Assembly: GCF_010093445.1 (NCBI RefSeq)
Contig: NZ_PDWW01000002.1
Coordinates: 124,001-188,000, forward strand
Reading direction: 5' to 3'
Source of the DNA: Pseudoxanthomonas japonensis
Lineage (GTDB): Bacteria > Pseudomonadota > Gammaproteobacteria > Xanthomonadales > Xanthomonadaceae
Length of the DNA stretch: 64,000 nt
The notes beneath the pieces were generated by a model. It was not told the DNA's origin. It saw only the letters and a list, made by a program, of their open reading frames with translations, and made no database searches. This document shows, one piece after another, positions 1 through 64,000 of this stretch. A program made the translations under genes and the position numbers. Position 1 is the first letter of the stretch. Each line of letters opens with the position of its first letter.

Positions 1-392
1 GCGTGGCCATCGCGCCAGTCACAGTCGATGCCGTGCCGGTCGATGCGACCGCGCAGCCAGCGCAGGCCGTCCACCGACATGTCGAACATCTTCTTCGCGT
101 CGTCGAAGCCGATCAGCGCTTCCAGCTTGGCCTCGCCACAGCCGAAGCCGGCGATCGCCTGGCCGCCGTTGCGGCCCGACGCGCCCCAGCCGATGCGCTC
201 GGCCTCCAGCACGACGACCTTGTAGCCGGCTTCGGCCAGTTCCAGCGCTGCAGACAGGCCGGTATAGCCGGCGCCGAGGATGCAGACGTCGGCTTCGATC
301 CGGCCCTCCAGGGCTGGCTGGGCGGGCAGGGGTGTAGCGCTGGCGGCGTACCAGCTGTCGGGATAAGTCAGCCTATCCTGAGCCGGGCTCAT
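1..392 (-). CDS. puuB: Gamma-glutamylputrescine oxidoreductase (FAD), N-terminal part only
   Basis: Only the first 130 residues are inside the window; the gene continues past position 1. The reverse strand reads from an ATG at 392. The product begins with a short tail containing TYPDSWYAAS, then a Rossmann FAD-binding segment (VCILGAGYTGLSAALELAE, about residues 35-53), followed by WGASGRNGGQ, the hallmark of DAO-family amine oxidases of the PuuB/PauB type. Known role of the family: oxidative deamination of gamma-glutamylputrescine to the aldehyde. It lies downstream of the glutamate-putrescine ligase on the same strand, separated by a palindromic repeat, which fits the gamma-glutamyl route. 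Substrate is inferred from family and context. Confidence 0.85.
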   Translation of the reverse strand, partial: MSPAQDRLTYPDSWYAASATPLPAQPALEGRIEADVCILGAGYTGLSAALELAEAGYKVVVLEAERIGWGASGRNGGQAIAGFGCGEAKLEALIGFDDAKKMFDMSVDGLRWLRGRIDRHGIDCDWRDGH

Positions 393-405
393 GACCGATC
401 GATCC

Positions 406-500
406 CGTCATTCCTGCGAAAGCAGGAATCCATCTCGCTGTTGATTTGTCGCTGTTGGGGCGCAAAAGCAACATGGATTCCGGCGTGCGCCGGAATGACG
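406..500. repeat. Type A palindromic repeat, copy 1
   Basis: Two inverted arms flank a unique middle. The left arm is CGTCATTCCTGCG followed by AAAGCAGGAATCC; the right arm GGATTCCGGCGTG continues GCGCCGGAATGACG. Each arm is itself a hairpin, and the arms together form a larger inverted repeat. The copy sits in the short gap between the ligase gene and puuB, which run in the same direction. Related copies are at 11419-11553, 22345-22435 and 45645-45756. Confidence 0.85.
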
Positions 501-525
501 ATGGAAGGTGTGCGTGCCATCCCCA

Positions 526-1914
526 TCACACCGACCGCAGGTACCACGCGTACTCCAGATCGGTCACCTCGGTATAGAAGCTGTGCATCTCCTTGAGCTT
601 CTGCTGGCCGTAGATGTGCTGGAACGAGGTGCCGAACTGTTCGCGGATGAACTCGCTGCCCATGAACGACCCGATCGCCTCGCGCCAGAACGGCGTGCGG
701 ATCTCGGTCTGGTCGTAGGCGTTGCCGGTGATCGGCGGGCCGGGGTCGAAGCCCTGTTCGATGCCGTGCAGCATGCCGGCGAGCACCGCAGCGGTGACCA
801 GATAGATGTTGGCGTCGGCGCCGGCGATGCGGTGCTCGATGCGTGTATTGGCCTCGTCGCTGTGCGGGATGCGCATGGCGACGGTGCGGTTGTTGTAGCC
901 CCACACATCGTTGAGCGGGACGAACGCATTCAGTACGAAGCGCCGGTAGCTGTTGGCGTGCGGCGCGAACAGCAGCAGCGCATCCTGGTCGCTGCGCTGC
1001 AGACCGCCGATGGCATGCTTCAGCGCGTCGGCCGGAGCGGAGGGCGGCGAGGCGAAGATGTTGCGGCCGTCGGCATCCAGCACGCTGGCGTGGATATGCA
1101 TGCCGCTGCCGGCTTGTTCGGCGAACGGCTTGGCCATGAAGCTGGCCATCAGGCCCTGCTGCTGCGCGACCGCCTTGATCGCGCGCTTCAGGTAGATGGC
1201 ATCGTCGCAGGCGAGCAGGGCGTCGTCGCGGTGCTTGAGGTTGATCTCGAACTGGCCCGGCGCGTACTCCGCCACCGCGGTGTCGGCCGGGATGCGTTGC
1301 GCACGGCACGCCGCAGCGACCGCGTCGGTGAAGCCGCGGTAATCGTTGAGGTCTTCCATGTAGTAGACCTGCGTGCTGGTGTTGCGCACGCCGGTCACCG
1401 GATTGAGCGAGGTGCGCGGACGGCCCGCATCGTCCAGACGCTGGTCGAACAGGTAGAACTCCAGTTCCACCGCCACCACCGGCTTCAGGCCGCGGGCGGC
1501 ATAGCGCGCCAGCACGCGCTTGAGCACCTCGCGTGGGTTCGCCTCAAACATGCCGCCCTGCGCGTCTTCCATGCTCAGCAGCAACTGCGCGGCGGGGCGG
1601 GGCGACCACGGCACCGGCCGCAGCGAGCCGGCTACGGGACGGCAGATGCGGTCCTCGTCGCCGATGTCGTAGCCCAGCCCGGTTTCCTCCACCGTGTTGC
1701 CGGTGATGTCGGTGGCGATCAGCGACATCGGCAGGCACACGCCGTCGCGGTAGACCTTCTCCAGTGCGTCGCGGGTGATGCGTTTGCCGCGCAGCAGCCC
1801 GTTCATGTCCGGCAGCAGCAGGTCGACCTGCTCGCAATCGGGAAGCGCGGCCAGCGTGGCGGCATCGTCATCGGGCAGGGAAGGCGCAGCGGAATCGGGG
1901 CGCATGGTGGTCAT
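526..1914 (-). CDS. spuI: Glutamine synthetase-family glutamate-putrescine ligase (SpuI/PuuA type)
   Basis: About 462 residues, the length of PuuA-like glutamine synthetases. The beta-grasp N-terminal domain contains LLPDMNGLLRGKRI. The catalytic domain has EYAPGQFEINL near residue 221, the nucleotide/ammonia segment KPFAEQAGSGMHIH near 263 and NRTVAMRIP near 344. Family role: ATP-dependent gamma-glutamylation of putrescine in the cytoplasm. An in-frame TTG lies upstream at 1968, but nothing resembling a ribosome site precedes it; the ATGs at 1914 or 1905 fit homologues better. It diverges from the hydrolase gene at 2115, as spuI does from spuABCDEFGH in Pseudomonas. Whether it prefers putrescine or another amine cannot be read from sequence. 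Confidence 0.88.
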   Translation of the reverse strand: MTTMRPDSAAPSLPDDDAATLAALPDCEQVDLLLPDMNGLLRGKRITRDALEKVYRDGVCLPMSLIATDITGNTVEETGLGYDIGDEDRICRPVAGSLRPVPWSPRPAAQLLLSMEDAQGGMFEANPREVLKRVLARYAARGLKPVVAVELEFYLFDQRLDDAGRPRTSLNPVTGVRNTSTQVYYMEDLNDYRGFTDAVAAACRAQRIPADTAVAEYAPGQFEINLKHRDDALLACDDAIYLKRAIKAVAQQQGLMASFMAKPFAEQAGSGMHIHASVLDADGRNIFASPPSAPADALKHAIGGLQRSDQDALLLFAPHANSYRRFVLNAFVPLNDVWGYNNRTVAMRIPHSDEANTRIEHRIAGADANIYLVTAAVLAGMLHGIEQGFDPGPPITGNAYDQTEIRTPFWREAIGSFMGSEFIREQFGTSFQHIYGQQKLKEMHSFYTEVTDLEYAWYLRSV

Positions 1915-2005
1915 CCAGGAGGCTGCGGGGCAGCTTAGCAGAGCGGTCGATGCGTCAAGAATACTCAACGGAAGAATTTCAGTAACCGGTAGAAATGCCC
2001 GAAAT

Positions 2006-2023
2006 TGGTGCCGCAGCGCACCA
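2006..2023. promoter_or_regulatory. Operator-like palindrome in the divergent spuI/spuA region
   Basis: TGGTGC-N6-GCACCA, a perfect 6+6 bp inverted repeat with a six-base spacer, lies in the 200-bp region between the divergent ligase and hydrolase genes. An A/T-rich stretch follows at about 2058-2072. A dimeric regulator of polyamine catabolism could bind here, but no regulator gene is adjacent, so the role is inferred from position and symmetry only. Confidence 0.35.
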
Positions 2024-2114
2024 TATCAGCGCCGAAAACGTCATTCGGCGGCGTCGTGTTGTAAAAATAAAACGGCCGGGTTAACTTGCAGACAAGCCAC
2101 TTCGGGCTTCCTGC

Positions 2115-2870
2115 ATGACCCCGCTGCCGCGGGTCGGTCTGCCGACCGACCACAAGCAAATCGGTGCGCATCCCTTTCTTGCCGTCGGCGAGAAGTACGT
2201 CCGCGCCGTGGTCGACGGGGCCGGTTGCCTGCCACTGCTGGTGCCCACGCTGGATCCCGTCCTACCGCTGCGCCAACTGCTCGATGGCCTTGACGGCCTG
2301 TTGCTGACCGGCGCGGTGAGCAACATCGAGCCGCATCACTACAGCGACGAATCCAGTTATGAGGGCAACCTGCTGGACCCGCGCCGCGATGCGACCAATT
2401 TGCCGCTGATCCCGCTCGCGATCGAGATGGGTGTGCCCGTGCTGGCGATCTGCCGGGGCTTCCAGGAAGTGAACGTGGCCTTCGGCGGCAGCCTGTACCA
2501 GAAGGTGCACGAGCAGCCCGGCTTCATGGACCACCGCGAGAACACGGACGATCCGCTCGACGTGCAGTACGGGCCGGCGCACGACGTCGCACTGGTGCCC
2601 GGCGGGCTGCTCGCCACGCTGGTCGGCGATACGCAGGTCACCGTCAATTCGCTGCATGGCCAGGGCGTGCGCCGTCTGGGCGAAGGATTGGTGGTGGAAG
2701 CACAGGCGCCGGACGGGCTGATCGAGGCGTTCCGCCATGATGGACCGGCCTTCATGCTGGCCGTGCAATGGCATCCGGAATGGAAGGTCACGGAAAATCC
2801 GTTCTACCTGGCCATCTTCCGCGCGTTCGGCGACGCGTGCCGCGCCCGCGCGGCAGGGAGGAAAGCGTGA
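2115..2870 (+). CDS. spuA: Gamma-glutamyl-gamma-aminobutyrate hydrolase (peptidase C26)
   Basis: 251 residues. Class I glutamine-amidotransferase fold: nucleophile elbow AICRGFQE with Cys113, and the His220/Glu222 pair in QWHPEW near the C-terminus, completing the triad. Family role: releases GABA and glutamate from gamma-glutamyl-GABA, the last step of the glutamylated putrescine route (PuuD in E. coli, SpuA/PauD in Pseudomonas). First gene of the rightward cluster, 102 bp before the second ligase. The start at 2115 places the conserved PRVGLPTD strand close to the N-terminus, as expected for the family. Confidence 0.93.
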   Translation: MTPLPRVGLPTDHKQIGAHPFLAVGEKYVRAVVDGAGCLPLLVPTLDPVLPLRQLLDGLDGLLLTGAVSNIEPHHYSDESSYEGNLLDPRRDATNLPLIPLAIEMGVPVLAICRGFQEVNVAFGGSLYQKVHEQPGFMDHRENTDDPLDVQYGPAHDVALVPGGLLATLVGDTQVTVNSLHGQGVRRLGEGLVVEAQAPDGLIEAFRHDGPAFMLAVQWHPEWKVTENPFYLAIFRAFGDACRARAAGRKA

Positions 2871-2972
2871 AGCGGCGGCACCCGCCGCCATGGGAGGGCG
2901 GGCGCTGACGCGCCCGTACTGCAGGCGACCGGCATTCGACGCCGGCCTTTTCCTCCCAGGACCGTCATTCCC

Positions 2973-4370
2973 ATGAGCCAGAAACAAGCGCAACGAAAAA
3001 AGAAGCAGGCCGACACCGCCGAACTGTCCGAAAGCTCGCTGCGGCGCTGGTTGAAGGAACGCAGCATCACCGAGGTCGAGTGTCTGGTGCCGGACATCAC
3101 CGGCAATGCGCGCGGCAAGATCATCCCGGCCGACAAGTTCAGCCACGACTACGGCACGCGCCTGCCGGAAGGCATCTTCGCCACGACCGTCACCGGCGAC
3201 TATCCGGACGATTACTACGAACTGACCTCGCCGTCGGACTCGGACATGTTCCTGCGTCCCGACCCGGACACGGTGCGGATGGTGCCGTGGGCCGCCGATC
3301 CCACCGCACAGGTCATCCACGACTGCTATACGAAGGAAGGCAAGCCGCACGAACTGGCGCCGCGCAACGTGTTGCGCCGCGTGCTGGCCGCCTACGAGAA
3401 GGAAGGCCTGCGCCCGGTCGTGGCGCCGGAGCTGGAATTCTTCCTGGTGCAGAAGAACACCGACCCCGACTTTCCGCTGCTGCCGCCGGCCGGCCGGTCC
3501 GGGCGACCCGAAACGGCGCGTCAGTCGTACTCGATCGACGCGGTCAACGAGTTCGACCCCATCCTCGACCTGATGTACGACTACTGCGAGGCGATGGAGC
3601 TGGACGTGGACACGCTGATCCACGAATCCGGTGCCGCGCAGCTCGAAGTCAACTTCACCCATGACGATGCGCTGTCGCGCGCCGACCAGGTATTCCTGTT
3701 CAAGCGCACCATGCGCGAGGCGGCGCTGCGCCACGGCGTGTACGCCACCTTCCTGGCCAAGCCGATGGAGAACGAGCCCGGCAGCGCCATGCATATCCAC
3801 CAGAGCCTGCTGGACATCAGGACCGGCCGCAACGTGTTCACCGGAAAGTCGGAAGGCAAGGGCAGCAAGCTGTTCGGGCACTACCTGGCGGGCCTGCAGA
3901 AGTACGTGCCGATGGCGATGGCGTTCTTCGGCCCCAACGTCAATTCCTACCGCCGGCTCGCGCTTGGCCAGGTGGCGCCGATCAACGTGCAGTGGGGCTA
4001 CGACAACCGCACCTGCGGCCTGCGCGTGCCGATGGACACGCCGGAGAACATGCGCGTGGAGAGTCGCTTCGCCGGTTCCGACGCCAACCCGTATCTCGCC
4101 ATGGCCGGCACGCTGGCCTGCGGCCTGCTCGGCATCCGCGAGCAGCTCAAGCCGACCGAACCGCTGGCCAGCAGCGCGCAGGACGTCGGCTTCGAACTGC
4201 CGCGTTCGCTGGGCGAGGCCCTGGACGAACTGGAGGGCTGCAAGCCGCTGCAGGAACTGATGGGCGCGCGCTTCGTGCGTGCGTACGTCTCGGTGAAGCG
4301 CAAGGAATACGAGACCTTCTTCCGCGTGATCAGCTCGTGGGAGCGGGAATTCCTGTTGTTGAACGTCTGA
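2973..4370 (+). CDS. spuB: Second glutamine synthetase-family polyamine ligase (SpuB type)
   Basis: 465 residues. A lysine-rich N-terminal tail of about 15 residues precedes the beta-grasp domain (LVPDITGNARGKI). Catalytic elements: HESGAAQLEVNF, AKPMENEPGSAMHIHQS and NRTCGLRVPMDTPENMRVE. It is paralogous to the divergent ligase at 526-1914 but clearly different in sequence, so this is an old duplication. Expected to gamma-glutamylate a polyamine; which one differs between paralogues in Pseudomonas and cannot be predicted here. Between spuA and spuC, with a type B repeat immediately downstream. Confidence 0.9.
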   Translation: MSQKQAQRKKKQADTAELSESSLRRWLKERSITEVECLVPDITGNARGKIIPADKFSHDYGTRLPEGIFATTVTGDYPDDYYELTSPSDSDMFLRPDPDTVRMVPWAADPTAQVIHDCYTKEGKPHELAPRNVLRRVLAAYEKEGLRPVVAPELEFFLVQKNTDPDFPLLPPAGRSGRPETARQSYSIDAVNEFDPILDLMYDYCEAMELDVDTLIHESGAAQLEVNFTHDDALSRADQVFLFKRTMREAALRHGVYATFLAKPMENEPGSAMHIHQSLLDIRTGRNVFTGKSEGKGSKLFGHYLAGLQKYVPMAMAFFGPNVNSYRRLALGQVAPINVQWGYDNRTCGLRVPMDTPENMRVESRFAGSDANPYLAMAGTLACGLLGIREQLKPTEPLASSAQDVGFELPRSLGEALDELEGCKPLQELMGARFVRAYVSVKRKEYETFFRVISSWEREFLLLNV

Positions 4371-4379
4371 CTGTTGTTT

Positions 4380-4501
4380 CCTTCTCCCGCCGGGAGAAGG
4401 TGGCGCGAAGCGCCGGATGAGGGTGCGGCGGAATCGGGATGGTTCACCACCGATGATTCCGCCGGACCCTCACCCCAACCCCTCTCCCGAAGGGAGAGGG
4501 G
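4380..4501. repeat. Type B palindromic repeat, copy 1
   Basis: Begins with CCTTCTCCCGCCGGGAGAAGG and ends with CCCTCTCCCGAAGGGAGAGG; each end is a hairpin. The inner parts (GGATGAGGGT and ACCCTCACCCC, and GGCGGAATC with GATTCCGCC) also pair, so the whole can fold as one long stem. Located between spuB and spuC. A second copy is at 28853-29034. Confidence 0.8.
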
Positions 4502-4520
4502 CTCAATAATTGGAGCTCAC

Positions 4521-5885
4521 ATGACCCAACTCGACACCCGCACCCTGCAGAAGCTCGATGCCGAGCACCACCTGCATCCGTTCAACGACAACGCCGCGCT
4601 GGCGAAGAAGGGCACGCGCATCCTCACCAAGGGCGAGGGGTGCTATGTCTGGGATGCCGACGGCAACCAGCTGCTCGATGCGTTCGCCGGCCTGTGGTGC
4701 GTCAACATCGGCTACGGACGCAAGGAACTGGGCGAGGTGGCGTCGAAGCAGATGACGCACCTGGCCTACTACAACAGCTTCTTCCAGTGCACGACCGAGC
4801 CGACCATCGCGCTCGCGGCGAAGCTGGCGGAGCTCGCGCCAGGCGACCTCAACCATTCCTTCTTCGTCAATTCCGGCTCGGAAGCCAACGACACCATCCT
4901 GCGCATGGTCCGCCACTTCTGGGCGGTGCAGGATCAGCCGCAGAAGAACATCTTCATCGGCCGCCACGACGGCTACCACGGCACCACCATGGCCGGCGCC
5001 AGCCTCGGCGGCATGAAGGGCATGCACAAGCAGGGCGGTCTTCCGATTCCGGACATCCACCACATCGATCCGCCGTTCTGGTTCGCCGATGGCGGCGACC
5101 TGTCCGAGGACGAGTACGGCCTGGTCGCGGCGCGCCGGCTGGAACAGAAGATCCTCGAACTCGGCCCGGACCGCGTGGCCGCCTTCATCGGCGAGCCCAT
5201 CATGGGCGCGATCGGCGTCTACATCCCGCCGAAGACCTACTGGCCCGAGATCGAGCGCATCTGCCGGCAGTACGACGTGCTGCTGGTGGCCGACGAAGTC
5301 ATCTGCGGCTTCGGTCGTACCGGCGAGTGGTTCGGTTCGCAGTACTTCGGGTTCCAGCCGGACATCATGCCGATCGCCAAGGGCATCACCTCGGGCTACA
5401 TCCCGCTGGGTGCGGCCATGTTCAACGACCGCGTGGCGAAGGTGCTGAAGGAGCAGGGCGGCGAACTGGCGCACGGCGCCACGTATTCCGGCCATCCGGT
5501 CTGCGCGGCGGTGGCGCTGGAGAACATCCGCATCCTGCAGGACGAGAAGATCGTCGAGACCGCCAAGACCGAGATCGCGCCCTACCTGGCGCAGCGCTGG
5601 GCCGAACTGGGCGAGCACCGGCTGGTCGGACAGGCGCGCATCGCCGGCATGGTCGGTGCACTGGAACTGGTGCCGGACAAGGGCAAGCGCGCGTTCTTCC
5701 CCGAGCGCGGCACGGTGGGCCCGCGCTGCCGCGACCACGCGCTGAAGCACGGGTTGATCCTGCGCGCGACCTGGGACGCCATGCTGCTCTCGCCGCCGCT
5801 GATCATCACCCGTGAGCAGGTCGACGAACTGTTCGACAAGACATGGAAGGCGCTCAACGACACCGCGACGGACCTGGGCATGTGA
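4521..5885 (+). CDS. spuC: Putrescine--pyruvate aminotransferase (class III, PLP)
   Basis: 454 residues. Class III aminotransferase: FVNSGSEANDT in the cofactor phosphate loop, Asp258 in VADEVICGFGRTGEW, and Schiff-base Lys287 in PIAKGITSGYIPLGA. Family role: transfers the amino group of putrescine (and cadaverine or spermidine in some homologues) to pyruvate, giving 4-aminobutanal. The ATG at 4521 follows a GGAG at 4512-4515, which supports it over the upstream in-frame ATG at 4374 that would run through the repeat. This supplies a transamination route parallel to the glutamylation route encoded around it. Confidence 0.92.
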   Translation: MTQLDTRTLQKLDAEHHLHPFNDNAALAKKGTRILTKGEGCYVWDADGNQLLDAFAGLWCVNIGYGRKELGEVASKQMTHLAYYNSFFQCTTEPTIALAAKLAELAPGDLNHSFFVNSGSEANDTILRMVRHFWAVQDQPQKNIFIGRHDGYHGTTMAGASLGGMKGMHKQGGLPIPDIHHIDPPFWFADGGDLSEDEYGLVAARRLEQKILELGPDRVAAFIGEPIMGAIGVYIPPKTYWPEIERICRQYDVLLVADEVICGFGRTGEWFGSQYFGFQPDIMPIAKGITSGYIPLGAAMFNDRVAKVLKEQGGELAHGATYSGHPVCAAVALENIRILQDEKIVETAKTEIAPYLAQRWAELGEHRLVGQARIAGMVGALELVPDKGKRAFFPERGTVGPRCRDHALKHGLILRATWDAMLLSPPLIITREQVDELFDKTWKALNDTATDLGM

Positions 5886-5975
5886 GGTCACGGCATGGTC
5901 CGTGCGCTGCGTCACAGCGTCGCAGCCACGGCGTATGATGGTTCCATCCCCCGATCCTGTTCCATGGAGACCCCG

Positions 5976-7091
5976 ATGAAGCTCAAGACCCTCACCGTCA
6001 TGCTGGCCGCCGCCGTGCTGGCCGCCTGTGGCGGCAAGGACGACAAGGCCGCCGACGGCGCATCGTCGAAGACGCTCAACGTCTACAACTGGTCCGACTA
6101 CATCGCCGAGGACACCATCCCGAACTTCGAGCAGCAGTCGGGCGTCAAGGTCACCTACGACGTGTTCGACAGCGACGAGATGGTCGAGACCAAGCTGCTG
6201 GCCGGCAGCAGCGGCTACGACGTGGTGGTGCCCTCGCTGAGCTTCCTCGGCCGGCAGATCCAGGCGGGCGTGTTCCTGCCGCTGGACAAGAGCAAGATCC
6301 CCAACCTGAAGAACGTCGACCCGAAGATGCTGGAGCGCATCGCGCTGCAGGATCCGGGCAACCAGTTCGCCGTGCCCTACCTGTGGGGCACCAGCGGCAT
6401 CGGCTACAACGTCGACAAGATCAAGGCCATCTTCGGCGACACCGCCGTCACCGGCAGCTGGGACGTGGTGTTCAAGCCGGAGAACGCGGCCAAGCTGAAG
6501 GACTGCGGCATCACCGTGCTGGACACGCCGTCGGAGCTGATCCCGATCGCGCTGAACTACCTGGGCGAGGATCCGCACAGTTTCGACCCGGCCGTCATCG
6601 ACAAGGCCGCGGCGCTGCTGAAGACAATCCGTCCGTACATCCGCAACTTCCACTCGTCCTCGTACATCAACGATCTGGCCAATGGCGACGTGTGCCTCGT
6701 GGTCGGCTGGTCGGGCGACATCATCCAGGCGCGCGACCGCGCCGCCGAGTCGGGCAATGGCGTGAACGTGGCGTACTCCATTCCGAAGGAAGGCGCGCCG
6801 CAGTGGTTCGACATGCTGGCCATCCCGAAGGACGCCAAGCACGTCGACAACGCCTACGCCTTCATCAACTACCTGCTGGACCCGAAGGTCGCGGCGGCCA
6901 ACACCAACTACGTGACCTATCCGAACCCGGTGCCGTCGTCGAAGCCGATGGTCGACAAGGCCATCGCGGATGATCCGACGATCTATCCGCCGGCGGACGT
7001 GGACGCGAAACTGTTCACCTTCGCGGTGCTGCCGCCGGAAGTGGATCGCCAGTACACGCGCATCTGGACGGAGCTGAAGACCGGGCGCTGA
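5976..7091 (+). CDS. spuD: Polyamine ABC transporter substrate-binding lipoprotein, copy 1
   Basis: 371 residues. Lipoprotein signal with lipobox VLAAC, acylated Cys18. Mature part is PotF/SpuD-like: NVYNWSDYIAED, VVGWSGDIIQARD, PQWFDMLAIPKDA, which carry the aromatic and acidic polyamine-binding residues. Captures putrescine or spermidine in the periplasm for the permease encoded downstream. The ATG at 5976 directly follows TGGAGA. It is closely similar along its whole length to the next gene, so the pair is a tandem duplication corresponding to spuD and spuE. Which copy binds which polyamine is not decided by these residues, since all are shared. Confidence 0.92.
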   Translation: MKLKTLTVMLAAAVLAACGGKDDKAADGASSKTLNVYNWSDYIAEDTIPNFEQQSGVKVTYDVFDSDEMVETKLLAGSSGYDVVVPSLSFLGRQIQAGVFLPLDKSKIPNLKNVDPKMLERIALQDPGNQFAVPYLWGTSGIGYNVDKIKAIFGDTAVTGSWDVVFKPENAAKLKDCGITVLDTPSELIPIALNYLGEDPHSFDPAVIDKAAALLKTIRPYIRNFHSSSYINDLANGDVCLVVGWSGDIIQARDRAAESGNGVNVAYSIPKEGAPQWFDMLAIPKDAKHVDNAYAFINYLLDPKVAAANTNYVTYPNPVPSSKPMVDKAIADDPTIYPPADVDAKLFTFAVLPPEVDRQYTRIWTELKTGR

Positions 7092-7098
7092 AACACAC

Positions 7099-7128
7099 AA
7101 GGGCGCGTGCCGTGACGGACGCGCCCTT
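7099..7128 (+). terminator. Hairpin after binding-protein copy 1
   Basis: AAGGGCGCGT and ACGCGCCCTT form a perfect 10-bp stem around a 10-base loop, starting 8 bases after the stop codon. There is no strong T run, so it is more likely a partial terminator or a 3' stabiliser of the binding-protein transcript than a full stop before spuE. The rest of 7129-7290 is GC-rich with no gene. Confidence 0.55.
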
Positions 7129-7290
7129 CGTCATCGTGGCATCGCCCGAGGGAGCGGGTGGCGCCACCGGGGAGGGGTGGGGAGCACGACGGCACGGAAC
7201 CGGCCACAGCAATGACAGCACGCCCGCGGCGGCCCAGGCCGGTCCGGGACCACATCAAGGCGCCCTCGCGGGCCGAACGGAGAGAGATTG

Positions 7291-8412
7291 ATGAAACTGC
7301 GCGTACTGGCAACCACCCTGGCCCTCTGTACCCTTGCCGCCTGCGGCGGGAAATCCGGCAGTGACGGCGGCACCGACACCGGTGGCGCCAAGCAGGTCAA
7401 CGTCTACAACTGGTCGGACTACATCGCCGAGGACACCATCCCGAACTTCGAGAAGGCCACCGGCATCAAGGTGACCTACGACGTGTTCGACAGCAACGAA
7501 GTGCTGGAGACCAAACTGCTGGCCGGCAGCAGCGGCTACGACGTGGTGGTGCCGACGATGAACTTCCTCGGCCGCCAGATCCAGGCCGGCGTGTTCCTGC
7601 CGCTGGACAAGAGCAAGATCCCCAACTACGCCAACCTGGACCCCGCCGTCATGAAGCGGCTGGAGAACCAGGACCCCGGCAACCAGTACGCCATTCCGTA
7701 CATGTGGGGCACCACCGGCATCGGCTACAACGTCGACAAGGTCAAGGCCGCGTTCGGCAACACCGACATCGCCAACAGCCTGGACATCGTGTTCAAGCCG
7801 GAGAACATCAGCAAGCTCAAGGACTGCGGCGTGACGTTCCTCGATACGCCGTCCGAGATCATCCCGATCGCACTGAACTACCTGGGCGAGGATCCGAACA
7901 GCCACGATCCGGCGGTGATCGACAAGGCGGCCGCGCTGCTGAAGACGATCCGCCCGTACATCACCAACTTCCATTCCTCGCAGTACATCGACGCGATGGC
8001 CAACGGCGACACCTGCCTGGTGGTCGGCTGGTCCGGCGACATCATCCAGGCACGCGACCGCGCCGCCGACGCCAAGAACGGCGTCAACATCGCCTATGCC
8101 ATCCCGAAGGAGGGCGCACCGCAGTGGTTCGACATGCTGGCCATCCCGAAGGATGCCAAGCACCTGGACGAGGCGTACGCCTTCATCAACAACCTGCTCG
8201 ATCCGCAGGTGATGGCCAACAACTCCAACTTCATCAGCTATCCGAATGCCATTCCCAAGGCCAAGGCGCTGATGGACAAGTCGATCACCGACGATCCGAC
8301 CATCTACCCGACGCCCGAGGTGGAAGCCAAGCTGTTCACCTTCGCCATCATTCCGCCGGAAGTGGACCGCCAGTACACCCGCATCTGGACCGAACTGAAG
8401 ACCGGCAAGTAA
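7291..8412 (+). CDS. spuE: Polyamine ABC transporter substrate-binding lipoprotein, copy 2
   Basis: 373 residues, with signal and lipobox (TLAAC, Cys18) like its neighbour and the same NVYNWSDYIAED, GWSGDIIQARD and PQWFDMLAIPKDA binding segments. Its long conserved blocks (for example VDRQYTRIWTELKTG at the C-terminus) are nearly identical to copy 1, while the linker after the lipobox and the segment around residues 110-165 differ, probably tuning ligand choice. The ATG at 7291 follows GAGAGA; a TTG three bases upstream is not needed. Followed by a strong hairpin and then the ATPase gene. Confidence 0.92.
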   Translation: MKLRVLATTLALCTLAACGGKSGSDGGTDTGGAKQVNVYNWSDYIAEDTIPNFEKATGIKVTYDVFDSNEVLETKLLAGSSGYDVVVPTMNFLGRQIQAGVFLPLDKSKIPNYANLDPAVMKRLENQDPGNQYAIPYMWGTTGIGYNVDKVKAAFGNTDIANSLDIVFKPENISKLKDCGVTFLDTPSEIIPIALNYLGEDPNSHDPAVIDKAAALLKTIRPYITNFHSSQYIDAMANGDTCLVVGWSGDIIQARDRAADAKNGVNIAYAIPKEGAPQWFDMLAIPKDAKHLDEAYAFINNLLDPQVMANNSNFISYPNAIPKAKALMDKSITDDPTIYPTPEVEAKLFTFAIIPPEVDRQYTRIWTELKTGK

Positions 8413-8421
8413 GCGCCGCGA

Positions 8422-8446
8422 CCGGGACGGACGGGGTCCGTCCCGG
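8422..8446 (+). terminator. Strong hairpin between spuE and spuF
   Basis: CCGGGACGGAC and GTCCGTCCCGG form a perfect 11-bp stem with a three-base loop, 10 bases after the spuE stop. No T run follows. Position between a binding-protein gene and its less abundant membrane partners suggests a role in making more binding protein than transporter, as hairpins do in other ABC operons; this is inference. Confidence 0.6.
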
Positions 8447-8512
8447 GACCAGCGATCACATCCACCCATATCCACGCCGGCGCCCATGCAGCCCGGCGAC
8501 CAGGGGATTTCC

Positions 8513-9649
8513 ATGGCGGCAGAACAGGGCAACGGCGCGGCACAGAACGGCAAGGCGAATGCGCAGGAGTACCTGCGCATCGTCGACGTGCGCAAGGAGT
8601 TCGACGGGTTCGTCGCGGTGGACGACACCAACCTGACCATCCGCAAGGGCGAGATCTTCGCGCTGTTGGGCGGGTCCGGCAGCGGCAAGTCCACGCTGCT
8701 GCGCTGCCTGGCGGGGTTCGAGAAACCCTCGTCCGGCAAGATCTACCTGGACGGGCAGCTGCTCAACGACCTGCCGCCGTACGAGCGTCCGCTCAACATG
8801 ATGTTCCAGTCGTACGCGCTGTTCCCGCACATGACGGTGGAACAGAACATCGCCTTCGGCCTGAAGCAGGACGGGCTGTCCAAGGACGCCATCAAGAAGC
8901 GTGTGGAAGAAATGCTGGCGCTGGTGCAACTGGGCAAGCTGGCCAAGCGCAAGCCGCACCAGCTCTCCGGCGGCCAGCAGCAACGCGTGGCGCTGGCGCG
9001 CTCGCTGGCCAAGGGGCCGAAGTTGCTGCTGCTCGACGAGCCGATGGGCGCCCTCGACAAGAAGCTGCGCTCGCAGATGCAGCTTGAACTGGTCAGCATC
9101 ATCGAGAAGTCCGGCGTGACCTGCGTGATGGTCACCCACGACCAGGAAGAGGCCATGACCATGGCCACCCGCATCGCGCTGATGGACCAGGGCTGGATCC
9201 GTCAGGTCGGCACGCCGGACGAGATCTACGAGCAGCCGACCAGCCGCTTCGCCGCCGAGTTCATCGGGTCGGTCAATCTGATCGAGGGCGCGGTGGAGGA
9301 AGATGAAGCGAACTACGTCACCATCCGCTCGCCGCAGCTGCCGGACCCGATCTACATCGGCCACGGCATCTCCGGCTTCGAAGGCCAGGAAGTCGGCTTC
9401 GCGGTGCGGCCGGAGAAGCTGGGCATCGGCAAGAACGAACCTTCGCAGGCACACAACAAGGCGAAGGGCGTGATCGAGGACATCGCCTACTTCGGCAGCC
9501 ACTCTGTCTACCACGTGCGCCTGCCCAGCGGGTACAAGTTCATGGCCAACTTCGCCAACGTGCAGCGCTGGGCCAGCGAAGGGCTCACCTGGAACGACGA
9601 GGTCTGGGTGTGGTGGGGCGACAACGACGGCGTGGTGCTGACCTCATGA
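8513..9649 (+). CDS. spuF: Polyamine ABC transporter ATP-binding protein (PotG type)
   Basis: 378 residues from the ATG at 8513, chosen because AGGGGA lies five bases upstream; an in-frame ATG at 8486 has no such site. Walker A GGSGSGKST at residues 53-61, signature LSGGQQQRVALARS from 151, Walker B LLLLDEP ending at 177, then the H-loop region VTHDQEEAMTMA. A C-terminal TOBE-like regulatory domain follows from about 290. Powers inward polyamine transport. Overlaps the permease gene by four bases (ATGA), indicating translational coupling. Confidence 0.93.
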   Translation: MAAEQGNGAAQNGKANAQEYLRIVDVRKEFDGFVAVDDTNLTIRKGEIFALLGGSGSGKSTLLRCLAGFEKPSSGKIYLDGQLLNDLPPYERPLNMMFQSYALFPHMTVEQNIAFGLKQDGLSKDAIKKRVEEMLALVQLGKLAKRKPHQLSGGQQQRVALARSLAKGPKLLLLDEPMGALDKKLRSQMQLELVSIIEKSGVTCVMVTHDQEEAMTMATRIALMDQGWIRQVGTPDEIYEQPTSRFAAEFIGSVNLIEGAVEEDEANYVTIRSPQLPDPIYIGHGISGFEGQEVGFAVRPEKLGIGKNEPSQAHNKAKGVIEDIAYFGSHSVYHVRLPSGYKFMANFANVQRWASEGLTWNDEVWVWWGDNDGVVLTS

Positions 9650-10560
9650 ATCTCCTCCGCTCACTCACCAAGCGCCTGCCCGGGCCGCGCTGGGGCGTGA
9701 TCTCGGTGCCCTACGTCTGGCTGCTGCTGTTCTTCGCCATTCCGTTCCTGATCGTGCTGAAGATCTCGTTCGCCAAGCTGGCGATCGCGATGCCGCCGTA
9801 TACGCCCATCCTCGAGTACATCGACGAGGCGCTGACACTCAAGCTCAACCTGGGCAACTACGCGGCGCTGTTCACCGATTCGCAGTACGTGGCGGCCTAC
9901 CTCAGCTCGATCAAGATCGCGGCCATCTCGACCTTCCTGGCCCTGCTGGTCGCCTATCCGATCGCCTACGTCATCGCGCGGTTGCCGCCGTCGACACGCA
10001 ACATCGCGATGATGCTGGTCGTGCTGCCGTCGTGGACGTCGTTCCTGATCCGCGTCTATGCGTGGATCGGCATCCTCAAGAACAACGGCCTGCTCAACAA
10101 CCTGCTGATGAAGATCGGCCTCATCGATGAGCCGCTGCAGATCCTGTACACGCCGCTGGCGGCGTACATCGGCATCGTCTACTGCTACCTGCCGTTCATG
10201 GTGTTGCCGCTGTACACCAACCTGGTGAAGCACGACCAGCGCCTGCTGGAAGCGGCCTACGACCTCGGTGCGAAGCCGTGGAAGGCGTTCTTCACCATCA
10301 CGCTGCCGCTGTCCAAGGCCGGCATCATCGCCGGCTGCATGCTGGTGATGATTCCGGCGGTGGGCGAGTTCGTGATTCCCGAACTGCTCGGCGGCCCGGA
10401 CACGCTGATGATCGGCCGCGTGCTGTGGGGCGAGTTCTTCAACAACCGCGACTGGCCGGCGGCATCGGCGGTGGCCATCGTCATGCTGATCCTGCTGCTG
10501 ATCCCGATCCTGATCTTCAACCGGGTGCAGCAGCGCGAGATGGAAGGGAGGCTGACATGA
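9646..10560 (+). CDS. spuG: Polyamine ABC transporter permease (PotH type)
   Basis: 304 residues with about six hydrophobic segments, the first at roughly residues 20-40 (VWLLLFFAIPFLIVL). The EAA loop that contacts the ATPase is seen as EAAYDLGAKPWKAFFTITLP. Inner-membrane half of the channel, pairing with the next gene. The start overlaps the ATPase stop, and its own stop overlaps the next start, both as ATGA. Confidence 0.93.
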   Translation: MNLLRSLTKRLPGPRWGVISVPYVWLLLFFAIPFLIVLKISFAKLAIAMPPYTPILEYIDEALTLKLNLGNYAALFTDSQYVAAYLSSIKIAAISTFLALLVAYPIAYVIARLPPSTRNIAMMLVVLPSWTSFLIRVYAWIGILKNNGLLNNLLMKIGLIDEPLQILYTPLAAYIGIVYCYLPFMVLPLYTNLVKHDQRLLEAAYDLGAKPWKAFFTITLPLSKAGIIAGCMLVMIPAVGEFVIPELLGGPDTLMIGRVLWGEFFNNRDWPAASAVAIVMLILLLIPILIFNRVQQREMEGRLT

Positions 10561-11399
10561 GCCGCGCCGGACAACGCGCCGTCAACTGGACGGTGCTGGG
10601 GCTGGGATTCGCCTTCCTCTACATCCCGGTCTTCATCCTGATGGTGTATTCCTTCAACGAGTCCCGGCTGGCCACGGTGTGGTCGGGCTTCTCGTTCAAG
10701 TGGTACGGCGAATTGTTCCGCGACAAGCAGATGCTGGATGCCGCCTGGGTCAGCATCAAGGTGGCGTTCTGGACTGCGACGGCCGCAGTGGTACTCGGGA
10801 CGATGGCCGCGCTGGTGATGACGCGCATGCGCCGGTTTCCGGGCAAGACGCTGTTCGGCGCGCTGATCACGGCACCGCTGGTGATGCCCGAGGTGATCAT
10901 CGGCCTGTCGATCCTGCTGATGTTCGTCTCGCTGGGGCAGGTGGTCGGCCTGCAGCCGCGCGGCATCCTGTCGATCTGGATCGCGCACGTGACCTTCACC
11001 CTAGCGTTCGTCACGGTGGTGGTGTCCTCGCGCCTGTCCGAACTGGACAAATCGCTGGAGGAAGCCGCGATGGACCTGGGGGCGAACCGGATCAAGGTGT
11101 TCTTCCTGATCACGCTGCCGATCATCGCGCCCGCGCTGGTGTCCGGCTGGCTGCTCGCCTTCACGCTGTCGCTCGACGACGTGGTGATCGCCAGCTTCGT
11201 CGCCGGTCCCAGTTCGACCACGCTGCCGATGAAGGTGTTCTCGTCGGTGCGCCTGGGCCTGAGCCCGAAGATCAACGCGCTCGCGACCCTGATGATCCTG
11301 GTGGTCAGCGTGGCGGCCTTCGTCGGCTGGTGGTTCATGGCGCGCGAGGAGAAGCGACGCCAGCGCGACATGCAGCTGGCGTTGCAGGACAACGGGTAG
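10557..11399 (+). CDS. spuH: Polyamine ABC transporter permease (PotI type)
   Basis: 280 residues, about six membrane segments, EAA loop EEAAMDLGANRIKVFFLITLP. Second half of the channel. The ATG at 10557 overlaps the previous stop; longer in-frame starts upstream would lie inside spuG and are not credible. The C-terminal tail is charged and cytoplasmic (AREEKRRQRD). Last transporter gene; a three-armed type A repeat follows before the dehydrogenase gene. Confidence 0.93.
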   Translation: MSRAGQRAVNWTVLGLGFAFLYIPVFILMVYSFNESRLATVWSGFSFKWYGELFRDKQMLDAAWVSIKVAFWTATAAVVLGTMAALVMTRMRRFPGKTLFGALITAPLVMPEVIIGLSILLMFVSLGQVVGLQPRGILSIWIAHVTFTLAFVTVVVSSRLSELDKSLEEAAMDLGANRIKVFFLITLPIIAPALVSGWLLAFTLSLDDVVIASFVAGPSSTTLPMKVFSSVRLGLSPKINALATLMILVVSVAAFVGWWFMAREEKRRQRDMQLALQDNG

Positions 11400-11418
11400 T
11401 CGGCGTCGTTGCCAGTGT

Positions 11419-11553
11419 CCGTCATCCCGGCGAACGCCGGGATCCTTGTTCCGTCATCCCAGCGAAAGCTGGGATCCACTTTGATTGTCGTGTGCACGTC
11501 CCGTAAATCAGGGGCAGAAGCAGGATGGATCCCAGCTTTCGCTGGGATGACGG
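11419..11553. repeat. Type A palindromic repeat, copy 2 (three arms)
   Basis: Three arms instead of two: CCGTCATCCCGGCG with its hairpin partner at 11419-11444, a second CCGTCATCCCAGCG at 11451-11477, and the inverted partner GGATCCCAGC continuing to GGGATGACGG at 11527-11553. The last two arms match each other exactly and enclose about 50 unique bases; the first is a different sequence type. It occupies half of the 256-bp gap between spuH and the dehydrogenase gene. Confidence 0.85.
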
Positions 11554-11655
11554 TGGAACCTTTGGCGGCGGAGGAGCTGTCCCGCCACGGCGCCATAACG
11601 TCGCCGCCTCCAGAATCGTTTTCCTCTTCCGGCAGACCACGACCCAGAAGCCGCC

Positions 11656-13017
11656 ATGACCGTCGAAACCGTCAATCCCGCGACCGGACAGGTCGAATAC
11701 CGCCACGAACTGATGACCGCCGCACAGGTGGATGCCGTACTCGCGGCATCCTCGCAGGCCTTCCCCGCGTGGTCCGCGCTGTCGCTCGCCGAACGCGGCA
11801 AGGTGATGCGCGCGGTCGGCGCCGAACTGCGCCGTCGCCGCGATGACATCCAGCGCATCATGACCGCCGAGATGGGCAAGCTGCGCAAGGAAGCCCTGGC
11901 CGAGGTCGACAAGTGCGCGGGCGCCTGCGACTACTACGCCGACCACGCCGCCGATTACCTGCAGGACCAGCCGGTCGCGACCGATGGCCAGCGCAGCTAC
12001 GTGCGCTACGAGCCGATTGGCTGCGTGCTGGCGGTGATGCCGTGGAACTTCCCGATCTGGCAGGTGTTCCGCTTCCTCGCGCCGGCCTTCATGGCTGGCA
12101 ACGTCGCGGTGCTCAAGCACGCGAGCAATGTGCCGCGCTGCGCGGACGTGATCGCCGAGGTGCTGAGGGCGGCGGGCCTGCCGGACGGCGTGTTCGGCGT
12201 GTTGCATATCGACAACGACCAGGCCGCCGAGGTGATCCGCGATGCGCGCGTCGCCGCGGTGACGCTGACCGGCAGCGAGCGGGCGGGGCGTTCGGTCGCC
12301 TCCAATGCCGGCGGCCAGCTGAAGAAGAGCGTGATGGAACTGGGTGGCAGCGATGCCTTCATCGTGCTCGACGACGCGGACCTGGAGAAGACGGTGGCCG
12401 GCGCGGTGGCCTCGCGCTTCGGCAATGCCGGGCAGACCTGCATCGCGGCCAAGCGCTTCATCGTGCAGGACGGCATCGCCGACGAGTTCGTGAAGCGCTT
12501 CGTCGAAGCCGCGGCGAAGCTGCAGCTCGGCGATCCGCAGGACGATGCGACCACACTGGCGCCGATGGCGCGGCAGGATCTGCGCGACGAACTGCACAGG
12601 CAGGTGCAGGCCAGCGTCGCGAAAGGCGCCAAGGTGTTGCTGGGTGGCGAACCCGATCCGTCGCACGCGGGCTATCCGGCGTCGATCCTCGATGCCGTGG
12701 CCCCGGGCATGCCGGCCTACGACGAGGAGCTGTTCGGCCCGGTCGCCAGCATCCTGCGGGTGAAGGACGATGCCGAGGCCGTGCGCGTGGCCAACGACAC
12801 CACCTTCGGCCTGGGCGGCAGCGTGTGGACGAAGGATGTCGAGCGCGGCAACCGCATCGCGCGCGAGTTGCAGGTCGGCGCCGCGTTCGTCAACGCGATC
12901 GTGCGCAGCGACGTGCGCCTGCCGTTCGGCGGCACCAAGCGCTCCGGCTTCGGGCGCGAACTGGCCGAACACGGCATCCACGAATTCATGAACATCAAGT
13001 CGGTCTATATCGCCTGA
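11656..13017 (+). CDS. sad: Succinate semialdehyde dehydrogenase, NAD(P)-dependent (YneI/Sad type)
   Basis: 453 residues. Aldehyde dehydrogenase superfamily with MPWNFPIWQ at the cofactor site, general base Glu228 in MELGGSDAF and nucleophile Cys262 in GQTCIAAKRF; the NAIVRSDVRLPFGG region closes the active site. Similar in length and motifs to YneI, which oxidises succinate semialdehyde to succinate. It would finish the path putrescine to GABA to succinate, although no GABA aminotransferase is in the window. 4-Aminobutanal is an alternative substrate. Probably transcribed with or after the spu genes, but the intervening repeat may separate expression. Confidence 0.85.
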   Translation: MTVETVNPATGQVEYRHELMTAAQVDAVLAASSQAFPAWSALSLAERGKVMRAVGAELRRRRDDIQRIMTAEMGKLRKEALAEVDKCAGACDYYADHAADYLQDQPVATDGQRSYVRYEPIGCVLAVMPWNFPIWQVFRFLAPAFMAGNVAVLKHASNVPRCADVIAEVLRAAGLPDGVFGVLHIDNDQAAEVIRDARVAAVTLTGSERAGRSVASNAGGQLKKSVMELGGSDAFIVLDDADLEKTVAGAVASRFGNAGQTCIAAKRFIVQDGIADEFVKRFVEAAAKLQLGDPQDDATTLAPMARQDLRDELHRQVQASVAKGAKVLLGGEPDPSHAGYPASILDAVAPGMPAYDEELFGPVASILRVKDDAEAVRVANDTTFGLGGSVWTKDVERGNRIARELQVGAAFVNAIVRSDVRLPFGGTKRSGFGRELAEHGIHEFMNIKSVYIA

Positions 13018-13031
13018 CCGATGGTTGCCTC

Positions 13032-13097
13032 GTAGAGCCGAGCTTGCTCGGCTGCCTGATCATGGACGTGGAGGGAAAGCAGCGGAGCAAGCTCCGC
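13032..13097. repeat. GTAG-type REP hairpin pair
   Basis: GTAG at 13032-13035 is followed by AGCCGAGC-TT-GCTCGGCT, a perfect 8-bp stem. A second hairpin GCGGAGC-AA-GCTCCGC is at 13082-13097, without a clear terminal CTAC. The GTAG tetranucleotide directly before a short stem is the mark of the SMAG/GTAG REP sequences described in Stenotrophomonas. It lies between the dehydrogenase and pirin genes; the rest of the 13018-13194 gap shows no gene. Confidence 0.7.
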
Positions 13098-13194
13098 GCT
13101 GCGGTGTCCACGGGTGGAACGGATGGTTACGGTGGTTGCCGTTCCTAAGCGGTCGTGCCGGTGCCATCTTGTCGGCAGTTGAACTGGAGGCACC

Positions 13195-14055
13195 ATGAGC
13201 ACCCCGACCGATACCACGCCCGCCCGCGTGATCCGCACGATCCGCGGCCGACCCACGTCCGACGGCGCCGGCGTCAAGCTGACGCGCGTCATCGGTGGCC
13301 CCGACCTGCCGGACCTGGATCCGTTCCTGCTGCTCGACGAGTTCGGTACCGACAAGGCCGAGGACTACCTCGCTGGCTTTCCCGAGCATCCGCACCGGGG
13401 CTTCGAGACCGTCACCTACATGCTCGACGGCCGCATGCGCCATCGCGACAACCACGGCAACGAAGGCCTGCTGACACCGGGCGCGGTGCAGTGGATGACC
13501 GCTGGCCGCGGGCTGGTGCATTCGGAGATGCCGGAGCAGGAGTCCGGCCGCATGCGCGGCTTCCAGCTGTGGGTGAACCTGCCGGCGCGCGACAAGATGA
13601 CCGAGCCGAAGTACCAGGAATTCGACCCGGAGAAGATTCCGGTCGCGCATCCGGCCAAGGGTGTGGAGGTGAAGGTCATTGCCGGCCGCGTCGGCGACAC
13701 GCAGGGTCCGATCTCGCAGCCGGCCACCGATCCGGTCTATCTGGACATCGCGCTGCAACCGGGACAGGCGTGGGACTACACGCTGCCGGTCGGTCACAAC
13801 GCGTTCGCCTACGTGTTCGAAGGCGCCGTGACGGTGGGCGAGGGCGATGAAGCGCGTCCGCTGGACACGCACGAGATGGGCGTGCTGGGCGGTGGCGATA
13901 CGTTGCAGGTGCGTGCGGGAAGCCAGCCTGCGCGGCTGATCCTGGTGGCGGGGCGTCCGCTGCGCGAGCCGGTGATGCGCCACGGCCCGTTCGTCATGAA
14001 CACGCGGCAGGAACTGATGCAGGCCTTCGTCGATTTCCAGGAAGGCCGGTTCTGA
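13195..14055 (+). CDS. Pirin family protein
   Basis: 286 residues, two cupin barrels. The N-terminal metal site is visible as HPHRGFETV, then HRDNHG and GRGLVHSEMP, supplying the His/His/His/Glu set of pirins. The C-terminal RmlC-like half has PGQAWDYTLPVGHNAFAYVFEG. Bacterial pirins include quercetin 2,3-dioxygenases and redox-sensing modulators; which applies here is unknown. The ATG at 13195 follows CTGGAGG. A second, distinct pirin is encoded at 15675-16538 on the other strand. Confidence 0.88.
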   Translation: MSTPTDTTPARVIRTIRGRPTSDGAGVKLTRVIGGPDLPDLDPFLLLDEFGTDKAEDYLAGFPEHPHRGFETVTYMLDGRMRHRDNHGNEGLLTPGAVQWMTAGRGLVHSEMPEQESGRMRGFQLWVNLPARDKMTEPKYQEFDPEKIPVAHPAKGVEVKVIAGRVGDTQGPISQPATDPVYLDIALQPGQAWDYTLPVGHNAFAYVFEGAVTVGEGDEARPLDTHEMGVLGGGDTLQVRAGSQPARLILVAGRPLREPVMRHGPFVMNTRQELMQAFVDFQEGRF

Positions 14056-14097
14056 AGCAGAGGCGGCGGGAGAGCCTCCCGCCGCGGTGCGCGGTCG

Positions 14098-14559
14098 TCA
14101 GTTGCCGGCGGACAGCTGCGCGCCGGCACTGTGTACGTCGAGTTGGCGTGCCAGCGAGATCAGCGAACCGAGTTCTTCGGGCGACGCGGCATTGATCCAC
14201 ACCTGGGCGTAGCGGTCGTCGTCGTACTCGACCACGGCGATGCGCCGTGACGCCATCGCCGGCAGCGTCTCCTGCCCACCCAGGTTGGGCCGGTACCAGT
14301 ACATTTTTTCGCCGGAGAACGTGCTTTCCTCCTCACGCAGGCGCCGTTCCAGGCTGATCCTGGGGTCGCGCGCGGTCAGCATCACGTTGAGCACCTGCCG
14401 GCCATCGTCGGTGGTCGCCTTGCAGGTGATGAAGCTCGCATCGACGCGCTGTTCCCAGGTGAGGCCGGCATTGGCCGGCAACGTCGGGCACGCCGGCGCG
14501 GTCTGCGCCCATGCGGCAAAGGAAAAGAGGCTGAGGCCAACGGCAATCACGGTCTTCAT
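14098..14559 (-). CDS. Small secreted protein of unknown function
   Basis: 153 residues. A clear signal peptide ends near AAWAQT (cleavage around residues 19-20). The mature part has only two cysteines, Cys24 and Cys46, which could form one disulfide. The rest is mixed and mostly hydrophilic, with MYWYRPNLGG in the middle. I do not recognise a domain. Convergent with the pirin gene, 42 bp apart. Likely periplasmic or outer-membrane-associated. Confidence 0.75.
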   Translation of the reverse strand: MKTVIAVGLSLFSFAAWAQTAPACPTLPANAGLTWEQRVDASFITCKATTDDGRQVLNVMLTARDPRISLERRLREEESTFSGEKMYWYRPNLGGQETLPAMASRRIAVVEYDDDRYAQVWINAASPEELGSLISLARQLDVHSAGAQLSAGN

Positions 14560-14657
14560 GTCATCCCCTGGATCGGACGCCCGGGCGTGGGCGGTGCCGC
14601 GTCATTCGCGCACCGCAGCGGGCCGCACTGGCCCAGCATCCCCTTGCATGCCACGGT

Positions 14658-14687
14658 GACGACTGCCGCTTTCCCCCGGCAGTCGTC
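14658..14687 (-). terminator. Hairpin downstream of aqpZ
   Basis: GACGACTGCCG and CGGCAGTCGTC form a perfect 11-bp stem around an 8-base loop. It lies about 115 bp past the aqpZ stop on the leftward strand, with no T run. The remainder of the 242-bp gap 14560-14801 holds a smaller stem at 14768-14790 and no gene. Confidence 0.45.
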
Positions 14688-14801
14688 CCGACCTTAGCCC
14701 ATGCTGCGTCGCAAAACAACGCGGCACGCGTGCGAACGGCGACCCCAGTCACATCGATCGCGCCGTCGGCACCCGGCCAGGCCGGGCGCCGGACGCGTGG
14801 C

Positions 14802-15524
14802 TCAGTCGCGGTCGCGGCCCAGCCAGCCGTAGAGCATGCCGCCGATCAGGCCACCCAGGATGGGCGCCAGCCAGAACAGCCACAGCTGGCCGACGGCTGC
14901 GGGACCGGCGAACATCGCCACCGCCGTGGAGCGGGCCGGGTTCACCGAGGTATTGGTGACCGGGATGCTGATCAGGTGGATCAGGGTCAGCGCCAGGCCG
15001 ATGGCGATGGGCGCGAAGCCCACCGGCGCGCGGCCATGGGTGGAGCCCATGATGACGATCAGGAAGAAGGCCGTGAGCACCACTTCGGTGAGGAAGGCGG
15101 CCGCGACCGAGAAGCCCCCCGGCGACATCGCGCCGTAGCCGTTGCTGGCGAATGCGCCGGCCGCGTTCGGATCGACCGCGAAGCCGGGATGGCCGCTGGC
15201 GATCTGCCACAGGATGAAGCCTGCCGCCAGGCCGCCGATTACTTGCGCCACGATGTACGGCAGCAGGTCCTTCGCCGGGAATCGCCCGCCTGCCCACAGG
15301 CCGAGGCTGACCGCCGGATTGAAATGGCCGCCCGAGATGTGGCCGAACGCATAGGCGCCGGTCAGCACCGTCAGGCCGAACGCGAGCGCCACGCCCAGCA
15401 GGCCGATCCCCAGCGGATTCCCGTCGCCCCCGAAGTTGGCGGCCAGCACCGCGCTGCCGCAACCGCCCAGGACCAGCCAGAACGTCCCCAGGAATTCCGC
15501 CGCGAGTCTCTTCGCCATCGCCAT
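14802..15524 (-). CDS. aqpZ: Aquaporin Z
   Basis: 240 residues. Six membrane segments and two half-helices carrying the NPA motifs at residues 69-71 (HFNPAVSLG) and 195-197 (SVNPARST). The Arg after the second NPA forms the selectivity filter, typical of water-selective channels rather than glycerol facilitators. Start taken at the ATG at 15524 (MAMAKRL); an in-frame start 30 bases upstream would add an unconserved tail. Single gene; the 150 bp upstream hold its promoter region, where no strong consensus is seen. Confidence 0.95.
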
Positions 15525-15674
15525 GTCAGCCCCATGTTGTGTGCGCCCCGTCACATGACGGTGCGCGCACGATAGCCGAAGCGGCGCGCGTCAGATGTTT
15601 GCTTTGCGTTACGCCGCGCGCATTCGAACGCCAATGAAGTGTGTCTCACATTTGCACGCCGACGGGCGGCGGAC

Positions 15675-16538
15675 TCAGCGCTCCGGCAGCGGAATGAACT
15701 CGGTCTCTCCGGGGACGTGGCCGAAGCGGCCTTCCTGCCAGTCCTGCTTGGCCTGCTCGATCCGTTCCCTGGAACTGGAGACGAAGTTCCACCACAGGTG
15801 GCGCGGCGCATCCAGCGGTTCGCCGCCGAGCAGCATCGCCTTCACCGGCGTCTTCGCACGCAGGACCGGGCGGCTTCCGCGGTCGAAGACCACTAGGTGC
15901 TTCTCCGGCACGTCGGCACCGTCCACCTGCGCGTCGCCCTCCAGGATGTAGAGCGCGCGCTCGACGTGGCCACTGTCTATCTCGAACTCGGCATCCGGCT
16001 GCAGGTCGACGGCGACATTGAACGTGCCGCTGAACACCTTCACCGGCGACTCCTCGCCATAGGCGCGTCCGGCGATCACGCGCAGTCGCGCACCGGCGCG
16101 TTCGATCACCGGCAGTAGCGCCGCGGTGTGGTGATGGAACTCGGGAGCGACCTCTTCGGCCGACTTCGGCAGCGCCACCCATGTCTGCATGCCGTGTACG
16201 TCGTGGCCGCCGGTACGGACATCGCCGGGCGTGCGCTCGGAATGCGCGATGCCGCGGCCGGCGGTCATCCAGTTGACGTCGCCCGGCGAGATCACCTGCT
16301 CGGACCCCAGCGTGTCCCGGTGGTGGATCGCGCCGGCCCACAGGAAGGTCACGGTGGCCAGGCCGATGTGCGGATGCGGGCGCACGTCGATGCCCAGGCC
16401 GGGCTCGAACACGGCCGGCCCCATGTGGTCGACGAACACGAACGGGCCGACGCTGCGGGCCTGCAGCGTGGGAACGGCGCGACGTACGTTGAAGCCGCCG
16501 CCGAGGTCGTGCACGCGGGGCGCGATGATCGTGGTCAT
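15675..16538 (-). CDS. Pirin family protein (YhhW-like)
   Basis: 287 residues. The cupin metal ligands lie in RPHPHIGLATVT, AIHHRDTLG and GRGIAHSERTP. The short form, starting PRVHDLGGGFNVRRAVP, is typical of YhhW-like pirins, some of which have quercetinase activity. Start taken at 16538; the upstream in-frame extension is unconserved. Distinct from the pirin at 13195-14055. No substrate can be named from sequence. Confidence 0.87.
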   Translation of the reverse strand: MTTIIAPRVHDLGGGFNVRRAVPTLQARSVGPFVFVDHMGPAVFEPGLGIDVRPHPHIGLATVTFLWAGAIHHRDTLGSEQVISPGDVNWMTAGRGIAHSERTPGDVRTGGHDVHGMQTWVALPKSAEEVAPEFHHHTAALLPVIERAGARLRVIAGRAYGEESPVKVFSGTFNVAVDLQPDAEFEIDSGHVERALYILEGDAQVDGADVPEKHLVVFDRGSRPVLRAKTPVKAMLLGGEPLDAPRHLWWNFVSSSRERIEQAKQDWQEGRFGHVPGETEFIPLPER

Positions 16539-16625
16539 GGGCAGGTCCTCCGGGAGAGGCGTGCAGGATCGCACGGGACGTCGGCCACGCCCGCGCCAGC
16601 GGAGAAACGGATTGTTGCGCGTGGA

Positions 16626-17291
16626 TCAGCCGCGACGCGAGGCCAGCCGGTCGGCCAGCCTAGTCGGCTCGGGCAGGCGGTAGCCGCGCAGCGTGCGCAG
16701 CACCCGGTCCAGTGCGCCTTGCATCGAGACGCGATGGCCGGGCGAGACGATCAGCGGATTGCAGCGCGGCTTGCTGCGCAGCACCCAGCCGATATGGTCG
16801 CCGCGATGGACCAATGGCGTGTGTTCGCCCGCCGAAGGGCCGGGCGCTTCATGCTTGCCGCACAGCACGTTCTTCGCCACGCCGATGCTGGGCAGGCCGG
16901 TGGCCACGCCGAAGTGCGCGGCGATGCCGAGCCGGCGCGGATGGGCGATGCCCTGGCCGTCGACGAAGGCGAGATCGGGTGGGTGCGGCAGCCGTGCCAG
17001 CACGGCGACCAGCGCCGGCAGCTCGCGGAAACTCAGCAGCCCGGGCACGTAGGGCATGGAGGTCGGCATCCGCACGATCTCCGACGCGACCGGCTGCAGG
17101 GTGTCGGCCGCCAGCAGGATGGCGGCGGCGCGGGTGGTGGCTCCCTCGTCCTCGAAGCCGACATCGAAGCCCGCCAGCCAGCGCGGCGTCTCCCGTACGT
17201 CGTCGCGCAGGGACACCTCCGCCGCCAACCTTTCCTGCATCCGGCGCGCCTCGACGATGCTGCCGTCCCAGTCGCCGAACGCCGTACTCAT
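16626..17291 (-). CDS. nfi: Endonuclease V (deoxyinosine 3'-endonuclease)
   Basis: 221 residues, the usual size. Catalytic motifs: the Asp in [12 protein letters not shown], the Glu in [12 protein letters not shown] and the Asp in [12 protein letters not shown]. Cleaves DNA near deoxyinosine, starting repair of deaminated adenine. The usual Lys/Tyr features after the first Asp are replaced by a glycine/acid-rich stretch, a modest divergence. The ATG at 17291 overlaps the stop of the upstream phosphatase gene (ATGA), so the two are translationally coupled. Confidence 0.9.
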
Positions 17292-17833
17292 GGCGACGAT
17301 GGGGCACCGTAGCGCCCGACCTCCAGCGTCGCGCGGCCGTCGCTGCCGATGCGGACGATCGACAGGCGGTCGTACTCGCGGTCGTCCATCGGTGCCGTTT
17401 CGCAACCGCACAGCGCCGCCACCAGGTCCGGCACCGTGTTGCTGTGGCCGACCACGAGTACCGTGCCGCCACGATGCGACTGCTTCCATTGTGCGGCGAT
17501 CTCGCTGGCCGGACCGCGCGCGTAGTACGCCGTGACCGGCAGCGCGCGGGCGTCGGCGCTGGGCTGCGCGGTCTGCTGCGTGCGGCGGTATTCGGTGGCG
17601 TACGCGGCCACCAGCGGCGCACCGCGCAGGCGCTCAGCCAGTGCGACGGCGCGCGCCTGGCCGACGGCGGAGAGGCTGGGATTCTCGGGATCGTCGGTCG
17701 CCTTTTCCGCATGGCGCACCACGATGAAGGTCAGCGGTGCCGACGCATCCTGCGTGGGCGCGGTGCTGCAGGCAGCCGCCAGCGAGGCCAGCAGCAGCGC
17801 GAAGGGAAGGCGGAACCGGTGCGGCAGGCGCAT
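17288..17833 (-). CDS. Histidine phosphatase-family lipoprotein (SixA-like)
   Basis: 181 residues. Lipoprotein signal with lipobox LAAAC. The phosphohistidine motif VVRHAEKA lies near the start of the mature domain and the second catalytic His in [12 protein letters not shown]. Histidine phosphatase branch 1, short form, anchored in a membrane and facing the periplasm. Substrate unknown. Start taken at 17833; a longer frame to 17893 would place the signal peptide internally. Overlaps nfi by four bases and diverges from the phospholipase D-family gene. Confidence 0.88.
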
Positions 17834-17952
17834 GGTGATCCTGGTGGCGGAGGGACGGAAGCCGAGCGTGCAACGGCCGCCATGGCGGCGCAAGCGGCGT
17901 CCTCACGGGGCGGCCGCTACGATAGGCGCCGATCCGTGAAGAGGGAGAGACC

Positions 17953-19503
17953 ATGCGCAAGTGGCTGCGGCGACTGGGCATCGCCGTGCTCGTGCTGGGG
18001 GTAGCCTCCGGCGTGGCGCTGTACAGCTACGGCCGCTTCGCCGAGGGCGCGCGTGGCCCGGCATCGCAGGCGCTGCCGACCGCGGCCGATGCCACCACGC
18101 TCGACCGTGCCATCGCGCCGCTGCTGCGCGAGCGCGGCGGGCAGAGCGGCATGGCGCTGCTGTCGGACAACCTCGACGCGTTTACCGTGCGCGCCGCCAC
18201 CGCGCGCGCCGCGGGCCGCAGCCTGGACCTGCAGTACTACATCTGGAACCACGACTTCACCGGCAACCTGCTGAGCTATGAAGTGCTGCGCGCTGCCGAT
18301 CGCGGCGTGCGGGTCCGCCTGCTGCTGGACGACATGACCGCGCACGGCAAGGACTCGCACCTGGCGGCGCTGGACGCGCACGCGAACATCGAGGTGCGGC
18401 TGTTCAATCCTTCGCGCAGCCGCGCCGGCGTGCTCGGCCGCGCCACGGAGATGCTGCTGCGGCCGATGGCGATGAACCGCCGCATGCACAACAAGGCGTG
18501 GATCGCCGATGGCCGCGTGGCGGTGGTGGGCGGTCGCAATGTGGGTGACGAGTACTTCGATGCCGCCGCGCAGACCAACTTCATGGACCTGGATGCCGTG
18601 CTGATCGGGCCCGCTGTCGCGCAGACGTCGGCGATCTTCGACGACTTCTGGAACAGCGCCTCGGTGATCCCGTTGTCGGCCCTGACGACGGCAGAGCCCG
18701 ATGCGCTGGAAAAACTGCGCGAGAATGGCGACGCCGGTTACCGGTCTGCCCAGGCGGCGGACTACGTCGCGCGGCTGCGCGGCACGCCCGGCGTGCGCGC
18801 GCTGGTCGGTGGCAACGCACTGCACTGGCTGGACGAAGTGGGCGTGTATTCCGACCCGGCCTCGAAGGGACAGGGCGAGGGACAGGGCCAGTGGCTGGTG
18901 CACCGGCTGGGCAGGGCGATGGGCGAGGCCAAGCGCGAGTTGCGCGTGATCTCGCCGTACTTCGTGCCGGGAACGGAGGGCACGCGCTGGCTGGTCGGCA
19001 AGCGCGCGGAAGGCGTCGATGTCAGCGTGCTGACCAACTCGCTGGCGGCCAACGACGTGATGGCGGTCCACGGTGGCTACGCCCCGTACCGCATGCCGTT
19101 GCTGGAGGGCGGCGTGGACCTGTTCGAACTGATGCCGCATGGGCAACAGGACAGCAGCCTGTTCGGTTCCAGCGGCGCCAGCCTGCACACCAAGGCATTC
19201 GCGGTGGATGGCGAAGGCGGCTTCATCGGGTCGTTCAATCTGGACCCGCGCTCGGTCAACCTCAACACCGAGATGGGCGTACTGTTCCGCGACCGCAGCG
19301 CGGCCGCGGCCCTGCTGCGCAGCTACGAGGCGAAGATCGCCGCCGACAGGAGCTATCGCGTGCGCCTGCAGGACGGCGCACTGCGCTGGGAGGATGCCTC
19401 GACGCAACCGCCGCGTGTCTGGGACCGCGAGCCGGAAGCCAGTGTCTGGCGTCGCTGGACCGCGCGCGCCGTAGGTTGGCTGCCGGTCGAATCGCAGCTG
19501 TAG
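17953..19503 (+). CDS. Phospholipase D-family protein (cardiolipin synthase C-like)
   Basis: 516 residues. An N-terminal hydrophobic segment (residues 8-24) acts as anchor or uncleaved signal. Two HKD motifs: MHNKAWIADGRVAVVGGRN from about residue 177 and LHTKAFAVDGEGGFIGSFN from about 410, each with H, K and D in place. Layout and length match ClsC/YmdC-type enzymes, which make cardiolipin from phosphatidyl donors; other phosphatidyl transfers are possible. GGGAGAGACC precedes the ATG. Convergent with the HD-GYP gene only three bases later. Confidence 0.87.
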   Translation: MRKWLRRLGIAVLVLGVASGVALYSYGRFAEGARGPASQALPTAADATTLDRAIAPLLRERGGQSGMALLSDNLDAFTVRAATARAAGRSLDLQYYIWNHDFTGNLLSYEVLRAADRGVRVRLLLDDMTAHGKDSHLAALDAHANIEVRLFNPSRSRAGVLGRATEMLLRPMAMNRRMHNKAWIADGRVAVVGGRNVGDEYFDAAAQTNFMDLDAVLIGPAVAQTSAIFDDFWNSASVIPLSALTTAEPDALEKLRENGDAGYRSAQAADYVARLRGTPGVRALVGGNALHWLDEVGVYSDPASKGQGEGQGQWLVHRLGRAMGEAKRELRVISPYFVPGTEGTRWLVGKRAEGVDVSVLTNSLAANDVMAVHGGYAPYRMPLLEGGVDLFELMPHGQQDSSLFGSSGASLHTKAFAVDGEGGFIGSFNLDPRSVNLNTEMGVLFRDRSAAAALLRSYEAKIAADRSYRVRLQDGALRWEDASTQPPRVWDREPEASVWRRWTARAVGWLPVESQL

Positions 19504-19506
19504 CGC

Positions 19507-20112
19507 TCAGGCCTCGCGCAGCGCGGTATCGCGCATCAGGCGTTCGAACACGCGGAACACGTCCGCATCGATCTTCTCGTCCTGCTCCGCATGCAGGATG
19601 CGCATCGCCGCGTCGTGCGCGCGTCCTTCGGCATACGGACGCCGCGTCGTCATGGCATCGTAGCTGTCGGCCACGCGCAGGATGCGCGCGCCCAGCGGGA
19701 TGGCGGCCCCGGAAAGGCCGTCGGGATAGCCGCTGCCGTCGATGGCTTCGTGGTGATGGCGGATCAGCGTGGCGACCGCATTCGCATGGGGATGCCCGCT
19801 TGCCAGGAAGATCCGTTCGCCGAGTTCGCTGTGTGCCTGGATCGACGGCCAGTCCTCGTCGGCGACCGGCCCGGTATGCAGCAACACGCGGTCCGGCACG
19901 CCGATCTTGCCGACGTCGTGGAAATGCGCGGCGAGCTCCAGCTGTTCGAGCTGGTCCGCATCCAGGTCGAAGCACTGTCCCAGCGTCCGCGCGATGCGAC
20001 CGGTACGGTCGCAGTGGCCGCGCGTGTAGGCATCGCGCACTTCGATGGCCAGGGCCAGCGCTTCCAGGGAACAGGCAATGTCGCTGAAGTCCGGGGCGGG
20101 GTCGAAGGTCAC
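19507..20112 (-). CDS. Solitary HD-GYP domain protein (cyclic di-GMP phosphodiesterase family)
   Basis: 201 residues made almost only of an HD-GYP domain: HDVGK at 65-69, HHHEAIDGSGYP at 119-130, then LGARILRVADSYDAM. No receiver, PAS or other sensor domain is present, unlike RpfG. Family role: hydrolysis of cyclic di-GMP; the metal ligands and GYP are intact, so activity is plausible. Some stand-alone HD-GYP proteins act on other dinucleotides. Lies 49 bp downstream of mfd on the same strand. Confidence 0.88.
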   Translation of the reverse strand: MTFDPAPDFSDIACSLEALALAIEVRDAYTRGHCDRTGRIARTLGQCFDLDADQLEQLELAAHFHDVGKIGVPDRVLLHTGPVADEDWPSIQAHSELGERIFLASGHPHANAVATLIRHHHEAIDGSGYPDGLSGAAIPLGARILRVADSYDAMTTRRPYAEGRAHDAAMRILHAEQDEKIDADVFRVFERLMRDTALREA

Positions 20113-20161
20113 GGGCTTTCTCGGAAGGAAAGGGGAGGGGAGGTGCTCGTCGTGCGTGGGC

Positions 20162-23100
20162 TCAACCCGGCGCCAACGTCATCAGCAGCGCCTTCGCCGC
20201 ATTGAAGCGGTCGGGCGCGTCCGGCAGCGGCACCTTGATGCGCAGCTTGTCGGGTCCGTCCATGGTGTACAGCTTGGGTTGCTTCTGGATCAGCTGGATC
20301 ACCGCCATCGGGTCGATCTTCGGCTTGGCCTCGAACACGATGCGGCCCCCGTGCTCGCCGAGCTCCAGCTTGCGGATGCCCATGTCGTTCGCGGCCAGTT
20401 TCAGTTCCGCGGTGGCGAACAGGTACTTGGCCGGATCCGGCAGCAAACCGAAGCGGTCGATCATCTCCACTTGCAGGTCGCGCAGTTCCTCCTTGTCGCG
20501 CGCGCTGCTGATGCGCTTGTACAGCGTCAGGCGCGTGTGCACGTCGGGCAGGTAGTCGTCGGGAATCAGCGACGGCACGTTCAGTTCGACCTCGGCGCCG
20601 CGTCGCTCCTGGCCCAGGTCGACGTCGGGCAGGTGGCCGGCCTTGATCGAGCGCACCGCGCGTTCCAGCAGTTCGGTGTACAGGCTGAAGCCGACCTCGG
20701 CCATCTGCCCGCTCTGGTCTTCGCCCAGCAGTTCGCCGGCGCCACGGATCTCCAGGTCGTGCGTGGCGAGGGTGAAGCCTGCGCCCAACTCGTCCATCGA
20801 CGCGATCGCTTCCAGCCGGCGTTGCGCGTCGGCGGTGATGCTGCGCTTGTCCGGCACCACCAGGTAGGCATAGCTGCGATGGTGCGAACGGCCGACGCGG
20901 CCGCGCAGCTGGTGCAGCTGCGCCAGGCCGAACTTGTCGGCGCGGTTCATGATGATGGTGTTGGCGTTGGGGATGTCGATGCCCGACTCGATGATGGTCG
21001 TGCACAGCAGCACGTTGAAGCGCTGCTTCTGGAAATCCAGCATCACCTGTTCCAGCTCGCGCTCCGGCATCTGTCCGTGCGCCACGCCGATGCGCGCTTC
21101 CGGCACCAGCTCCTGCAGCTCGCGCTGCATGCGGCCGATGCTCTCGACGTCGTTGTGCAGGAAGTACACCTGGCCGCCACGCGACAGCTCGCGCTGGAAG
21201 GCTTCCTTCAGCAGCGCCGCATCCCACGGGGTCACGAAGGTCTGCACCGCCATGCGGTTGGCCGGCGGCGTGGCGATGATGGACAGGTCACGCAGACCGG
21301 CCATCGCCATGTTGAGCGTGCGCGGGATCGGCGTGGCGGTCAGCGTCAGCAGATGCACGTTGGCGCGCAGCGCCTTCAGGGCTTCCTTCTGGCGCACGCC
21401 GAAGCGCTGCTCTTCGTCCACTATCACCAGGCCGAGGTCCTTGAACTTCACGTCCGGCTGCAGCAGGCGGTGCGTGCCGACGATGACGTCCAGCGTGCCC
21501 TCGGCCAGCTTCTCCAGTTCCGCCTTGATCTCCTTGGCGGTCTTGAAGCGCGACAGCACCTCGACCTTCAACGGCCAGTCGGCGAAGCGGTCGCGGAAGT
21601 TGCGGTAGTGCTGCTCGGCCAGCAGCGTGGTCGGCACCAGCACGGCGACCTGCTTGCCGGCGCTGGCAGCGGCGAAGGCGGCGCGCACGGCGACTTCCGT
21701 CTTGCCGAAGCCGACGTCGCCGCACACCACGCGGTCCATCGGCTGGCTGCTGGCCAGGTCGCGGATCACCGATTCGATCGCGTGATGCTGGTCGGGCGTC
21801 TCCTCGAACGGGAAGCCGGCGGCGAACGGTTCGTACATCGCGCGGTCCAGGTGCAGGGCGAGGCCGGCACGGGCCTGCCGGCGCGCCTGGATCTCCAGCA
21901 GTTCGGCGGCAACGTCGCGGACTTTTTCCGCTGCCTTCTTCTTGGCCTTCGCCCAGGCTTCGCCGCCGAGCGAATGCAGCGGCGCGGTTTCCACCGACGC
22001 GCCCGAGTAGCGGCTGATCAGGTGCAGTTGCGCGACCGGCACATACAGGCGGTCGCCCTTGGCGTATTCGATCTCGAGGAACTCGCCCGGCATGCCGCCC
22101 ACGTCCATCGCGATCAGGCCGCGATAACGGCCGACACCGTGATCCTCGTGGACGATGGGCGCGCCCTCGGTCAGTTCACCGAGGTCGCGGATGATCGCTT
22201 CCGGCTCGCGGCCGGTGCGCTTGCGGCGGTGCGCCTGCGTGGCGCGCTCCGGGAACAGCTGGCGCTCGGTGAGTACCGCGATGCGCGGATCGTCCAGCGC
22301 GAAGCCGTCGGCCAACGGGGCGACAGCGATGGCGAATCTGACCGCGTCATTCCCGCGCAGGCGGGAACCCAGTGCCTTTGCGCTTTCGTCGGTACCGCCC
22401 AACGTCGCTGGGTCCCCGCCTGCGCGGGGATGACGATCTGAAACAAACTCGGTGAAACTTCCGATCACCTCCGGCTTCAACTCCGCCGCCTGCAGCACTT
22501 CCAGCAAGGCCTCGCGACGACCGGGCGAGTCGGCGGCGATCAGCACGCGCCCGGGGTAGTGGCCGAGGAACGACTTCAGCGCCTCGCCGGCGGGTGCATC
22601 CTTCGCCGCCACCGGCAGCGGCGGCAACGGCTGTTCGCCCAGCGGCAGTGCATCGGCGTGACGGCTGTGCTGCGCACCGCAGACTTCGATGCGGGCGCGC
22701 TGGTTGAGCTGCTCGCGCAGGCCGTCCGGCGACAGGTACAGCTCGTCCGGCGGCAGCAGCGGACGTTCGATGTCGTGGCGGCGCTGCTCGTAGCGGTTGC
22801 GCGTCTGTGCCCAGAACGCCTCGGCCGCCTCACCGAAGCCCTCGGTCAGCACGGGCAACGCGGTCTGCTGCAGGTAGTCGAACAGGGTCGAGGTCTGGTC
22901 GAAGAACAGCGGCAGGTAGTACTCCACGCCGGCCGGCGCCAGGCCGGACTTCAGGTCCTGGTACAGCGCGCTGCGACGCGTGTCGACATCGAAGCGGTCG
23001 CGCAGCAGCGTCATCGCGCGCTCGACCGAGCGTTCGTCCAGCGGCACTTCGCGGCCGGGCAGCAGCTGCACGGCATCCGTCTTGTCGAGCGAGCGCTGGC

Positions 23101-23725
23101 TTTCCGGGTCGAAGTGACGGATCGAGTCGATGGTGTCGTCCAGCAGTTCGATGCGCAGCGGCGCCTCGGCGCCCATCGGGTAGACATCCAGCAGGCCGCC
23201 ACGCACGGCGAAGTCGCCTGGGTCCAGTACCTGCGGCACGTGACGGTAGCTTGCCGCTTCCAGCCGGCGCTTCTCGGCGTCGAAGTCCAGCCGCTGGCCA
23301 ACGCGGTAGTCGAAGCTGCCGCCGACGATGTGGCGCAGCGGCGACAGCCGTTGCATCAGGGTCTGCACCGGCACGATCACGATGCCGCGCACCAGCGTGG
23401 GCAGGCGGTGCAAGGCGGCCAGGCGCTGCGAGACGATGTCCGGATGCGGACTGAACTGGTCGTAGGGCAGGGTTTCCCAGTCGGGAAACGGCACCACGGG
23501 CAGGTCGGCGTCCGTGCCGAGCAGCGTATGCAGGTCGGCTTCCAACTGGTGCGCTTCGTGGTTGTCGCGCGCTACAACCAGCAGTGGGCCGTCGTGCGCA
23601 TGGGCGGCAGCGGCGATGGACCACGCCAGCGCGGTCGGCGAGGCAGGTGCGCGCCACCAGGCGCGGGACTGGCCGCCACGGGGCAGCGGGGGAACGGGCA
23701 GGGGGCTTTTCTGGGCGTCGGTCAT
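20162..23725 (-). CDS. mfd: Transcription-repair coupling factor, with in-frame repeat insertion
   Basis: 1187 residues from the ATG at 23725 (another in-frame ATG is at 23740). UvrB-like N-terminal domains (DWETLPYDQFSPH; RGGLLDVYPMG), RNA-polymerase interaction domain around residue 545 (IEYAKGDRLYVPVAQLHL), and an SF2 translocase with Walker A GDVGFGKTE (Lys675), DEEQ in VIVDEEQRFG and QLRGRVGR. Removes stalled RNA polymerase and recruits UvrA. Oddity: residues 431-461 (PRAGGDPATLGG and the following stretch to LRGND) are encoded by a type A repeat at 22345-22435, in a linker before RFAIAVAPLADGFAL. The reading frame stays open, and the protein is about 30 residues longer than I would expect for this family. 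Confidence 0.95.
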   Translation of the reverse strand: MTDAQKSPLPVPPLPRGGQSRAWWRAPASPTALAWSIAAAAHAHDGPLLVVARDNHEAHQLEADLHTLLGTDADLPVVPFPDWETLPYDQFSPHPDIVSQRLAALHRLPTLVRGIVIVPVQTLMQRLSPLRHIVGGSFDYRVGQRLDFDAEKRRLEAASYRHVPQVLDPGDFAVRGGLLDVYPMGAEAPLRIELLDDTIDSIRHFDPESQRSLDKTDAVQLLPGREVPLDERSVERAMTLLRDRFDVDTRRSALYQDLKSGLAPAGVEYYLPLFFDQTSTLFDYLQQTALPVLTEGFGEAAEAFWAQTRNRYEQRRHDIERPLLPPDELYLSPDGLREQLNQRARIEVCGAQHSRHADALPLGEQPLPPLPVAAKDAPAGEALKSFLGHYPGRVLIAADSPGRREALLEVLQAAELKPEVIGSFTEFVSDRHPRAGGDPATLGGTDESAKALGSRLRGNDAVRFAIAVAPLADGFALDDPRIAVLTERQLFPERATQAHRRKRTGREPEAIIRDLGELTEGAPIVHEDHGVGRYRGLIAMDVGGMPGEFLEIEYAKGDRLYVPVAQLHLISRYSGASVETAPLHSLGGEAWAKAKKKAAEKVRDVAAELLEIQARRQARAGLALHLDRAMYEPFAAGFPFEETPDQHHAIESVIRDLASSQPMDRVVCGDVGFGKTEVAVRAAFAAASAGKQVAVLVPTTLLAEQHYRNFRDRFADWPLKVEVLSRFKTAKEIKAELEKLAEGTLDVIVGTHRLLQPDVKFKDLGLVIVDEEQRFGVRQKEALKALRANVHLLTLTATPIPRTLNMAMAGLRDLSIIATPPANRMAVQTFVTPWDAALLKEAFQRELSRGGQVYFLHNDVESIGRMQRELQELVPEARIGVAHGQMPERELEQVMLDFQKQRFNVLLCTTIIESGIDIPNANTIIMNRADKFGLAQLHQLRGRVGRSHHRSYAYLVVPDKRSITADAQRRLEAIASMDELGAGFTLATHDLEIRGAGELLGEDQSGQMAEVGFSLYTELLERAVRSIKAGHLPDVDLGQERRGAEVELNVPSLIPDDYLPDVHTRLTLYKRISSARDKEELRDLQVEMIDRFGLLPDPAKYLFATAELKLAANDMGIRKLELGEHGGRIVFEAKPKIDPMAVIQLIQKQPKLYTMDGPDKLRIKVPLPDAPDRFNAAKALLMTLAPG
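22345..22435. repeat. Type A palindromic repeat inside mfd, copy 3
   Basis: Left arm CGTCATTCCCGCG continuing CAGGCGGGAACCC, right arm GGGTCCCCGCCTG continuing CGCGGGGATGACG, with 39 unique bases between. Architecture and arm sequence match the intergenic copies. In mfd orientation the arms encode RHPRAGGDP and SRLRGND. At 91 bp it is not a multiple of three, so the flanking bases were adjusted or duplicated to hold the frame. Confidence 0.9.
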
Positions 23726-23831
23726 GGGTACATAAAACAACGGCAGCGCCGGACACCGTGGGGTGCCCAGCGCGAAGGGACGCGCAGTTTACCAAGCAGG
23801 CCCGTGCAGGCCGCTCACACGCCGCAACGGA

Positions 23832-24104
23832 TCATTCCGCCGTCAGCGGGTCGATCACCTCGGCGACGACGGAAATACGGTCGACGGGGAAACCGCCACG
23901 ACGCGAATGCTCCAGCACAAGGTCTTCGTTCGGCGCGCGGTACACGCAATAGATCCTGTCGTCGGTAACGTAGCTGTGTTCCCACTGCACCCGTGGGCCC
24001 AGCTCGTCCAGGGCGCGGCATGACGCCTGCGAGACGGCCTTCAGTTCGGCCGGCGTCATCAGGCCTGCGCCTTCGACGTCGCGTTCGATCAGGTAACGGG
24101 GCAT
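23832..24104 (-). CDS. DUF4242 domain-containing protein
   Basis: 90 residues covering one complete small domain: MPRYLIERDVEGAG at the start, VQWEHSYVTDDRIYCVYRA in the middle and HSRRGGFPVDRI near the end, the characteristic DUF4242 pattern. Cytoplasmic; function not established. The start at 24104 is where family members begin; the longer frame to 24152 is unsupported. On the same strand as mfd, 106 bp upstream of it. Confidence 0.85.
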   Translation of the reverse strand: MPRYLIERDVEGAGLMTPAELKAVSQASCRALDELGPRVQWEHSYVTDDRIYCVYRAPNEDLVLEHSRRGGFPVDRISVVAEVIDPLTAE

Positions 24105-24194
24105 GCGGCCTCCCGGTGGCGCATCGCGAACAGCGCCCTCACCGGGAAACACGCGGGAAACAGCGGGTTTGGGCCGACCGCCGGTCGGCGCGGC

Positions 24195-24743
24195 TCAGGG
24201 ACCGTCGTTCAGATCCAGCACCACGCGGACCAGGCCGGAGCCGTCGTTCTCGCGTACGCGCTTGAAGCCCAGCGATTCGGCCAGCGCCAGCATCGGCAGG
24301 TTGGTGTCGAGCACATCGCCGTACAGGCGATCAAGCTTCTTCGAGCGTGCCCACTTGGCCAGTTTGCGCATCAGGTGGCGGCCCAGGCCCTGGCCGGCGA
24401 TGAAGTGGCTGACCAGGATCGCGAACTCCGCATCGCGGGTGCGCGAGACCAGGGCCGCGCGCGCCACCGCGCCGACCAGCGCCTCGCCGGGCGGCAGCGC
24501 TTCGGCGGCGACCAGCGCGAACTCCGTGTTGGGGTCGGGGTGGGTCAGGCGCTGCGCCATTTCCGGCGTCAGCTCCTTCAGCGCGTACATGAAGCGGTGC
24601 CGGATCTCTTCCGGCCCCAGCAGCCCGAACGCGCCCTGGATGGGACCGGCGTCCTCGGGCCGGATCGGCCGGATCAGCAGTTCGCGCCCACTGGGCAGGC
24701 GGAAGTGTTCATGCCAGGGAGGAAGGCGTTTTGGCGCAGTCAT
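24195..24743 (-). CDS. GNAT family N-acetyltransferase
   Basis: 182 residues. The core carries LLIRPIRPEDAGPIQ at the N-terminus and the acetyl-CoA loop IAGQGLGRHLMRKLAKWAR, matching the Q/R-x-x-G-x-G/A pattern, followed by DVLDTNLPMLALAESLGF. It resembles the acetyltransferase domains fused to protein acetyltransferases of the Pat type, but only the GNAT domain is present. Substrate unknown. A small stem (GCCGACC-N3-GGTCGGC) lies just after the stop. Confidence 0.85.
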   Translation of the reverse strand: MTAPKRLPPWHEHFRLPSGRELLIRPIRPEDAGPIQGAFGLLGPEEIRHRFMYALKELTPEMAQRLTHPDPNTEFALVAAEALPPGEALVGAVARAALVSRTRDAEFAILVSHFIAGQGLGRHLMRKLAKWARSKKLDRLYGDVLDTNLPMLALAESLGFKRVRENDGSGLVRVVLDLNDGP

Positions 24744-24798
24744 GGCGTGATGCTCGCATGAAATCCGGAAAGGCCGCGAGGGCCGGGGCGCCGCCGGT

Positions 24799-25749
24799 TC
24801 AGGCCCCGTGGCGTTTGCCGCGCAGGCGCGAGACCGCTGTGACGACGGCCACCACCACCGCACCGGTGAGCACGCCGACGCCGGCATTGAACAGACTGCC
24901 CCACAGCCAGCCGAGCTCGCCCTCGGCATACGGCTGGATGACGTGGTGCAGCGCCGGGATGCTGTGGACGAGGATGCCGCCGCCAACCAGGAACATCGCT
25001 GCGGTGCCGGCGATGGACAGGAACTTCATCAGGTAGGGCGCGCTGTACAGGATGCCGCGGCCGAAGGCGCGCTTGAAGCGCGCCCAGCCGCTGTCGCGCG
25101 TGTCCGCCGACAGCGCCAGGCCGGCATCGTCGAGCTTGACGATGCCGCCGACCAGGCCGTACACGCCCACGGTCATGATGGCCGAGATCGCCACCAGCGT
25201 GAGCACCTGTTCCGGGAACGTGCGGCCGGCCAGCGTGCCCAGCGAGATGACGATGATCTCCGCCGACAGGATGAAGTCGGTGCGGATCGCGCCGCGCACC
25301 TTGTCCTTTTCGAACGCGACCATGTCGACGTTCTGGTCCTGCATCGCGGCCACGCGCTCGGCATGGCGCTGGTCGTCCTCGCCCTTGTGCAGGAACTTGT
25401 GCGCCAGCTTCTCCACGCCCTCGAAGCAGAGGAACGCGCCACCCAGCATCATCAGCGGCGTCACCAGCGGGACGTTGTAGCCGCGGCCGTGCAGCCAGGT
25501 TTCCAGCGCGCTGATCGCCAGCGCGGCCGGCACCAGGATGGCCTTGTTGACCATCGATCCCTTCGCTACCGCCCACACCACCGGCAGCTCGCGGTCGGCC
25601 CGCACGCCGGTGACCTGCTGCGCATTGAGCGCCAGGTCGTCGCCCAGCACGCCGGCCGTCTTCCTCGCCGCCACCTTGGTCATCACCGACACGTCGTCGA
25701 GCAGCGTGGCGATGTCGTCGATCAGGGCGAACAGGCTGGATCCGGCCAT
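24799..25749 (-). CDS. DUF808 family inner-membrane protein (YedI-like)
   Basis: 316 residues. Starts MAGSSLFALIDDIATLLDDV, the typical DUF808 opening, followed by VAARKTAGVLGDDLALNA. About five to six membrane segments, including IVISLGTLAG and VVAVVTAVSRL at the C-terminal end. Function unknown in the family. Start taken at 25749 rather than the frame extension to 25791. Separated by 55 bp from the acetyltransferase gene downstream. Confidence 0.88.
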   Translation of the reverse strand: MAGSSLFALIDDIATLLDDVSVMTKVAARKTAGVLGDDLALNAQQVTGVRADRELPVVWAVAKGSMVNKAILVPAALAISALETWLHGRGYNVPLVTPLMMLGGAFLCFEGVEKLAHKFLHKGEDDQRHAERVAAMQDQNVDMVAFEKDKVRGAIRTDFILSAEIIVISLGTLAGRTFPEQVLTLVAISAIMTVGVYGLVGGIVKLDDAGLALSADTRDSGWARFKRAFGRGILYSAPYLMKFLSIAGTAAMFLVGGGILVHSIPALHHVIQPYAEGELGWLWGSLFNAGVGVLTGAVVVAVVTAVSRLRGKRHGA

Positions 25750-25828
25750 GGAAAGGTGTCGTGCAGGGAAAGGAAGGGGCGATTCTCGCACAGCCTTCCG
25801 GCGGTGCTGTGTGAGCGCGACGCGAGCG

Positions 25829-26686
25829 TCAGGTCGGCTGCCGCAGCCACTCGAGCCGATGGCTCGCGCCGGTCTCGCCCAGCGTGGAGGCGAGCACCGG
25901 CAGGACCGGGGCCAACGCCTGGTCCAGCTGCCACGGCGGATTGATCACCAGCATGCCGCTGCCGTTGAGGCGCAGGGGAGAGTCGTCGGGGCGCACCTGC
26001 AGTTCGGCGACGAACGCGCCCTTGGTCGGCAACGCGGCGGCCTTGCGGAAGAACGGCAGCAGGCTGCGCCGCTGTTTGATGGGGTACCACACCATATAGG
26101 TGGCGGCCGGCCAGCGCTCCAGCGCATCGCGCAGCGATGCCAGGATCTGCGGGTACTCGGCGTCCTGCACTTCGTACGGCGGGTCGATCAGCACCAGCCC
26201 GCGGGCGATGCGCTGTTCGCCGATGCGCGGCGGCAGCAGTGCCTTCATCGCGGCGTAGCCGTCGCGTGCATGCACGACGACGCGGTCGTCGTCGGCGAAT
26301 ACCTCGCGCAGCGCCTGCGCCTCTTCGGGCTGCAACTCGCACGCCGCCAGCCGGTCCTGCGCGCGCAACGCCTGCGCGACCAGCAGGGGTGAGCCGGGAT
26401 AGGTGATCAGGGCGCCGACCGGATTGTTGGCGACTACTGCGCGCAGATAGCGTTCGGCCGGGTCGGGCAGCCGGGCGGCCCCCATCAGCTTGAACACGCC
26501 ACCGGCGGCTTCCGAGGTCTTGCGGCTTTCCATGCCGCCCAGCAGGTAGCGGCCGCGCCCGGCGTGGGTGTCGAGTACGAAGAACGGCGTGTCCTTGCGC
26601 TTCAGCGCATCGATGCAGGCCAGCACGACGATGTGCTTGAGGACGTCGGCATGGTTGCCGGCGTGGTAGGCATGGCGGTAATTCAT
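25829..26686 (-). CDS. rlmJ: 23S rRNA (adenine-2030-N6)-methyltransferase
   Basis: 285 residues. Begins MNYRHAYHAGNHADVLKH, diagnostic of RlmJ. SAM-binding segment FVLDTHAGRGRY, and catalytic DPPYEVQDAEY (the D-P-P-Y N6-adenine methylase motif). Modifies A2030 of 23S rRNA before subunit assembly. The ATG at 26686 is fixed by the conserved N-terminus. Only 25 bp separate it from the divergent creB start. Confidence 0.95.
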   Translation of the reverse strand: MNYRHAYHAGNHADVLKHIVVLACIDALKRKDTPFFVLDTHAGRGRYLLGGMESRKTSEAAGGVFKLMGAARLPDPAERYLRAVVANNPVGALITYPGSPLLVAQALRAQDRLAACELQPEEAQALREVFADDDRVVVHARDGYAAMKALLPPRIGEQRIARGLVLIDPPYEVQDAEYPQILASLRDALERWPAATYMVWYPIKQRRSLLPFFRKAAALPTKGAFVAELQVRPDDSPLRLNGSGMLVINPPWQLDQALAPVLPVLASTLGETGASHRLEWLRQPT

Positions 26687-26693
26687 GGCGCGC

Positions 26694-26705
26694 AGCATAT
26701 ATGCT
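26694..26705. promoter_or_regulatory. Symmetric promoter core between rlmJ and creB
   Basis: AGCATATATGCT is a perfect 12-bp palindrome inside the 25-bp divergent gap. TATATG can be read as a -10 element on both strands, which would put transcription starts about 2-3 bases from each start codon, giving leaderless or nearly leaderless mRNAs. No good -35 is seen on either side. Could instead be a regulator site. Confidence 0.4.
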
Positions 26706-26711
26706 TGCGCC

Positions 26712-27398
26712 ATGCCCCGTGTACTGATTGCCGAAGACGAAACCGCCATCGCCGACGCCGTGCTGTATGCGCTGCGCAGTGAAGGCATCGAGGCCGACCA
26801 CTGCCTGTTGGCGCGCGAGGTGGTGCCGCGCGTGCGCGCCGGCGGTGTCGACGTGGTGGTGCTGGACGTGGGCCTTCCCGATGCCAGCGGCTTCGATGTG
26901 TGCCGTGAGCTGCGCGGCTTCAGCGACGTGCCGGTGATCTTCCTCACCGCGCGCAACGACGAGATCGACCGCGTGCTCGGCCTGGAACTCGGCGCCGACG
27001 ACTACGTCACCAAGCCGTTCTCGCCACGCGAACTGGTGGCGCGCGTGCGTGCCCGCCTGCGTCGTGCCGGTGCCAGCGCGGCGCAGGCGAGCGCTGGCGA
27101 CTGGGTCGCGCGCGGCGAGTTCGCCGTCGACCGAGACGGCCACCGCATCCGCTACCGCCAGCAGCTGCTGGACCTGACCCGCTACGAGTACGCCTTGCTG
27201 GACGCGCTGCTGCAGCGGCCCGGCGCCATCCTCAGCCGGGCCCAGCTGATGGACCGCGGCTGGGACAGCGATGCCGACAGCGCCGACCGTACCGTCGATA
27301 CCCACGTGAAGACCCTGCGCGCCAAGCTGCGCGCCGCCGGTGCCGACCCCGACCCGATCCGCACGCACCGCGGGCTGGGTTACGCCATCGAGGCCTGA
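26712..27398 (+). CDS. creB: Response regulator, OmpR family, CreB
   Basis: 228 residues. Receiver domain with phosphoacceptor Asp52 in VVVLDVGLPD and Lys in VTKPFSPRE, then an OmpR-type winged helix ending TVDTHVKTLRAKLR and HRGLGYAIEA. Identified as CreB by its order with creC and creD. Activates genes carrying Cre tags (TTCAC-N6-TTCAC), among them creD. Start at the ATG at 26712, one base before which the symmetric promoter core would begin transcription. Stop lies one base before creC. Confidence 0.92.
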   Translation: MPRVLIAEDETAIADAVLYALRSEGIEADHCLLAREVVPRVRAGGVDVVVLDVGLPDASGFDVCRELRGFSDVPVIFLTARNDEIDRVLGLELGADDYVTKPFSPRELVARVRARLRRAGASAAQASAGDWVARGEFAVDRDGHRIRYRQQLLDLTRYEYALLDALLQRPGAILSRAQLMDRGWDSDADSADRTVDTHVKTLRAKLRAAGADPDPIRTHRGLGYAIEA

Positions 27399-27399
27399 G

Positions 27400-28839
27400 A
27401 TGCGGCTCGGGCTGAAGCTCGTCCTCGGCTTCTTCCTGATCGTCGGCATCGCCGCGTTCTTCGTGATGCGCGTGTTCGTCAACGAGGTGAAACCGGGCGT
27501 GCGCCAGGCGATGGAGTCGACGCTGGTCGACGCCGCCAACATGCTGGCCGAGATGGCCGCCGACGACCTGAAGGCAGGCCATATCGCCGACGGCGCCTTC
27601 GCCGGCAACGTCGCCGAAGCGCAGCAGCGCGACCCCAAGGCCTGGGTATGGCGCTTCCAGAAGCGCAGCGTGGATTACCGCGTCACCGTCACCGATGCGA
27701 AAGGCACGGTGGTATTCGATTCGCAGGGCCGCGACGTCGGCCGCGACAATTCGCGCTGGAACGACGTGTACCGCACCCTGCGTGGCGAGTACGGCGCGCG
27801 TTCCAGTGCGGAAGCGCCGGGCGACACGGCCAATACCGTCATGCATGTGGCGGCGCCCATCTACGATCCCGCCGACCGCGCCACGCTGATCGGCGTGCTG
27901 ACGCTGTCGCAGCCGAACCGCAGCATCGAACCCTTCATCGTCGCCAGCCAGCGCAGCATCCTGCTGCGCGGCGCCTGGCTGATCGGCATTTCCGCATTGA
28001 TCGGCGTGCTGATGACGTGGTGGCTGATGCGCGGCATCGGCGGCCTGAACCGCTATGCGCAGGCGGTCAGTGCCGGCGAGCCGGTCCCGCCGCCGCGACC
28101 GCGCACCGACGAGATCGGCGATCTCGGCCGCGCGCTGGAGACGATGCGCCGCAAGCTCGAGGGCAAGGCCTACGTCGAGCAGTATGTGCAGTCGCTGACG
28201 CACGAGATGAAGAGCCCGCTCGCCGCCATCCGCGGCGCGGCGGAACTGCTGCAGGAACCGCTGCCGGAGGCCGAGCGCCAGCGCTTCGCGCGCAACATCC
28301 AGACCCAGGAGCAGCGGCTGACCGAGACCATCGACAAGCTGCTGGCGCTGGCCGAGGTGGAGCAGCACGGCTGGTTGCAGCGGCGCGAACGCATCGACGT
28401 GGGTGCGCTCGCCAACGACGTGGTGCAGGACCTCGACGCGAAGCTGACGCCGCGGGACGTGACGGTAGAGCGCCTTCCGCAGGCCGGTACCTGGACGGTG
28501 GAAGGCGACGCCTTCCTGCTGCGTCGTGCGCTGACCAACCTGCTCGACAACGCCATCGCCTTCTCGCCGCAGGGCGGCAAGGTGGCACTGGCGGTCGTCG
28601 AGCATGACGGGCAGGTGCGTTTCGTCGTGCGGGACCGCGGTCCGGGTGTGCCCGATTACGCGCAGGAGCGGGTGTTCGAGCGTTTCTATTCGCTGCCGCG
28701 TCCCGATGGCGGGCAGCGGAGTTCCGGCCTGGGCCTGCCGTTCGTGCGTGAGGTGATGCGCCTGCACGGCGGCGAGGCCTCGCTGGCCAATCGCCCCGAC
28801 GGCGGTGCGGAAGCGGTGATGTCGCTGCCGATGATCTGA
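27400..28839 (+). CDS. creC: Sensor histidine kinase CreC
   Basis: 479 residues. Membrane segments at about 5-24 and 189-210 enclose a periplasmic sensor domain of roughly 165 residues. HAMP-like linker, then the phosphorylatable His268 in SLTHEMKSPLAAIRG, and ATPase motifs LTNLLDNAIAFSP, DRGPGVP and GLGLPFVREV. Phosphorylates CreB in response to envelope or metabolic stress; in relatives, the Cre/Blr system responds to beta-lactam damage. Starts immediately after creB. A type B repeat and then a Cre tag separate it from creD. Confidence 0.94.
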   Translation: MRLGLKLVLGFFLIVGIAAFFVMRVFVNEVKPGVRQAMESTLVDAANMLAEMAADDLKAGHIADGAFAGNVAEAQQRDPKAWVWRFQKRSVDYRVTVTDAKGTVVFDSQGRDVGRDNSRWNDVYRTLRGEYGARSSAEAPGDTANTVMHVAAPIYDPADRATLIGVLTLSQPNRSIEPFIVASQRSILLRGAWLIGISALIGVLMTWWLMRGIGGLNRYAQAVSAGEPVPPPRPRTDEIGDLGRALETMRRKLEGKAYVEQYVQSLTHEMKSPLAAIRGAAELLQEPLPEAERQRFARNIQTQEQRLTETIDKLLALAEVEQHGWLQRRERIDVGALANDVVQDLDAKLTPRDVTVERLPQAGTWTVEGDAFLLRRALTNLLDNAIAFSPQGGKVALAVVEHDGQVRFVVRDRGPGVPDYAQERVFERFYSLPRPDGGQRSSGLGLPFVREVMRLHGGEASLANRPDGGAEAVMSLPMI

Positions 28840-28852
28840 CGCGCTCATGTGT

Positions 28853-29034
28853 TCCCTTCTCCCCGCGAGCGGGGAGAAGGGGCCCGAAGGGCGGATGAGG
28901 GGCGCTTTCCCGTCGGATACCACAGCGCTGCCAGTGAGTTGAACGTTGGTCGTGCTCTGCAGTCCCCGTCCACGGACTCCGTTCGCCCCTCACCCGCCGT
29001 TGGCACCCTCTCCCCGTAGAACGGGGGAGAGGGA
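28853..29034. repeat. Type B palindromic repeat, copy 2
   Basis: Opens with CCCTTCTCCCCGCG and AGCGGGGAGAAGGGG, then GGGCGGATGAGGGGCG; closes with CCCCTCACCCGCCG and CCCTCTCCCCGTAG with its GGGGGAGAGGG partner. Same plan as the copy at 4380-4501 but with a longer unique middle. It fills most of the 299-bp gap between creC and creD. Confidence 0.8.
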
Positions 29035-29056
29035 CCATGACGAGCGTTAGCGCCAC

Positions 29057-29072
29057 TTCACACAGCCTTCAA
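29057..29072 (+). promoter_or_regulatory. Cre tag (CreB binding site) upstream of creD
   Basis: TTCAC-ACAGCC-TTCAA matches the CreB/BlrA recognition pattern TTCAC-N6-TTCAC at 9 of 10 positions, with correct spacing. It lies 66 bp before the creD start, right after the type B repeat. The site pattern is known from E. coli and Aeromonas work; the match here is read directly. Confidence 0.7.
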
Positions 29073-29138
29073 ACACGCTCCCTGCCGGTTGCACCGAGCC
29101 ACTGGACGATGCGTCCCGTATCCAACCGGGGCATCGAC

Positions 29139-30512
29139 ATGAAGTCATTGAAGTTGCTGTTGCGTTTCCTCACCGTCGGCGGGCTGGTCCTGCTGCTGCT
29201 CATTCCGCTGATGATGATCCGCGGCGTCATCCAGGACCGCGAGCTGTACCGTGCGCAGGCCGAGCATCGCGTCTCCCAGAGCATGGCCGGTCCCCAGCAG
29301 GTGGTCGGTCCCTTGCGTGTCGTGCCATGGCGCGAGGAGCGCGTCGTCAATGCCGTCAACGAGAACGGCAAGCCGGAGGTCCGCCGCGACGTGAAGGAAG
29401 GCTATCTGGTGCAGATGCCGACCAGCCTGGTGGTCGATGGCCGCCTGCAGCCGGGCGAGCGGCGCATCGGGCTGTACACCGTCAACGTCTACGAGTGGAA
29501 AGCCGCGATGAACGCCGACTTCGCGCCGCTGCAGGTACCGGCCGCGGACGGACGCAGCTACGGCCAGCCCTACGTCGTCGTCGGCATGGCCGACGTGCGC
29601 GGGCTGGTGGGGACGCCATCGCTGAAGGTGGATGGCGTGCCGCGCACGTTGGCGGCCGGCACGGGGGCGATGTCCTTGCGCATGGACGGCGTCCATGCCC
29701 TGATCGGCACGCCCGGCGCGTCGCTGCCGGCCAGCAGGGCGCAACTCGAGATGACGCTGGCCGGCACCCAGTCGATCGGCATTTCACCGATCGCGGACAG
29801 CAACGACATCACGATGAGCTCGCCCTGGCGGCAGCCGTTGTTCGGCGGCCGCTTCCTGCCCAACAGCAAGACATTGGACGGTACCGGCTTCACCGCCCGC
29901 TGGCAGGTGTCGTCGCTGGCCAGTGCCGCGCAGAGCCAGCTCGAATCGGCGTCGGGCAAGCTGACGCAGCCGCTGTCGCTGGGCGCCACGCCATCGGAGT
30001 ACGTCGCCGATGACGGCAGCGCCTCCGCCATCGACAGCGCCGTGGTCAGCCTGGTGGATACGGTGGACGTCTACACGCAGGTCGATCGCGCCAGCAAGTA
30101 CGGCATCCTGTTCGTGGTGCTGACGTTCGTCGGCTTCGCCCTGTTCGAACTGATCAAGCGGCTGCCGATCCATCCGCTGCAATACCTGCTGGTCGGCCTG
30201 GCACTGGCGGTGTTCTTCCTGCTGCTGCTCAGCCTGTCCGAGCACATCGCGTTCTGGCAGGCCTACCTGGTCTCCGCCGCCGCATGCATCGGGTTGCAGT
30301 TCTTCTACCTGTCCGGCGTGCTGCAGAGCTGGCTGCGCGCCGCGGGCTTCGCCACGATGCTCACCGCGCTGTATGGCGTGCTCTACCTCCTGCTGAAGTC
30401 GGAGAACAACGCGCTGCTGATGGGCTCGCTGCTGCTGTTCGGTATCCTGGCCGTCATCATGTGGGTCACCCGCAAGGTCGACTGGTATGCGCTGGGCACC
30501 GAACTGCGCTGA
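29139..30512 (+). CDS. creD: Cell envelope integrity protein CreD
   Basis: 457 residues. One N-terminal membrane segment (about 10-27), a large periplasmic domain, then a cluster of hydrophobic segments from about 320 to the end (YGILFVVLTFVGFALFELI; VLYLLLKSENNALL). The pattern fits CreD, an inner-membrane protein induced by CreBC and linked to envelope integrity and beta-lactam tolerance. Start at the ATG at 29139; the frame extending to 29037 would include the Cre tag and is rejected. Confidence 0.93.
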   Translation: MKSLKLLLRFLTVGGLVLLLLIPLMMIRGVIQDRELYRAQAEHRVSQSMAGPQQVVGPLRVVPWREERVVNAVNENGKPEVRRDVKEGYLVQMPTSLVVDGRLQPGERRIGLYTVNVYEWKAAMNADFAPLQVPAADGRSYGQPYVVVGMADVRGLVGTPSLKVDGVPRTLAAGTGAMSLRMDGVHALIGTPGASLPASRAQLEMTLAGTQSIGISPIADSNDITMSSPWRQPLFGGRFLPNSKTLDGTGFTARWQVSSLASAAQSQLESASGKLTQPLSLGATPSEYVADDGSASAIDSAVVSLVDTVDVYTQVDRASKYGILFVVLTFVGFALFELIKRLPIHPLQYLLVGLALAVFFLLLLSLSEHIAFWQAYLVSAAACIGLQFFYLSGVLQSWLRAAGFATMLTALYGVLYLLLKSENNALLMGSLLLFGILAVIMWVTRKVDWYALGTELR

Positions 30513-30522
30513 GGACCGGACG

Positions 30523-30933
30523 ATGCTGGATCTCGCCACCCTGCACCGGCGCGCCTGTCGCGTGCTGCCGCCCCGGATCGACACCTGCCGCGTCGTGCTC
30601 GACGTGGCAGGCGAGGCGGGACTGACGGCGTTGCTGCTGCCGCTGCGCCACCGGCATCGCGGCACCATCGCATTCGAACTGTCATCCTCGACGCGGCAGG
30701 CGCTGGACGCGTGTCCACGGGTGTTCCTGCAGGACGCGTGCGTGGCCAGGGAAGGCCTCGCGCGCCACGGCGCGCCGCTTGCCTACGAACCCTGGCGGCC
30801 GTTGCCGCAAGGGTCGTCGAACGGTTTCATCACCCGCAGTCGTGATGGCCGCGTGCGCCTGCAGCTCGATCCCGCACGGGGACTCGCGCTGTATGCGTGG
30901 GACGACCATCGCGGCGACACCTTCATCCACTGA
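30523..30933 (+). CDS. Hypothetical protein in the cre operon
   Basis: 136 residues, cytoplasmic by appearance, no signal or membrane segment. I recognise no domain. The C-terminal half is beta-rich and basic (RSRDGRVRLQLDPARG then WDDHRGDTF). GAGGA overlaps the creD stop and lies 8 bases before the ATG, so it is probably cotranslated with creD and shares CreB control. A strong stem-loop follows the stop. Confidence 0.7.
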   Translation: MLDLATLHRRACRVLPPRIDTCRVVLDVAGEAGLTALLLPLRHRHRGTIAFELSSSTRQALDACPRVFLQDACVAREGLARHGAPLAYEPWRPLPQGSSNGFITRSRDGRVRLQLDPARGLALYAWDDHRGDTFIH

Positions 30934-30942
30934 GTTCGCCCC

Positions 30943-30999
30943 GGCCGGCGGCGTGCCCGGATCTCCACGGAGGGAGCCGGGCACGTCGCCGGCCTCTTT
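30943..30999 (+). terminator. Stem-loop ending the cre operon
   Basis: GGCCGGCGGCGTGCCCGG at 30943-30960 pairs with CCGGGCACGTCGCCGGCC at 30977-30994, an 18-bp stem with a single G-U pair and a 16-base loop, followed by TCTTTG. It starts 9 bases after the last cre-operon gene. The short T run is weak, but the stem is very strong. Confidence 0.65.
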
Positions 31000-31111
31000 G
31001 CTTGTGCGGCATAAGCACATGAGCGCTGGTTATCAGTCCGAAGGTATAAGCAGCGATGAACCACGAACGGCGGCGCGTAAGCTCGTGATGATCTTTTGCC
31101 GGAGCCTGCGC

Positions 31112-32116
31112 ATGCGTGTCCTCTCCCGTCTTCTGCTCCTCGGCCTGTCGTGCCTGGCCACGCCCGTGTTCGCCGCGGAGGTTGCTGCACCCCGCATCAC
31201 TGTCATCTACGACGCCTTCGGCGACGATCCCGCGATGGAGAAGGACTGGGGTTTCGCCGCGCTGGTCGAGGCCGGTGGCAAGCGCATCCTGTTCGACACC
31301 GGCAACGACGCGGCGATCTTCACGCGTAACGTGAAGTCGAAGAACATCGACCTGTCCAAGCTGGATGCCGTGGTGATGTCGCACCGCCACGCCGATCACA
31401 TGGCGGGGCTGGCCGAGGTGTTGAAGGTCAATCCGCAGGTGCCGGTGTACGCGCCGCAGGAAGGCTTCGGCATCTACGGCTCGTCGCTGCCGTCCAGCTT
31501 CTACCGTAAGGATGCCGCGCTGCCGGCGCGCATGCGCTACTACGACGGCGAACCCGCCGAACGCCTGCAGTTCGGCCGTGCCTGGCCGACCGGCAACTTC
31601 AAGCCGCTGGCCGAGACCACCGAGATCGCGCCCGGTGTCTGGACGATCGCTGCTGTTTCCGATGCGCCGGGCACGCGCGAATTGCGCGAGCTGTCGCTGG
31701 CCATCCGTACCGACCAGGGCCTGGTGCTCGTGGTCGGCTGCTCGCACCCCGGCATTGCCCACATCGTCGATGCAGCGGCGAAGATCGATCCGCAGATCCA
31801 CCTGGTGATCGGCGGCTTCCACTTCGTCAACGCAGACGACACCGCCATCGCCGGCCTGGTCGACGCCCTGAAGGCGCACGACATCCAGTACATCGCGCCC
31901 GGCCACTGCACCGGCGAGCCGACCTTCGCCGCATTGTTGAAAGCCTTCGGCGACCGCTACCTGTACGCAGGCGTCGGCGCGGTGCTCGACTTCGGCAAGG
32001 AGGGCGTGGCCTCGCGTCCGCGCGGCGTGGATCTGGGTGATGCCGACCGCGTGCAGTACCGGCTGCTGGCGCAGGACGGCGAACCCGCGCACCGGCACGT
32101 CGCGCACGCGCACTGA
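31112..32116 (+). CDS. Exported MBL-fold metallo-hydrolase
   Basis: 334 residues. Signal peptide ends near VFAAEV (cleavage around residue 22). The metallo-beta-lactamase motif is MSHRHADHMAGL with His91, His93, Asp95 and His96; later ligands are in VGCSHPGI and GGFHF, and a final His in APGHCTGEP. This is the dihydropterin-aminobenzene-phosphate-synthase-like branch, with an inserted stretch after the motif. Not a class B beta-lactamase by its motif context. GGAG lies seven bases before the ATG. Periplasmic; substrate unknown. Confidence 0.85.
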   Translation: MRVLSRLLLLGLSCLATPVFAAEVAAPRITVIYDAFGDDPAMEKDWGFAALVEAGGKRILFDTGNDAAIFTRNVKSKNIDLSKLDAVVMSHRHADHMAGLAEVLKVNPQVPVYAPQEGFGIYGSSLPSSFYRKDAALPARMRYYDGEPAERLQFGRAWPTGNFKPLAETTEIAPGVWTIAAVSDAPGTRELRELSLAIRTDQGLVLVVGCSHPGIAHIVDAAAKIDPQIHLVIGGFHFVNADDTAIAGLVDALKAHDIQYIAPGHCTGEPTFAALLKAFGDRYLYAGVGAVLDFGKEGVASRPRGVDLGDADRVQYRLLAQDGEPAHRHVAHAH

Positions 32117-32159
32117 GGATGCGTCGCCGGCGCGGGAGGCATGCCGCTACACTGGCGGC

Positions 32160-32765
32160 ATGACGCCTGCCTACACCATCGGCCTGTTCCGCGGACCCGA
32201 AATCACCCCTTGGCTGGACGACGTCGCGCGCTTGCGCGTGGCGGTGTTCCGCGACTGGCCGTACCTGTACGACGGCGACCTCGACTTCGAGCGCGATTAT
32301 CTCGACGCCTATGCGCGTTCGGCCGAAAGCGTGTTCGTGCTGGCGATGGATGCGGGGCAGGTGGTCGGTGCATCCACCGGCCTGCCGCTCGCCGATGATA
32401 CCGAGGCCTTCCGTCAGCCCTTCGTCGACAGCGGCATGGACCCGGAAGACATCTTCTACTTTGGCGAATCCGTATTGCTGCCGGCCTACCGCGGCAACGG
32501 TATCGGCCACACGTTCTTCGACCTGCGCGAGGCGCATGCGCGTGCGCTGGGGCGGTTCGGCTGGACGGCGTTCTGCGCGGTGGACCGCGAATCGGACGAC
32601 CCGCGCCGGCCCGACGGGCATCGCGGCAACGACGTGTTCTGGGACAAGCGCGGCTATACGCGCCAGCCCGGCATGACGATGCGGTTGGCGTGGAACGAGA
32701 TCGGCCGCGGCGAGGTCGACCACGCGCTGACGTTCTGGCTGCGCGGCCTGGAGCCGATGCGATGA
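32160..32765 (+). CDS. GNAT family N-acetyltransferase
   Basis: 201 residues. N-terminal DDVARLRVAVFRDWPYLYDG, the acetyl-CoA loop LLPAYRGNGIGHTFFDLREAH, and a C-terminal segment WDKRGYTRQPGMTMRLAW. Resembles GNAT proteins found beside nitrilase-type amidohydrolases. The ATG at 32160 fits; the frame upstream overlaps the previous gene. Its stop overlaps the start of the hydrolase gene as ATGA, implying linked function. Confidence 0.85.
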   Translation: MTPAYTIGLFRGPEITPWLDDVARLRVAVFRDWPYLYDGDLDFERDYLDAYARSAESVFVLAMDAGQVVGASTGLPLADDTEAFRQPFVDSGMDPEDIFYFGESVLLPAYRGNGIGHTFFDLREAHARALGRFGWTAFCAVDRESDDPRRPDGHRGNDVFWDKRGYTRQPGMTMRLAWNEIGRGEVDHALTFWLRGLEPMR

Positions 32766-33646
32766 AGATCGCCGTCGCCAAGTACGCCATCCAGGCGCCG
32801 GCGGATTTTTCCGCGTTCGCCGCGCGGCAGGCGCAGGTGCTGGGCGATGCCGCCGCGCAGGGCGCGCGCATCGCCGTGCTGCCGGAATACCTGTCGCTGG
32901 AACTGGCGGCCACCTTCGATTCCTCCACGCAGGCCGACCTGCATGCGTCGCTGGCGGCCATCCAGCGCTACCGCGACGACTGGCTGGCGCTGTACGCACG
33001 GCTGGCGAAGGAACTCGACCTGCATGTCGTCGCCGGCAGCTTCCTGCTGGCGCAGGGCAATGGGCGTTATCGCAACCGCAGCGACGTGTTCACGCCGCAG
33101 GGCGCGCACGCATGGCAGGACAAGCTGCAGCTGACCGGGTTCGAGAAGGGACTGGGCGTCATCGACGGCGGCGATGCGCTCAAGGTGTTCGACCTGGCCG
33201 GTGTGCGCAGCGGCGTGGCCGTTTGCTACGACAGCGAGTTCCCGCTGCCAGTGCGTGCGCAGGCGGAGGGCGGTGCACGCCTGTTGCTGGTGCCGAGTTG
33301 CACGGATACCGACGCGGGTGCGACGCGCGTGCGCGTCGGCTGCCTGGCGCGCGCGCTGGAGAACCGCCTCTTCGTCGCGCAGTCGGTGACCGCAGGAGAA
33401 GCGCCATGGAGTCCGGCACTCGATATCAACACCGGTGAGGCGGCGATCTTCGCCCCGATGGATCGCGGCCTGCCCGCCGATGGTGTGGTGGTGCAGACCG
33501 TCTGCGACCAGCCGTGGGCCATCGCCGATCTCGACCTCGACGCGCTTGAGCGCAGTCGCGCCGACGCGCAGGTGGCGAACGATCGCGACTGGGCGGGCCA
33601 GCTTCAGCCCGCCCTGGTGCGTGCGCGCGTCGAACGGCTGGACTGA
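32762..33646 (+). CDS. Carbon-nitrogen hydrolase (nitrilase superfamily)
   Basis: 294 residues. Catalytic triad Glu42 in VLPEYLSLE, Lys121 in WQDKLQLTGFEK and Cys155 in VAVCYDSEFPLP. The Asp-Ser-Glu after the Cys and its size place it among amidases rather than true nitrilases. Coupled to the acetyltransferase gene by a four-base overlap. Such pairs may act on one amide or amine substrate, unknown here. Convergent with the XRE gene 13 bp later. Confidence 0.88.
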   Translation: MKIAVAKYAIQAPADFSAFAARQAQVLGDAAAQGARIAVLPEYLSLELAATFDSSTQADLHASLAAIQRYRDDWLALYARLAKELDLHVVAGSFLLAQGNGRYRNRSDVFTPQGAHAWQDKLQLTGFEKGLGVIDGGDALKVFDLAGVRSGVAVCYDSEFPLPVRAQAEGGARLLLVPSCTDTDAGATRVRVGCLARALENRLFVAQSVTAGEAPWSPALDINTGEAAIFAPMDRGLPADGVVVQTVCDQPWAIADLDLDALERSRADAQVANDRDWAGQLQPALVRARVERLD

Positions 33647-33659
33647 GCGGACGAGCCGC

Positions 33660-33872
33660 TCAGCGTTCCCAGCCGAACACCTCGGCCAGCGGCTTGTCGA
33701 ACACGTCCGCGATGCGGAACGCGCACTCCAGCGTGGGCGAATACTTGCCGGCCTCGATCGCGGCGATGGTCTGCCGCGTCACGCCGACACGCTTGCCCAG
33801 GTCGGCCTGCGTCATCTCGCCGGCCAGGAAACGCAGCGTGCGGATCTGGTTGGTGACGCGGGCCTCAGACAC
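33660..33872 (-). CDS. XRE-type helix-turn-helix regulator (YozG-like size)
   Basis: 70 residues, all of it an HTH_3 domain: MTQADLGKRVGVTRQTIAAIEAGKYSPTL, with recognition helix VTRQTIAAIEAG split around the turn. It overlaps the preceding membrane-protein gene by eight bases. Small XRE proteins paired with a membrane protein are common and usually autoregulatory. The palindrome in the promoter of this pair at 34333-34348 is its likely operator. Confidence 0.9.
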   Translation of the reverse strand: MSEARVTNQIRTLRFLAGEMTQADLGKRVGVTRQTIAAIEAGKYSPTLECAFRIADVFDKPLAEVFGWER

Positions 33873-34296
33873 GCAGGCCTCGACGGTAGCCGTGGATCAC
33901 CAGGCCGGCGTGCACGAGTTCGGCCGCGGCGATCGCCAGCAGTGTGGCGTGCACGATGGTCCAGCCGCCGGTGGTGAACGGCATGACGCAGCCGACCACG
34001 ATGATGCCGGCCATCAGCACGTAGTAGGCGTAGACCGAGGCGCGCGAATCGATCCGGCGGTCGCGCTCGTCGATCAGCGTGGGCGTGCCGTCCTCCTCAC
34101 GATGGCGGCCGAACACGGCGGTCAGCAGGGCGATCACGCCCAGCGACCCGAGCGCGATGGCGAGCAGGCCGATCCGCTGCCCCATGTGCATGGCGGCGAC
34201 CGCGTCGGCATTGACCGAGACGTAGGTGAAGTAGAGGGCGAAGACGACGACCAGCGCCGTCAGCCAGACCCAGGCGAAACGTTCCTTCGACAGCAT
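33865..34296 (-). CDS. Four-segment membrane protein paired with XRE regulator
   Basis: 143 residues with four hydrophobic segments, two before and two after a charged cytoplasmic loop containing LIDERDRRIDSRASVYAYY. That loop resembles DUF2178-type proteins, though this is recall, not a search. First gene of the pair; its stop lies inside the XRE gene. The product may sense a membrane signal and modulate the regulator, but no mechanism is known. Confidence 0.8.
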   Translation of the reverse strand: MLSKERFAWVWLTALVVVFALYFTYVSVNADAVAAMHMGQRIGLLAIALGSLGVIALLTAVFGRHREEDGTPTLIDERDRRIDSRASVYAYYVLMAGIIVVGCVMPFTTGGWTIVHATLLAIAAAELVHAGLVIHGYRRGLRV

Positions 34297-34329
34297 TGCC
34301 GTACTCCCCGTTGGTGGATGGACGGGGGC

Positions 34330-34358
34330 AAGGTAAGCCTGCGCTTACTCAATGTCAA
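34330..34358 (-). promoter_or_regulatory. Promoter of the membrane/XRE pair with palindrome over its spacer
   Basis: On the leftward strand, TTGACA (34353-34358) and TACCTT (34330-34335) are separated by exactly 17 bases. The perfect inverted repeat GTAAGC-CTGC-GCTTAC (34333-34348) covers the spacer and touches the -10. A repressor bound there would block RNA polymerase. Transcription would start 25-30 bp before the ATG at 34296. Confidence 0.7.
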
Positions 34359-34373
34359 TAATATCTAACACTG

Positions 34374-34391
34374 AGTTACTAAAACGTAACT
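34374..34391. promoter_or_regulatory. Second palindrome upstream of the XRE pair promoter
   Basis: AGTTAC-N6-GTAACT, a perfect 6+6 bp inverted repeat in an unusually A/T-rich patch. It lies 16 bp upstream of the -35, sharing GTAA/TTAC half-site character with the promoter palindrome. Could be an auxiliary operator, or belong to the PAP2 gene end, since that gene stops at 34415. Confidence 0.4.
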
Positions 34392-34414
34392 TAAGGTTCG
34401 CTCCGCTTGCCGCA

Positions 34415-34966
34415 TCAGCCCAGCAGGCTGACGCCCGGCACCAGCCAGATCGACAGACCCGCCAGTGCCGACCCGATCACCGTCGCCGCCAGCACATCGC
34501 TCGGATAGTGCAGCCCCAGCACCACGCGCGAGGCCGCCACGCAGGCGGCGAACGGGATCAGCAGCGGCGCCAGCACGGGGTAGTGCGCCAGCGCGACCAC
34601 GGTGAAGGCCACCGCATGCAGGGTGTGCCCGGAGGGGAAGCTGAATTCGTCCAGCGGCGCGATCCAGGCGCGGATGCGCACGTCCGAGGCGAACGGCCGC
34701 GGCCGGCGCGTCCAGCGCTTCAAGGCCTTGTAGAGCGTCAGCGCGATCACGCCGGTGCCGGCAAGGTGCGCGGATGCCGCCAGTCCATCCAGGCCGTCGG
34801 CCACGATCAGCGCGGCCATCAGCACGTACCAGAACACCCCGTCGCCCAACCGGCTGACGATGGCGAAGAAGCGGCGTACGCCACTCCATTCGCCCCAGCG
34901 GTTGGCACGCAGGCACCAGCCGGTGTCCCGGCCCATGAAGGCATTACGCGGCGGCAGCGGACGCAT
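34415..34966 (-). CDS. PAP2-family membrane phosphatase
   Basis: 183 residues. The three phosphatase motifs are present: KRWTRRPRP, FPSGHTLHAV and SRVVLGLHYPSD, the last with the catalytic His. About five membrane segments. Such enzymes dephosphorylate phosphatidate, phosphatidylglycerol phosphate or undecaprenyl diphosphate, facing the periplasm. Its start lies 23 bases inside the end of the glycosyltransferase gene, so the two are cotranslated. Confidence 0.9.
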   Translation of the reverse strand: MRPLPPRNAFMGRDTGWCLRANRWGEWSGVRRFFAIVSRLGDGVFWYVLMAALIVADGLDGLAASAHLAGTGVIALTLYKALKRWTRRPRPFASDVRIRAWIAPLDEFSFPSGHTLHAVAFTVVALAHYPVLAPLLIPFAACVAASRVVLGLHYPSDVLAATVIGSALAGLSIWLVPGVSLLG

Positions 34967-36089
34967 GGTGGCTTCTCCGTGTCAGGGCGAGGTCGGTCAG
35001 CAGGGCATCGAAGTCGGCGGCCACGCGGTCGGGGTGCAGGTCGCGCATTGCCGCGCTGGCGGCGTCGCCTTGGCTCCGTCGCAACGTGGCGTCCGTGGCC
35101 AGCCGCAGCGCGGCGGCGAGGAAGTCGTCATCGGTTTCCACCGCCGCGCCGTGCACGCCGTCGACCAGATGCTCGCGCGCGGCGCCGTAGTTGAACGCCA
35201 CCGTCGGCACGCCGCTGGCCATCGCTTCCAGGGTGACGTTGCCGAAGGTTTCGCTGCGGCTGGAGAACAGGAACAGGTCGCCGCTGGCGAAGTGCCGCGC
35301 CAGCGCTTCGCCGCGCTGCACGCCGCAGAACAGGAAGTCCGGGTGTTCCTGCGCCAGCCGCTCGCGTACCGGGCCGTCGCCGACCCACACGAACTTGGCG
35401 CTCGGCTGCGTCTGCTGGATCGCGCGGAACGCGCGGACCGACAGTTCCAGGTTCTTTTCCGCGGCGATGCGACCGACGTAGATCACCGCGATGTCGTCCG
35501 GACCGAGTCCCCACTCGGCGCGCAATGCGTCGTCGCGTTGCGAGGGATTGAAATGGCGCGCATCGACCGCGCGCGCCAACCGCACCACGCGATGGAATCC
35601 CTGCGACTGCAGGAACTCCGCCAGTTCGCGCGTCGGCACCAGCGTCGCATCGGCGCCGTTGTGGAAGTGGCGCATCCAGCGCAGCGCAGTGTGCTGCAGG
35701 AAGCGCACGCCGTAGTCGCGCATGTAGTCGTCGAAACGGGTGTGGAAGCCGGTGGCCACCGGGATGCCCAGCCGACGCGCCGCGCGCAGCGCCGACCAGC
35801 CGAGGGGGCCTTCCGTGGCCACGTAGATCGCATCCGGCGGTGAAGCCTTCCACTGCGACATCAGGCGTCGCGTCGCGGGCAGGCCGAACTTCAGTCCCGG
35901 ATAGCGGGGCAGGCTGGCACCGCGGACCAGCAGGGTGTCGTCGATCGCTGCTTCGTCGCCGGCCTGGCGTGGGCGGACGACGGGAACGTCGTGGCCGCGC
36001 TGGCGCAGGCCGGCCTCCAGTCCCTGCACGGTCAGGGCCACCCCGTTCACTTCCGGCGGATAGGTCTCGGTGACGATGGCAAAGCGCAT
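34944..36089 (-). CDS. Glycosyltransferase family 4 (MgtA/PimB-like)
   Basis: 381 residues, GT-B fold. N-terminal MRFAIVTETYPPEVNGVALT contains the acceptor-side glycine loop. Donor-side motifs: VIYVGRIAAEKNLELSVRAF and SRSETFGNVTLEAMASG with the E-x7-E pattern. Related to mannosyl/glycosyl transferases that decorate lipids such as diacylglycerol or phosphatidylinositol. Coupling to a PAP2 phosphatase, which could supply diacylglycerol, suggests glycolipid synthesis. A degenerate Pho box lies 60 bp upstream. Start taken at 36089; four further in-frame codons upstream are unlikely. Confidence 0.85.
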   Translation of the reverse strand: MRFAIVTETYPPEVNGVALTVQGLEAGLRQRGHDVPVVRPRQAGDEAAIDDTLLVRGASLPRYPGLKFGLPATRRLMSQWKASPPDAIYVATEGPLGWSALRAARRLGIPVATGFHTRFDDYMRDYGVRFLQHTALRWMRHFHNGADATLVPTRELAEFLQSQGFHRVVRLARAVDARHFNPSQRDDALRAEWGLGPDDIAVIYVGRIAAEKNLELSVRAFRAIQQTQPSAKFVWVGDGPVRERLAQEHPDFLFCGVQRGEALARHFASGDLFLFSSRSETFGNVTLEAMASGVPTVAFNYGAAREHLVDGVHGAAVETDDDFLAAALRLATDATLRRSQGDAASAAMRDLHPDRVAADFDALLTDLALTRRSHHASAAAA

Positions 36090-36148
36090 GCGCGACTCCA
36101 CGTTTTGCGCATGCTGGGCGTGCGAGGTGTCGCACGTGTGTCGATTGG

Positions 36149-36166
36149 GTGACCGCAGGATGACGG
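36149..36166 (-). promoter_or_regulatory. Candidate Pho box upstream of the glycosyltransferase
   Basis: On the leftward strand: CCGTCAT-CCTG-CGGTCAC. Two 7-base repeats, each one mismatch from CTGTCAT/CTGTCAC, with the four-base spacing of PhoB sites. Correctly oriented, 59 bp before the ATG. Weaker than the box before phoB. Confidence 0.4.
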
Positions 36167-36229
36167 TGTGTAAGGCGACACGGTTCTGTTCATGCCCACC
36201 AGCCGGCGGAGGTCATCAGGCGCGAGACA

Positions 36230-36442
36230 TCAGCCGTTCTTCGCCCGCAGGTAGGCGACCAGCGCGTTCGCATGGCCGTGGCCCAGCTTGTGTTCGTTCT
36301 TGAGGAAGGCCACCTGCTCCATGTGCTTCAGGTCCTTCACCGTCTCCAGCACGCCGAACCAGTGTGCGACGGGCTTGCCGTAGGTCTTTTCGATGGATGG
36401 GAAGTAGGAGGCGGGGCCTTTGACGGGCGGCGGGGTGGTCAT
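36230..36442 (-). CDS. DUF4287 domain-containing small protein
   Basis: 70 residues forming a single DUF4287 domain: YFPSIEKTYGKPVAHWF, then LKHMEQVAFLKNEHKLGHGHANALV. No signal peptide. Function not established. Its ATG overlaps the stop of the upstream secreted-protein gene. Confidence 0.88.
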   Translation of the reverse strand: MTTPPPVKGPASYFPSIEKTYGKPVAHWFGVLETVKDLKHMEQVAFLKNEHKLGHGHANALVAYLRAKNG

Positions 36443-36957
36443 GGTGTGCGCTCCGGTGCCGTCGGCAAATGCAGGTTGAAGGTGTTGCGGAAGACCACCA
36501 CGCCCTCGTGCGAGCAGGTCATCGTGTCGACGACCACCGCATCGTCCGGTTCCCGCACCGCGAACACGTAGTACATCGGATTGAAGAAATGCCCTTGTCT
36601 TCCTTTCAGCGGGATGTCGAACGTGCTGGAGGTGACGTTCTCTGCGATGATTTCGCGGGGATTTCCGGGGGAGGTAGGCCTGGAGTTCTCCGCTACGCAG
36701 TGCAGCACCGTTCGATCGGTGTCAGCGCGGTAATCGAACGAGAATCCAAACCAGCTGCAGTGCCGGGGCGCGCCGTTGTAGGTGCAGCGTCCCTGATCGG
36801 TGACCAGGATGTCCCGCGTTTCGTGGCATACCCATCCTTCCGGTTTCCCGTCCGCTGCGGGGTTCCTGCAGACGAGTCCTGCCTTCACCTTCGTGATGTC
36901 GACGGCCTGGCTCGGCAGGGCCAGCAGGAAAAGGCTGAAGATCAGGATGAGACGCAT
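36439..36957 (-). CDS. Secreted six-cysteine protein of unknown function
   Basis: 172 residues. Signal peptide MRLILIFSLFLLALPSQA, cleaved near residue 18. The mature part contains six cysteines (30, 44, 58, 67, 87, 148), suggesting three disulfides in a periplasmic or secreted fold. Two aromatic-rich stretches (CSWFGFSFDYRAD; HFFNPMYYVFAV) look like beta strands. No domain recognised. Overlaps the DUF4287 gene by four bases (ATGA), so translation is coupled. The longer frame to 37161 is unsupported. Confidence 0.8.
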   Translation of the reverse strand: MRLILIFSLFLLALPSQAVDITKVKAGLVCRNPAADGKPEGWVCHETRDILVTDQGRCTYNGAPRHCSWFGFSFDYRADTDRTVLHCVAENSRPTSPGNPREIIAENVTSSTFDIPLKGRQGHFFNPMYYVFAVREPDDAVVVDTMTCSHEGVVVFRNTFNLHLPTAPERTP

Positions 36958-36992
36958 GCAAGGTCCTTTTGCGGTGCAGATATGGAAGAGGG

Positions 36993-37427
36993 TCACGTGG
37001 GCGTGGAAACGGCGGTTGGTTTCCGCGCCACCAACCGATGTCCCAGCCATGCCATCGGCAGGTAGGCGAACACCAGGTCCACCACGGTGAACCACACCGG
37101 CGAGGGCAGCAGGGCGACGGCGGCGATGCCGCCCAGCAGGAAGCAGGCCCCGACCACCCATGCGGGTCCGCGGGTCCGCCCGGGCGTGATCAGCGTGGCG
37201 ACCAGGGCGCCGACCAGCGTGCCCACCGCGTGTGCAAGGAAGGGGAACAGGAAATGCCGGGGCTCGAACAGCGGCATCGCCGCCTTCAGGCCCTCGGTCG
37301 TCGTGGTGTCGACGCCGGCGGGCGGTGGGATGACGTGGCCCCCCAGCGTGATCAACGCCATGTTGGCGACGCTGCCGATCACTACCCCGACGACGACCGC
37401 CAGGATCAGACGGAACACACGGTTCAT
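36993..37427 (-). CDS. Four-segment membrane protein of unknown function
   Basis: 144 residues. Hydrophobic segments at about 5-24, 56-74, 84-102 and 108-128. A loop with FEPRHFLFPFLAHAVGTL contains conserved-looking His residues. No recognised domain. GGAGG lies seven bases before the ATG, which fixes the start. A -10-like TATAGT is visible upstream on this strand but no matching -35. Confidence 0.8.
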   Translation of the reverse strand: MNRVFRLILAVVVGVVIGSVANMALITLGGHVIPPPAGVDTTTTEGLKAAMPLFEPRHFLFPFLAHAVGTLVGALVATLITPGRTRGPAWVVGACFLLGGIAAVALLPSPVWFTVVDLVFAYLPMAWLGHRLVARKPTAVSTPT

Positions 37428-37567
37428 GACAACCTCCGGCAAGCAGGCGAGGGACGGTCCGTCGGCGTGGGGCCAGCCGTGACGGTGATGACTATAGCGG
37501 AGCCCCGCCCGCGCCGCAGATGCAACACCGGCCAGTAACGCCATGGCGAATGCAACTCTCGCGGCGA

Positions 37568-37933
37568 TCACACCCATACATCGTTCTCGGCCGTGTAGGC
37601 GCCGCCCGCATCGCCGGTATTCACCACGCCGCGCGGCTCCACCAGCATGATGCTGCATTCGTCGACGGCCACGGGCCGGTGCTCGACACCTCCGGGCACC
37701 ACGTACATCTCGCCGGCCGACAGCGGAACGGCCTTGTCGCGGAACTCGAGCACCAGCGAGCCTTCGATCACGATGAAGACCTCGTCGGTATCCGCATGCG
37801 CATGCCAGACGAACTCGCCCTGCACCTTGGCCAGCTTGAACTGGTAGTCGTTCATCTCAGCGATCACGCGTGGCGACCAGTGGTCCGTGAAGCGGGCCAG
37901 TTTGTCTTTCAGGTTGATGGCGAAATCCGACAT
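37568..37933 (-). CDS. Single-domain cupin protein
   Basis: 121 residues. The metal site is [19 protein letters not shown] (His, His, Glu) with a later His in [10 protein letters not shown]. Start at 37933 ([12 protein letters not shown]); the frame upstream is not conserved in type. Small cytoplasmic cupins of this kind include isomerases and dioxygenases; the reaction is unknown. Lies 52 bp after the aldo-keto reductase gene on the same strand. Confidence 0.87.
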
Positions 37934-37985
37934 GAAGGTCTCATCGTGTGTTGTGGGGGCGCGGGAAGTTCGGGGCAGCCTCTGA

Positions 37986-38954
37986 TCACGGCACACGATC
38001 GCCGCGCGCCGCTGTAAACAACGCATACCACTCCTCGCGGCTCAGGGTGATGCCATCGGCCGCGCAGCAGGCCGCGAGCCTGACCGGGTCGGTGGTGCCG
38101 ACGATTGGCTGGATGCCGGCGGGGTGGCGCAGCAGCCAGGCGAGCTGGATCGCCTCCGGCGTCACGCCGTTCTCTTCCGCCAGTTGGCGCAACAGCGTGG
38201 ATGTGGTGCGGATCACCGGATCGGCGAAGTCCGACGTGGTGGCGAGCTTGCCGCCCGCCAGCGGCGACCATGCCTGCACGCGGATGTCGTGCAGGCGGCA
38301 GTAGTCCAGCGTGCCGGCGGCCGAGGCGTAGACATGCCCGGTGGTGTTGGCGACCACGCCGTCGTCGATCAGGTGATGATGCAACAGACTGACCTCCACC
38401 TGGTTCGCCACCAGTGGCTGCCGCACATGACGGCGCAGCAACTCGATCTGTCCAGCCGTGTGGTTGCTGACGCCGAAGTGGCGCACCTTGCCGGCAGCAT
38501 GCAGGTCGTCGAACGCACGGGCGACTTCTTCCGGTTCCACCAGCGCATCGGGACGGTGCAAAAGCAGCACGTCCAGGCGGTCGACGCCGAGTCGCGCCAG
38601 GCTGCCGTCGACCGACGCCACGATATGCGCATGGCTGAAGTCGTAGCGACCCGGTGTACCAGGCGGATCGTCGGCGAAGCGGATGCCGCATTTCGACTGC
38701 AGCACCATGCGCTCGCGCAGGCCGGGCGAGGCGCGCAGCACGTCACCAAAGATCCGCTCGGACTTGCCGCGCGCATAGATGTCGGCGTGGTCGAACAGCG
38801 TGATGCCGCCGGCCAGCGCGGTTTCCACCAGCCGTTGCGCCTGGCGCAGCTCGTCCGCGGTGACCGGCGTGGCGTCCCAGGCGCGGCTGAGCTGCATGCA
38901 GCCGTAGGCGATGCGCGACGCGGGCAGGCCGTCGCCTAGGAGGTAGATCTTCAT
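37986..38954 (-). CDS. Aldo/keto reductase (YdhF-like)
   Basis: 322 residues. Tetrad residues are seen in [13 protein letters not shown] (Asp and Tyr), the Lys of LQSKCGIRF and the His of LLLHRPDAL. The NADPH site is near the C-terminus in [11 protein letters not shown]. The FDHADIY signature and '[11 protein letters not shown]' place it with YdhF-type oxidoreductases. Substrate unknown. Confidence 0.9.
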
Positions 38955-39005
38955 CGTGGGGTCGAGGATTCCTGAGAGGGCATCATGATAGGCCCGCGAC
39001 GCGGA

Positions 39006-40262
39006 TCAGTAGCGTCGCCGCTCCGCGGCCAGCCGGCGGGCGAGCGCGTCGGCTTCGAGCGGACGCGCCAGGTGGTAGCCCTGCACGTCGTCTACGCCGA
39101 GCGCCTGCAGCGCGGACAGCTCGGTCGCCGTCTCCACGCCTTCGGCCACCACGTGCGACTGCGTCTGGCGGGCGAACTCGATCAGCGCGGCGGCGAGCGC
39201 ACGCCGCGGCGAGTCGCTGTCGATGTCGCGGGTGAGGCTAAGGTCGAGCTTGATGATGTCGGGATGTATGGCCAGTACGTGCCGCATGCTGGCGTACCCG
39301 GCGCCCGCATCGTCCACTGCGATCCGCACGCCCGCCGCGCGCAGTGGAACGAGCCGTTCGTTGAGCAGCTTGTAGTCATCGACCAGGGAATGCTCGGTGA
39401 TCTCCAGCACCACGCGGTGCGGATCCAGATCGTCGATGTAGCCGTCGATGCCGCCGCTGATGATCGTCTGCGGCGATACGTTCAAAGCCACATAGAAGTC
39501 GCCCTCGACACCGCGCAAGCCGTCCAGGGCGGACAGGATGGCGTTGAGTTCCAGGCGCACCCCCAGGCCGATCTCGCGCGCTTCGGCGAACCACACGTCC
39601 GGCGTGCGGCGCGGTTCCAGCTCGAAGCGCGACAGGCATTCCACGCCGACGATGCGGCGCGCGCTGCTGCGGTAGATCGGCTGGTAGACCATGTGCGGCT
39701 GACCCATCTCCAATACCGAGGTGATGCGGGCCACCTTTTCCTCGTGTGCCTGCACCGCATCCAGGTCGCCGTCGATCTGGTAGGCCAGCAGGTCCGCGAA
39801 GGCCCGCATCATGTGCAGGTCGCGCTGGCCCAGGGACAGGTTGGACGCCAGGCTGAAACAGCAGAAGGTGCCGTAGACGCGGCCATCGCGCAGCTGGATG
39901 GGCACGCTGAGGTGCGAGCCGATCGGAACGCGCTGCGTTTCCGGAATGCATTCGAGCGCGGGAACGGCGGCGGTGTCGGGAATCAGCTGCGGAATGCTGC
40001 CCTCGACCACGCGCATGCAGTAGCCCTCGTCGAGCGGACTGGAGTCGCCTGGCCGGATCGGCGCACGGTCGAGGCGGGTGACGACGTGCCGGAACACGCG
40101 GTGGCTGCCATGGAATTCGCTGACGAAGGCCACGTCCATGTCGAGGTGGCGGCGCACCGCATCCAGCAGGCGGTCGACGTTGCGTGCGATGGCGACGGCA
40201 CCCGGGCCGCCTTCGAGCCAGGCATCGGTCAATGCGTCTTCCGGTTTCCTACTGTCGATCAC
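39006..40262 (-). CDS. GAF-EAL protein (cyclic di-GMP phosphodiesterase)
   Basis: 418 residues from a GTG at 40262, chosen because AGGAGGA lies just upstream; there is no good ATG. GAF domain about 25-165, then EAL domain about 185-415. The EAL signature is ECL (208-210), but the catalytic residues remain: NVSPQT at 261, LEITE at 286, DDAGAGYASM at 317, KLDLSLT at 338 and AEGVET at 373. Expected to hydrolyse cyclic di-GMP when the GAF domain binds its ligand. The 284 bp upstream to ppx contain no gene. Confidence 0.9.
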   Translation of the reverse strand: MIDSRKPEDALTDAWLEGGPGAVAIARNVDRLLDAVRRHLDMDVAFVSEFHGSHRVFRHVVTRLDRAPIRPGDSSPLDEGYCMRVVEGSIPQLIPDTAAVPALECIPETQRVPIGSHLSVPIQLRDGRVYGTFCCFSLASNLSLGQRDLHMMRAFADLLAYQIDGDLDAVQAHEEKVARITSVLEMGQPHMVYQPIYRSSARRIVGVECLSRFELEPRRTPDVWFAEAREIGLGVRLELNAILSALDGLRGVEGDFYVALNVSPQTIISGGIDGYIDDLDPHRVVLEITEHSLVDDYKLLNERLVPLRAAGVRIAVDDAGAGYASMRHVLAIHPDIIKLDLSLTRDIDSDSPRRALAAALIEFARQTQSHVVAEGVETATELSALQALGVDDVQGYHLARPLEADALARRLAAERRRY

Positions 40263-40546
40263 GGGCTTCCTCCTGAAGGCGGGTACGCGATGGATAGTCG
40301 GCCACCGGTTCCGCTCCCGCCGCGGAGGCGGTCGGGGAGGCTGGCGTGGGGCAAGTCGGGTAAACCACGCCGCAGGACCGGGGCAGGCCGAGTGTAACCT
40401 CAAGTCACAGTTGGGGGAGTGCGCTTGGCGCCACCCGCTGAACTGGACGTCGGTGCGATGGTCTTCGGCCTGCGAAGCGGTATCGTTGCGCAGCCAATCG
40501 AGATGTCGTTATGCCGCCACGTCGATGGTGCTGGCGACCTGCAGCG

Positions 40547-42076
40547 CTATGCCACGAACGGCTTGAACGCGACGCCAAGGCCCTGCATGTCGTCCGGCTC
40601 GCCGACCAGGTCGGAGCGGAGCAGGGGGCGCGAGTCGATCCACTTCTTGCTGACCACCAGGTCCAGGCGATCGTCGCTGGCGGTGGCGTCCAGGCGCGGG
40701 ATGGCCTCCGCGTCGTGCGAGCGGTGCAGCAGCACGGCCAGGCGCAGCAGCGCGGCCTTGCGCTTGGCGCCCAGCAGCAGGCGGTCGGGCAGGGCGTCGA
40801 ACGCGGTCTTAGGGACCCCGCGGCGGTGCGTACGTACGAGCGCGGAGAGCACCTGCTGCTCCTGCCGGGAGAAGCCCTCGATGTCCGAATGTTCGAGCAG
40901 ATAGGCACCGTGCACGTGGTACTGGCTGTGCGCGATGGCCAGGCCGATCTCGTGCAGGCGCGCGGCCCAGCCGAGCATGCGGGCATCATCGTCGTCCAGG
41001 CCCCAGCTGTGCTCGACCTGTTCGAACAGGCGCATCGCGGTGGCTTCCACGCGCGCGGCCTGGAACTCGTCGATGCCGTAGCGCTGCATCAGCGCGGCGG
41101 TGGACAGGTCGCGCGGATCGTTGTCGCTGCCGCGGCCCAGCATGTCGTACAGGATGCCTTCGCGCATCGCCGCCTTGCTGACCATGAGCCGCTGCAGCCC
41201 CAACGCCTCGAACGCCGCTTCCAGCACCAGTACGCCACCGGCGATGATGGGACGACGATCATTGGAAAGGCCGGGCAGCTCGATGTCCTCGATGCGGTCC
41301 GCTTGCAAGAGCTTGTCGCGCACCTGCGGCAGCGCCTCGGCGGTCACCGCACCCTTGGTGAGCTTCATCGCTGCGCAGATCTCGCCGATGACCTTGGCCG
41401 TGCCGGACGAACCGATGGCCTCCTGCCAGCCGAGATTGCGGTAGACGCCGGCGAACTGCTGGAACTCCGCGCCGATCTCGGTCAGCGCTTCCTTCCAGCG
41501 CTTGCGCGAGAGCTTGCCGCCGGGGAAGAAACGACGCGTGCTGGCGATGCAGCCGGCCTGCAGGCTTTCGCGTTCCAGCGTCTCGAAGCCGCGGCCGATG
41601 ATGAATTCCGTCGAGCCACCGCCGATGTCGATGACCAGGCGGCGCTGGCTCGTCTTCGGTGGCTGCGCGTGCGCCACGCCCAGGTAGATCAGGCGGGCCT
41701 CTTCGCGGCCGGACACGACTTCGATCGGTTTGCCGAGCGCGGCCTCCGCCGCGGCCAGGAAATCCTGCGGATCGCGCAGCTGGCGCACGGTGTTGGTGGC
41801 CAGCGCACGCACGCGCGCACCGGGAATATCGCGGATGCGCTGGCCGAAGCGCGACAGGCAGTCGAGCGCGCGTTGCCGCGCCGCGGTGGACAGGCCGCCC
41901 TTGCCGTCCAGGCCATCGGCCATGCGCACGGTTTCGCGCAGGCGGTCGACCACGCGCAACTGGCCGAGCAGCGAACGCGCGACGATCATGTGGAAACTGT
42001 TGGAGCCCAGGTCGATCGCGGCCAACAGGTCTCCGTCCTGGAGCGGCGGAGAAGTGGGGGAGGTCAGGGGCGCCAT
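40547..42076 (-). CDS. ppx: Exopolyphosphatase
   Basis: 509 residues. Actin-like ATPase fold: AAIDLGSNSFHMIV phosphate loop, NTVRQLRDPQDFL, VSGREEARLIYLG, then VIDIGGGSTEFIIG, followed by the C-terminal HD-like domain (WAARLHEIGLAI). Degrades polyphosphate from its ends; may also hydrolyse pppGpp. Transcribed after ppk on the same strand with an 83-bp gap. Its own promoter is not obvious. Confidence 0.95.
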   Translation of the reverse strand: MAPLTSPTSPPLQDGDLLAAIDLGSNSFHMIVARSLLGQLRVVDRLRETVRMADGLDGKGGLSTAARQRALDCLSRFGQRIRDIPGARVRALATNTVRQLRDPQDFLAAAEAALGKPIEVVSGREEARLIYLGVAHAQPPKTSQRRLVIDIGGGSTEFIIGRGFETLERESLQAGCIASTRRFFPGGKLSRKRWKEALTEIGAEFQQFAGVYRNLGWQEAIGSSGTAKVIGEICAAMKLTKGAVTAEALPQVRDKLLQADRIEDIELPGLSNDRRPIIAGGVLVLEAAFEALGLQRLMVSKAAMREGILYDMLGRGSDNDPRDLSTAALMQRYGIDEFQAARVEATAMRLFEQVEHSWGLDDDDARMLGWAARLHEIGLAIAHSQYHVHGAYLLEHSDIEGFSRQEQQVLSALVRTHRRGVPKTAFDALPDRLLLGAKRKAALLRLAVLLHRSHDAEAIPRLDATASDDRLDLVVSKKWIDSRPLLRSDLVGEPDDMQGLGVAFKPFVA

Positions 42077-42159
42077 GCGACAAGTCTAGCCAATGGCGTC
42101 GCGCATTGCTTCACCGGGATGACACGCTGCGCCATCGCGCCGTGCGTCCATTGGTCGCA

Positions 42160-44247
42160 TCACACCTTCGCCAGCAACGTGGCCTGTGCCGAATGCGGCG
42201 TGTCGTCGCCGGGGGTCAATTTGAGGTAGCTGCCGTCGGCCTGCAGTTCCCAGGCATTGCAGTTGTCGTCCAGGTAGTTCTGCAGGCCCTCCTTGAACAC
42301 GCGCGCGGCGAGGTCCTTGTCGAGGATCGGGAAGCAGGTTTCCACGCGATGCAGCAGGTTGCGTTCCAGCCAGTCGGCGCTGGCGCAGTACAGCTCCGGC
42401 GCGCCATCGTTGCCGAACCAGTAGAGCCGGCTGTGTTCGAGGAAGCGTCCGACGATGGAGCGCACGCGGATGTTGTCGGAGATGCCGGGGACACCCGGCC
42501 GCAGCGCACAGGCGCCGCGCACGATCAGGTCGATCCGCACGCCGACCTGCGACGCCGCGTACAGCGCCCGGATGATGCGCGGTTCGTTGATGGCGTTGAT
42601 CTTGGCGATGATGCGCGCCGGCTTGCCGGCCCTGGCGAGCTTGGCCTCGCGCTCAATCTTCTTGATCAGGCCCGGGTGCAGGGTGAAGGGCGATTGCAGC
42701 AGGCGCTTGAGCTTGGTCGTGGGCGCCAGGCCGGACAACTGCTGGAAGAGCAGGTGCACGTCGTTGCCGATGTCCTGGTCGGCGGTGATCAGGCCGATGT
42801 CGGTGTACGCGCGCGCGGTGCCGCTGTGGTAGTTGCCGGTGCCCAGGTGCACGTAGCGGCGCAGCTTGCGGCCCTCGCGCCGCACGATCAGCAGCATCTT
42901 GGCGTGCGTCTTGTAGCCGACGACGCCGTACACGACCTGCGCGCCGGCTTCCTGCAAGCGGTCGGCGACGCCGAGGTTGGCGTCCTCGTCGAAGCGCGCA
43001 CGCAGTTCCACCACCACGGTCACGTCCTTGCCGTTGCGCGCGGCCTGCACCAGCGCTTCGACGATGGCCGAATCCTTGCCGGTGCGGTACAGCGTCTGCT
43101 TGATCGCCAGCACGTCGGGATCCACCGCTGCCTGCTTGATGAGTTCCAGCACGGCGGCGAACGAGTCGAAGGGGTGGTGCAGCAACACGTCGTCGTCGGC
43201 CACCTTCTCGAAGATCGCCTCGCTGTCGCGTAGCGTGCGCGGGGTGAAGGCGGGGTATTTCAGTTCGGGGCGCTGCACCAGGTCGTAGACCTGGATGACG
43301 CGGTTGAGGTTGACCGGGCCGTTGATCGGGTACACCGCGTTGTCGGGCAGCGCGAAGTTCTGCAGCAGCTGGCGCACGATGGGCTTGGGGCAGTCGTGCG
43401 CGATCTCCAGCCGCACCGCGGGACGGTAGCCGCGGCCGACGAGTTCGTCGCGCAACGCCAGTGCCAGGTTCTCCACTTCCTCCTCATCGACCACCACTTC
43501 GGAGTTGCGGGTCACGCGGAACTGGTAGGAACCCTTCACTTCCATTCCCGGGAACAGTTCGTCCACGAACACCGACAGCACCGACGACAGCAGCACGAAG
43601 TCGTTCTCGCCACCGGACACGCGCTGCGGCAGGTGGATGATGCGCGGTAGCGAGCGCGGCGCGCGCACGATGGCCAGGTGCCCGGCGCGGCCGAACGCGT
43701 CCTTGCCCTTCAACACCACCACGATGTTGAGCGACTTGTTGAGGATCTTCGGGAACGGGTGCGCCGGATCCAGGCCGAGCGGCGACAGCACCGGCATGAT
43801 CTCGTTGCGGAAGTAGGCGCGCAGCCAGCGCGTCTGCCGCGCGTTCCAGCTGTCCCGGCCGAACACGCGCACGCCGGCCTCGGCCAGGCCGGGGCGCAGC
43901 ACGTCGTTCCAGCACTTGTACTGCGCGTCGACCAGTTCGGCGGCGCGATCGTGGATCTTGTTGAGCACGGTGGCCGGACTCATGCCGTCCGCGCCGGGCG
44001 GCAGGCCGAAATCGAGCGCATGCCGCACTGTGGCGGCGCGGATCTCGAAGAACTCGTCGAGGTTGGTGCAGGAGATGCAGAGGAAGCGCAGGCGCTCCAG
44101 CAGCGGCACCGAGGGATCCTGCGCCTGCGCCAGCACGCGGAAGTTGAAGTCCAGCTGGGACAGCTCGCGGTTGAGGTAGAGCGCCGGGTCGCGCAGGGCG
44201 TCTTCGCCGGTGGCAGTGGCGGGCGTCGTGTCCAGGGCGGCGTTCAT
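42160..44247 (-). CDS. ppk1: Polyphosphate kinase 1
   Basis: 695 residues. N-terminal NRELSQLDFNFRVLAQA, and the catalytic core with YVHLGTGNYHSGTARAYTDIGL, containing the His that is phosphorylated, and the later TCFPILDKDLA region. Makes polyphosphate from ATP reversibly. The ATG at 44247 overlaps the phoR stop (ATGA), so it is translated with phoR. The reading frame is open upstream through phoR, but that is shadow, not extension. Confidence 0.95.
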   Translation of the reverse strand: MNAALDTTPATATGEDALRDPALYLNRELSQLDFNFRVLAQAQDPSVPLLERLRFLCISCTNLDEFFEIRAATVRHALDFGLPPGADGMSPATVLNKIHDRAAELVDAQYKCWNDVLRPGLAEAGVRVFGRDSWNARQTRWLRAYFRNEIMPVLSPLGLDPAHPFPKILNKSLNIVVVLKGKDAFGRAGHLAIVRAPRSLPRIIHLPQRVSGGENDFVLLSSVLSVFVDELFPGMEVKGSYQFRVTRNSEVVVDEEEVENLALALRDELVGRGYRPAVRLEIAHDCPKPIVRQLLQNFALPDNAVYPINGPVNLNRVIQVYDLVQRPELKYPAFTPRTLRDSEAIFEKVADDDVLLHHPFDSFAAVLELIKQAAVDPDVLAIKQTLYRTGKDSAIVEALVQAARNGKDVTVVVELRARFDEDANLGVADRLQEAGAQVVYGVVGYKTHAKMLLIVRREGRKLRRYVHLGTGNYHSGTARAYTDIGLITADQDIGNDVHLLFQQLSGLAPTTKLKRLLQSPFTLHPGLIKKIEREAKLARAGKPARIIAKINAINEPRIIRALYAASQVGVRIDLIVRGACALRPGVPGISDNIRVRSIVGRFLEHSRLYWFGNDGAPELYCASADWLERNLLHRVETCFPILDKDLAARVFKEGLQNYLDDNCNAWELQADGSYLKLTPGDDTPHSAQATLLAKV

Positions 44248-45584
44248 GCGTGCTGGCTGTCCGTAGTGAGGAGGGCGGGAGCGTCGAGGCGCGGTTCGAC
44301 GCGATCGGCACCGAAATGGATGGAGAACACGCTGCCCTGGCCGACCTCGCTTTCGATCTCGAGGCGCGCCTGGTGCAGGTTCAGCACGTGCTTGACGATC
44401 GACAGGCCCAGGCCGGTGCCACCGCTCTCGCGCGAGCGGCTGGTGGAGACGCGGTAGAAGCGTTCGGTGATGCGCGGCAGGTGAGCGGTCGGGATGCCGT
44501 AGCCGGTGTCGCGCACGCTGAGCACGGCGCCGTCGCCCTCGCGCGCGAAGCGCACCGTGATCGTGCCGCCGGCCGGGGTGTAGCGCACGGCGTTGCTGAC
44601 CAGGTTGGAGAACGCGCTGTGCAGTTCCTTGTTGGAGCCGGACAGATCCACGTTGGCCTCGTCCTGGATCACGACCGTGTGGCGGCGCTGGCTCAGCGCT
44701 TCGGCTTCGCGCCGCAGCGTGGCCAGCATCGGCGCCATGGCCACGTTCTCGTCGGGCAGGCTGTCCTGCGCTTCCAGCCGCGACAGCGTCAGCAGGTCTT
44801 CCACCAGTTGGGTCATGCGCTGCGACTGCTTCTGCATCTCCGACAGCATGGGTGCCCAGTCCGGGTATTCGGTGGGCTCCAGCATGTCCAGGTATCCGTG
44901 CACGACGGTCAGCGGCGTGCGCAGTTCGTGCGAGACGTTGGCGACGAAGTCGCGACGCATCTGCTCCAGCCGCAGCAGCTTGCTGACGTCGCGCGCGACC
45001 AGCAGCCAGTACTCGTCGGAGTAGGGGATCAGCCGCAGGTTGAGGCGCAGGTGGGGATCCACCGGCGAGGCGGCATCCAGCATCGGTTCGGCATTGCGCC
45101 CGCCGGCCAGCCAGTGCGACATCGGCAGCGGCTGCAGGCGGTCGCCGACCGGGGCGCCGATGTCGGCAGGGTACTGCAGGCCCAGCAGGGTGCCGGCGGC
45201 CTTGTTGAACCACTGCACGCGCTGGCTGTTGCGTTCCACCACCACCACGCCGTCAGGCAGCGCGGCGGCGGCGGCGCGGTAGGCGCGCAGCATGTCGAGC
45301 AGGCGGCGCTTGCGCGTGCGCATCTCGGCCTGGCCGCGGAACAGCAGGCGGTCGAGCTCGTTCCAGACGCCACGGCCCCGGGCCGGTTCCATGCGCTGGC
45401 GGGCGGTCAGGCGCAGCAGGACCTTGCGCAGCCGCCAGTAGTGCCATGCGACCACGCCGAGCGCGGCGACGGTGACGACCGGCCAGACGTGGCCCAGCAA
45501 CAGCCCGGCCACGACCGCCAGCGCGAGGATCAGCGCCAGCTGGCCGAGCGTCTTGAACCACGCGGAGCGGATGTCGTGGGGCAT
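44244..45584 (-). CDS. phoR: Phosphate regulon sensor kinase PhoR
   Basis: 446 residues. Two close membrane segments (14-31 and 35-50) with almost no periplasmic loop, as in PhoR. A PAS domain follows (VVVVERNSQRVQWFNKAAG), then His219 in FVANVSHELRTPL, and ATPase boxes FSNLVSNAVRYTP, RDTGYGIP and GTGLGLSIVKH. Phosphorylates PhoB at low phosphate, with the Pst/PhoU complex as input; those genes are outside the window. Separated from phoB by a type A repeat rather than directly adjoining. Confidence 0.95.
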   Translation of the reverse strand: MPHDIRSAWFKTLGQLALILALAVVAGLLLGHVWPVVTVAALGVVAWHYWRLRKVLLRLTARQRMEPARGRGVWNELDRLLFRGQAEMRTRKRRLLDMLRAYRAAAAALPDGVVVVERNSQRVQWFNKAAGTLLGLQYPADIGAPVGDRLQPLPMSHWLAGGRNAEPMLDAASPVDPHLRLNLRLIPYSDEYWLLVARDVSKLLRLEQMRRDFVANVSHELRTPLTVVHGYLDMLEPTEYPDWAPMLSEMQKQSQRMTQLVEDLLTLSRLEAQDSLPDENVAMAPMLATLRREAEALSQRRHTVVIQDEANVDLSGSNKELHSAFSNLVSNAVRYTPAGGTITVRFAREGDGAVLSVRDTGYGIPTAHLPRITERFYRVSTSRSRESGGTGLGLSIVKHVLNLHQARLEIESEVGQGSVFSIHFGADRVEPRLDAPALLTTDSQHA

Positions 45585-45644
45585 GGACCGATTGTAGGCA
45601 GATGTGTGTGACAGCAGGGATGGGGAAGGGGGGCGACTGGTTTT

Positions 45645-45756
45645 CCGTCATCCCGGCGCACGCCAGGATCCAGGGTGAGTTGTGTCGTTCGTCGCTTCGG
45701 CGCTGGGCAGGCGACGTCAAGATCAGGATGAATCCCGGCGTGCGCCGGGATGATGG
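45645..45756. repeat. Type A palindromic repeat, copy 4
   Basis: Left arm CCGTCATCCCGGCG continuing CACGCCAGGATCC; right arm GAATCCCGGCGTG continuing CGCCGGGATGATGG, with about 58 unique bases between. One arm base pair differs (CCAGG against CCGGG), and the right end reads GATGATGG rather than GATGACGG. It fills half of the 222-bp gap between phoB and phoR. Confidence 0.82.
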
Positions 45757-45806
45757 ACGAGGACGCTGCGCGCGTCCGATTCCCGGACCCGATTCCTGCA
45801 ACGACT

Positions 45807-46496
45807 TCACATGGCGGCCGAGAAGCGATAGCCCGAGCCGCGCACGGTCTGCACCATGTTTTCCAGGGCGTGCGGCTCGAGCGTCTTGCGCAGGCGGCGG
45901 ATATGCACGTCGACGGTCCGTTCCTCCACGTAGACGCTGCCGCCCCAGACGTGGTCGAGCAGTTGCGTGCGCGAATAGACGCGCTCCGGGTGCGTCATGA
46001 AGAAGTGGAGCAGGCGGTATTCGGTGGGGCCGATGGCGACCGGGGTGTCGCCGGCGAACACGCGGTGCGCGGCCCCGTCGATGCGCAGGTTGCCGACGGC
46101 GACGCTGCCGTCTTCGTCATCGTCGCGCGAGCGGCGCATGACCGCACGGATGCGCGCCAGCAGTTCGCGCGCGGAGAACGGCTTGACCACGTAGTCGTCG
46201 ACGCCGGCCTCCAGCCCGCCGACCCGGTCGTTCTCCTCGCCACGGGCGGTGAGCATGATGATCGGCACGTCGCGGGTCATGGCGTCCTTGCGCCAGCGAC
46301 GGGCCAGTTCCAGGCCGCTGGTGCCGGGCAGCATCCAGTCGAGGAGGATCAGGTCCGGCACGCGGTCGGCGATGGCGTTCTGGGCTTCACGGGCATCGCC
46401 GGCGTGGATCGGCTCGTAGTCGCCCTTGCGCAGGGCGAAGGCCACCATGTCGCGGATGGCGGGTTCATCGTCGACGATCAGGATGTGCTTCTGCAC
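45807..46496 (-). CDS. phoB: Phosphate regulon response regulator PhoB
   Basis: 229 residues from a GTG at 46496, which gives the expected MQKHILIVDDEPAIRDMV start. Phosphoacceptor Asp53 in LILLDWMLPG; Lys in YVVKPFSARE. C-terminal OmpR winged helix with YVEERTVDVHIRRLRKTL. Activates phosphate-starvation genes at Pho boxes, including its own, which lies 38 bp upstream. Upstream in-frame codons to 46700 are unsupported. Confidence 0.95.
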   Translation of the reverse strand: MQKHILIVDDEPAIRDMVAFALRKGDYEPIHAGDAREAQNAIADRVPDLILLDWMLPGTSGLELARRWRKDAMTRDVPIIMLTARGEENDRVGGLEAGVDDYVVKPFSARELLARIRAVMRRSRDDDEDGSVAVGNLRIDGAAHRVFAGDTPVAIGPTEYRLLHFFMTHPERVYSRTQLLDHVWGGSVYVEERTVDVHIRRLRKTLEPHALENMVQTVRGSGYRFSAAM

Positions 46497-46534
46497 GCAG
46501 GGTCCGGGGAGGGGAGGAGGGACCGCGCCAGTAG

Positions 46535-46563
46535 ACGACAATTTTGTGACGTTTACATGACAT
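46535..46563 (-). promoter_or_regulatory. Pho box upstream of phoB
   Basis: On the leftward strand: ATGTCAT-GTAA-ACGTCAC and, after AAAA, TTGTCGT. Three 7-base direct repeats at exact 11-base spacing, each resembling CTGTCAT, with A/T-rich spacers as PhoB requires. An inverted TGTCATG follows at 46574-46580. Indicates autoregulation. Confidence 0.8.
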
Positions 46564-46599
46564 GCCGCAGGACTGTCATGCAGGCCGCCCGATGGCCGG

Positions 46600-48240
46600 T
46601 CAGCGGCGTTCCATATCGGGGTCGCGCACGCCCTGGCGCCGGAGTTCCAGTACCTCGGGCGTGATGCTGGCGATCCGGGCATCCACCCGGGCGCGGGCAT
46701 AGAAATCCAGGTCGCCCTGCTTCTTGAGATTCTGCAGCTGGATCAGCGCCTGCTCCGGCCGGCCGTTCAGGTAGGCGGCCTCCGCATAGGCTTCGCCGGC
46801 GCGGGCGGTGTCGCCGGCCAGTTCGTTGGCCCGGGCGAACTGCTGCTGGAACACCGGGTCGTCGCCGGCGCGGGCCATCAACGGCCGCAGGACCGCCTGC
46901 GCGCGCTGGCCGGCCTCGCGGCCTCCCTGCTCGTTCAGCACCTTGGCGTAGGTCAGGGCGACCGGACGGTTCTGCGGGTAGCGCTGCAGCAGCGCATCGA
47001 AGCGGCGGTTGGCCGCCGCCGCGTTGCCCGTGCGCGATTCCGCCTCGCCCAGCGACAGTGCCACCCACAAATTGTCCGGGTTCTCATCGGCCAGTCGCTG
47101 CAGTTCGGTCAATGAGGTTCGGATATCCCCGCCTTGCAGGTGAGCCACCGCCAGGCCGTAGCGCTGCGGTCCGGTCAACGGTTTGCCGGCCTGGCGGCGC
47201 AGGGTCTCGTACTCGCGCACGGCAGCGGAGGGCGTGCTGGCACTGAGGGCGCGCAGCCGTTCGCGCGCCCAGTCGAACTGTCCGGAGTCGCCCTGCCGGA
47301 ACACCTGCGAGGGCAGGGTGACCGGGATGGGCAGCAGGGGATTGTCGCTGCGGGTTTCCGGCAGGGTGATGGCGTTGCGGTCGAAGCGTTCCACCCGCTC
47401 GCCGCCGGGCACGCTGGTGACGGCGGTGACCTGGCTGCCGCGCATCTGGTCGGCGCGCTGGCGTGCTTCGCTGATGCGGGTGGTGGTGACGGGGTGGGTC
47501 TGCAGGTAGTCCGGGACCGATTCGCGTCCGCTGCCGCGGGCGACGCGGGTGGCCTGCTGCAGCTTGGCGAAGAAGCCGGCCATTGCATCGATGTCGTAGC
47601 CGGCGCGGGACAGGGTGCGGATGCCGACGCGGTCGGCTTCGGATTCGTTGGAGCGGGTGTAGTCGATCTGGCGCTGCTGCATCAGCCCCATCGCCGAGGC
47701 GATGGCCGCCTGCGAGGCGTCGCCGCTGGAACTGCCGCCCGCCGCCTGCGCCAGCACGATGGCGCCCAGCATGCCGAGCAGGATCGGGATCTGGTCGCGC
47801 TGCGCGCGCTCCACGCCGCGCAGGACGTGCTGCTGGGTGACGTGGGCGATTTCATGCGAAAGCACGGCAGCCACTTCGTCCTCGCGGTCGGCGGTCAGCA
47901 CCAGGCCGGCATTCATGCCGATGTAGCCGCCGAGCGTGGCGAAGGCGTTGATCTGCCGGTCGCGCATCATGAAGAAGGTGTAAGGCTGCTGCGGATTGTC
48001 GCTGTCCGCGCCGAGCCGGCCGCCGACCCCCTGCAGCCAGTCGGTGACCAGCGGATCCTCCAGCAGGTAGCCGTAGTTGCGCAGTTCGCGCAGCATCATC
48101 CCGCCGTACTGCGCCTGCCGCGCCGGCGTCAGCAACTCACCGGCAGAAGAGCCGATGTCGGGCAGGCGGCTTTCCTGCGAGGACGCCAGCGGCGTCGCGA
48201 GGACCAGGGTCAGGACGGTGGCAAGCAGCAAGGGACGCAA
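46600..48240 (-). CDS. bepA: M48 periplasmic metalloprotease/chaperone with TPR domain
   Basis: 546 residues. Signal peptide (MRPLLLATVLTLVLATPLAS). Zinc site HEIAH with His129, Glu130 and His133, third ligand Glu201 in SNESEADRVG. The C-terminal half is tetratricopeptide-like (LAVAHLQGGDIRTSLTELQ and further helices). Matches BepA, which handles outer-membrane assembly proteins such as LptD. Starts at TTG 48240 with GGAG six bases upstream; no ATG fits. Divergent from the glutaredoxin gene. Confidence 0.93.
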   Translation of the reverse strand: MRPLLLATVLTLVLATPLASSQESRLPDIGSSAGELLTPARQAQYGGMMLRELRNYGYLLEDPLVTDWLQGVGGRLGADSDNPQQPYTFFMMRDRQINAFATLGGYIGMNAGLVLTADREDEVAAVLSHEIAHVTQQHVLRGVERAQRDQIPILLGMLGAIVLAQAAGGSSSGDASQAAIASAMGLMQQRQIDYTRSNESEADRVGIRTLSRAGYDIDAMAGFFAKLQQATRVARGSGRESVPDYLQTHPVTTTRISEARQRADQMRGSQVTAVTSVPGGERVERFDRNAITLPETRSDNPLLPIPVTLPSQVFRQGDSGQFDWARERLRALSASTPSAAVREYETLRRQAGKPLTGPQRYGLAVAHLQGGDIRTSLTELQRLADENPDNLWVALSLGEAESRTGNAAAANRRFDALLQRYPQNRPVALTYAKVLNEQGGREAGQRAQAVLRPLMARAGDDPVFQQQFARANELAGDTARAGEAYAEAAYLNGRPEQALIQLQNLKKQGDLDFYARARVDARIASITPEVLELRRQGVRDPDMERR

Positions 48241-48427
48241 ACGTGGCTCCGTGGCGGATAATGGGCGTCTCGATCAGGATGACCGGTCGTCGATCCAGGC
48301 GAGTGAATACGTGGTTAACCGGACGGGTTCCGGTTCGCACTGTTCCACTGCGTTCACTGGAGGACGGCCCGACCTGCCCGATATTGGCTGGGACCTGTTT
48401 CCCTCCCTTTCGTTCCGGAGACCTCCC

Positions 48428-48715
48428 TTGAGCGACACCCCGCAGGGCGCCACGCCCGAAATCACCCTCTACAGCACCGCCATCTGTCCCTATTGCGTGG
48501 CGGCCAAGAATTTCCTCAAGAGCAAGGGCCAGACCTGGACCGAGGTGCGGATCGACCTGGACCCGGCGGAGCGCGAGAAGATGATCGCCAAGGCCAATCG
48601 CACCAGCGTGCCGCAGATCTTCGTGGGCGATGTGCACGTGGGTGGCTATGACGACATGATCGCCCTGCATCGCGCCGGCAAGCTGGAGCCGCTGCTGGCA
48701 GGAGGTGCCACATGA
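48428..48715 (+). CDS. grxC: Glutaredoxin 3
   Basis: 95 residues. Active site CPYC at 20-23 within TLYSTAICPYCVAAKNFL, then TSVPQIFVGDVHVGGYDD with the cis-proline and glutathione-binding GG-D. A dithiol glutaredoxin for ribonucleotide reductase and protein deglutathionylation. Starts at TTG 48428 with GGAG at 48417-48420; the open frame upstream has no such support. Overlaps the AhpD-like gene by four bases (ATGA). Confidence 0.92.
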   Translation: MSDTPQGATPEITLYSTAICPYCVAAKNFLKSKGQTWTEVRIDLDPAEREKMIAKANRTSVPQIFVGDVHVGGYDDMIALHRAGKLEPLLAGGAT

Positions 48716-49107
48716 GCGCCGCCGACGACAGCCAGGACCGGGTGAAGGCGTTCACCGAGTTCCGCCAGCGCATGAACAAGCGCATCCTGGACGAGCCCAA
48801 CCAGGTTGTCCGACGCTTCTTCGCGCTGGACACGCAGACCTACCAGGCCGGCGCGCTGGACGTGAAGACCAAGGAGCTGCTGGGCCTGGTCGCCTCGATG
48901 GTGCTGCGCTGCGACGACTGCATCAGCTACCACGTCGCCCAGTGCAAGGAGGCCGGCGTGACGCGGAAAGAGTTCTTCGAAACCTTCTCGGTCGGCCTGG
49001 TGGTCGGCGGCTCCATCGTCATCCCGCACCTTCGCCGCGCGGTGGATTTCCTCGATCAGTTGGAAGGCGGACAGGCCGACGCGCCGGCCGCGCACGACCA
49101 CGCCTGA
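48712..49107 (+). CDS. Carboxymuconolactone decarboxylase/AhpD-family protein
   Basis: 131 residues. The AhpD-type redox site is CDDC (Cys67, Cys70) followed by ISYHVAQC (His74, Cys78), the usual relay of peroxidase-like members. KTKELLGLVASMVLRC is the core helix. Likely a thiol peroxidase or disulfide relay rather than a decarboxylase. Translational coupling to grxC suggests glutaredoxin reduces it. The C-terminus is His-rich (AAHDHA). Confidence 0.9.
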   Translation: MSAADDSQDRVKAFTEFRQRMNKRILDEPNQVVRRFFALDTQTYQAGALDVKTKELLGLVASMVLRCDDCISYHVAQCKEAGVTRKEFFETFSVGLVVGGSIVIPHLRRAVDFLDQLEGGQADAPAAHDHA

Positions 49108-49256
49108 CTGCGCGCCGGGAGCCCCCGGAGACGGGCTCAGACCATGGTCGATTAGGGGACTTGCCGGCCGTTCGGGCATAATTGGCGGACAAATCTTCCC
49201 TTTCGCGCCCGTCGCGGCCTCGCCCGGCGCGTGCCCCTGTTCGGAAACCCCACTCA

Positions 49257-50264
49257 ATGACCCAGACGATTACGGTCATCCGCGGCGACGGTATTGGCCC
49301 GGAGATCATGGACGCCACCCTGTACGTGCTGGACGCGCTCAAGGTCGGCCTGACCTACGAAGACGCCGACGCCGGCCTGGTGGCGCTGGAGAAGCACGGC
49401 GACCTGCTGCCGCAGGCCACGCTGGATTCGATCCGCAGGAACGGCGTGGCGCTGAAGAGCCCGCTGACCACGCCGGTGGGCGAGGGCTTCAGCTCGATCA
49501 ACGTCGCGCTGCGCCGCCACTTCGACCTGTACGCCAACGTGCGTCCGGCCAAGTCGTTCCCGAACACCAAGTCGCGCTTCGCCGATGGCGTGGATCTGAT
49601 CACCGTGCGCGAGAACACCGAAGGCGCCTACATCGGTGAAGGCCAGTCGATTTCGGAAGACGGCGAAACCGCACTGCTGACGCAGAAGATCACCCGCAAG
49701 GGCTCCGAGCGCATCGTGCGCTACGCCTACGACCTGGCCCGCAAGACCGGCCGCAAGAAGGTCACCATCGTCCACAAGGCGAACATCCTGAAGACCACCT
49801 CGGGCCTGTTCCTGAAGGTGGCACGCGAAGTGGCCGCGCAGTATCCCGAGATCCAGACCAACGAGATGATCGTGGACAACACCTGCATGCAGCTGGTGAT
49901 GCGTCCGGAGCAGTTCGACATCATCGTCACCACCAACCTGTTCGGCGACATCATTTCCGACCTGTGCGCCGGTCTGGTCGGTGGCCTGGGCCTGGCCCCG
50001 GGCGCCAACATCGGTGCCGACGCGGCGATCTTCGAAGCCGTGCATGGCTCGGCGCCCGACATCGCCGGCAAGGGCATCGCCAATCCGTGCGCGCTGCTGC
50101 TGGGCGCGGCACAGATGCTCGACCACCTGGGCCAGCCGGAGAAGGCCGAGCGCCTGCGTGCGGCGATCATCGCCACGCTGGAAGCGAAGGATTCGCTGAC
50201 CCCGGACCTCGGCGGCGAGGGCAGCACGATGTCGTTCGCGAAGGCGATCGCCAGCCGCGTCTGA
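49257..50264 (+). CDS. NAD-dependent isocitrate dehydrogenase (IMDH-like family)
   Basis: 335 residues. Isocitrate/isopropylmalate dehydrogenase fold: TVIRGDGIGPEIM, LRRHFDLYANVRPAKSFP (substrate Arg), TVRENTEGAYIGEG and the cofactor loop GSAPDIAGKGIANP. Asp at the position after GSAP indicates NAD rather than NADP. Resembles homomeric NAD-dependent isocitrate dehydrogenases of xanthomonads and the mitochondrial catalytic subunit; homoisocitrate is a less likely substrate. Start at the ATG at 49257. Confidence 0.88.
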   Translation: MTQTITVIRGDGIGPEIMDATLYVLDALKVGLTYEDADAGLVALEKHGDLLPQATLDSIRRNGVALKSPLTTPVGEGFSSINVALRRHFDLYANVRPAKSFPNTKSRFADGVDLITVRENTEGAYIGEGQSISEDGETALLTQKITRKGSERIVRYAYDLARKTGRKKVTIVHKANILKTTSGLFLKVAREVAAQYPEIQTNEMIVDNTCMQLVMRPEQFDIIVTTNLFGDIISDLCAGLVGGLGLAPGANIGADAAIFEAVHGSAPDIAGKGIANPCALLLGAAQMLDHLGQPEKAERLRAAIIATLEAKDSLTPDLGGEGSTMSFAKAIASRV

Positions 50265-50276
50265 TCGCGGTATCTG

Positions 50277-50308
50277 CGCATCTCCGCGCCAACATGCGCG
50301 GAGATGCG
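50277..50308 (+). terminator. Terminator-like stem after isocitrate dehydrogenase
   Basis: CGCATCTCCGCGC and GCGCGGAGATGCG form a perfect 13-bp stem with a six-base loop, 12 bases after the stop codon, followed by GTTTGG. Short T run but very stable. Confidence 0.7.
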
Positions 50309-50362
50309 GTTTGGCCACCGGGATTCCCTGGGGTATCCTCGGTCCCATGTTCCTCATGACGC

Positions 50363-52201
50363 ATGCCGTCGCGCCCGATGGGATCGCTGGCGGTCATTGA
50401 CTGGACCATCGTCGCCACCTATCTGGTCGCGACATTGCTGGTAGGCGCCTGGGTGTCCCGCTCCGCGGGGCGCTCGCTCGAGTCGTACTTCGTCGCGGAC
50501 CGTTCCCTGCCCTGGTGGTGGCTGGGAACCTCGATGGCGGCGACGACCTTCGCCGCCGATACGCCGTTGGTCGTGGCAGGGCTCGTCGCCAAGCATGGCG
50601 TGGCGGGCAACTGGCTGTGGTGGTCGTGGGCGATCTCGCATGTGTCGGTAGCGGTGGTGTTCGCCGCGCTGTGGCGCCGCTCGCGCGTCCTGACCGATGC
50701 CGAACTGATCGAACTGCGCTACACCGGACGGTCCGGTGCCTGGCTGCGCGGCTTCAAGGCCGCTTTCTTCGCCATCCTCATCAACGCCATCATCCTGGGT
50801 TGGGTGGTGCGGGCGATGGTGAAGATCGCCGCGCCGTTCGTGGACTGGCAGGCGTTGCTGGGTGCGGGCGCGGTGGAAACCTTCGCGGCGGTGTGGCCGG
50901 CGGCGCTGCTGGTCGGTACGCCGAACGACACCATCACGGTGCTCGTGCTGTTCGGTGTGATCGGGGCGTATTCCAGCCTGGGGGGCATCCGCGGCGTGAT
51001 CCTCACCGACCTGGTGCAGTTCGTCATGGCCCTCGCAGGCGGGGCGCTGTTCGCGTGGTTCGCCATCGAGCATGTCGGCGGCATGCAGGGATTGCGGGAA
51101 GGACTGGCGCAGCACTACGACGCGGAGGCCCTGCTGTCGTTCGTACCGGCACAGGATGCCGCCTGGCTGCCGGTGCACGTGTTCCTGATCTACATCGCCG
51201 TCCAGTGGTGGGCGCAGTACTACAGCGACGGCAGCGGCTATCTGGCGCAGCGGGTGTTCGCTGCGCGCGACGAGCGGCACGCCGTCGGGGGTGCGCTGTG
51301 GTTCGTCGTGTTGAATTACGCCGTGCGAACCTGGCCCTGGGTGCTGGTGGCGCTGGTCGCACTGCTGGTGTTTCCACTGGGCACGGCGGGCGAGGGGGCC
51401 GCCGCGGTGGTCGCGGCGGATCGTGAAATGGCGTACCCCGTCCTGATGGCGCAGTTGCTGCCGGCCGGCGCGCTGGGCCTGCTGTTCGCCTCGCTGCTGG
51501 CGGCCTTCATGAGCACGGTGGACACGCATCTCAACTGGGGTGCGAGTTACCTCACCCACGACCTCTACCGGCGCTTCGTGGATCCCGGCGCGAGCCAGGC
51601 GCGGCTGGTCTGGATCAGCCGGCTGTCGGTCATGCTGCTTACCGCGATGGGCGTCGTGGTGGCCTCCCGGATCGACAGCATCGAACAGGCGTGGCGCTTC
51701 TTCATCGCGCTGGGCGCCGGGCTGGGGCTGCCGTCGATGCTGCGCTGGTTCTGGTGGCGCGCCAATGCGTGGACCGAGATCGCCGGCATCGTCGCGGCGG
51801 TGACCTCGGCGATGGTCCTGTACCCGCTGTTTCCCGATGCGCGCCCGGAGCATCTGCTGGTGGCGATCGTGGCCATCGCGACGACGTCGGCGCTGGTGGC
51901 GACCTTTCTCACGCCACCGGTGCCCCGCGACCATCTGGCGGCGTTCACGCGACGGGTTCGCCCTCCCGGCTGGTGGAAGGACCTGCCGGGTGCGGCGCCC
52001 AAGACGGCCCTGGGGTGGCTGGGCGCCGCCTGGCTGGCGGGAAACGCGGGCGTGTTCGCGCTCATGTTCGGGATCGGCTACCTGCTGCTCGGACCTCGCG
52101 CGAAGGGCGCCGTGCTGGCGCTAAGCGGCCTTTTCCTGCTCTGGGCGACGCTGCGTGCCAGCAAGCGCTTCCGCCTGGCGAGCGGACTGCGTGACGCATG
52201 A
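50363..52201 (+). CDS. Sodium:solute symporter family protein
   Basis: 612 residues, about thirteen hydrophobic segments. SSS-family features: VAGLVAKHGVAGNWLWW, then IGAYSSLGGIRGVILTDLVQF and LLAAFMSTVDTHLNWGASYL, which resemble the sodium-site segments of this family. The C-terminal extension after about residue 530 adds further membrane helices. Substrate unknown. The start at 50363 is the first of several ATGs; 50378 is also possible. A second sodium-linked transporter follows after 108 bp. Confidence 0.87.
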   Translation: MPSRPMGSLAVIDWTIVATYLVATLLVGAWVSRSAGRSLESYFVADRSLPWWWLGTSMAATTFAADTPLVVAGLVAKHGVAGNWLWWSWAISHVSVAVVFAALWRRSRVLTDAELIELRYTGRSGAWLRGFKAAFFAILINAIILGWVVRAMVKIAAPFVDWQALLGAGAVETFAAVWPAALLVGTPNDTITVLVLFGVIGAYSSLGGIRGVILTDLVQFVMALAGGALFAWFAIEHVGGMQGLREGLAQHYDAEALLSFVPAQDAAWLPVHVFLIYIAVQWWAQYYSDGSGYLAQRVFAARDERHAVGGALWFVVLNYAVRTWPWVLVALVALLVFPLGTAGEGAAAVVAADREMAYPVLMAQLLPAGALGLLFASLLAAFMSTVDTHLNWGASYLTHDLYRRFVDPGASQARLVWISRLSVMLLTAMGVVVASRIDSIEQAWRFFIALGAGLGLPSMLRWFWWRANAWTEIAGIVAAVTSAMVLYPLFPDARPEHLLVAIVAIATTSALVATFLTPPVPRDHLAAFTRRVRPPGWWKDLPGAAPKTALGWLGAAWLAGNAGVFALMFGIGYLLLGPRAKGAVLALSGLFLLWATLRASKRFRLASGLRDA

Positions 52202-52309
52202 GCCGTTCCGGCGCAGCGTCCCGTTTTTGTTTGCGTATGTCCCACCCATGAGGTTGGATGCGAGTGAAAGGGCACGCACAATCCGCGGCCCACGCAGAAG
52301 GCCACGTTC

Positions 52310-53623
52310 ATGTCCGTTCGCCCCAGCGCCGTCGCGCTGACGCCGCTCCTGCTGTTCCTGGCGCTGTTCTTCGGCGCGGGCCTCTATTTCACCGCGCAGG
52401 GCGAGGCCATGGGGTTCTACCAGTTGCGTGCCCCCGTCGCGATCCTGCCGGCGCTGGCGCTCGGCGTCTGGCTGGCCCGCCGGCGCGGTCTGCCGGCCCA
52501 GCAGACCCTGTTGCGCGGCATGGGCGACAGCAACGTGATGCTGATGTGCCTGATCTTCCTGCTGGCCGGTGCATTCGCCACGGTCTCCAAGGCGATCGGC
52601 GCGGTGGATGCGGTGGTGGCGCTGGGGCTGGGGGCGCTGCCCGCCAGCCTGATCCTGCCAGGCCTCTTCCTGGTGTCGGCGTTCGTCTCGCTCTCCATCG
52701 GCACCTCGATGGGTACCGTCGCCGCCGTCGTGCCGATCGCGCTGGGCGTGGCCGATGCCGCGGGCCTGGATCGCGTGCTGGTGGTGGGGGCGGTGCTGGG
52801 AGGCGCGATGTTCGGCGACAACCTGTCGATCATTTCCGACACCACCATCGCGGCCACCCGCAGCCAGGGCGCGGAGATGCGGGACAAGTTCCGCGAGAAC
52901 TTCAAGATCGCGATGCCCGCGGGCATCGCGACGATCGTCCTGCTCGGCGTGCTGGGCGATGCGGCGCCGGTCGTCGCGCCGGATGCGGCATCGCCGTGGC
53001 TGGTGCTGCCCTATCTGGTGGTGCTCGGCCTGGCGTTGGCCGGCCTGGACGTGGTGCTGGTGCTGGGCATCGGCCTGGTGGTGTCCGGCGTGTTCGGCTT
53101 GGTGCTGGCGCAGGACTACGACGTGGTGTCCTTCGCCGGGGACATCTACCTGGGCTTCGAAAGCATGGTGGAAATCACCTTGTTGTCGATCCTGATCGGC
53201 GGGCTTGCGGCGCTGATCAAGGCGGCCGGCGGGCTGGACTGGCTGGCGCAGGTGATCGCGACGTTCGCCCGCGGCCGTACCGGTCGCCGTTCGGGCGAGA
53301 TCAGTATCGCCGCGCTCGCGGCGGGTTCCGATGCGCTGACGGCGAACAACACCGTCGCCATCCTGGTCACCGGCAGCCTGGCCAGGGACATCGCGCAGCG
53401 CCACGGCATCAGCCCGCGACGCGCGGCCAGCGTGCTCGACATCTTCGCCTGCGTCGTCCAGGGCGTGCTGCCCTACGGTGCGCAGATCCTGTTGGCGGCG
53501 TCGCTGGCGGCCGTGTCGCCGCTGGCGCTGGCGGGCAGCGTGCAGTACTGCTGGCTGCTGGCCGTGTCGGCGCTGGCGTTCATGCTGTGGCCGTCGCGAC
53601 GGAAAGTGCCGGCGGCGGAATGA
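52310..53623 (+). CDS. nhaC: Na+/H+ antiporter NhaC family protein
   Basis: 437 residues with eleven or so hydrophobic segments. Family features: LSIGTSMGTVAAVVPIALG, FGDNLSIISDTTIAATRSQG and a later ALTANNTVAILVTGSLA, the two broken-helix regions of the NhaC/ion transporter superfamily. Role: sodium or amino-acid-linked exchange at the inner membrane. The ATG at 52310 is preceded by AAGGCCACG, a weak site. May be cotranscribed with the symporter gene. Confidence 0.88.
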   Translation: MSVRPSAVALTPLLLFLALFFGAGLYFTAQGEAMGFYQLRAPVAILPALALGVWLARRRGLPAQQTLLRGMGDSNVMLMCLIFLLAGAFATVSKAIGAVDAVVALGLGALPASLILPGLFLVSAFVSLSIGTSMGTVAAVVPIALGVADAAGLDRVLVVGAVLGGAMFGDNLSIISDTTIAATRSQGAEMRDKFRENFKIAMPAGIATIVLLGVLGDAAPVVAPDAASPWLVLPYLVVLGLALAGLDVVLVLGIGLVVSGVFGLVLAQDYDVVSFAGDIYLGFESMVEITLLSILIGGLAALIKAAGGLDWLAQVIATFARGRTGRRSGEISIAALAAGSDALTANNTVAILVTGSLARDIAQRHGISPRRAASVLDIFACVVQGVLPYGAQILLAASLAAVSPLALAGSVQYCWLLAVSALAFMLWPSRRKVPAAE

Positions 53624-53649
53624 AAACGGGGCGCCTGGGCGCCCCGTTT
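53624..53649. terminator. Bidirectional terminator between nhaC and the BI-1 gene
   Basis: AAACGGGGCGCC and GGCGCCCCGTTT, a perfect 12-bp palindrome starting in the nhaC stop, with A and T runs on both sides. It separates two convergent genes 51 bp apart and can serve both. Confidence 0.8.
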
Positions 53650-53674
53650 CCTCCGGGCCTGAAGACGGGAAGCG

Positions 53675-54433
53675 TCAGTCGCGCGACTGCAGCTTGGCCA
53701 GCAGGCGCAGGAATTCCAGGTACAGCCACACCAGCGTGACCATCAGGCCGAAACCCGCGTACCACTCCATGTACTTCGGTGCGCCGGCTTCCACGCCCGA
53801 CTCGATGAAGTCGAAATCGAGCACCAGGTTCAGCGCCGCGATCACGATGACGAACAGGCTGAAACCGATGCCGATCAGGCCGGATTCGTGGATCAGCGGC
53901 ACGTCTTTGCCGAACATGCGCAGCACCATCGACAGCAGGTAGACCAGCGCGATGCCGCCGGTGGCAGCCACCACGCCCAGCTTGAAGTTTTCCGTCGCCT
54001 TGATCAGACCGCTGCGGTAGGCCATCAGCAGCGCGAACAGCGTACCGAAGGTCAGCATCACCGCCTGGGTGACGATGCCTTCGTACATGTGGTTGTAGAG
54101 CGCGGAGATCGCACCCAGGAACAGTCCCTCGACCAGCGCGTAGAGCGGTGCGGTGACCGGCGCCCATTCCTTCTTGAAGATCGTCATCAGGGCCAGCACG
54201 AAGCCGCCGATCAGGCCGCCCCACAGATAGCCCATGCCGGTCGCACCCTCGGCCGTCACCTCGACCTGCGACCAGGCGAACGCACCGGTCAGCACCGCGA
54301 GCAGCAGCAGGATGCCGGTCTTGTTGACCGTGCCGTTGAGTGTCATCGCTTCGCCGTCGCGCGAGACGACCGACCCGCTGCCGAGGTCGAGGAAGGTGGA
54401 TTCCTTCAATGCCGGATTGCCGCTGCGTACCAT
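53675..54433 (-). CDS. Bax inhibitor-1/YccA-family membrane protein
   Basis: 252 residues, seven membrane segments after an N-terminal cytoplasmic stretch of about 45 residues. Conserved patterns: GFVLALMTIFKKEWAPVTAPLYALVEGLFLGAI around the second and third segments, and FDFIESGVEAGAPKYMEWYAGFGL near the end, with acidic residues that form the proton/calcium sensor in relatives. Role uncertain; YccA modulates FtsH. Start at 54433 (MVRSGNPALKES). The divergent side faces the tRNA operon. Confidence 0.9.
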   Translation of the reverse strand: MVRSGNPALKESTFLDLGSGSVVSRDGEAMTLNGTVNKTGILLLLAVLTGAFAWSQVEVTAEGATGMGYLWGGLIGGFVLALMTIFKKEWAPVTAPLYALVEGLFLGAISALYNHMYEGIVTQAVMLTFGTLFALLMAYRSGLIKATENFKLGVVAATGGIALVYLLSMVLRMFGKDVPLIHESGLIGIGFSLFVIVIAALNLVLDFDFIESGVEAGAPKYMEWYAGFGLMVTLVWLYLEFLRLLAKLQSRD

Positions 54434-54509
54434 GGTTCCCTCATGTGGTTGCCGGACGTCTGTCCCCAGTGGCTGAGCATATCGCAAGCCATGGTCCATC
54501 ACGTTTCGT

Positions 54510-54538
54510 TTGACAGCAGGGCCGCGGGTTCCGACAAT
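54510..54538 (+). promoter_or_regulatory. Promoter of the tRNA-Pro-Arg-His-Lys operon
   Basis: TTGACA (54510-54515), 17 bases, GACAAT (54533-54538). The start would be near 54545, in GCGGCC-rich sequence typical of stringently controlled stable-RNA promoters, and about 37 bp before tRNA-Pro. Confidence 0.75.
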
Positions 54539-54581
54539 ACGCGGCCTCGTTGGCGTCCAGACGCCACGCCGGGACCCTCGT

Positions 54582-54658
<77 letters not shown>

Positions 54659-54714
54659 GCAAGATGCACGGCCCACGTGTTCCGGCACGACGGGAATGCG
54701 ACAATCCGGACCGG

Positions 54715-54791
54715 GCGCCCGTAGCTCAACCGGATAGAGCACCGGCCTTCTAAGCCGGCGGTTACAGGTTCGAGTCCTGTCGGGCGCGCCA
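54715..54791 (+). tRNA. tRNA-Arg (anticodon TCT)
   Basis: 77 bases. Acceptor GCGCCCG/CGGGCGC, anticodon stem CCGGC/GCCGG with loop CTTCTAA, encoded CCA. Reads AGA and AGG, rare codons in this GC-rich genome. Confidence 0.97.
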
Positions 54792-54827
54792 ACACCGGTG
54801 CGGTCCGGGAGGATGCAGGTTTCAGTG

Positions 54828-54904
54828 GTGGCTGTAGCTCAGCTGGTTAGAGTACTGGATTGTGATTCCAGATGTCGGGGGTTCGAGTCCCCTCAGCCAC
54901 CCCA
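54828..54904 (+). tRNA. tRNA-His (anticodon GTG)
   Basis: 77 bases from GTGGCTG; the G at 54827 before it can pair with C at 54901 as the extra -1 G specific to tRNA-His. Anticodon loop TTGTGAT between CTGGA and TCCAG. Encoded CCA. Confidence 0.97.
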
Positions 54905-54979
54905 CTGATTCAAGGGCACCCGCGGTGCGGGGGTTCACAGAAAAAAGCGATGCGGTTACACTACGCGTCTGATGTTTCG

Positions 54980-55055
54980 GGGCCGTTAGCTCAGTTGGTA
55001 GAGCAGTTGACTCTTAATCAATAGGTCCAAGGTTCGAATCCTTGACGGCCCACCA
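54980..55055 (+). tRNA. tRNA-Lys (anticodon CTT)
   Basis: 76 bases. Acceptor GGGCCGT/ACGGCCC, anticodon stem GTTGA/TCAAT with loop CTCTTAA, encoded CCA. Reads AAG. Last gene of the operon, followed by a terminator. Confidence 0.97.
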
Positions 55056-55063
55056 AACCCGAG

Positions 55064-55092
55064 ACGCCCGGCCGAAAGCCGGGCGTTTTTTT
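55064..55092 (+). terminator. Rho-independent terminator of the tRNA operon
   Basis: ACGCCCGGC and GCCGGGCGT around CGAAA, running directly into a T run of seven. The clearest terminator in the window. Confidence 0.92.
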
Positions 55093-55093
55093 A

Positions 55094-55124
55094 TTGCCGG
55101 CCGCGCCGCGTCGGCCGCTACAAT
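55094..55124 (+). promoter_or_regulatory. Promoter of tRNA-Leu
   Basis: A good -10, TACAAT (55119-55124), 12 bases before the tRNA. The best -35 is TTGCCG (55094-55099) at a long 19-base spacing, so this part is weak. Starts just after the upstream terminator. Confidence 0.5.
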
Positions 55125-55136
55125 GCGACGCGCACT

Positions 55137-55222
55137 GCGAAAGTGGCGGAATTGGTAGACGCACTGGATTTAGGTTCCAGCGGGTAACCCCCGTGAGGGT
55201 TCGAGTCCCTCCTTTCGCACCA
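55137..55222 (+). tRNA. tRNA-Leu (anticodon TAG)
   Basis: 86 bases including a long variable arm (GCGGGTAACCCCCGT). Acceptor GCGAAAG/CTTTCGC, anticodon loop TTTAGGT between CTGGA and TCCAG, encoded CCA. Reads CUA and other CUN codons. Confidence 0.97.
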
Positions 55223-55452
55223 CGCTCCGACGGCAGGGCGCCGATATCGCCGCGGCAGGGCCGCATGGCCCGGGCCGGGGATCGGCGGGTCGAAGCGAGC
55301 CCGCCGCCATGAACCGTCCGCCCCGCTGGCAGCCCGCCCCGGAATCGGCGAAACTATCAAGTTCCGCCGGGAGGGCTTCATGCCTGCGTCCCAGGCGTCC
55401 CCGGATTATCAACATCGCCCCGGCCCAGCCGTGGCCGCAGGAGTCAGTGAGT

Positions 55453-56745
55453 ATGCAAGTTTCGGTCGAATCGGTCGGCAACCTCGAGCGCCGCATGAGC
55501 TTCAGCCTGCCGGCGGAGCGTCTGGACACCCACATCGGCGGCCGCCTGCGCGAGCTGTCGCGCACCGCGCGCATCAAGGGCTTCCGCCCGGGCAAGGTGC
55601 CGGCCAAGGTCATCGAGCAGCGCTTCGGCGAGCAGGTGCGTGCCGAAGCCCTCGACGGCCTGCTGCGCGAGACCTTCAACAACGCCGTGCGCGACCAGGA
55701 ACTGCAGCTGGCCGGCAACCCGCGGATCGAGAAGCAGGGCGAGGGCGAACTGGATTTCGTCGCCACGTTCGAAGTGGTGCCGGACTTCGGCGACGTCGAC
55801 GTCGCCAAGCTCAATGTGGTGCGCAATACCGCCGAGGTCAGCGACGCCGACATCGACCAGATGATCGACAACCTGCGCATGCAGCGCCGCACCTTCCAGG
55901 TCGTCGAGCGTGGCGCGAAGGAAGGCGACCGTGTGTCGCTGGAAACCTGGTCGCAGGCGGGCGATGAGCGCATGCCGGCCGAAGGTTCCGAGAAGGGTGC
56001 CACCCTGATCGGTTCGGGCGTGATGTTCGGCGAGATCGAGCAGGCGCTGATCGGCCTGGCGAAGGGCGACGAGAAGACCGTGTCGGTGACGTTCCCGGCC
56101 GACTGGCGCGTGCCGCAGCTGGCGGGCCGCCAGGTCGACGTGCACGTCAAGGTCACGGACGTCGCCGAGTCGGTGCTGCCCGAGGTCGATCGCGAGTTCA
56201 TCCGCAGCTTCGGCGTGAAGAGCGGCGATGCCGAACAGTTCCGCTCGGACATCCGCAGCAACCTCGAGCGCGAACTGAAGGGCGCGCTGATGACCCGCCT
56301 GCGCCGTGAAGTCGGCGAGCAGCTGATCGCAGCCTACGCCCACGTCGAGATGCCGCCGCGCCTGGTCGAAAACGAGGCCCGCGTGATGGTCCAGCAGGCC
56401 GCCGAACAGGCCCGTCGCCAGGGCCAAAACGTGCAGATCCCGGACAATGCCCACGAAGGTTTCCTGGATGCCGCCCGCAAGCGCGTCCTGGTCGGCCTGC
56501 TGGTGGGCGAAGTGGCCCGCCGCAACCAGCTCCGCCTGGACCCGAAGCGCCTGAACGAGACGCTGCGCCTGATCGCCTCGACCTACGAAGAGCCGGAGCA
56601 GGTCATTGAGTTGTACCGCAACGATCCCCAATTGATGAACAGTCTGCAGGGTCGTGTGATGGAAGAGCAGGTGATCGACTGGATCGCCGAGCGCGCCCAG
56701 CACACCGAGCAGGCGCTTTCCTTTCAGGAAGCCATCCGCAACTGA
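55453..56745 (+). CDS. tig: Trigger factor
   Basis: 430 residues. N-terminal ribosome-binding domain with [17 protein letters not shown] (the exposed loop), FKBP-type prolyl isomerase domain about 155-245, and a helical C-terminal chaperone domain. Binds nascent chains at the ribosome exit. The ATG at 55453 gives the standard [14 protein letters not shown] start; in-frame starts upstream are unsupported. A tig-clpP-clpX-lon order follows. Confidence 0.97.
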
Positions 56746-56769
56746 TCCGGGCGCCCCGCCCGGGCAGAA

Positions 56770-56793
56770 GGTCCGGCTATCCTAGGCCGGACC
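56770..56793 (+). terminator. Stem-loop between tig and clpP
   Basis: GGTCCGGC and GCCGGACC form an 8-bp stem with an 8-base loop, followed by CTCCCTT. Probably partial termination of tig transcripts. Confidence 0.6.
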
Positions 56794-56821
56794 CTCCCTT
56801 GAACGACAGGCGCGAGAACCG

Positions 56822-57448
56822 ATGAGCATTCAAACCCAAGCCCTCAACCTGGTGCCGATGGTGGTCGAACAGACCAGCCGCGGCGAGCGCGCCTACGACA
56901 TCTATTCCCGCCTGCTCAAGGAGCGCGTGATCTTCCTGGTGGGCGGCGTGGACGACCACGTGGCGAACGTCATCGTGGCGCAGATGCTCTTCCTGGAAGC
57001 CGAGAATCCCGAGAAGGACATCAGCCTGTACATCAACTCGCCCGGTGGCGTGGTGACGGCCGGCATGGCCATCTACGACACCATGCAGTACATCAAGCCG
57101 GACGTCAGCACGATCTGTGTCGGCCAGGCGGCCAGCATGGGCGCGCTGCTGCTGGCGGCGGGCGCGAAGGGCAAGCGCTACGCGCTGCCCAATTCGCGCG
57201 TGATGATCCACCAGCCGCTGGGCGGCTTCCAGGGCCAGGCGACAGACATCGATATCCACGCCCGCGAGATCCTGACGCTGCGTGCGAAGCTGAACGCCAT
57301 CCTGTCCCACCACACGGGCCAGTCGCTGGAAACCATCGAGCGGGACACCGAGCGCGACAACTTCAAGAGCGCGGCGGACTCGCAGGCCTACGGCCTGGTC
57401 GACCAGGTGCTCGAGCGCCGTCCGGAAGATTCCATCCAGTCGGCCTGA
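56822..57448 (+). CDS. clpP: ATP-dependent Clp protease proteolytic subunit
   Basis: 208 residues. Catalytic triad Ser105 in [11 protein letters not shown], His130 in [10 protein letters not shown] and Asp179 in TERDNF. Fourteen copies assemble into the barrel opened by ClpX or ClpA. The N-terminus [21 protein letters not shown] contains the family's propeptide junction. Followed 126 bp later by clpX. Confidence 0.98.
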
Positions 57449-57498
57449 CCGCCGGATTGCGGGTTTTCTGGCTCAAATCCCCCTGTTCACGGACCCGG

Positions 57499-57526
57499 CT
57501 GACAAGCCGGGACCGTGTGCTATTCT
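57499..57526 (+). promoter_or_regulatory. Promoter of clpX
   Basis: CTGACA (57499-57504), 16 bases, TATTCT (57521-57526) with an extended TGC before it. The stem CCCGGC/GCCGGG overlaps the -35. Would start transcription near 57533, 42 bp before the clpX ATG. Confidence 0.6.
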
Positions 57527-57574
57527 CCGACCGCAAGCCCCTCCGGGCAGGTTGAGCGACCGAGTAATACCAGC

Positions 57575-58858
57575 ATGAGCGAAGATCGTCAGGGCCGTTC
57601 CGGCGACAGCACCAAAATCCTGTACTGCTCGTTCTGCGGCAAGAGCCAGCACGAGGTCCGCAAGCTGATCGCGGGCCCCAGCGTGTTCATCTGCGATGAG
57701 TGCGTGGAGCTGTGCAACGACATCATCCGCGAAGAGCTCGAGGAGAAGGCGCAGTCCGCCCGCAGCCACCTGCCCAAGCCGCGCGAGATCCTCGAGGTCC
57801 TGGACCAGTACGTGATCGGCCAGAACCGCGCCAAGCGCACGCTGGCCGTTGCGGTCTACAACCACTACAAGCGCATCGAGAGCCGCAGCAAGAACGATGA
57901 GGTCGAACTGGCCAAGTCGAACATCCTGCTTGCCGGCCCGACCGGCTCGGGCAAGACGCTGCTGGCCGAGACGCTGGCGCGCCTGCTCAACGTTCCGTTC
58001 ACCATCGCCGATGCCACCACGCTGACCGAAGCCGGCTACGTGGGCGAGGACGTCGAGAACATCATCCAGAAGCTGCTGCAGAAGTGCGATTACGACGTCG
58101 ACAAGGCGCAGCAGGGCATCGTCTACATCGACGAGATCGACAAGATCTCGCGCAAGAGCGAAAACCCGTCGATCACCCGCGACGTGTCCGGCGAAGGCGT
58201 GCAGCAAGCGCTGCTGAAGCTGATCGAGGGCACCGTCGCCAGCGTCCCGCCGCAGGGTGGCCGCAAGCACCCGCAGCAGGAATTCCTGCAGGTCGATACC
58301 AAGAACATCCTGTTCATCTGCGGCGGTGCGTTCGCCGGCCTGGACAAGATCATCCAGCAGCGCAGTACCGAGGCTGGTGGCATCGGTTTCGGTGCCAAGG
58401 TGAAGAGCTCCGAAAAGAAGTCGGAAGTCGGCAAGGTCCTGTCCGAGGTCGAGCCGGAAGATCTGATCAAGTTCGGCCTGATCCCCGAATTCGTCGGCCG
58501 CCTGCCGGTGGTCGCCACGCTGGAAGAGCTTGACGAGGCCGCACTGGTCAAGATCCTCACCGAGCCGAAGAACGCGATCACCAAGCAGTTCAAGAAGCTG
58601 TTCGAGATGGAAGGGGTGGAGATCGAGTTCCGTCCCGATGCGCTGTCGGCGATCGCCCGCAAGGCGCTGAAGCGCAAGACCGGCGCGCGCGGCCTGCGCA
58701 CCATCGTCGAATCGGTCCTGCTGGACACGATGTACGAGTTGCCGTCGCTGGAGAACGTCAGCAAGGTGGTCGTGGACGAGTCGGTGATCGAGCACAAGTC
58801 CGAGCCCTACCTGATCTACCAGAATCCGCCCGCCCCGAAGGTCGCTTCGGCGGAGTGA
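57575..58858 (+). CDS. clpX: ATP-dependent Clp protease ATP-binding subunit ClpX
   Basis: 427 residues. N-terminal zinc site with Cys18, Cys21, Cys40 and Cys43, then AAA+ ATPase with Walker A GPTGSGKT (121-128) and Walker [10 protein letters not shown]. ClpP-contact loop IGF lies in [10 protein letters not shown]. Unfolds tagged substrates for ClpP. The ATG at 57575 gives [12 protein letters not shown], the usual xanthomonad start. Confidence 0.98.
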
Positions 58859-58880
58859 TCCGGCCCGCATGTTTCCATTG

Positions 58881-58912
58881 ACAGGCGCCCTTGCGGCGCC
58901 TGTTCAGTTTTT
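58881..58912 (+). terminator. Terminator after clpX
   Basis: ACAGGCGCC and GGCGCCTGT around a five-base loop, then TCAG and a run of five T. It insulates lon from clpX. Confidence 0.85.
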
Positions 58913-58959
58913 GGCGGCGATTCGCAAGTCGCGGGTTCCATTGGGGTTTTGGCGACGCT

Positions 58960-58988
58960 CTTGCATCCCTACGGCGATGGCCCCATAA
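58960..58988 (+). promoter_or_regulatory. Heat-shock (sigma-32 type) promoter of lon
   Basis: CTTGCAT (58960-58966), 14 bases, CCCCATAA (58981-58988), close to the sigma-32 pattern CTTGAAA-N13-15-CCCCATNT. It would start near 58996, 45 bp before the lon ATG. Confidence 0.75.
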
Positions 58989-59040
58989 CGGGCCCATTGG
59001 TGCTTGCGCACCCCTGCATTCCGCACTTGCTGGAGCCCCC

Positions 59041-61491
59041 ATGCCCCGCCGTCCCCAGACTGAAATCCTCGACCTGCCGGTCCTGCCGCTACGCGACGTG
59101 GTGGTCTTCCCGCACATGGTCATCCCGCTGTTCGTCGGCCGCGACAAGTCCATGCGCGCGCTGGAGCAGGCGATGGAGGCCGACAAGCGCATCATCCTGC
59201 TCGCCCAGAAATCCGCGGAAACGGACGATCCCGCCGCTGCCGACCTGTATGCGGTCGGCACCCTCGCACAGGTCCTGCAACTGCTGAAGCTGCCGGATGG
59301 CACCATCAAAGTGCTGGTCGAGGGCACGGCGCGCGTGAACGTGTCGAATGTCGTCGAACGCGACGGCTCGCTGTACGGACAGGGCGAAGAGATCGACTCC
59401 ACCGATGCGCGGGAGCCGCGCGAGATCGAGGCCGTGGCGCGCTCGCTCGTGGGCCTGTTCGAACAGTACGTCAAGACCAACCGCAAGCTGCCGCCGGAAC
59501 TGCTGCAGACCCTGGCCGGCATCGACGAGCCGAGCCGGCTTGCCGATACGATCGCCGCGCACCTGGGTGTGCGCCTGAGCGACAAGCAGCGGCTGCTGGA
59601 AACCATCGAGGTCGGCGAGCGGCTGGAGCTGCTGGTCGGCTTCGTCGATGGCGAGATCGACGTGCAGCAGCTGGAAAAGCGCATCCGCGGACGCGTGAAG
59701 TCGCAGATGGAGAAGAGCCAGCGCGAGTACTACCTCAACGAGCAGATGAAGGCCATCCAGAAGGAGCTGGGCGAACTCGACGAGGCGCCCAACGAACTGG
59801 AGGAACTGGCGCGCAAGATCGCCGACGCCGGCATGCCGAAGCCCGTGGAAACGAAAGCGCGCAACGAGCTCAACAAGCTGAAGCAGATGTCGCCGATGTC
59901 GGCCGAGGCGGCCGTGGTCCGCAACTATCTCGATTGGCTGCTCGGCGTGCCCTGGAACAAGCGCACCAAGGTGCGCAAGGATCTCAAGGTCGCGCAGGAC
60001 ACGCTGGACGCGGATCACTATGGTCTGGAGAAGGTCAAGGAACGCATCCTCGAATACCTCGCCGTCCAGTCGCGCGTGAAGAAGCTGCGCGGCCCGATCC
60101 TGTGCCTCGTCGGACCGCCGGGCGTGGGCAAGACCTCGCTGGGCCAGAGCATCGCCAAGGCGACCAACCGCAAGTTCGTACGCATGTCGCTGGGTGGCGT
60201 GCGCGACGAGGCGGAGATCCGCGGACATCGCCGGACCTACGTTGGCTCCATGCCGGGCCGCATCGTGCAGAACCTCAACAAGACCGGCAGCAAGAATCCG
60301 CTGTTCGTGCTGGACGAGATCGACAAGATGTCGATGGACTTCCGCGGCGACCCGTCGTCCGCGCTGCTCGAGGTGCTGGATCCGGAGCAGAACAACGCCT
60401 TCAACGATCACTACCTCGAAGTCGACCTGGACCTGTCCGAAGTGATGTTCGTCGCGACGTCGAACTCGCTGAACATCCCTGGCCCGTTGCTGGACCGCAT
60501 GGAGGTCATCCGCATCCCCGGCTACACCGAGGACGAGAAGGTCAACATCGCGCAGCGCTACCTCGTGCCGAAGCAGCTGAAGGCCAATGGACTGAAGGCA
60601 GACGAGCTGAAGATCGCCGAGAGCGCGATCCGCGATCTTGTCCGCTACTACACGCGCGAATCCGGCGTGCGCAATCTCGAGCGTGAAGTCGCCAAGATCT
60701 GCCGCAAGGTGGTCAAGGAGATCGCGCTGGCAGGTCCCAAGCCGGTCAAGAAGAAGGCGACCGCCATGCAGGTCAGCTCGAAGAACCTGGAGAAGTACGC
60801 AGGCGTGCGTCGCTTCGACTTCGGCCGTGCCGAAGAGCAGAACGAGATCGGTCTCGTCACCGGACTGGCGTGGACCGAAGTGGGTGGCGACCTGCTGCAG
60901 ATCGAGGTCGCGCTGGTGCCCGGCAAGGGCGGCATGCTGCTGACCGGTCAGCTCGGCGATGTGATGAAGGAGTCGGGTTCCGCGGCGATGTCCGTGGTGC
61001 GCGCTCGCGCGGCCAGCCTGGGCGTGGATGCGGAGTTCCTGCAGAAGCACGACGTGCACCTGCATGTGCCTGATGGCGCGACGCCGAAGGATGGTCCGAG
61101 CGCGGGTATCGCGATGGTCACCGCCCTGGTGTCCGCACTGACCAGGAACCCCGTGCGGGCGGACGTGGCGATGACGGGCGAGATCACGCTGCGGGGTCGC
61201 GTCACCGCCATCGGAGGCCTCAAGGAAAAGCTGTTGGCGGCGCTGCGTGGCGGCATCACCACCGTCATCATCCCCGACGAGAACAAGAAGGACCTGGCCG
61301 ACATCCCCGCCAATGTCACCGATGGCATCCGGATCGTGCCGGTGAAGTGGATCGACGAGGTGCTCGATCTCGCGCTGGAGAAGCCGCTGACGCCAGTGCC
61401 GGTCACAGGCGGCGACGGTGGCGAGCGCGTGGTGCCGGCCACCAAGAAGGAGCGCGGCAAGGGGCCGCAGCAGCCCGGTGTGAAGCATTGA
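59041..61491 (+). CDS. lon: ATP-dependent protease Lon
   Basis: 816 residues. Substrate-binding N-domain beginning [20 protein letters not shown]+ module with Walker A GPPGVGKT (358-365) and FVLDEIDKM, and the serine-lysine protease dyad Ser687 in DGPSAGIAM and Lys730 in [10 protein letters not shown]. Degrades misfolded and regulatory proteins. The ATG at 59041 is at the conserved start; frame upstream of it is promoter sequence. Basic C-terminal tail (TKKERGKG). Confidence 0.98.
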
Positions 61492-61552
61492 ATGAGATGA
61501 CGAATATCGCGTGTCATTGCCCGGAAACCCGCGTCACTGTTGGGTTTTCGGC

Positions 61553-61581
61553 TTGCGCGGCATTTTTCGCACTGGTATAAC
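61553..61581 (+). promoter_or_regulatory. Promoter of hupB
   Basis: TTGCGC (61553-61558), 17 bases, TATAAC (61576-61581) with an upstream TG giving an extended -10. Predicts an mRNA leader of about 120 bases before the ATG at 61708. Confidence 0.65.
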
Positions 61582-61598
61582 GGCGTCACCCGCATGCA

Positions 61599-61617
61599 CG
61601 AAGCTACGCTTCGTAGC
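61599..61617 (+). promoter_or_regulatory. Nested alternative hairpins in the hupB leader
   Basis: ACGAAGC-TAC-GCTTCGT and GCTACG-CTT-CGTAGC share the same bases, so only one can form at a time. Both lie near the start of the predicted hupB leader. Function unknown. Confidence 0.4.
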
Positions 61618-61707
61618 GCGTGGACATCACGGCCGGTTCCGTCTGGCGAGCGAAGTCAGAGGTTCCGGCCACTCATTCCGCGGTTGTGCCGCACAGGGAG
61701 TCACTCA

Positions 61708-61980
61708 ATGAACAAAACCGAATTGATCGATGCCGTCGCCGACGAAGCTGAAGTGTCCAAGGCCGAAGCCGGCCGCGCCGTCGACGCCGTCATCTCCAGC
61801 ATCACCAAGGCCCTCAAGAAGGGCGACAGCGTGACGCTGGTCGGCTTCGGTACCTTCCAGGTCCGCAAGCGCGCCGCGCGCACGGGCCGCAACCCGAAGA
61901 CCGGCGACACCATCAAGATCAAGGCGTCCAAGAATCCCGCGTTCAAGGCTGGCAAAGCCCTGAAGGATGCCGTAAACTAA
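61708..61980 (+). CDS. hupB: DNA-binding protein HU-beta
   Basis: 90 residues, the standard HU length. [20 protein letters not shown] at the start and [20 protein letters not shown] in the DNA-binding arm. Compacts and bends DNA. AGGGAG lies nine bases before the ATG. The gene between lon and ppiD is conserved in gammaproteobacteria. Confidence 0.98.
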
Positions 61981-62015
61981 TCGACTCGCTGCCGATGGCA
62001 GGGTGCGATCACCCT

Positions 62016-62090
62016 GGGTGCTTAGCTCAGCGGTAGAGCGTCTCCCTTACACGGAGAGGGTCGGGGGTTCGAAACCCTCAGCACCCACCA
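62016..62090 (+). tRNA. tRNA-Val (anticodon TAC)
   Basis: 75 bases. Acceptor GGGTGCT/AGCACCC, anticodon loop CTTACAC between TCTCC and GGAGA, encoded CCA. Lies 35 bp after hupB and may be cotranscribed with it. Confidence 0.97.
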
Positions 62091-62173
62091 CATCGGGGCG
62101 GTGCAGGTTTAAAAATTTGTGGGATGGTCTAGCGGAAAGCGCTGAAATCGTCTTACAATGTTCGTCTCAGCGC

Positions 62174-62250
62174 GGAGTGGTAGTTCAGTCGGTTAGAATG
62201 CTGGCCTGTCACGCCGGAGGTCGCGGGTTCGAGTCCCGTCCACTCCGCCA
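62174..62250 (+). tRNA. tRNA-Asp (anticodon GTC)
   Basis: 77 bases. Acceptor GGAGTGG/CCACTCC, anticodon loop CTGTCAC between CTGGC and GCCGG, discriminator G and encoded CCA. A -10-like TACAAT lies at 62154-62159, without a clear -35. Confidence 0.97.
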
Positions 62251-62258
62251 TTTACACC

Positions 62259-62286
62259 CAGAAAGCCCGCGAAAGCGGGCTTTCTG
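62259..62286 (+). terminator. Terminator after tRNA-Asp
   Basis: CAGAAAGCCCGC and GCGGGCTTTCTG form a 12-bp stem closed by a GAAA loop, 8 bases after the tRNA. The A/T-rich ends of the stem supply the T tract. Confidence 0.8.
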
Positions 62287-62416
62287 CTGTGTGCGCCCAT
62301 GCGGGCCGTCGGCGCCTGCGGGCACCCATCGGCATTTCGCGTCCGTCGGGCGGCGAGACGCCGCCATCCCGGCAGGTTAAACTGCGCGGCTGAAAGAATT
62401 CGGGTCCCGTGCGCAC

Positions 62417-64000
62417 ATGCTGCAGAAACTCCGCGACAAAACCTCCGGCTGGGTCGCCAGCCTGATCCTGGGTCTGCTGATCATTCCGTTCGCCTTCGTT
62501 GGCGTGAACGAATACATGACCGGTGGCACCGCCGGCGACGTGGCGCTGGTCGAAGCGCCGCCGACGTGGTGGGAGTCGGCGCCCCAGTGGTGGCCGGTGT
62601 CGATGCTCTGGCAGCGCGAAGAAGTCACGCAGGAAGATTTCCGCGCCGCGTTCGAGCAGGCGCGCCAGCAGCAGCGGCAGGCGCTGGGTGACGCGTTCGA
62701 TCCGCGCGAGTTCGAAAGTGCGGAAAACAAGCGCAAAGTGCTGGACCAGTTGCTCGACCAGAAGGTGCTGGCGCTGGGCGCGAAGCGCGCAGGCATCGTC
62801 GTGGGCAACGCGGCCGTGCAGAAGATGATCGCGAGCGAGCCTGCGTTCCAGGTGGACGGCAAGTTCAGCCCCGAGCAGTACCAGATGCTGCTGGCATCGC
62901 AGGTGCCGGCGATCTCGCCGCTGCAGTTCCAGGAGCAGCAGCGCGAGCGCCTGCGCATGCTGCTGGTGCCGCAGGCCATCGGCGATTCCGACTTCGTGAC
63001 CGAAGGCGAACAGGCGCGCATGTGGAAGCTGCTGGGCGAGACGCGCGATATCGGTATCGCGCTGCTGCCGCCGGTGGCCGAGGACACGGCGCCCGTCACC
63101 GAGGCGCAGGTCAAGGCGTGGTACGACGGTCACAAGAGCGATTTCAAGCAGCCCGAACAAGTGTCGCTGGAGTACGTCGAGATCGATGGCGCGACATTGC
63201 CCGTCGCCGCGGCGCCCGACGAAGCGGCGCTGCGCAAGCGCTACGAAGCCGAAAAATCGCGCTTCATGTCGCCGGAGCAGCGGGTGGTCGCGCACATCCT
63301 GATCGCGGCCGACGCGGGCGCGGACGCCGCCACGCAGAAGAAAGCCGAGGAAAAGGCGGCCGCGCTGGCCAAGCAGGCGCGCGAAGGCGCCGACTTCGCC
63401 GCGCTGGCGCGCGCGAATTCGGACGATCCCGGCTCGAAGGATGCGGGCGGCGAACTGCCGCCGTTCGCGCAGGACGGTTCGATGGTCAAGCCGTTCGAGG
63501 ACGCTGCGTTTGCCATGCAGGCCGGCGAGATCCGTGGGCCGGTCAAGAGCGACTTCGGCTATCACGTGCTGCAGCTGAAGCAGGTCAATCCCGGCACCGG
63601 TCGCAGCTTCGAGGAAGTGCGCGGCGAACTGGCGACGGAAGAAGCCAACAGCGAGCGCGACCGTGCGTTCAATGACCTGGCCGGACGCCTGGTCAATGAG
63701 ACATTGAAGAACCCGACGGCGCTGGCGCCGGCGGCCCAAGCCATCGGCCTGCCGCTGCAGAAGGTCGGTCCGTTCTCGCAGAATGCGCCCCAGGGCATTG
63801 CGATGGTGCCGGCGGTACTGCGGGCAGCGTTCTCCGACACGCTGGTGCAGGACGGCACGATCAGCGATCCCATCGAGATCTCACCCAACCACAGCGTCGT
63901 CATCCGCGTGGCGCAGCACACGCCGGAACAGGCCTTGCCGCTGGACAAGGCGCGCGATGCCGTCGTGCTGGCCATCCGTGCGGACCGCCAGAACAAGGCG
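62417..64000 (+). CDS. ppiD: Periplasmic folding chaperone PpiD, cut by window end
   Basis: 528 residues visible, stop beyond the window. An N-terminal cytoplasmic stretch and membrane anchor (GWVASLILGLLIIPFAFVGV, about 11-30), then a SurA-like helical domain, and a parvulin domain at about 285-380 beginning PEQRVVAHILIAAD and ending SDFGYHVLQLKQV. A helper of outer-membrane and secreted protein folding at the Sec translocon. Its place after hupB is the conserved one. Confidence 0.95.
   Translation, partial: MLQKLRDKTSGWVASLILGLLIIPFAFVGVNEYMTGGTAGDVALVEAPPTWWESAPQWWPVSMLWQREEVTQEDFRAAFEQARQQQRQALGDAFDPREFESAENKRKVLDQLLDQKVLALGAKRAGIVVGNAAVQKMIASEPAFQVDGKFSPEQYQMLLASQVPAISPLQFQEQQRERLRMLLVPQAIGDSDFVTEGEQARMWKLLGETRDIGIALLPPVAEDTAPVTEAQVKAWYDGHKSDFKQPEQVSLEYVEIDGATLPVAAAPDEAALRKRYEAEKSRFMSPEQRVVAHILIAADAGADAATQKKAEEKAAALAKQAREGADFAALARANSDDPGSKDAGGELPPFAQDGSMVKPFEDAAFAMQAGEIRGPVKSDFGYHVLQLKQVNPGTGRSFEEVRGELATEEANSERDRAFNDLAGRLVNETLKNPTALAPAAQAIGLPLQKVGPFSQNAPQGIAMVPAVLRAAFSDTLVQDGTISDPIEISPNHSVVIRVAQHTPEQALPLDKARDAVVLAIRADRQNKA

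Follow-up and report, generated by a model that had tools for sequence, protein, structure and literature searches.

Introduction

A REPIN is made up of a core and a pair of inverted REP units.

The CGTC-tagged REPs of Di Nocera et al. (2013; PMC3733652) are described in the main text of that paper as having an 8-9 bp stem with complementary A and T first, a loop of 4-5 nt and a CCA-like tail. According to the same text they occur inside genes, many of them for DNA replication and repair; in recB, different REPs lie at about the same site in X. campestris and in X. oryzae; and the intragenic R. conorii repeats of the CGTC class correspond to RPE-4 and RPE-6 (PMC3733652). In-frame palindromes in genes have so far been known mostly as scattered cases.

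This report concerns one such palindrome in mfd of Pseudoxanthomonas japonensis, in a stretch of 64,000 nucleotides analysed as a whole (the window). The original prediction, made from the letters of the window, regarded a case of this kind as little described. That was half right, because CGTC repeats in coding sequences and in repair genes, the recB case included, were published in 2013 (PMC3733652); the word "mfd" has 0 occurrences in the main text of that paper, and no report on repeats in the Mfd D3 loop was found in the open-licence literature.

Results

The 91-bp element in mfd

The gene, the element and its parts were as follows.

20162 to 23725, minus strand: mfd, transcription-repair coupling factor, 1187 aa plus stop (translation, NCBIfam, Pfam)
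22436 to 22444, minus strand: left junction, codons GTT TCA GAT, residues 428-430
22345 to 22435, minus strand: type A element, 91-bp CGTC-tagged palindromic dimer encoding residues 431-461, RHPRAGGDPATLGGTDESAKALGSRLRGND(A)
22408 to 22435, minus strand: arm 1 in coding orientation, with CGTC tag, 8-position stem (first position mismatched), 4-nt loop and CCA tail; score 25.5 against the consensus
22373 to 22407, unstranded: variable core separating both arms, varying among own-genome copies
22345 to 22372, plus strand: arm 2, read on the opposite strand, with CGTC tag, stem, loop and CCA tail; score 20.5 against the consensus
22337 to 22344, minus strand: right junction, ahead of the conserved FAIAVAPL

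The coordinates, the in-frame position and the residue range of the palindrome had been predicted correctly; the Mfd stretch that contains the insert peptide reads RHPRAGGDPATLGGTDESAKALGSR. The inverted arms (22345-22383 and 22397-22435) were 85% complementary over 39 nt, and the RNA fold, calculated for 111 nt (the element plus 10 nt per side), reached -70.4 kcal/mol vs. -41.7 +/- 3.6 for 200 shuffles, none of which (0/200) folded equally well. The CGTC end tag was present on both units, each starting CGTCAT, which by eye read ATCCCCGC-GCAG-GCGGGGAC-CCA and ATTCCCGC-GCAG-GCGGGAAC-CCA. In both, the GCAG loop and the CCA tail fitted the CGTC-REP pattern, and 7 of 8 stem positions paired, with an A-C mismatch at position 1. 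The GTAG tag of REPINs was absent from the element, and an Rfam scan of 20000-24000 returned nothing close to the gathering score. Four of the six reading frames were open through the element, and the frame used was polar (mean hydropathy -1.1).

Mfd is otherwise intact, as had been foreseen for the open frame and the Mfd motifs: it passed the NCBIfam cut-offs (TIGR00580, 1044 vs. 800; PRK10689, 1397.5 vs. 1329), and the five usual Pfam domains (UvrB_inter, RID, DEAD, Helicase_C and TRCF) were detected. PF21132 (MFD_D3) matched at profile positions 1-47 of 73 only (residues 386-432), so the insert splits domain D3 and does not lie in a linker between domains, where it had been placed. Aligned to E. 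coli Mfd (PDB alignment), the query matched up to residue 430 and again from 469, and residues 431-468 had no partner. In an AlphaFold2 model built with 30 relatives, poor overall (mean pLDDT 56.8) and better in this part of D3, the insert fell between helix 424-428 and strand 464-468; pLDDT was 26-31 by block for residues 431-460, which had no secondary structure, and 80-87 for the blocks 381-430 and 461-490. The insert is predicted by this model to be a disordered loop inside D3.

The segment was absent in the closest relatives, L035 and L036, as expected from the prediction. The joining of the flanks was less exact than had been supposed: compared with L035 and L036 the net gain was 90 nt, not 91, and the few bases next to the element differed. 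Residue 463 was Arg AGA in the window mfd and CGC in the aligned relatives L017, L020, L035 and L036. In L036 the linker, though without an insert, has the sequence cgcgcaggcggcgaa, similar to an A arm (cgcgcaggcggggac). The likeness, absent from L035, may reflect a deletion remnant or chance. The sequence TCAGAT flanks the window copy on both sides; a target-site duplication is not claimed, since inspection of L023 and L026 by eye showed nothing of the kind.

Copies in the own genome and other repeats in the window

A search with the 91-bp element, suggested by the original prediction, gave at least 45 matches (E <= 0.001) in the 4.08-Mb own genome, at no fewer than 31 distinct places with mfd included (40 of 57 first-look candidates scored, strands merged into places, several places consisting of a single arm). 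The best non-mfd copy among those scored was 87% identical over query positions 1-91 (E 2.9e-22), and the next 83%. Most of the 15 loci inspected (L001 being mfd, L015 a single arm) started with CGTC, ended with GACG and had dissimilar flanks; two local clusters had partly common surroundings (L004, L006 and L008 on C3; L002 and L005 on C10). Since its fold lay far below the shuffles and it matched elsewhere in its own genome, the window element is a dispersed repeat and not a product of chance. A tandem-repeat or low-complexity origin was ruled out because the dispersed copies have arms and ends in common.

Other repeats in the window were as follows.

407 to 499, unstranded: CGTC-type pair of a related class, with other arms
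4380 to 4501, plus strand: full type B repeat directly after ORF 2973-4370, both B arms matched (scores 41.5 and 32.5)
11421 to 11551, unstranded: CGTC-type repeat cluster, upstream of the aldehyde dehydrogenase ORF 11656-13017
45647 to 45754, unstranded: CGTC-type repeat pair, outside the PhoR-like ORF 44244-45584

The arm sequences at three other CGTC repeats of the window were CCTGCG, CCGGCG and CCAGCG. The claim that type A is otherwise intergenic in the window was checked in part: the CGTC-type repeats at 11421-11551 and 45647-45754 lay outside the aldehyde dehydrogenase and PhoR-like ORFs, and a scan of 4 further adjacent ORFs gave no Pfam match. The type B repeat at 4380-4501 is of the kind that occupies the Mfd loop in sister species. 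The window also contained a 300-nt direct duplication (6069-6368 and 7390-7689; 83% identity), probably inside neighbouring duplicated genes, and two tRNA clusters (54582-55222 and 62016-62250; Pro, Arg, His, Lys, Leu, then Val, Asp).

The same Mfd loop across the family

A recognised repeat was found in the Mfd loop in 43 of 176 family linkers (16 of 37 in the genus and 27 of 139 outside), a repeat being called where the consensus-arm score exceeded those of all 5280 single-base shuffles (30 per linker), with the classifying consensus arms partly drawn from the same linkers and B1 close to L021. Within the genus, 37 of 38 linkers were read by pattern (L048 was missed by the pattern and labelled empty in the tree); outside it, 189 genomes were searched, 4 had no match, 45 were left out (not listed or at a contig end), and 139 of the 140 linkers fetched were read (L269 left out). 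Among the 43 carriers the best-matching arm was A in 7, C in 6 and B, counted in both orientations, in 30. Short linkers numbered 110 of 176, and window-type arms were the best match in 7 of 176; the segment is thus not common to most xanthomonad Mfd, in line with the prediction. A further 24 of 176 linkers were long without a recognised repeat, so the loop also lengthens by other means.

Types A and C are both CGTC-tagged, with CCCGCG and CCCGGC arms, respectively. Type B starts with CCTTCTCCC, ends with GAGAGGGG and is without a terminal CGTC tag; to judge by these features it is a separate, unnamed repeat, apparently unrelated to the CGTC repeats. It was inserted forward in, for example, L018, L137 and L140, and inverted in L027 and L174. 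Lone repeat units occupied the loop in L028 and L034.

In 62 full-length Mfd compared with L036, the D3 loop was the sole internal site with inserts of at least 15 aa (32 of 62), the next-largest internal insert being 10 aa; positions to about residue 25 were excluded because stop-to-stop frames run upstream there, and this set, like the 65-sequence set used for the tree, was enriched in insert carriers because the family search ranked uninterrupted matches first. Because several repeats occupy the same loop in many relatives, the loop is a recurrent site and no isolated curiosity; the original prediction was right as to a real in-frame element and did not include this recurrence. Comparable in-frame inserts in assemblies of many species speak against processing of the segment out of mRNA or protein and against an assembly artefact; the very stable hairpin might suggest this rival, which is extremely improbable. 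To our knowledge there is no processing system for such repeats.

A fixed frame as proof of selection was rejected: among the A and C dimers displayed, the left arm of L184 was read in another frame, so frame use is a tendency only.

Some loops were built in further ways. The A inserts of L026 and L145, from different genera, had a like interruption of the right arm, giving the peptides RGALNSRTAGHDD and RGVFNSEAGHDE; this is a variant with a nested piece. In L049 and L325 the loop was lengthened beside the palindrome by short tandem units (GGAEKGGAGKGG... and RHPGHDRHPGHD), as if free to expand. L037 had a B insert and about 26 extra aa close to the right arm (AARPGPRVDAGALSDPRTDGSQADRFAPKGEGL).

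Type A was dispersed in the own genome, in G037 and in G029, and 102 of 198 family genomes had a match to it; for type B the number was 128 of 198 (4 candidates scored per genome in both searches, so that genomes and not copies are counted). Inverted B was dispersed in 5 of 5 genomes searched. The A, B and inverted B inserts of the Mfd loop are accordingly mobile repeats, more than look-alike linkers.

Turnover among relatives

On a FastTree tree built from 65 Mfd proteins after deletion of the linker, parsimony required no fewer than 22 state changes, a count that does not separate gain from loss and in which states were labelled by peptide pattern (L135 and L157 labelled empty though their arm scores exceeded the shuffles). 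Unlike kinds stood side by side: A in L026 beside inverted B in L027 (support 99), A in L023 beside C in L049 (support 94), and C in L134 beside B in L140 and L142 (support 100). The window (L016, type A) stood beside the empty L035 and L036 (support 85), followed by B carriers. The first B arm was 93% identical between groups vs. 78% for the flanking codons and was higher in 61 of 61 pairs (12 hand-chosen carriers; identity maybe inflated, recognisable arms only). The loop fillings look recent and repeated.

A single ancient insertion, inherited by the family and later diverged or lost, would agree with the type B inserts at a nearly identical codon in several genera, but it is contradicted by three dissimilar kinds in both orientations, by B arms more alike than their flanks, and by the window copy, which was nearer to copies in its own genome (87% and 83% identical) than to the G109 A insert that served as query (77%). 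It is very improbable, and for all kinds together already contradicted; B alone might have entered once, early, in a single clade (g7, g32 or a part of the genus).

Recombination could also spread inserts, either through exchange of mfd alleles among species or through conversion from copies elsewhere in the genome. L022 carries B within a clade of empty sites, with an insert peptide resembling those of L018 and L019, and allele transfer between species could have added tree changes of this kind; allele transfer by itself, however, does not account for sister species with different kinds, and recombination as the general explanation is quite unlikely.

Other genes and other families

Among 20 long frames outside mfd, hand-picked from the lists of two 7-genome searches, 4 were other recognised proteins with the element peptide inside; the searches covered only the peptide frame seen in Mfd and thus left out inserts in any other frame. 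Two were RlmKL from two genera (L274, 1756-4008, minus strand; L286, 1621-4374, plus strand), with an A-type peptide at one and the same loop, directly ahead of CNPPYDARL, which is a second recurrent site. The others were RecD of G005 (L277, 1276-3867, plus strand) and an Lhr-type helicase of G109 (L278, 4416-9314, minus strand; identified by Pfam Lhr domains and under the NCBIfam cut-offs), both with an in-frame A-type insert. The remaining 16 of 20 frames had no Pfam match at E <= 1e-5 and are probably spurious.

The Mfd region was found in 120 of 299 genomes of the order, in which two main families are recognised (PMC7470346). From other families, 25 loops were taken (13 chosen for a query match across the loop, L325 partial, and 12 others), of which 24 were readable (L338 was not). 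C-like peptides occurred in the Mfd loop of L303, L306, L307 and L325; the symmetric peptide LPL.AGGGREG...NPPL.AGEG in L322, L324, L327 and L329; and the symmetric peptide SGER.G.R...LTP.LSPG.AGGEG in L328, L330 and L331. These 11 repeat-like inserts of 25 loops all belonged to group f12, probably Rhodanobacteraceae, and all were among the 13 chosen, so 11/25 is not a rate. A second family of the order thus seems to have repeat-like inserts in the Mfd loop.

Discussion

The preferred explanation, which is highly probable, is that a CGTC-type REP dimer was copied into mfd and kept there, in a permissive D3 loop that has been filled repeatedly in relatives. The source would be a small non-autonomous mobile repeat with about 30 genomic places; the CGTC repeats are apparently without a dedicated transposase, according to the abstract of PMC3733652. 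Such repeats may land broadly, with selection purging nearly all hits in genes, and among the Mfd compared only the D3 loop would take long insertions, provided that they are in frame, polar and unstructured. The mfd copy would then have been retained because it landed in a D3 loop that tolerates extra residues, and its translation would add some 30 residues to Mfd as a charged, disordered loop that hardly affects the protein. The D1-D3 module of Mfd moves through tens of angstroms when Mfd loads, tethered to the RNAP-binding domain by a 25-aa linker (PMC7864632); a solvent loop there may therefore be harmless. Inserts of the loop would be gained, swapped and lost over short times. Comparison of the linker sequences shows that relatives have had this loop filled over and over, by at least three kinds of repeat and in both orientations.

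Alternatively, the D3 loop could be a true target, to which repeats are steered, or in which they are kept since a hairpin or a charged loop tunes Mfd, through mfd translation or D1-D3 contacts, so that different repeats serve the same purpose. One place filled many times by different repeats, the repeat-like inserts in a second family, the RecD, Lhr-type helicase and RlmKL carriers, which agree with the excess of repair genes published in the main text of PMC3733652, and the D1-D3 movement, in which a loop could matter (PMC7864632), all point that way. On the other side, 110 of 176 linkers were short, so the insert is not needed; the unlike repeats, orientations and lengths and the predicted disorder speak against a specific function; and inspection by eye of the junctions of the Mfd inserts revealed neither a common target sequence nor a target duplication. 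A true target is rather unlikely. An extended form, unlikely when taken as a whole, would make the D3 loop a selected or targeted site across the order and the unrelated palindromes exchangeable spacer cassettes that alter Mfd output; within this conjecture, they might act through an mRNA hairpin or a charged loop, and hence on repair or mutation rates, and RecD, the Lhr-type helicase and RlmKL might be further targets.

With a permissive loop as the preferred reading, the D3 loop is a natural place for insertions in Mfd. With three or more kinds of repeat in one loop across many species, it becomes possible to test whether the invasion of coding sequence by REPs is leftover tolerance or something targeted or useful, and the many seemingly recent events are material for how CGTC repeats move and leave. 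In-frame palindromes in repair genes were known; what appears to be new is the scale, together with the mixing of unlike repeats and their turnover at a single loop.

Compared with the CGTC REPs, the window element has the CGTC end tag, a stem in which 7 of 8 positions pair, a 4-nt loop, a CCA tail and paired units, and is likewise dispersed and intragenic in a DNA-repair gene; the Mfd loop differs from what the main text on those repeats describes in holding two CGTC arm types and the untagged B, in many genera. With REPINs and the GTAG REPs that accompany RAYT transposases it shares two inverted units and a core, but its tag is CGTC and not GTAG. The Rickettsia palindromic elements (RPE-4, RPE-6 and RPE-1) are likewise in-frame palindromes in ORFs that likely encode functional proteins (PMC3733652, main text). 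The Mfd insert is an in-frame insertion in a conserved protein and in this works like an RPE, with no membership claimed. As far as that source describes them, RPEs occupy many genes of one genus, whereas the Mfd repeats have hit one loop repeatedly across a family.
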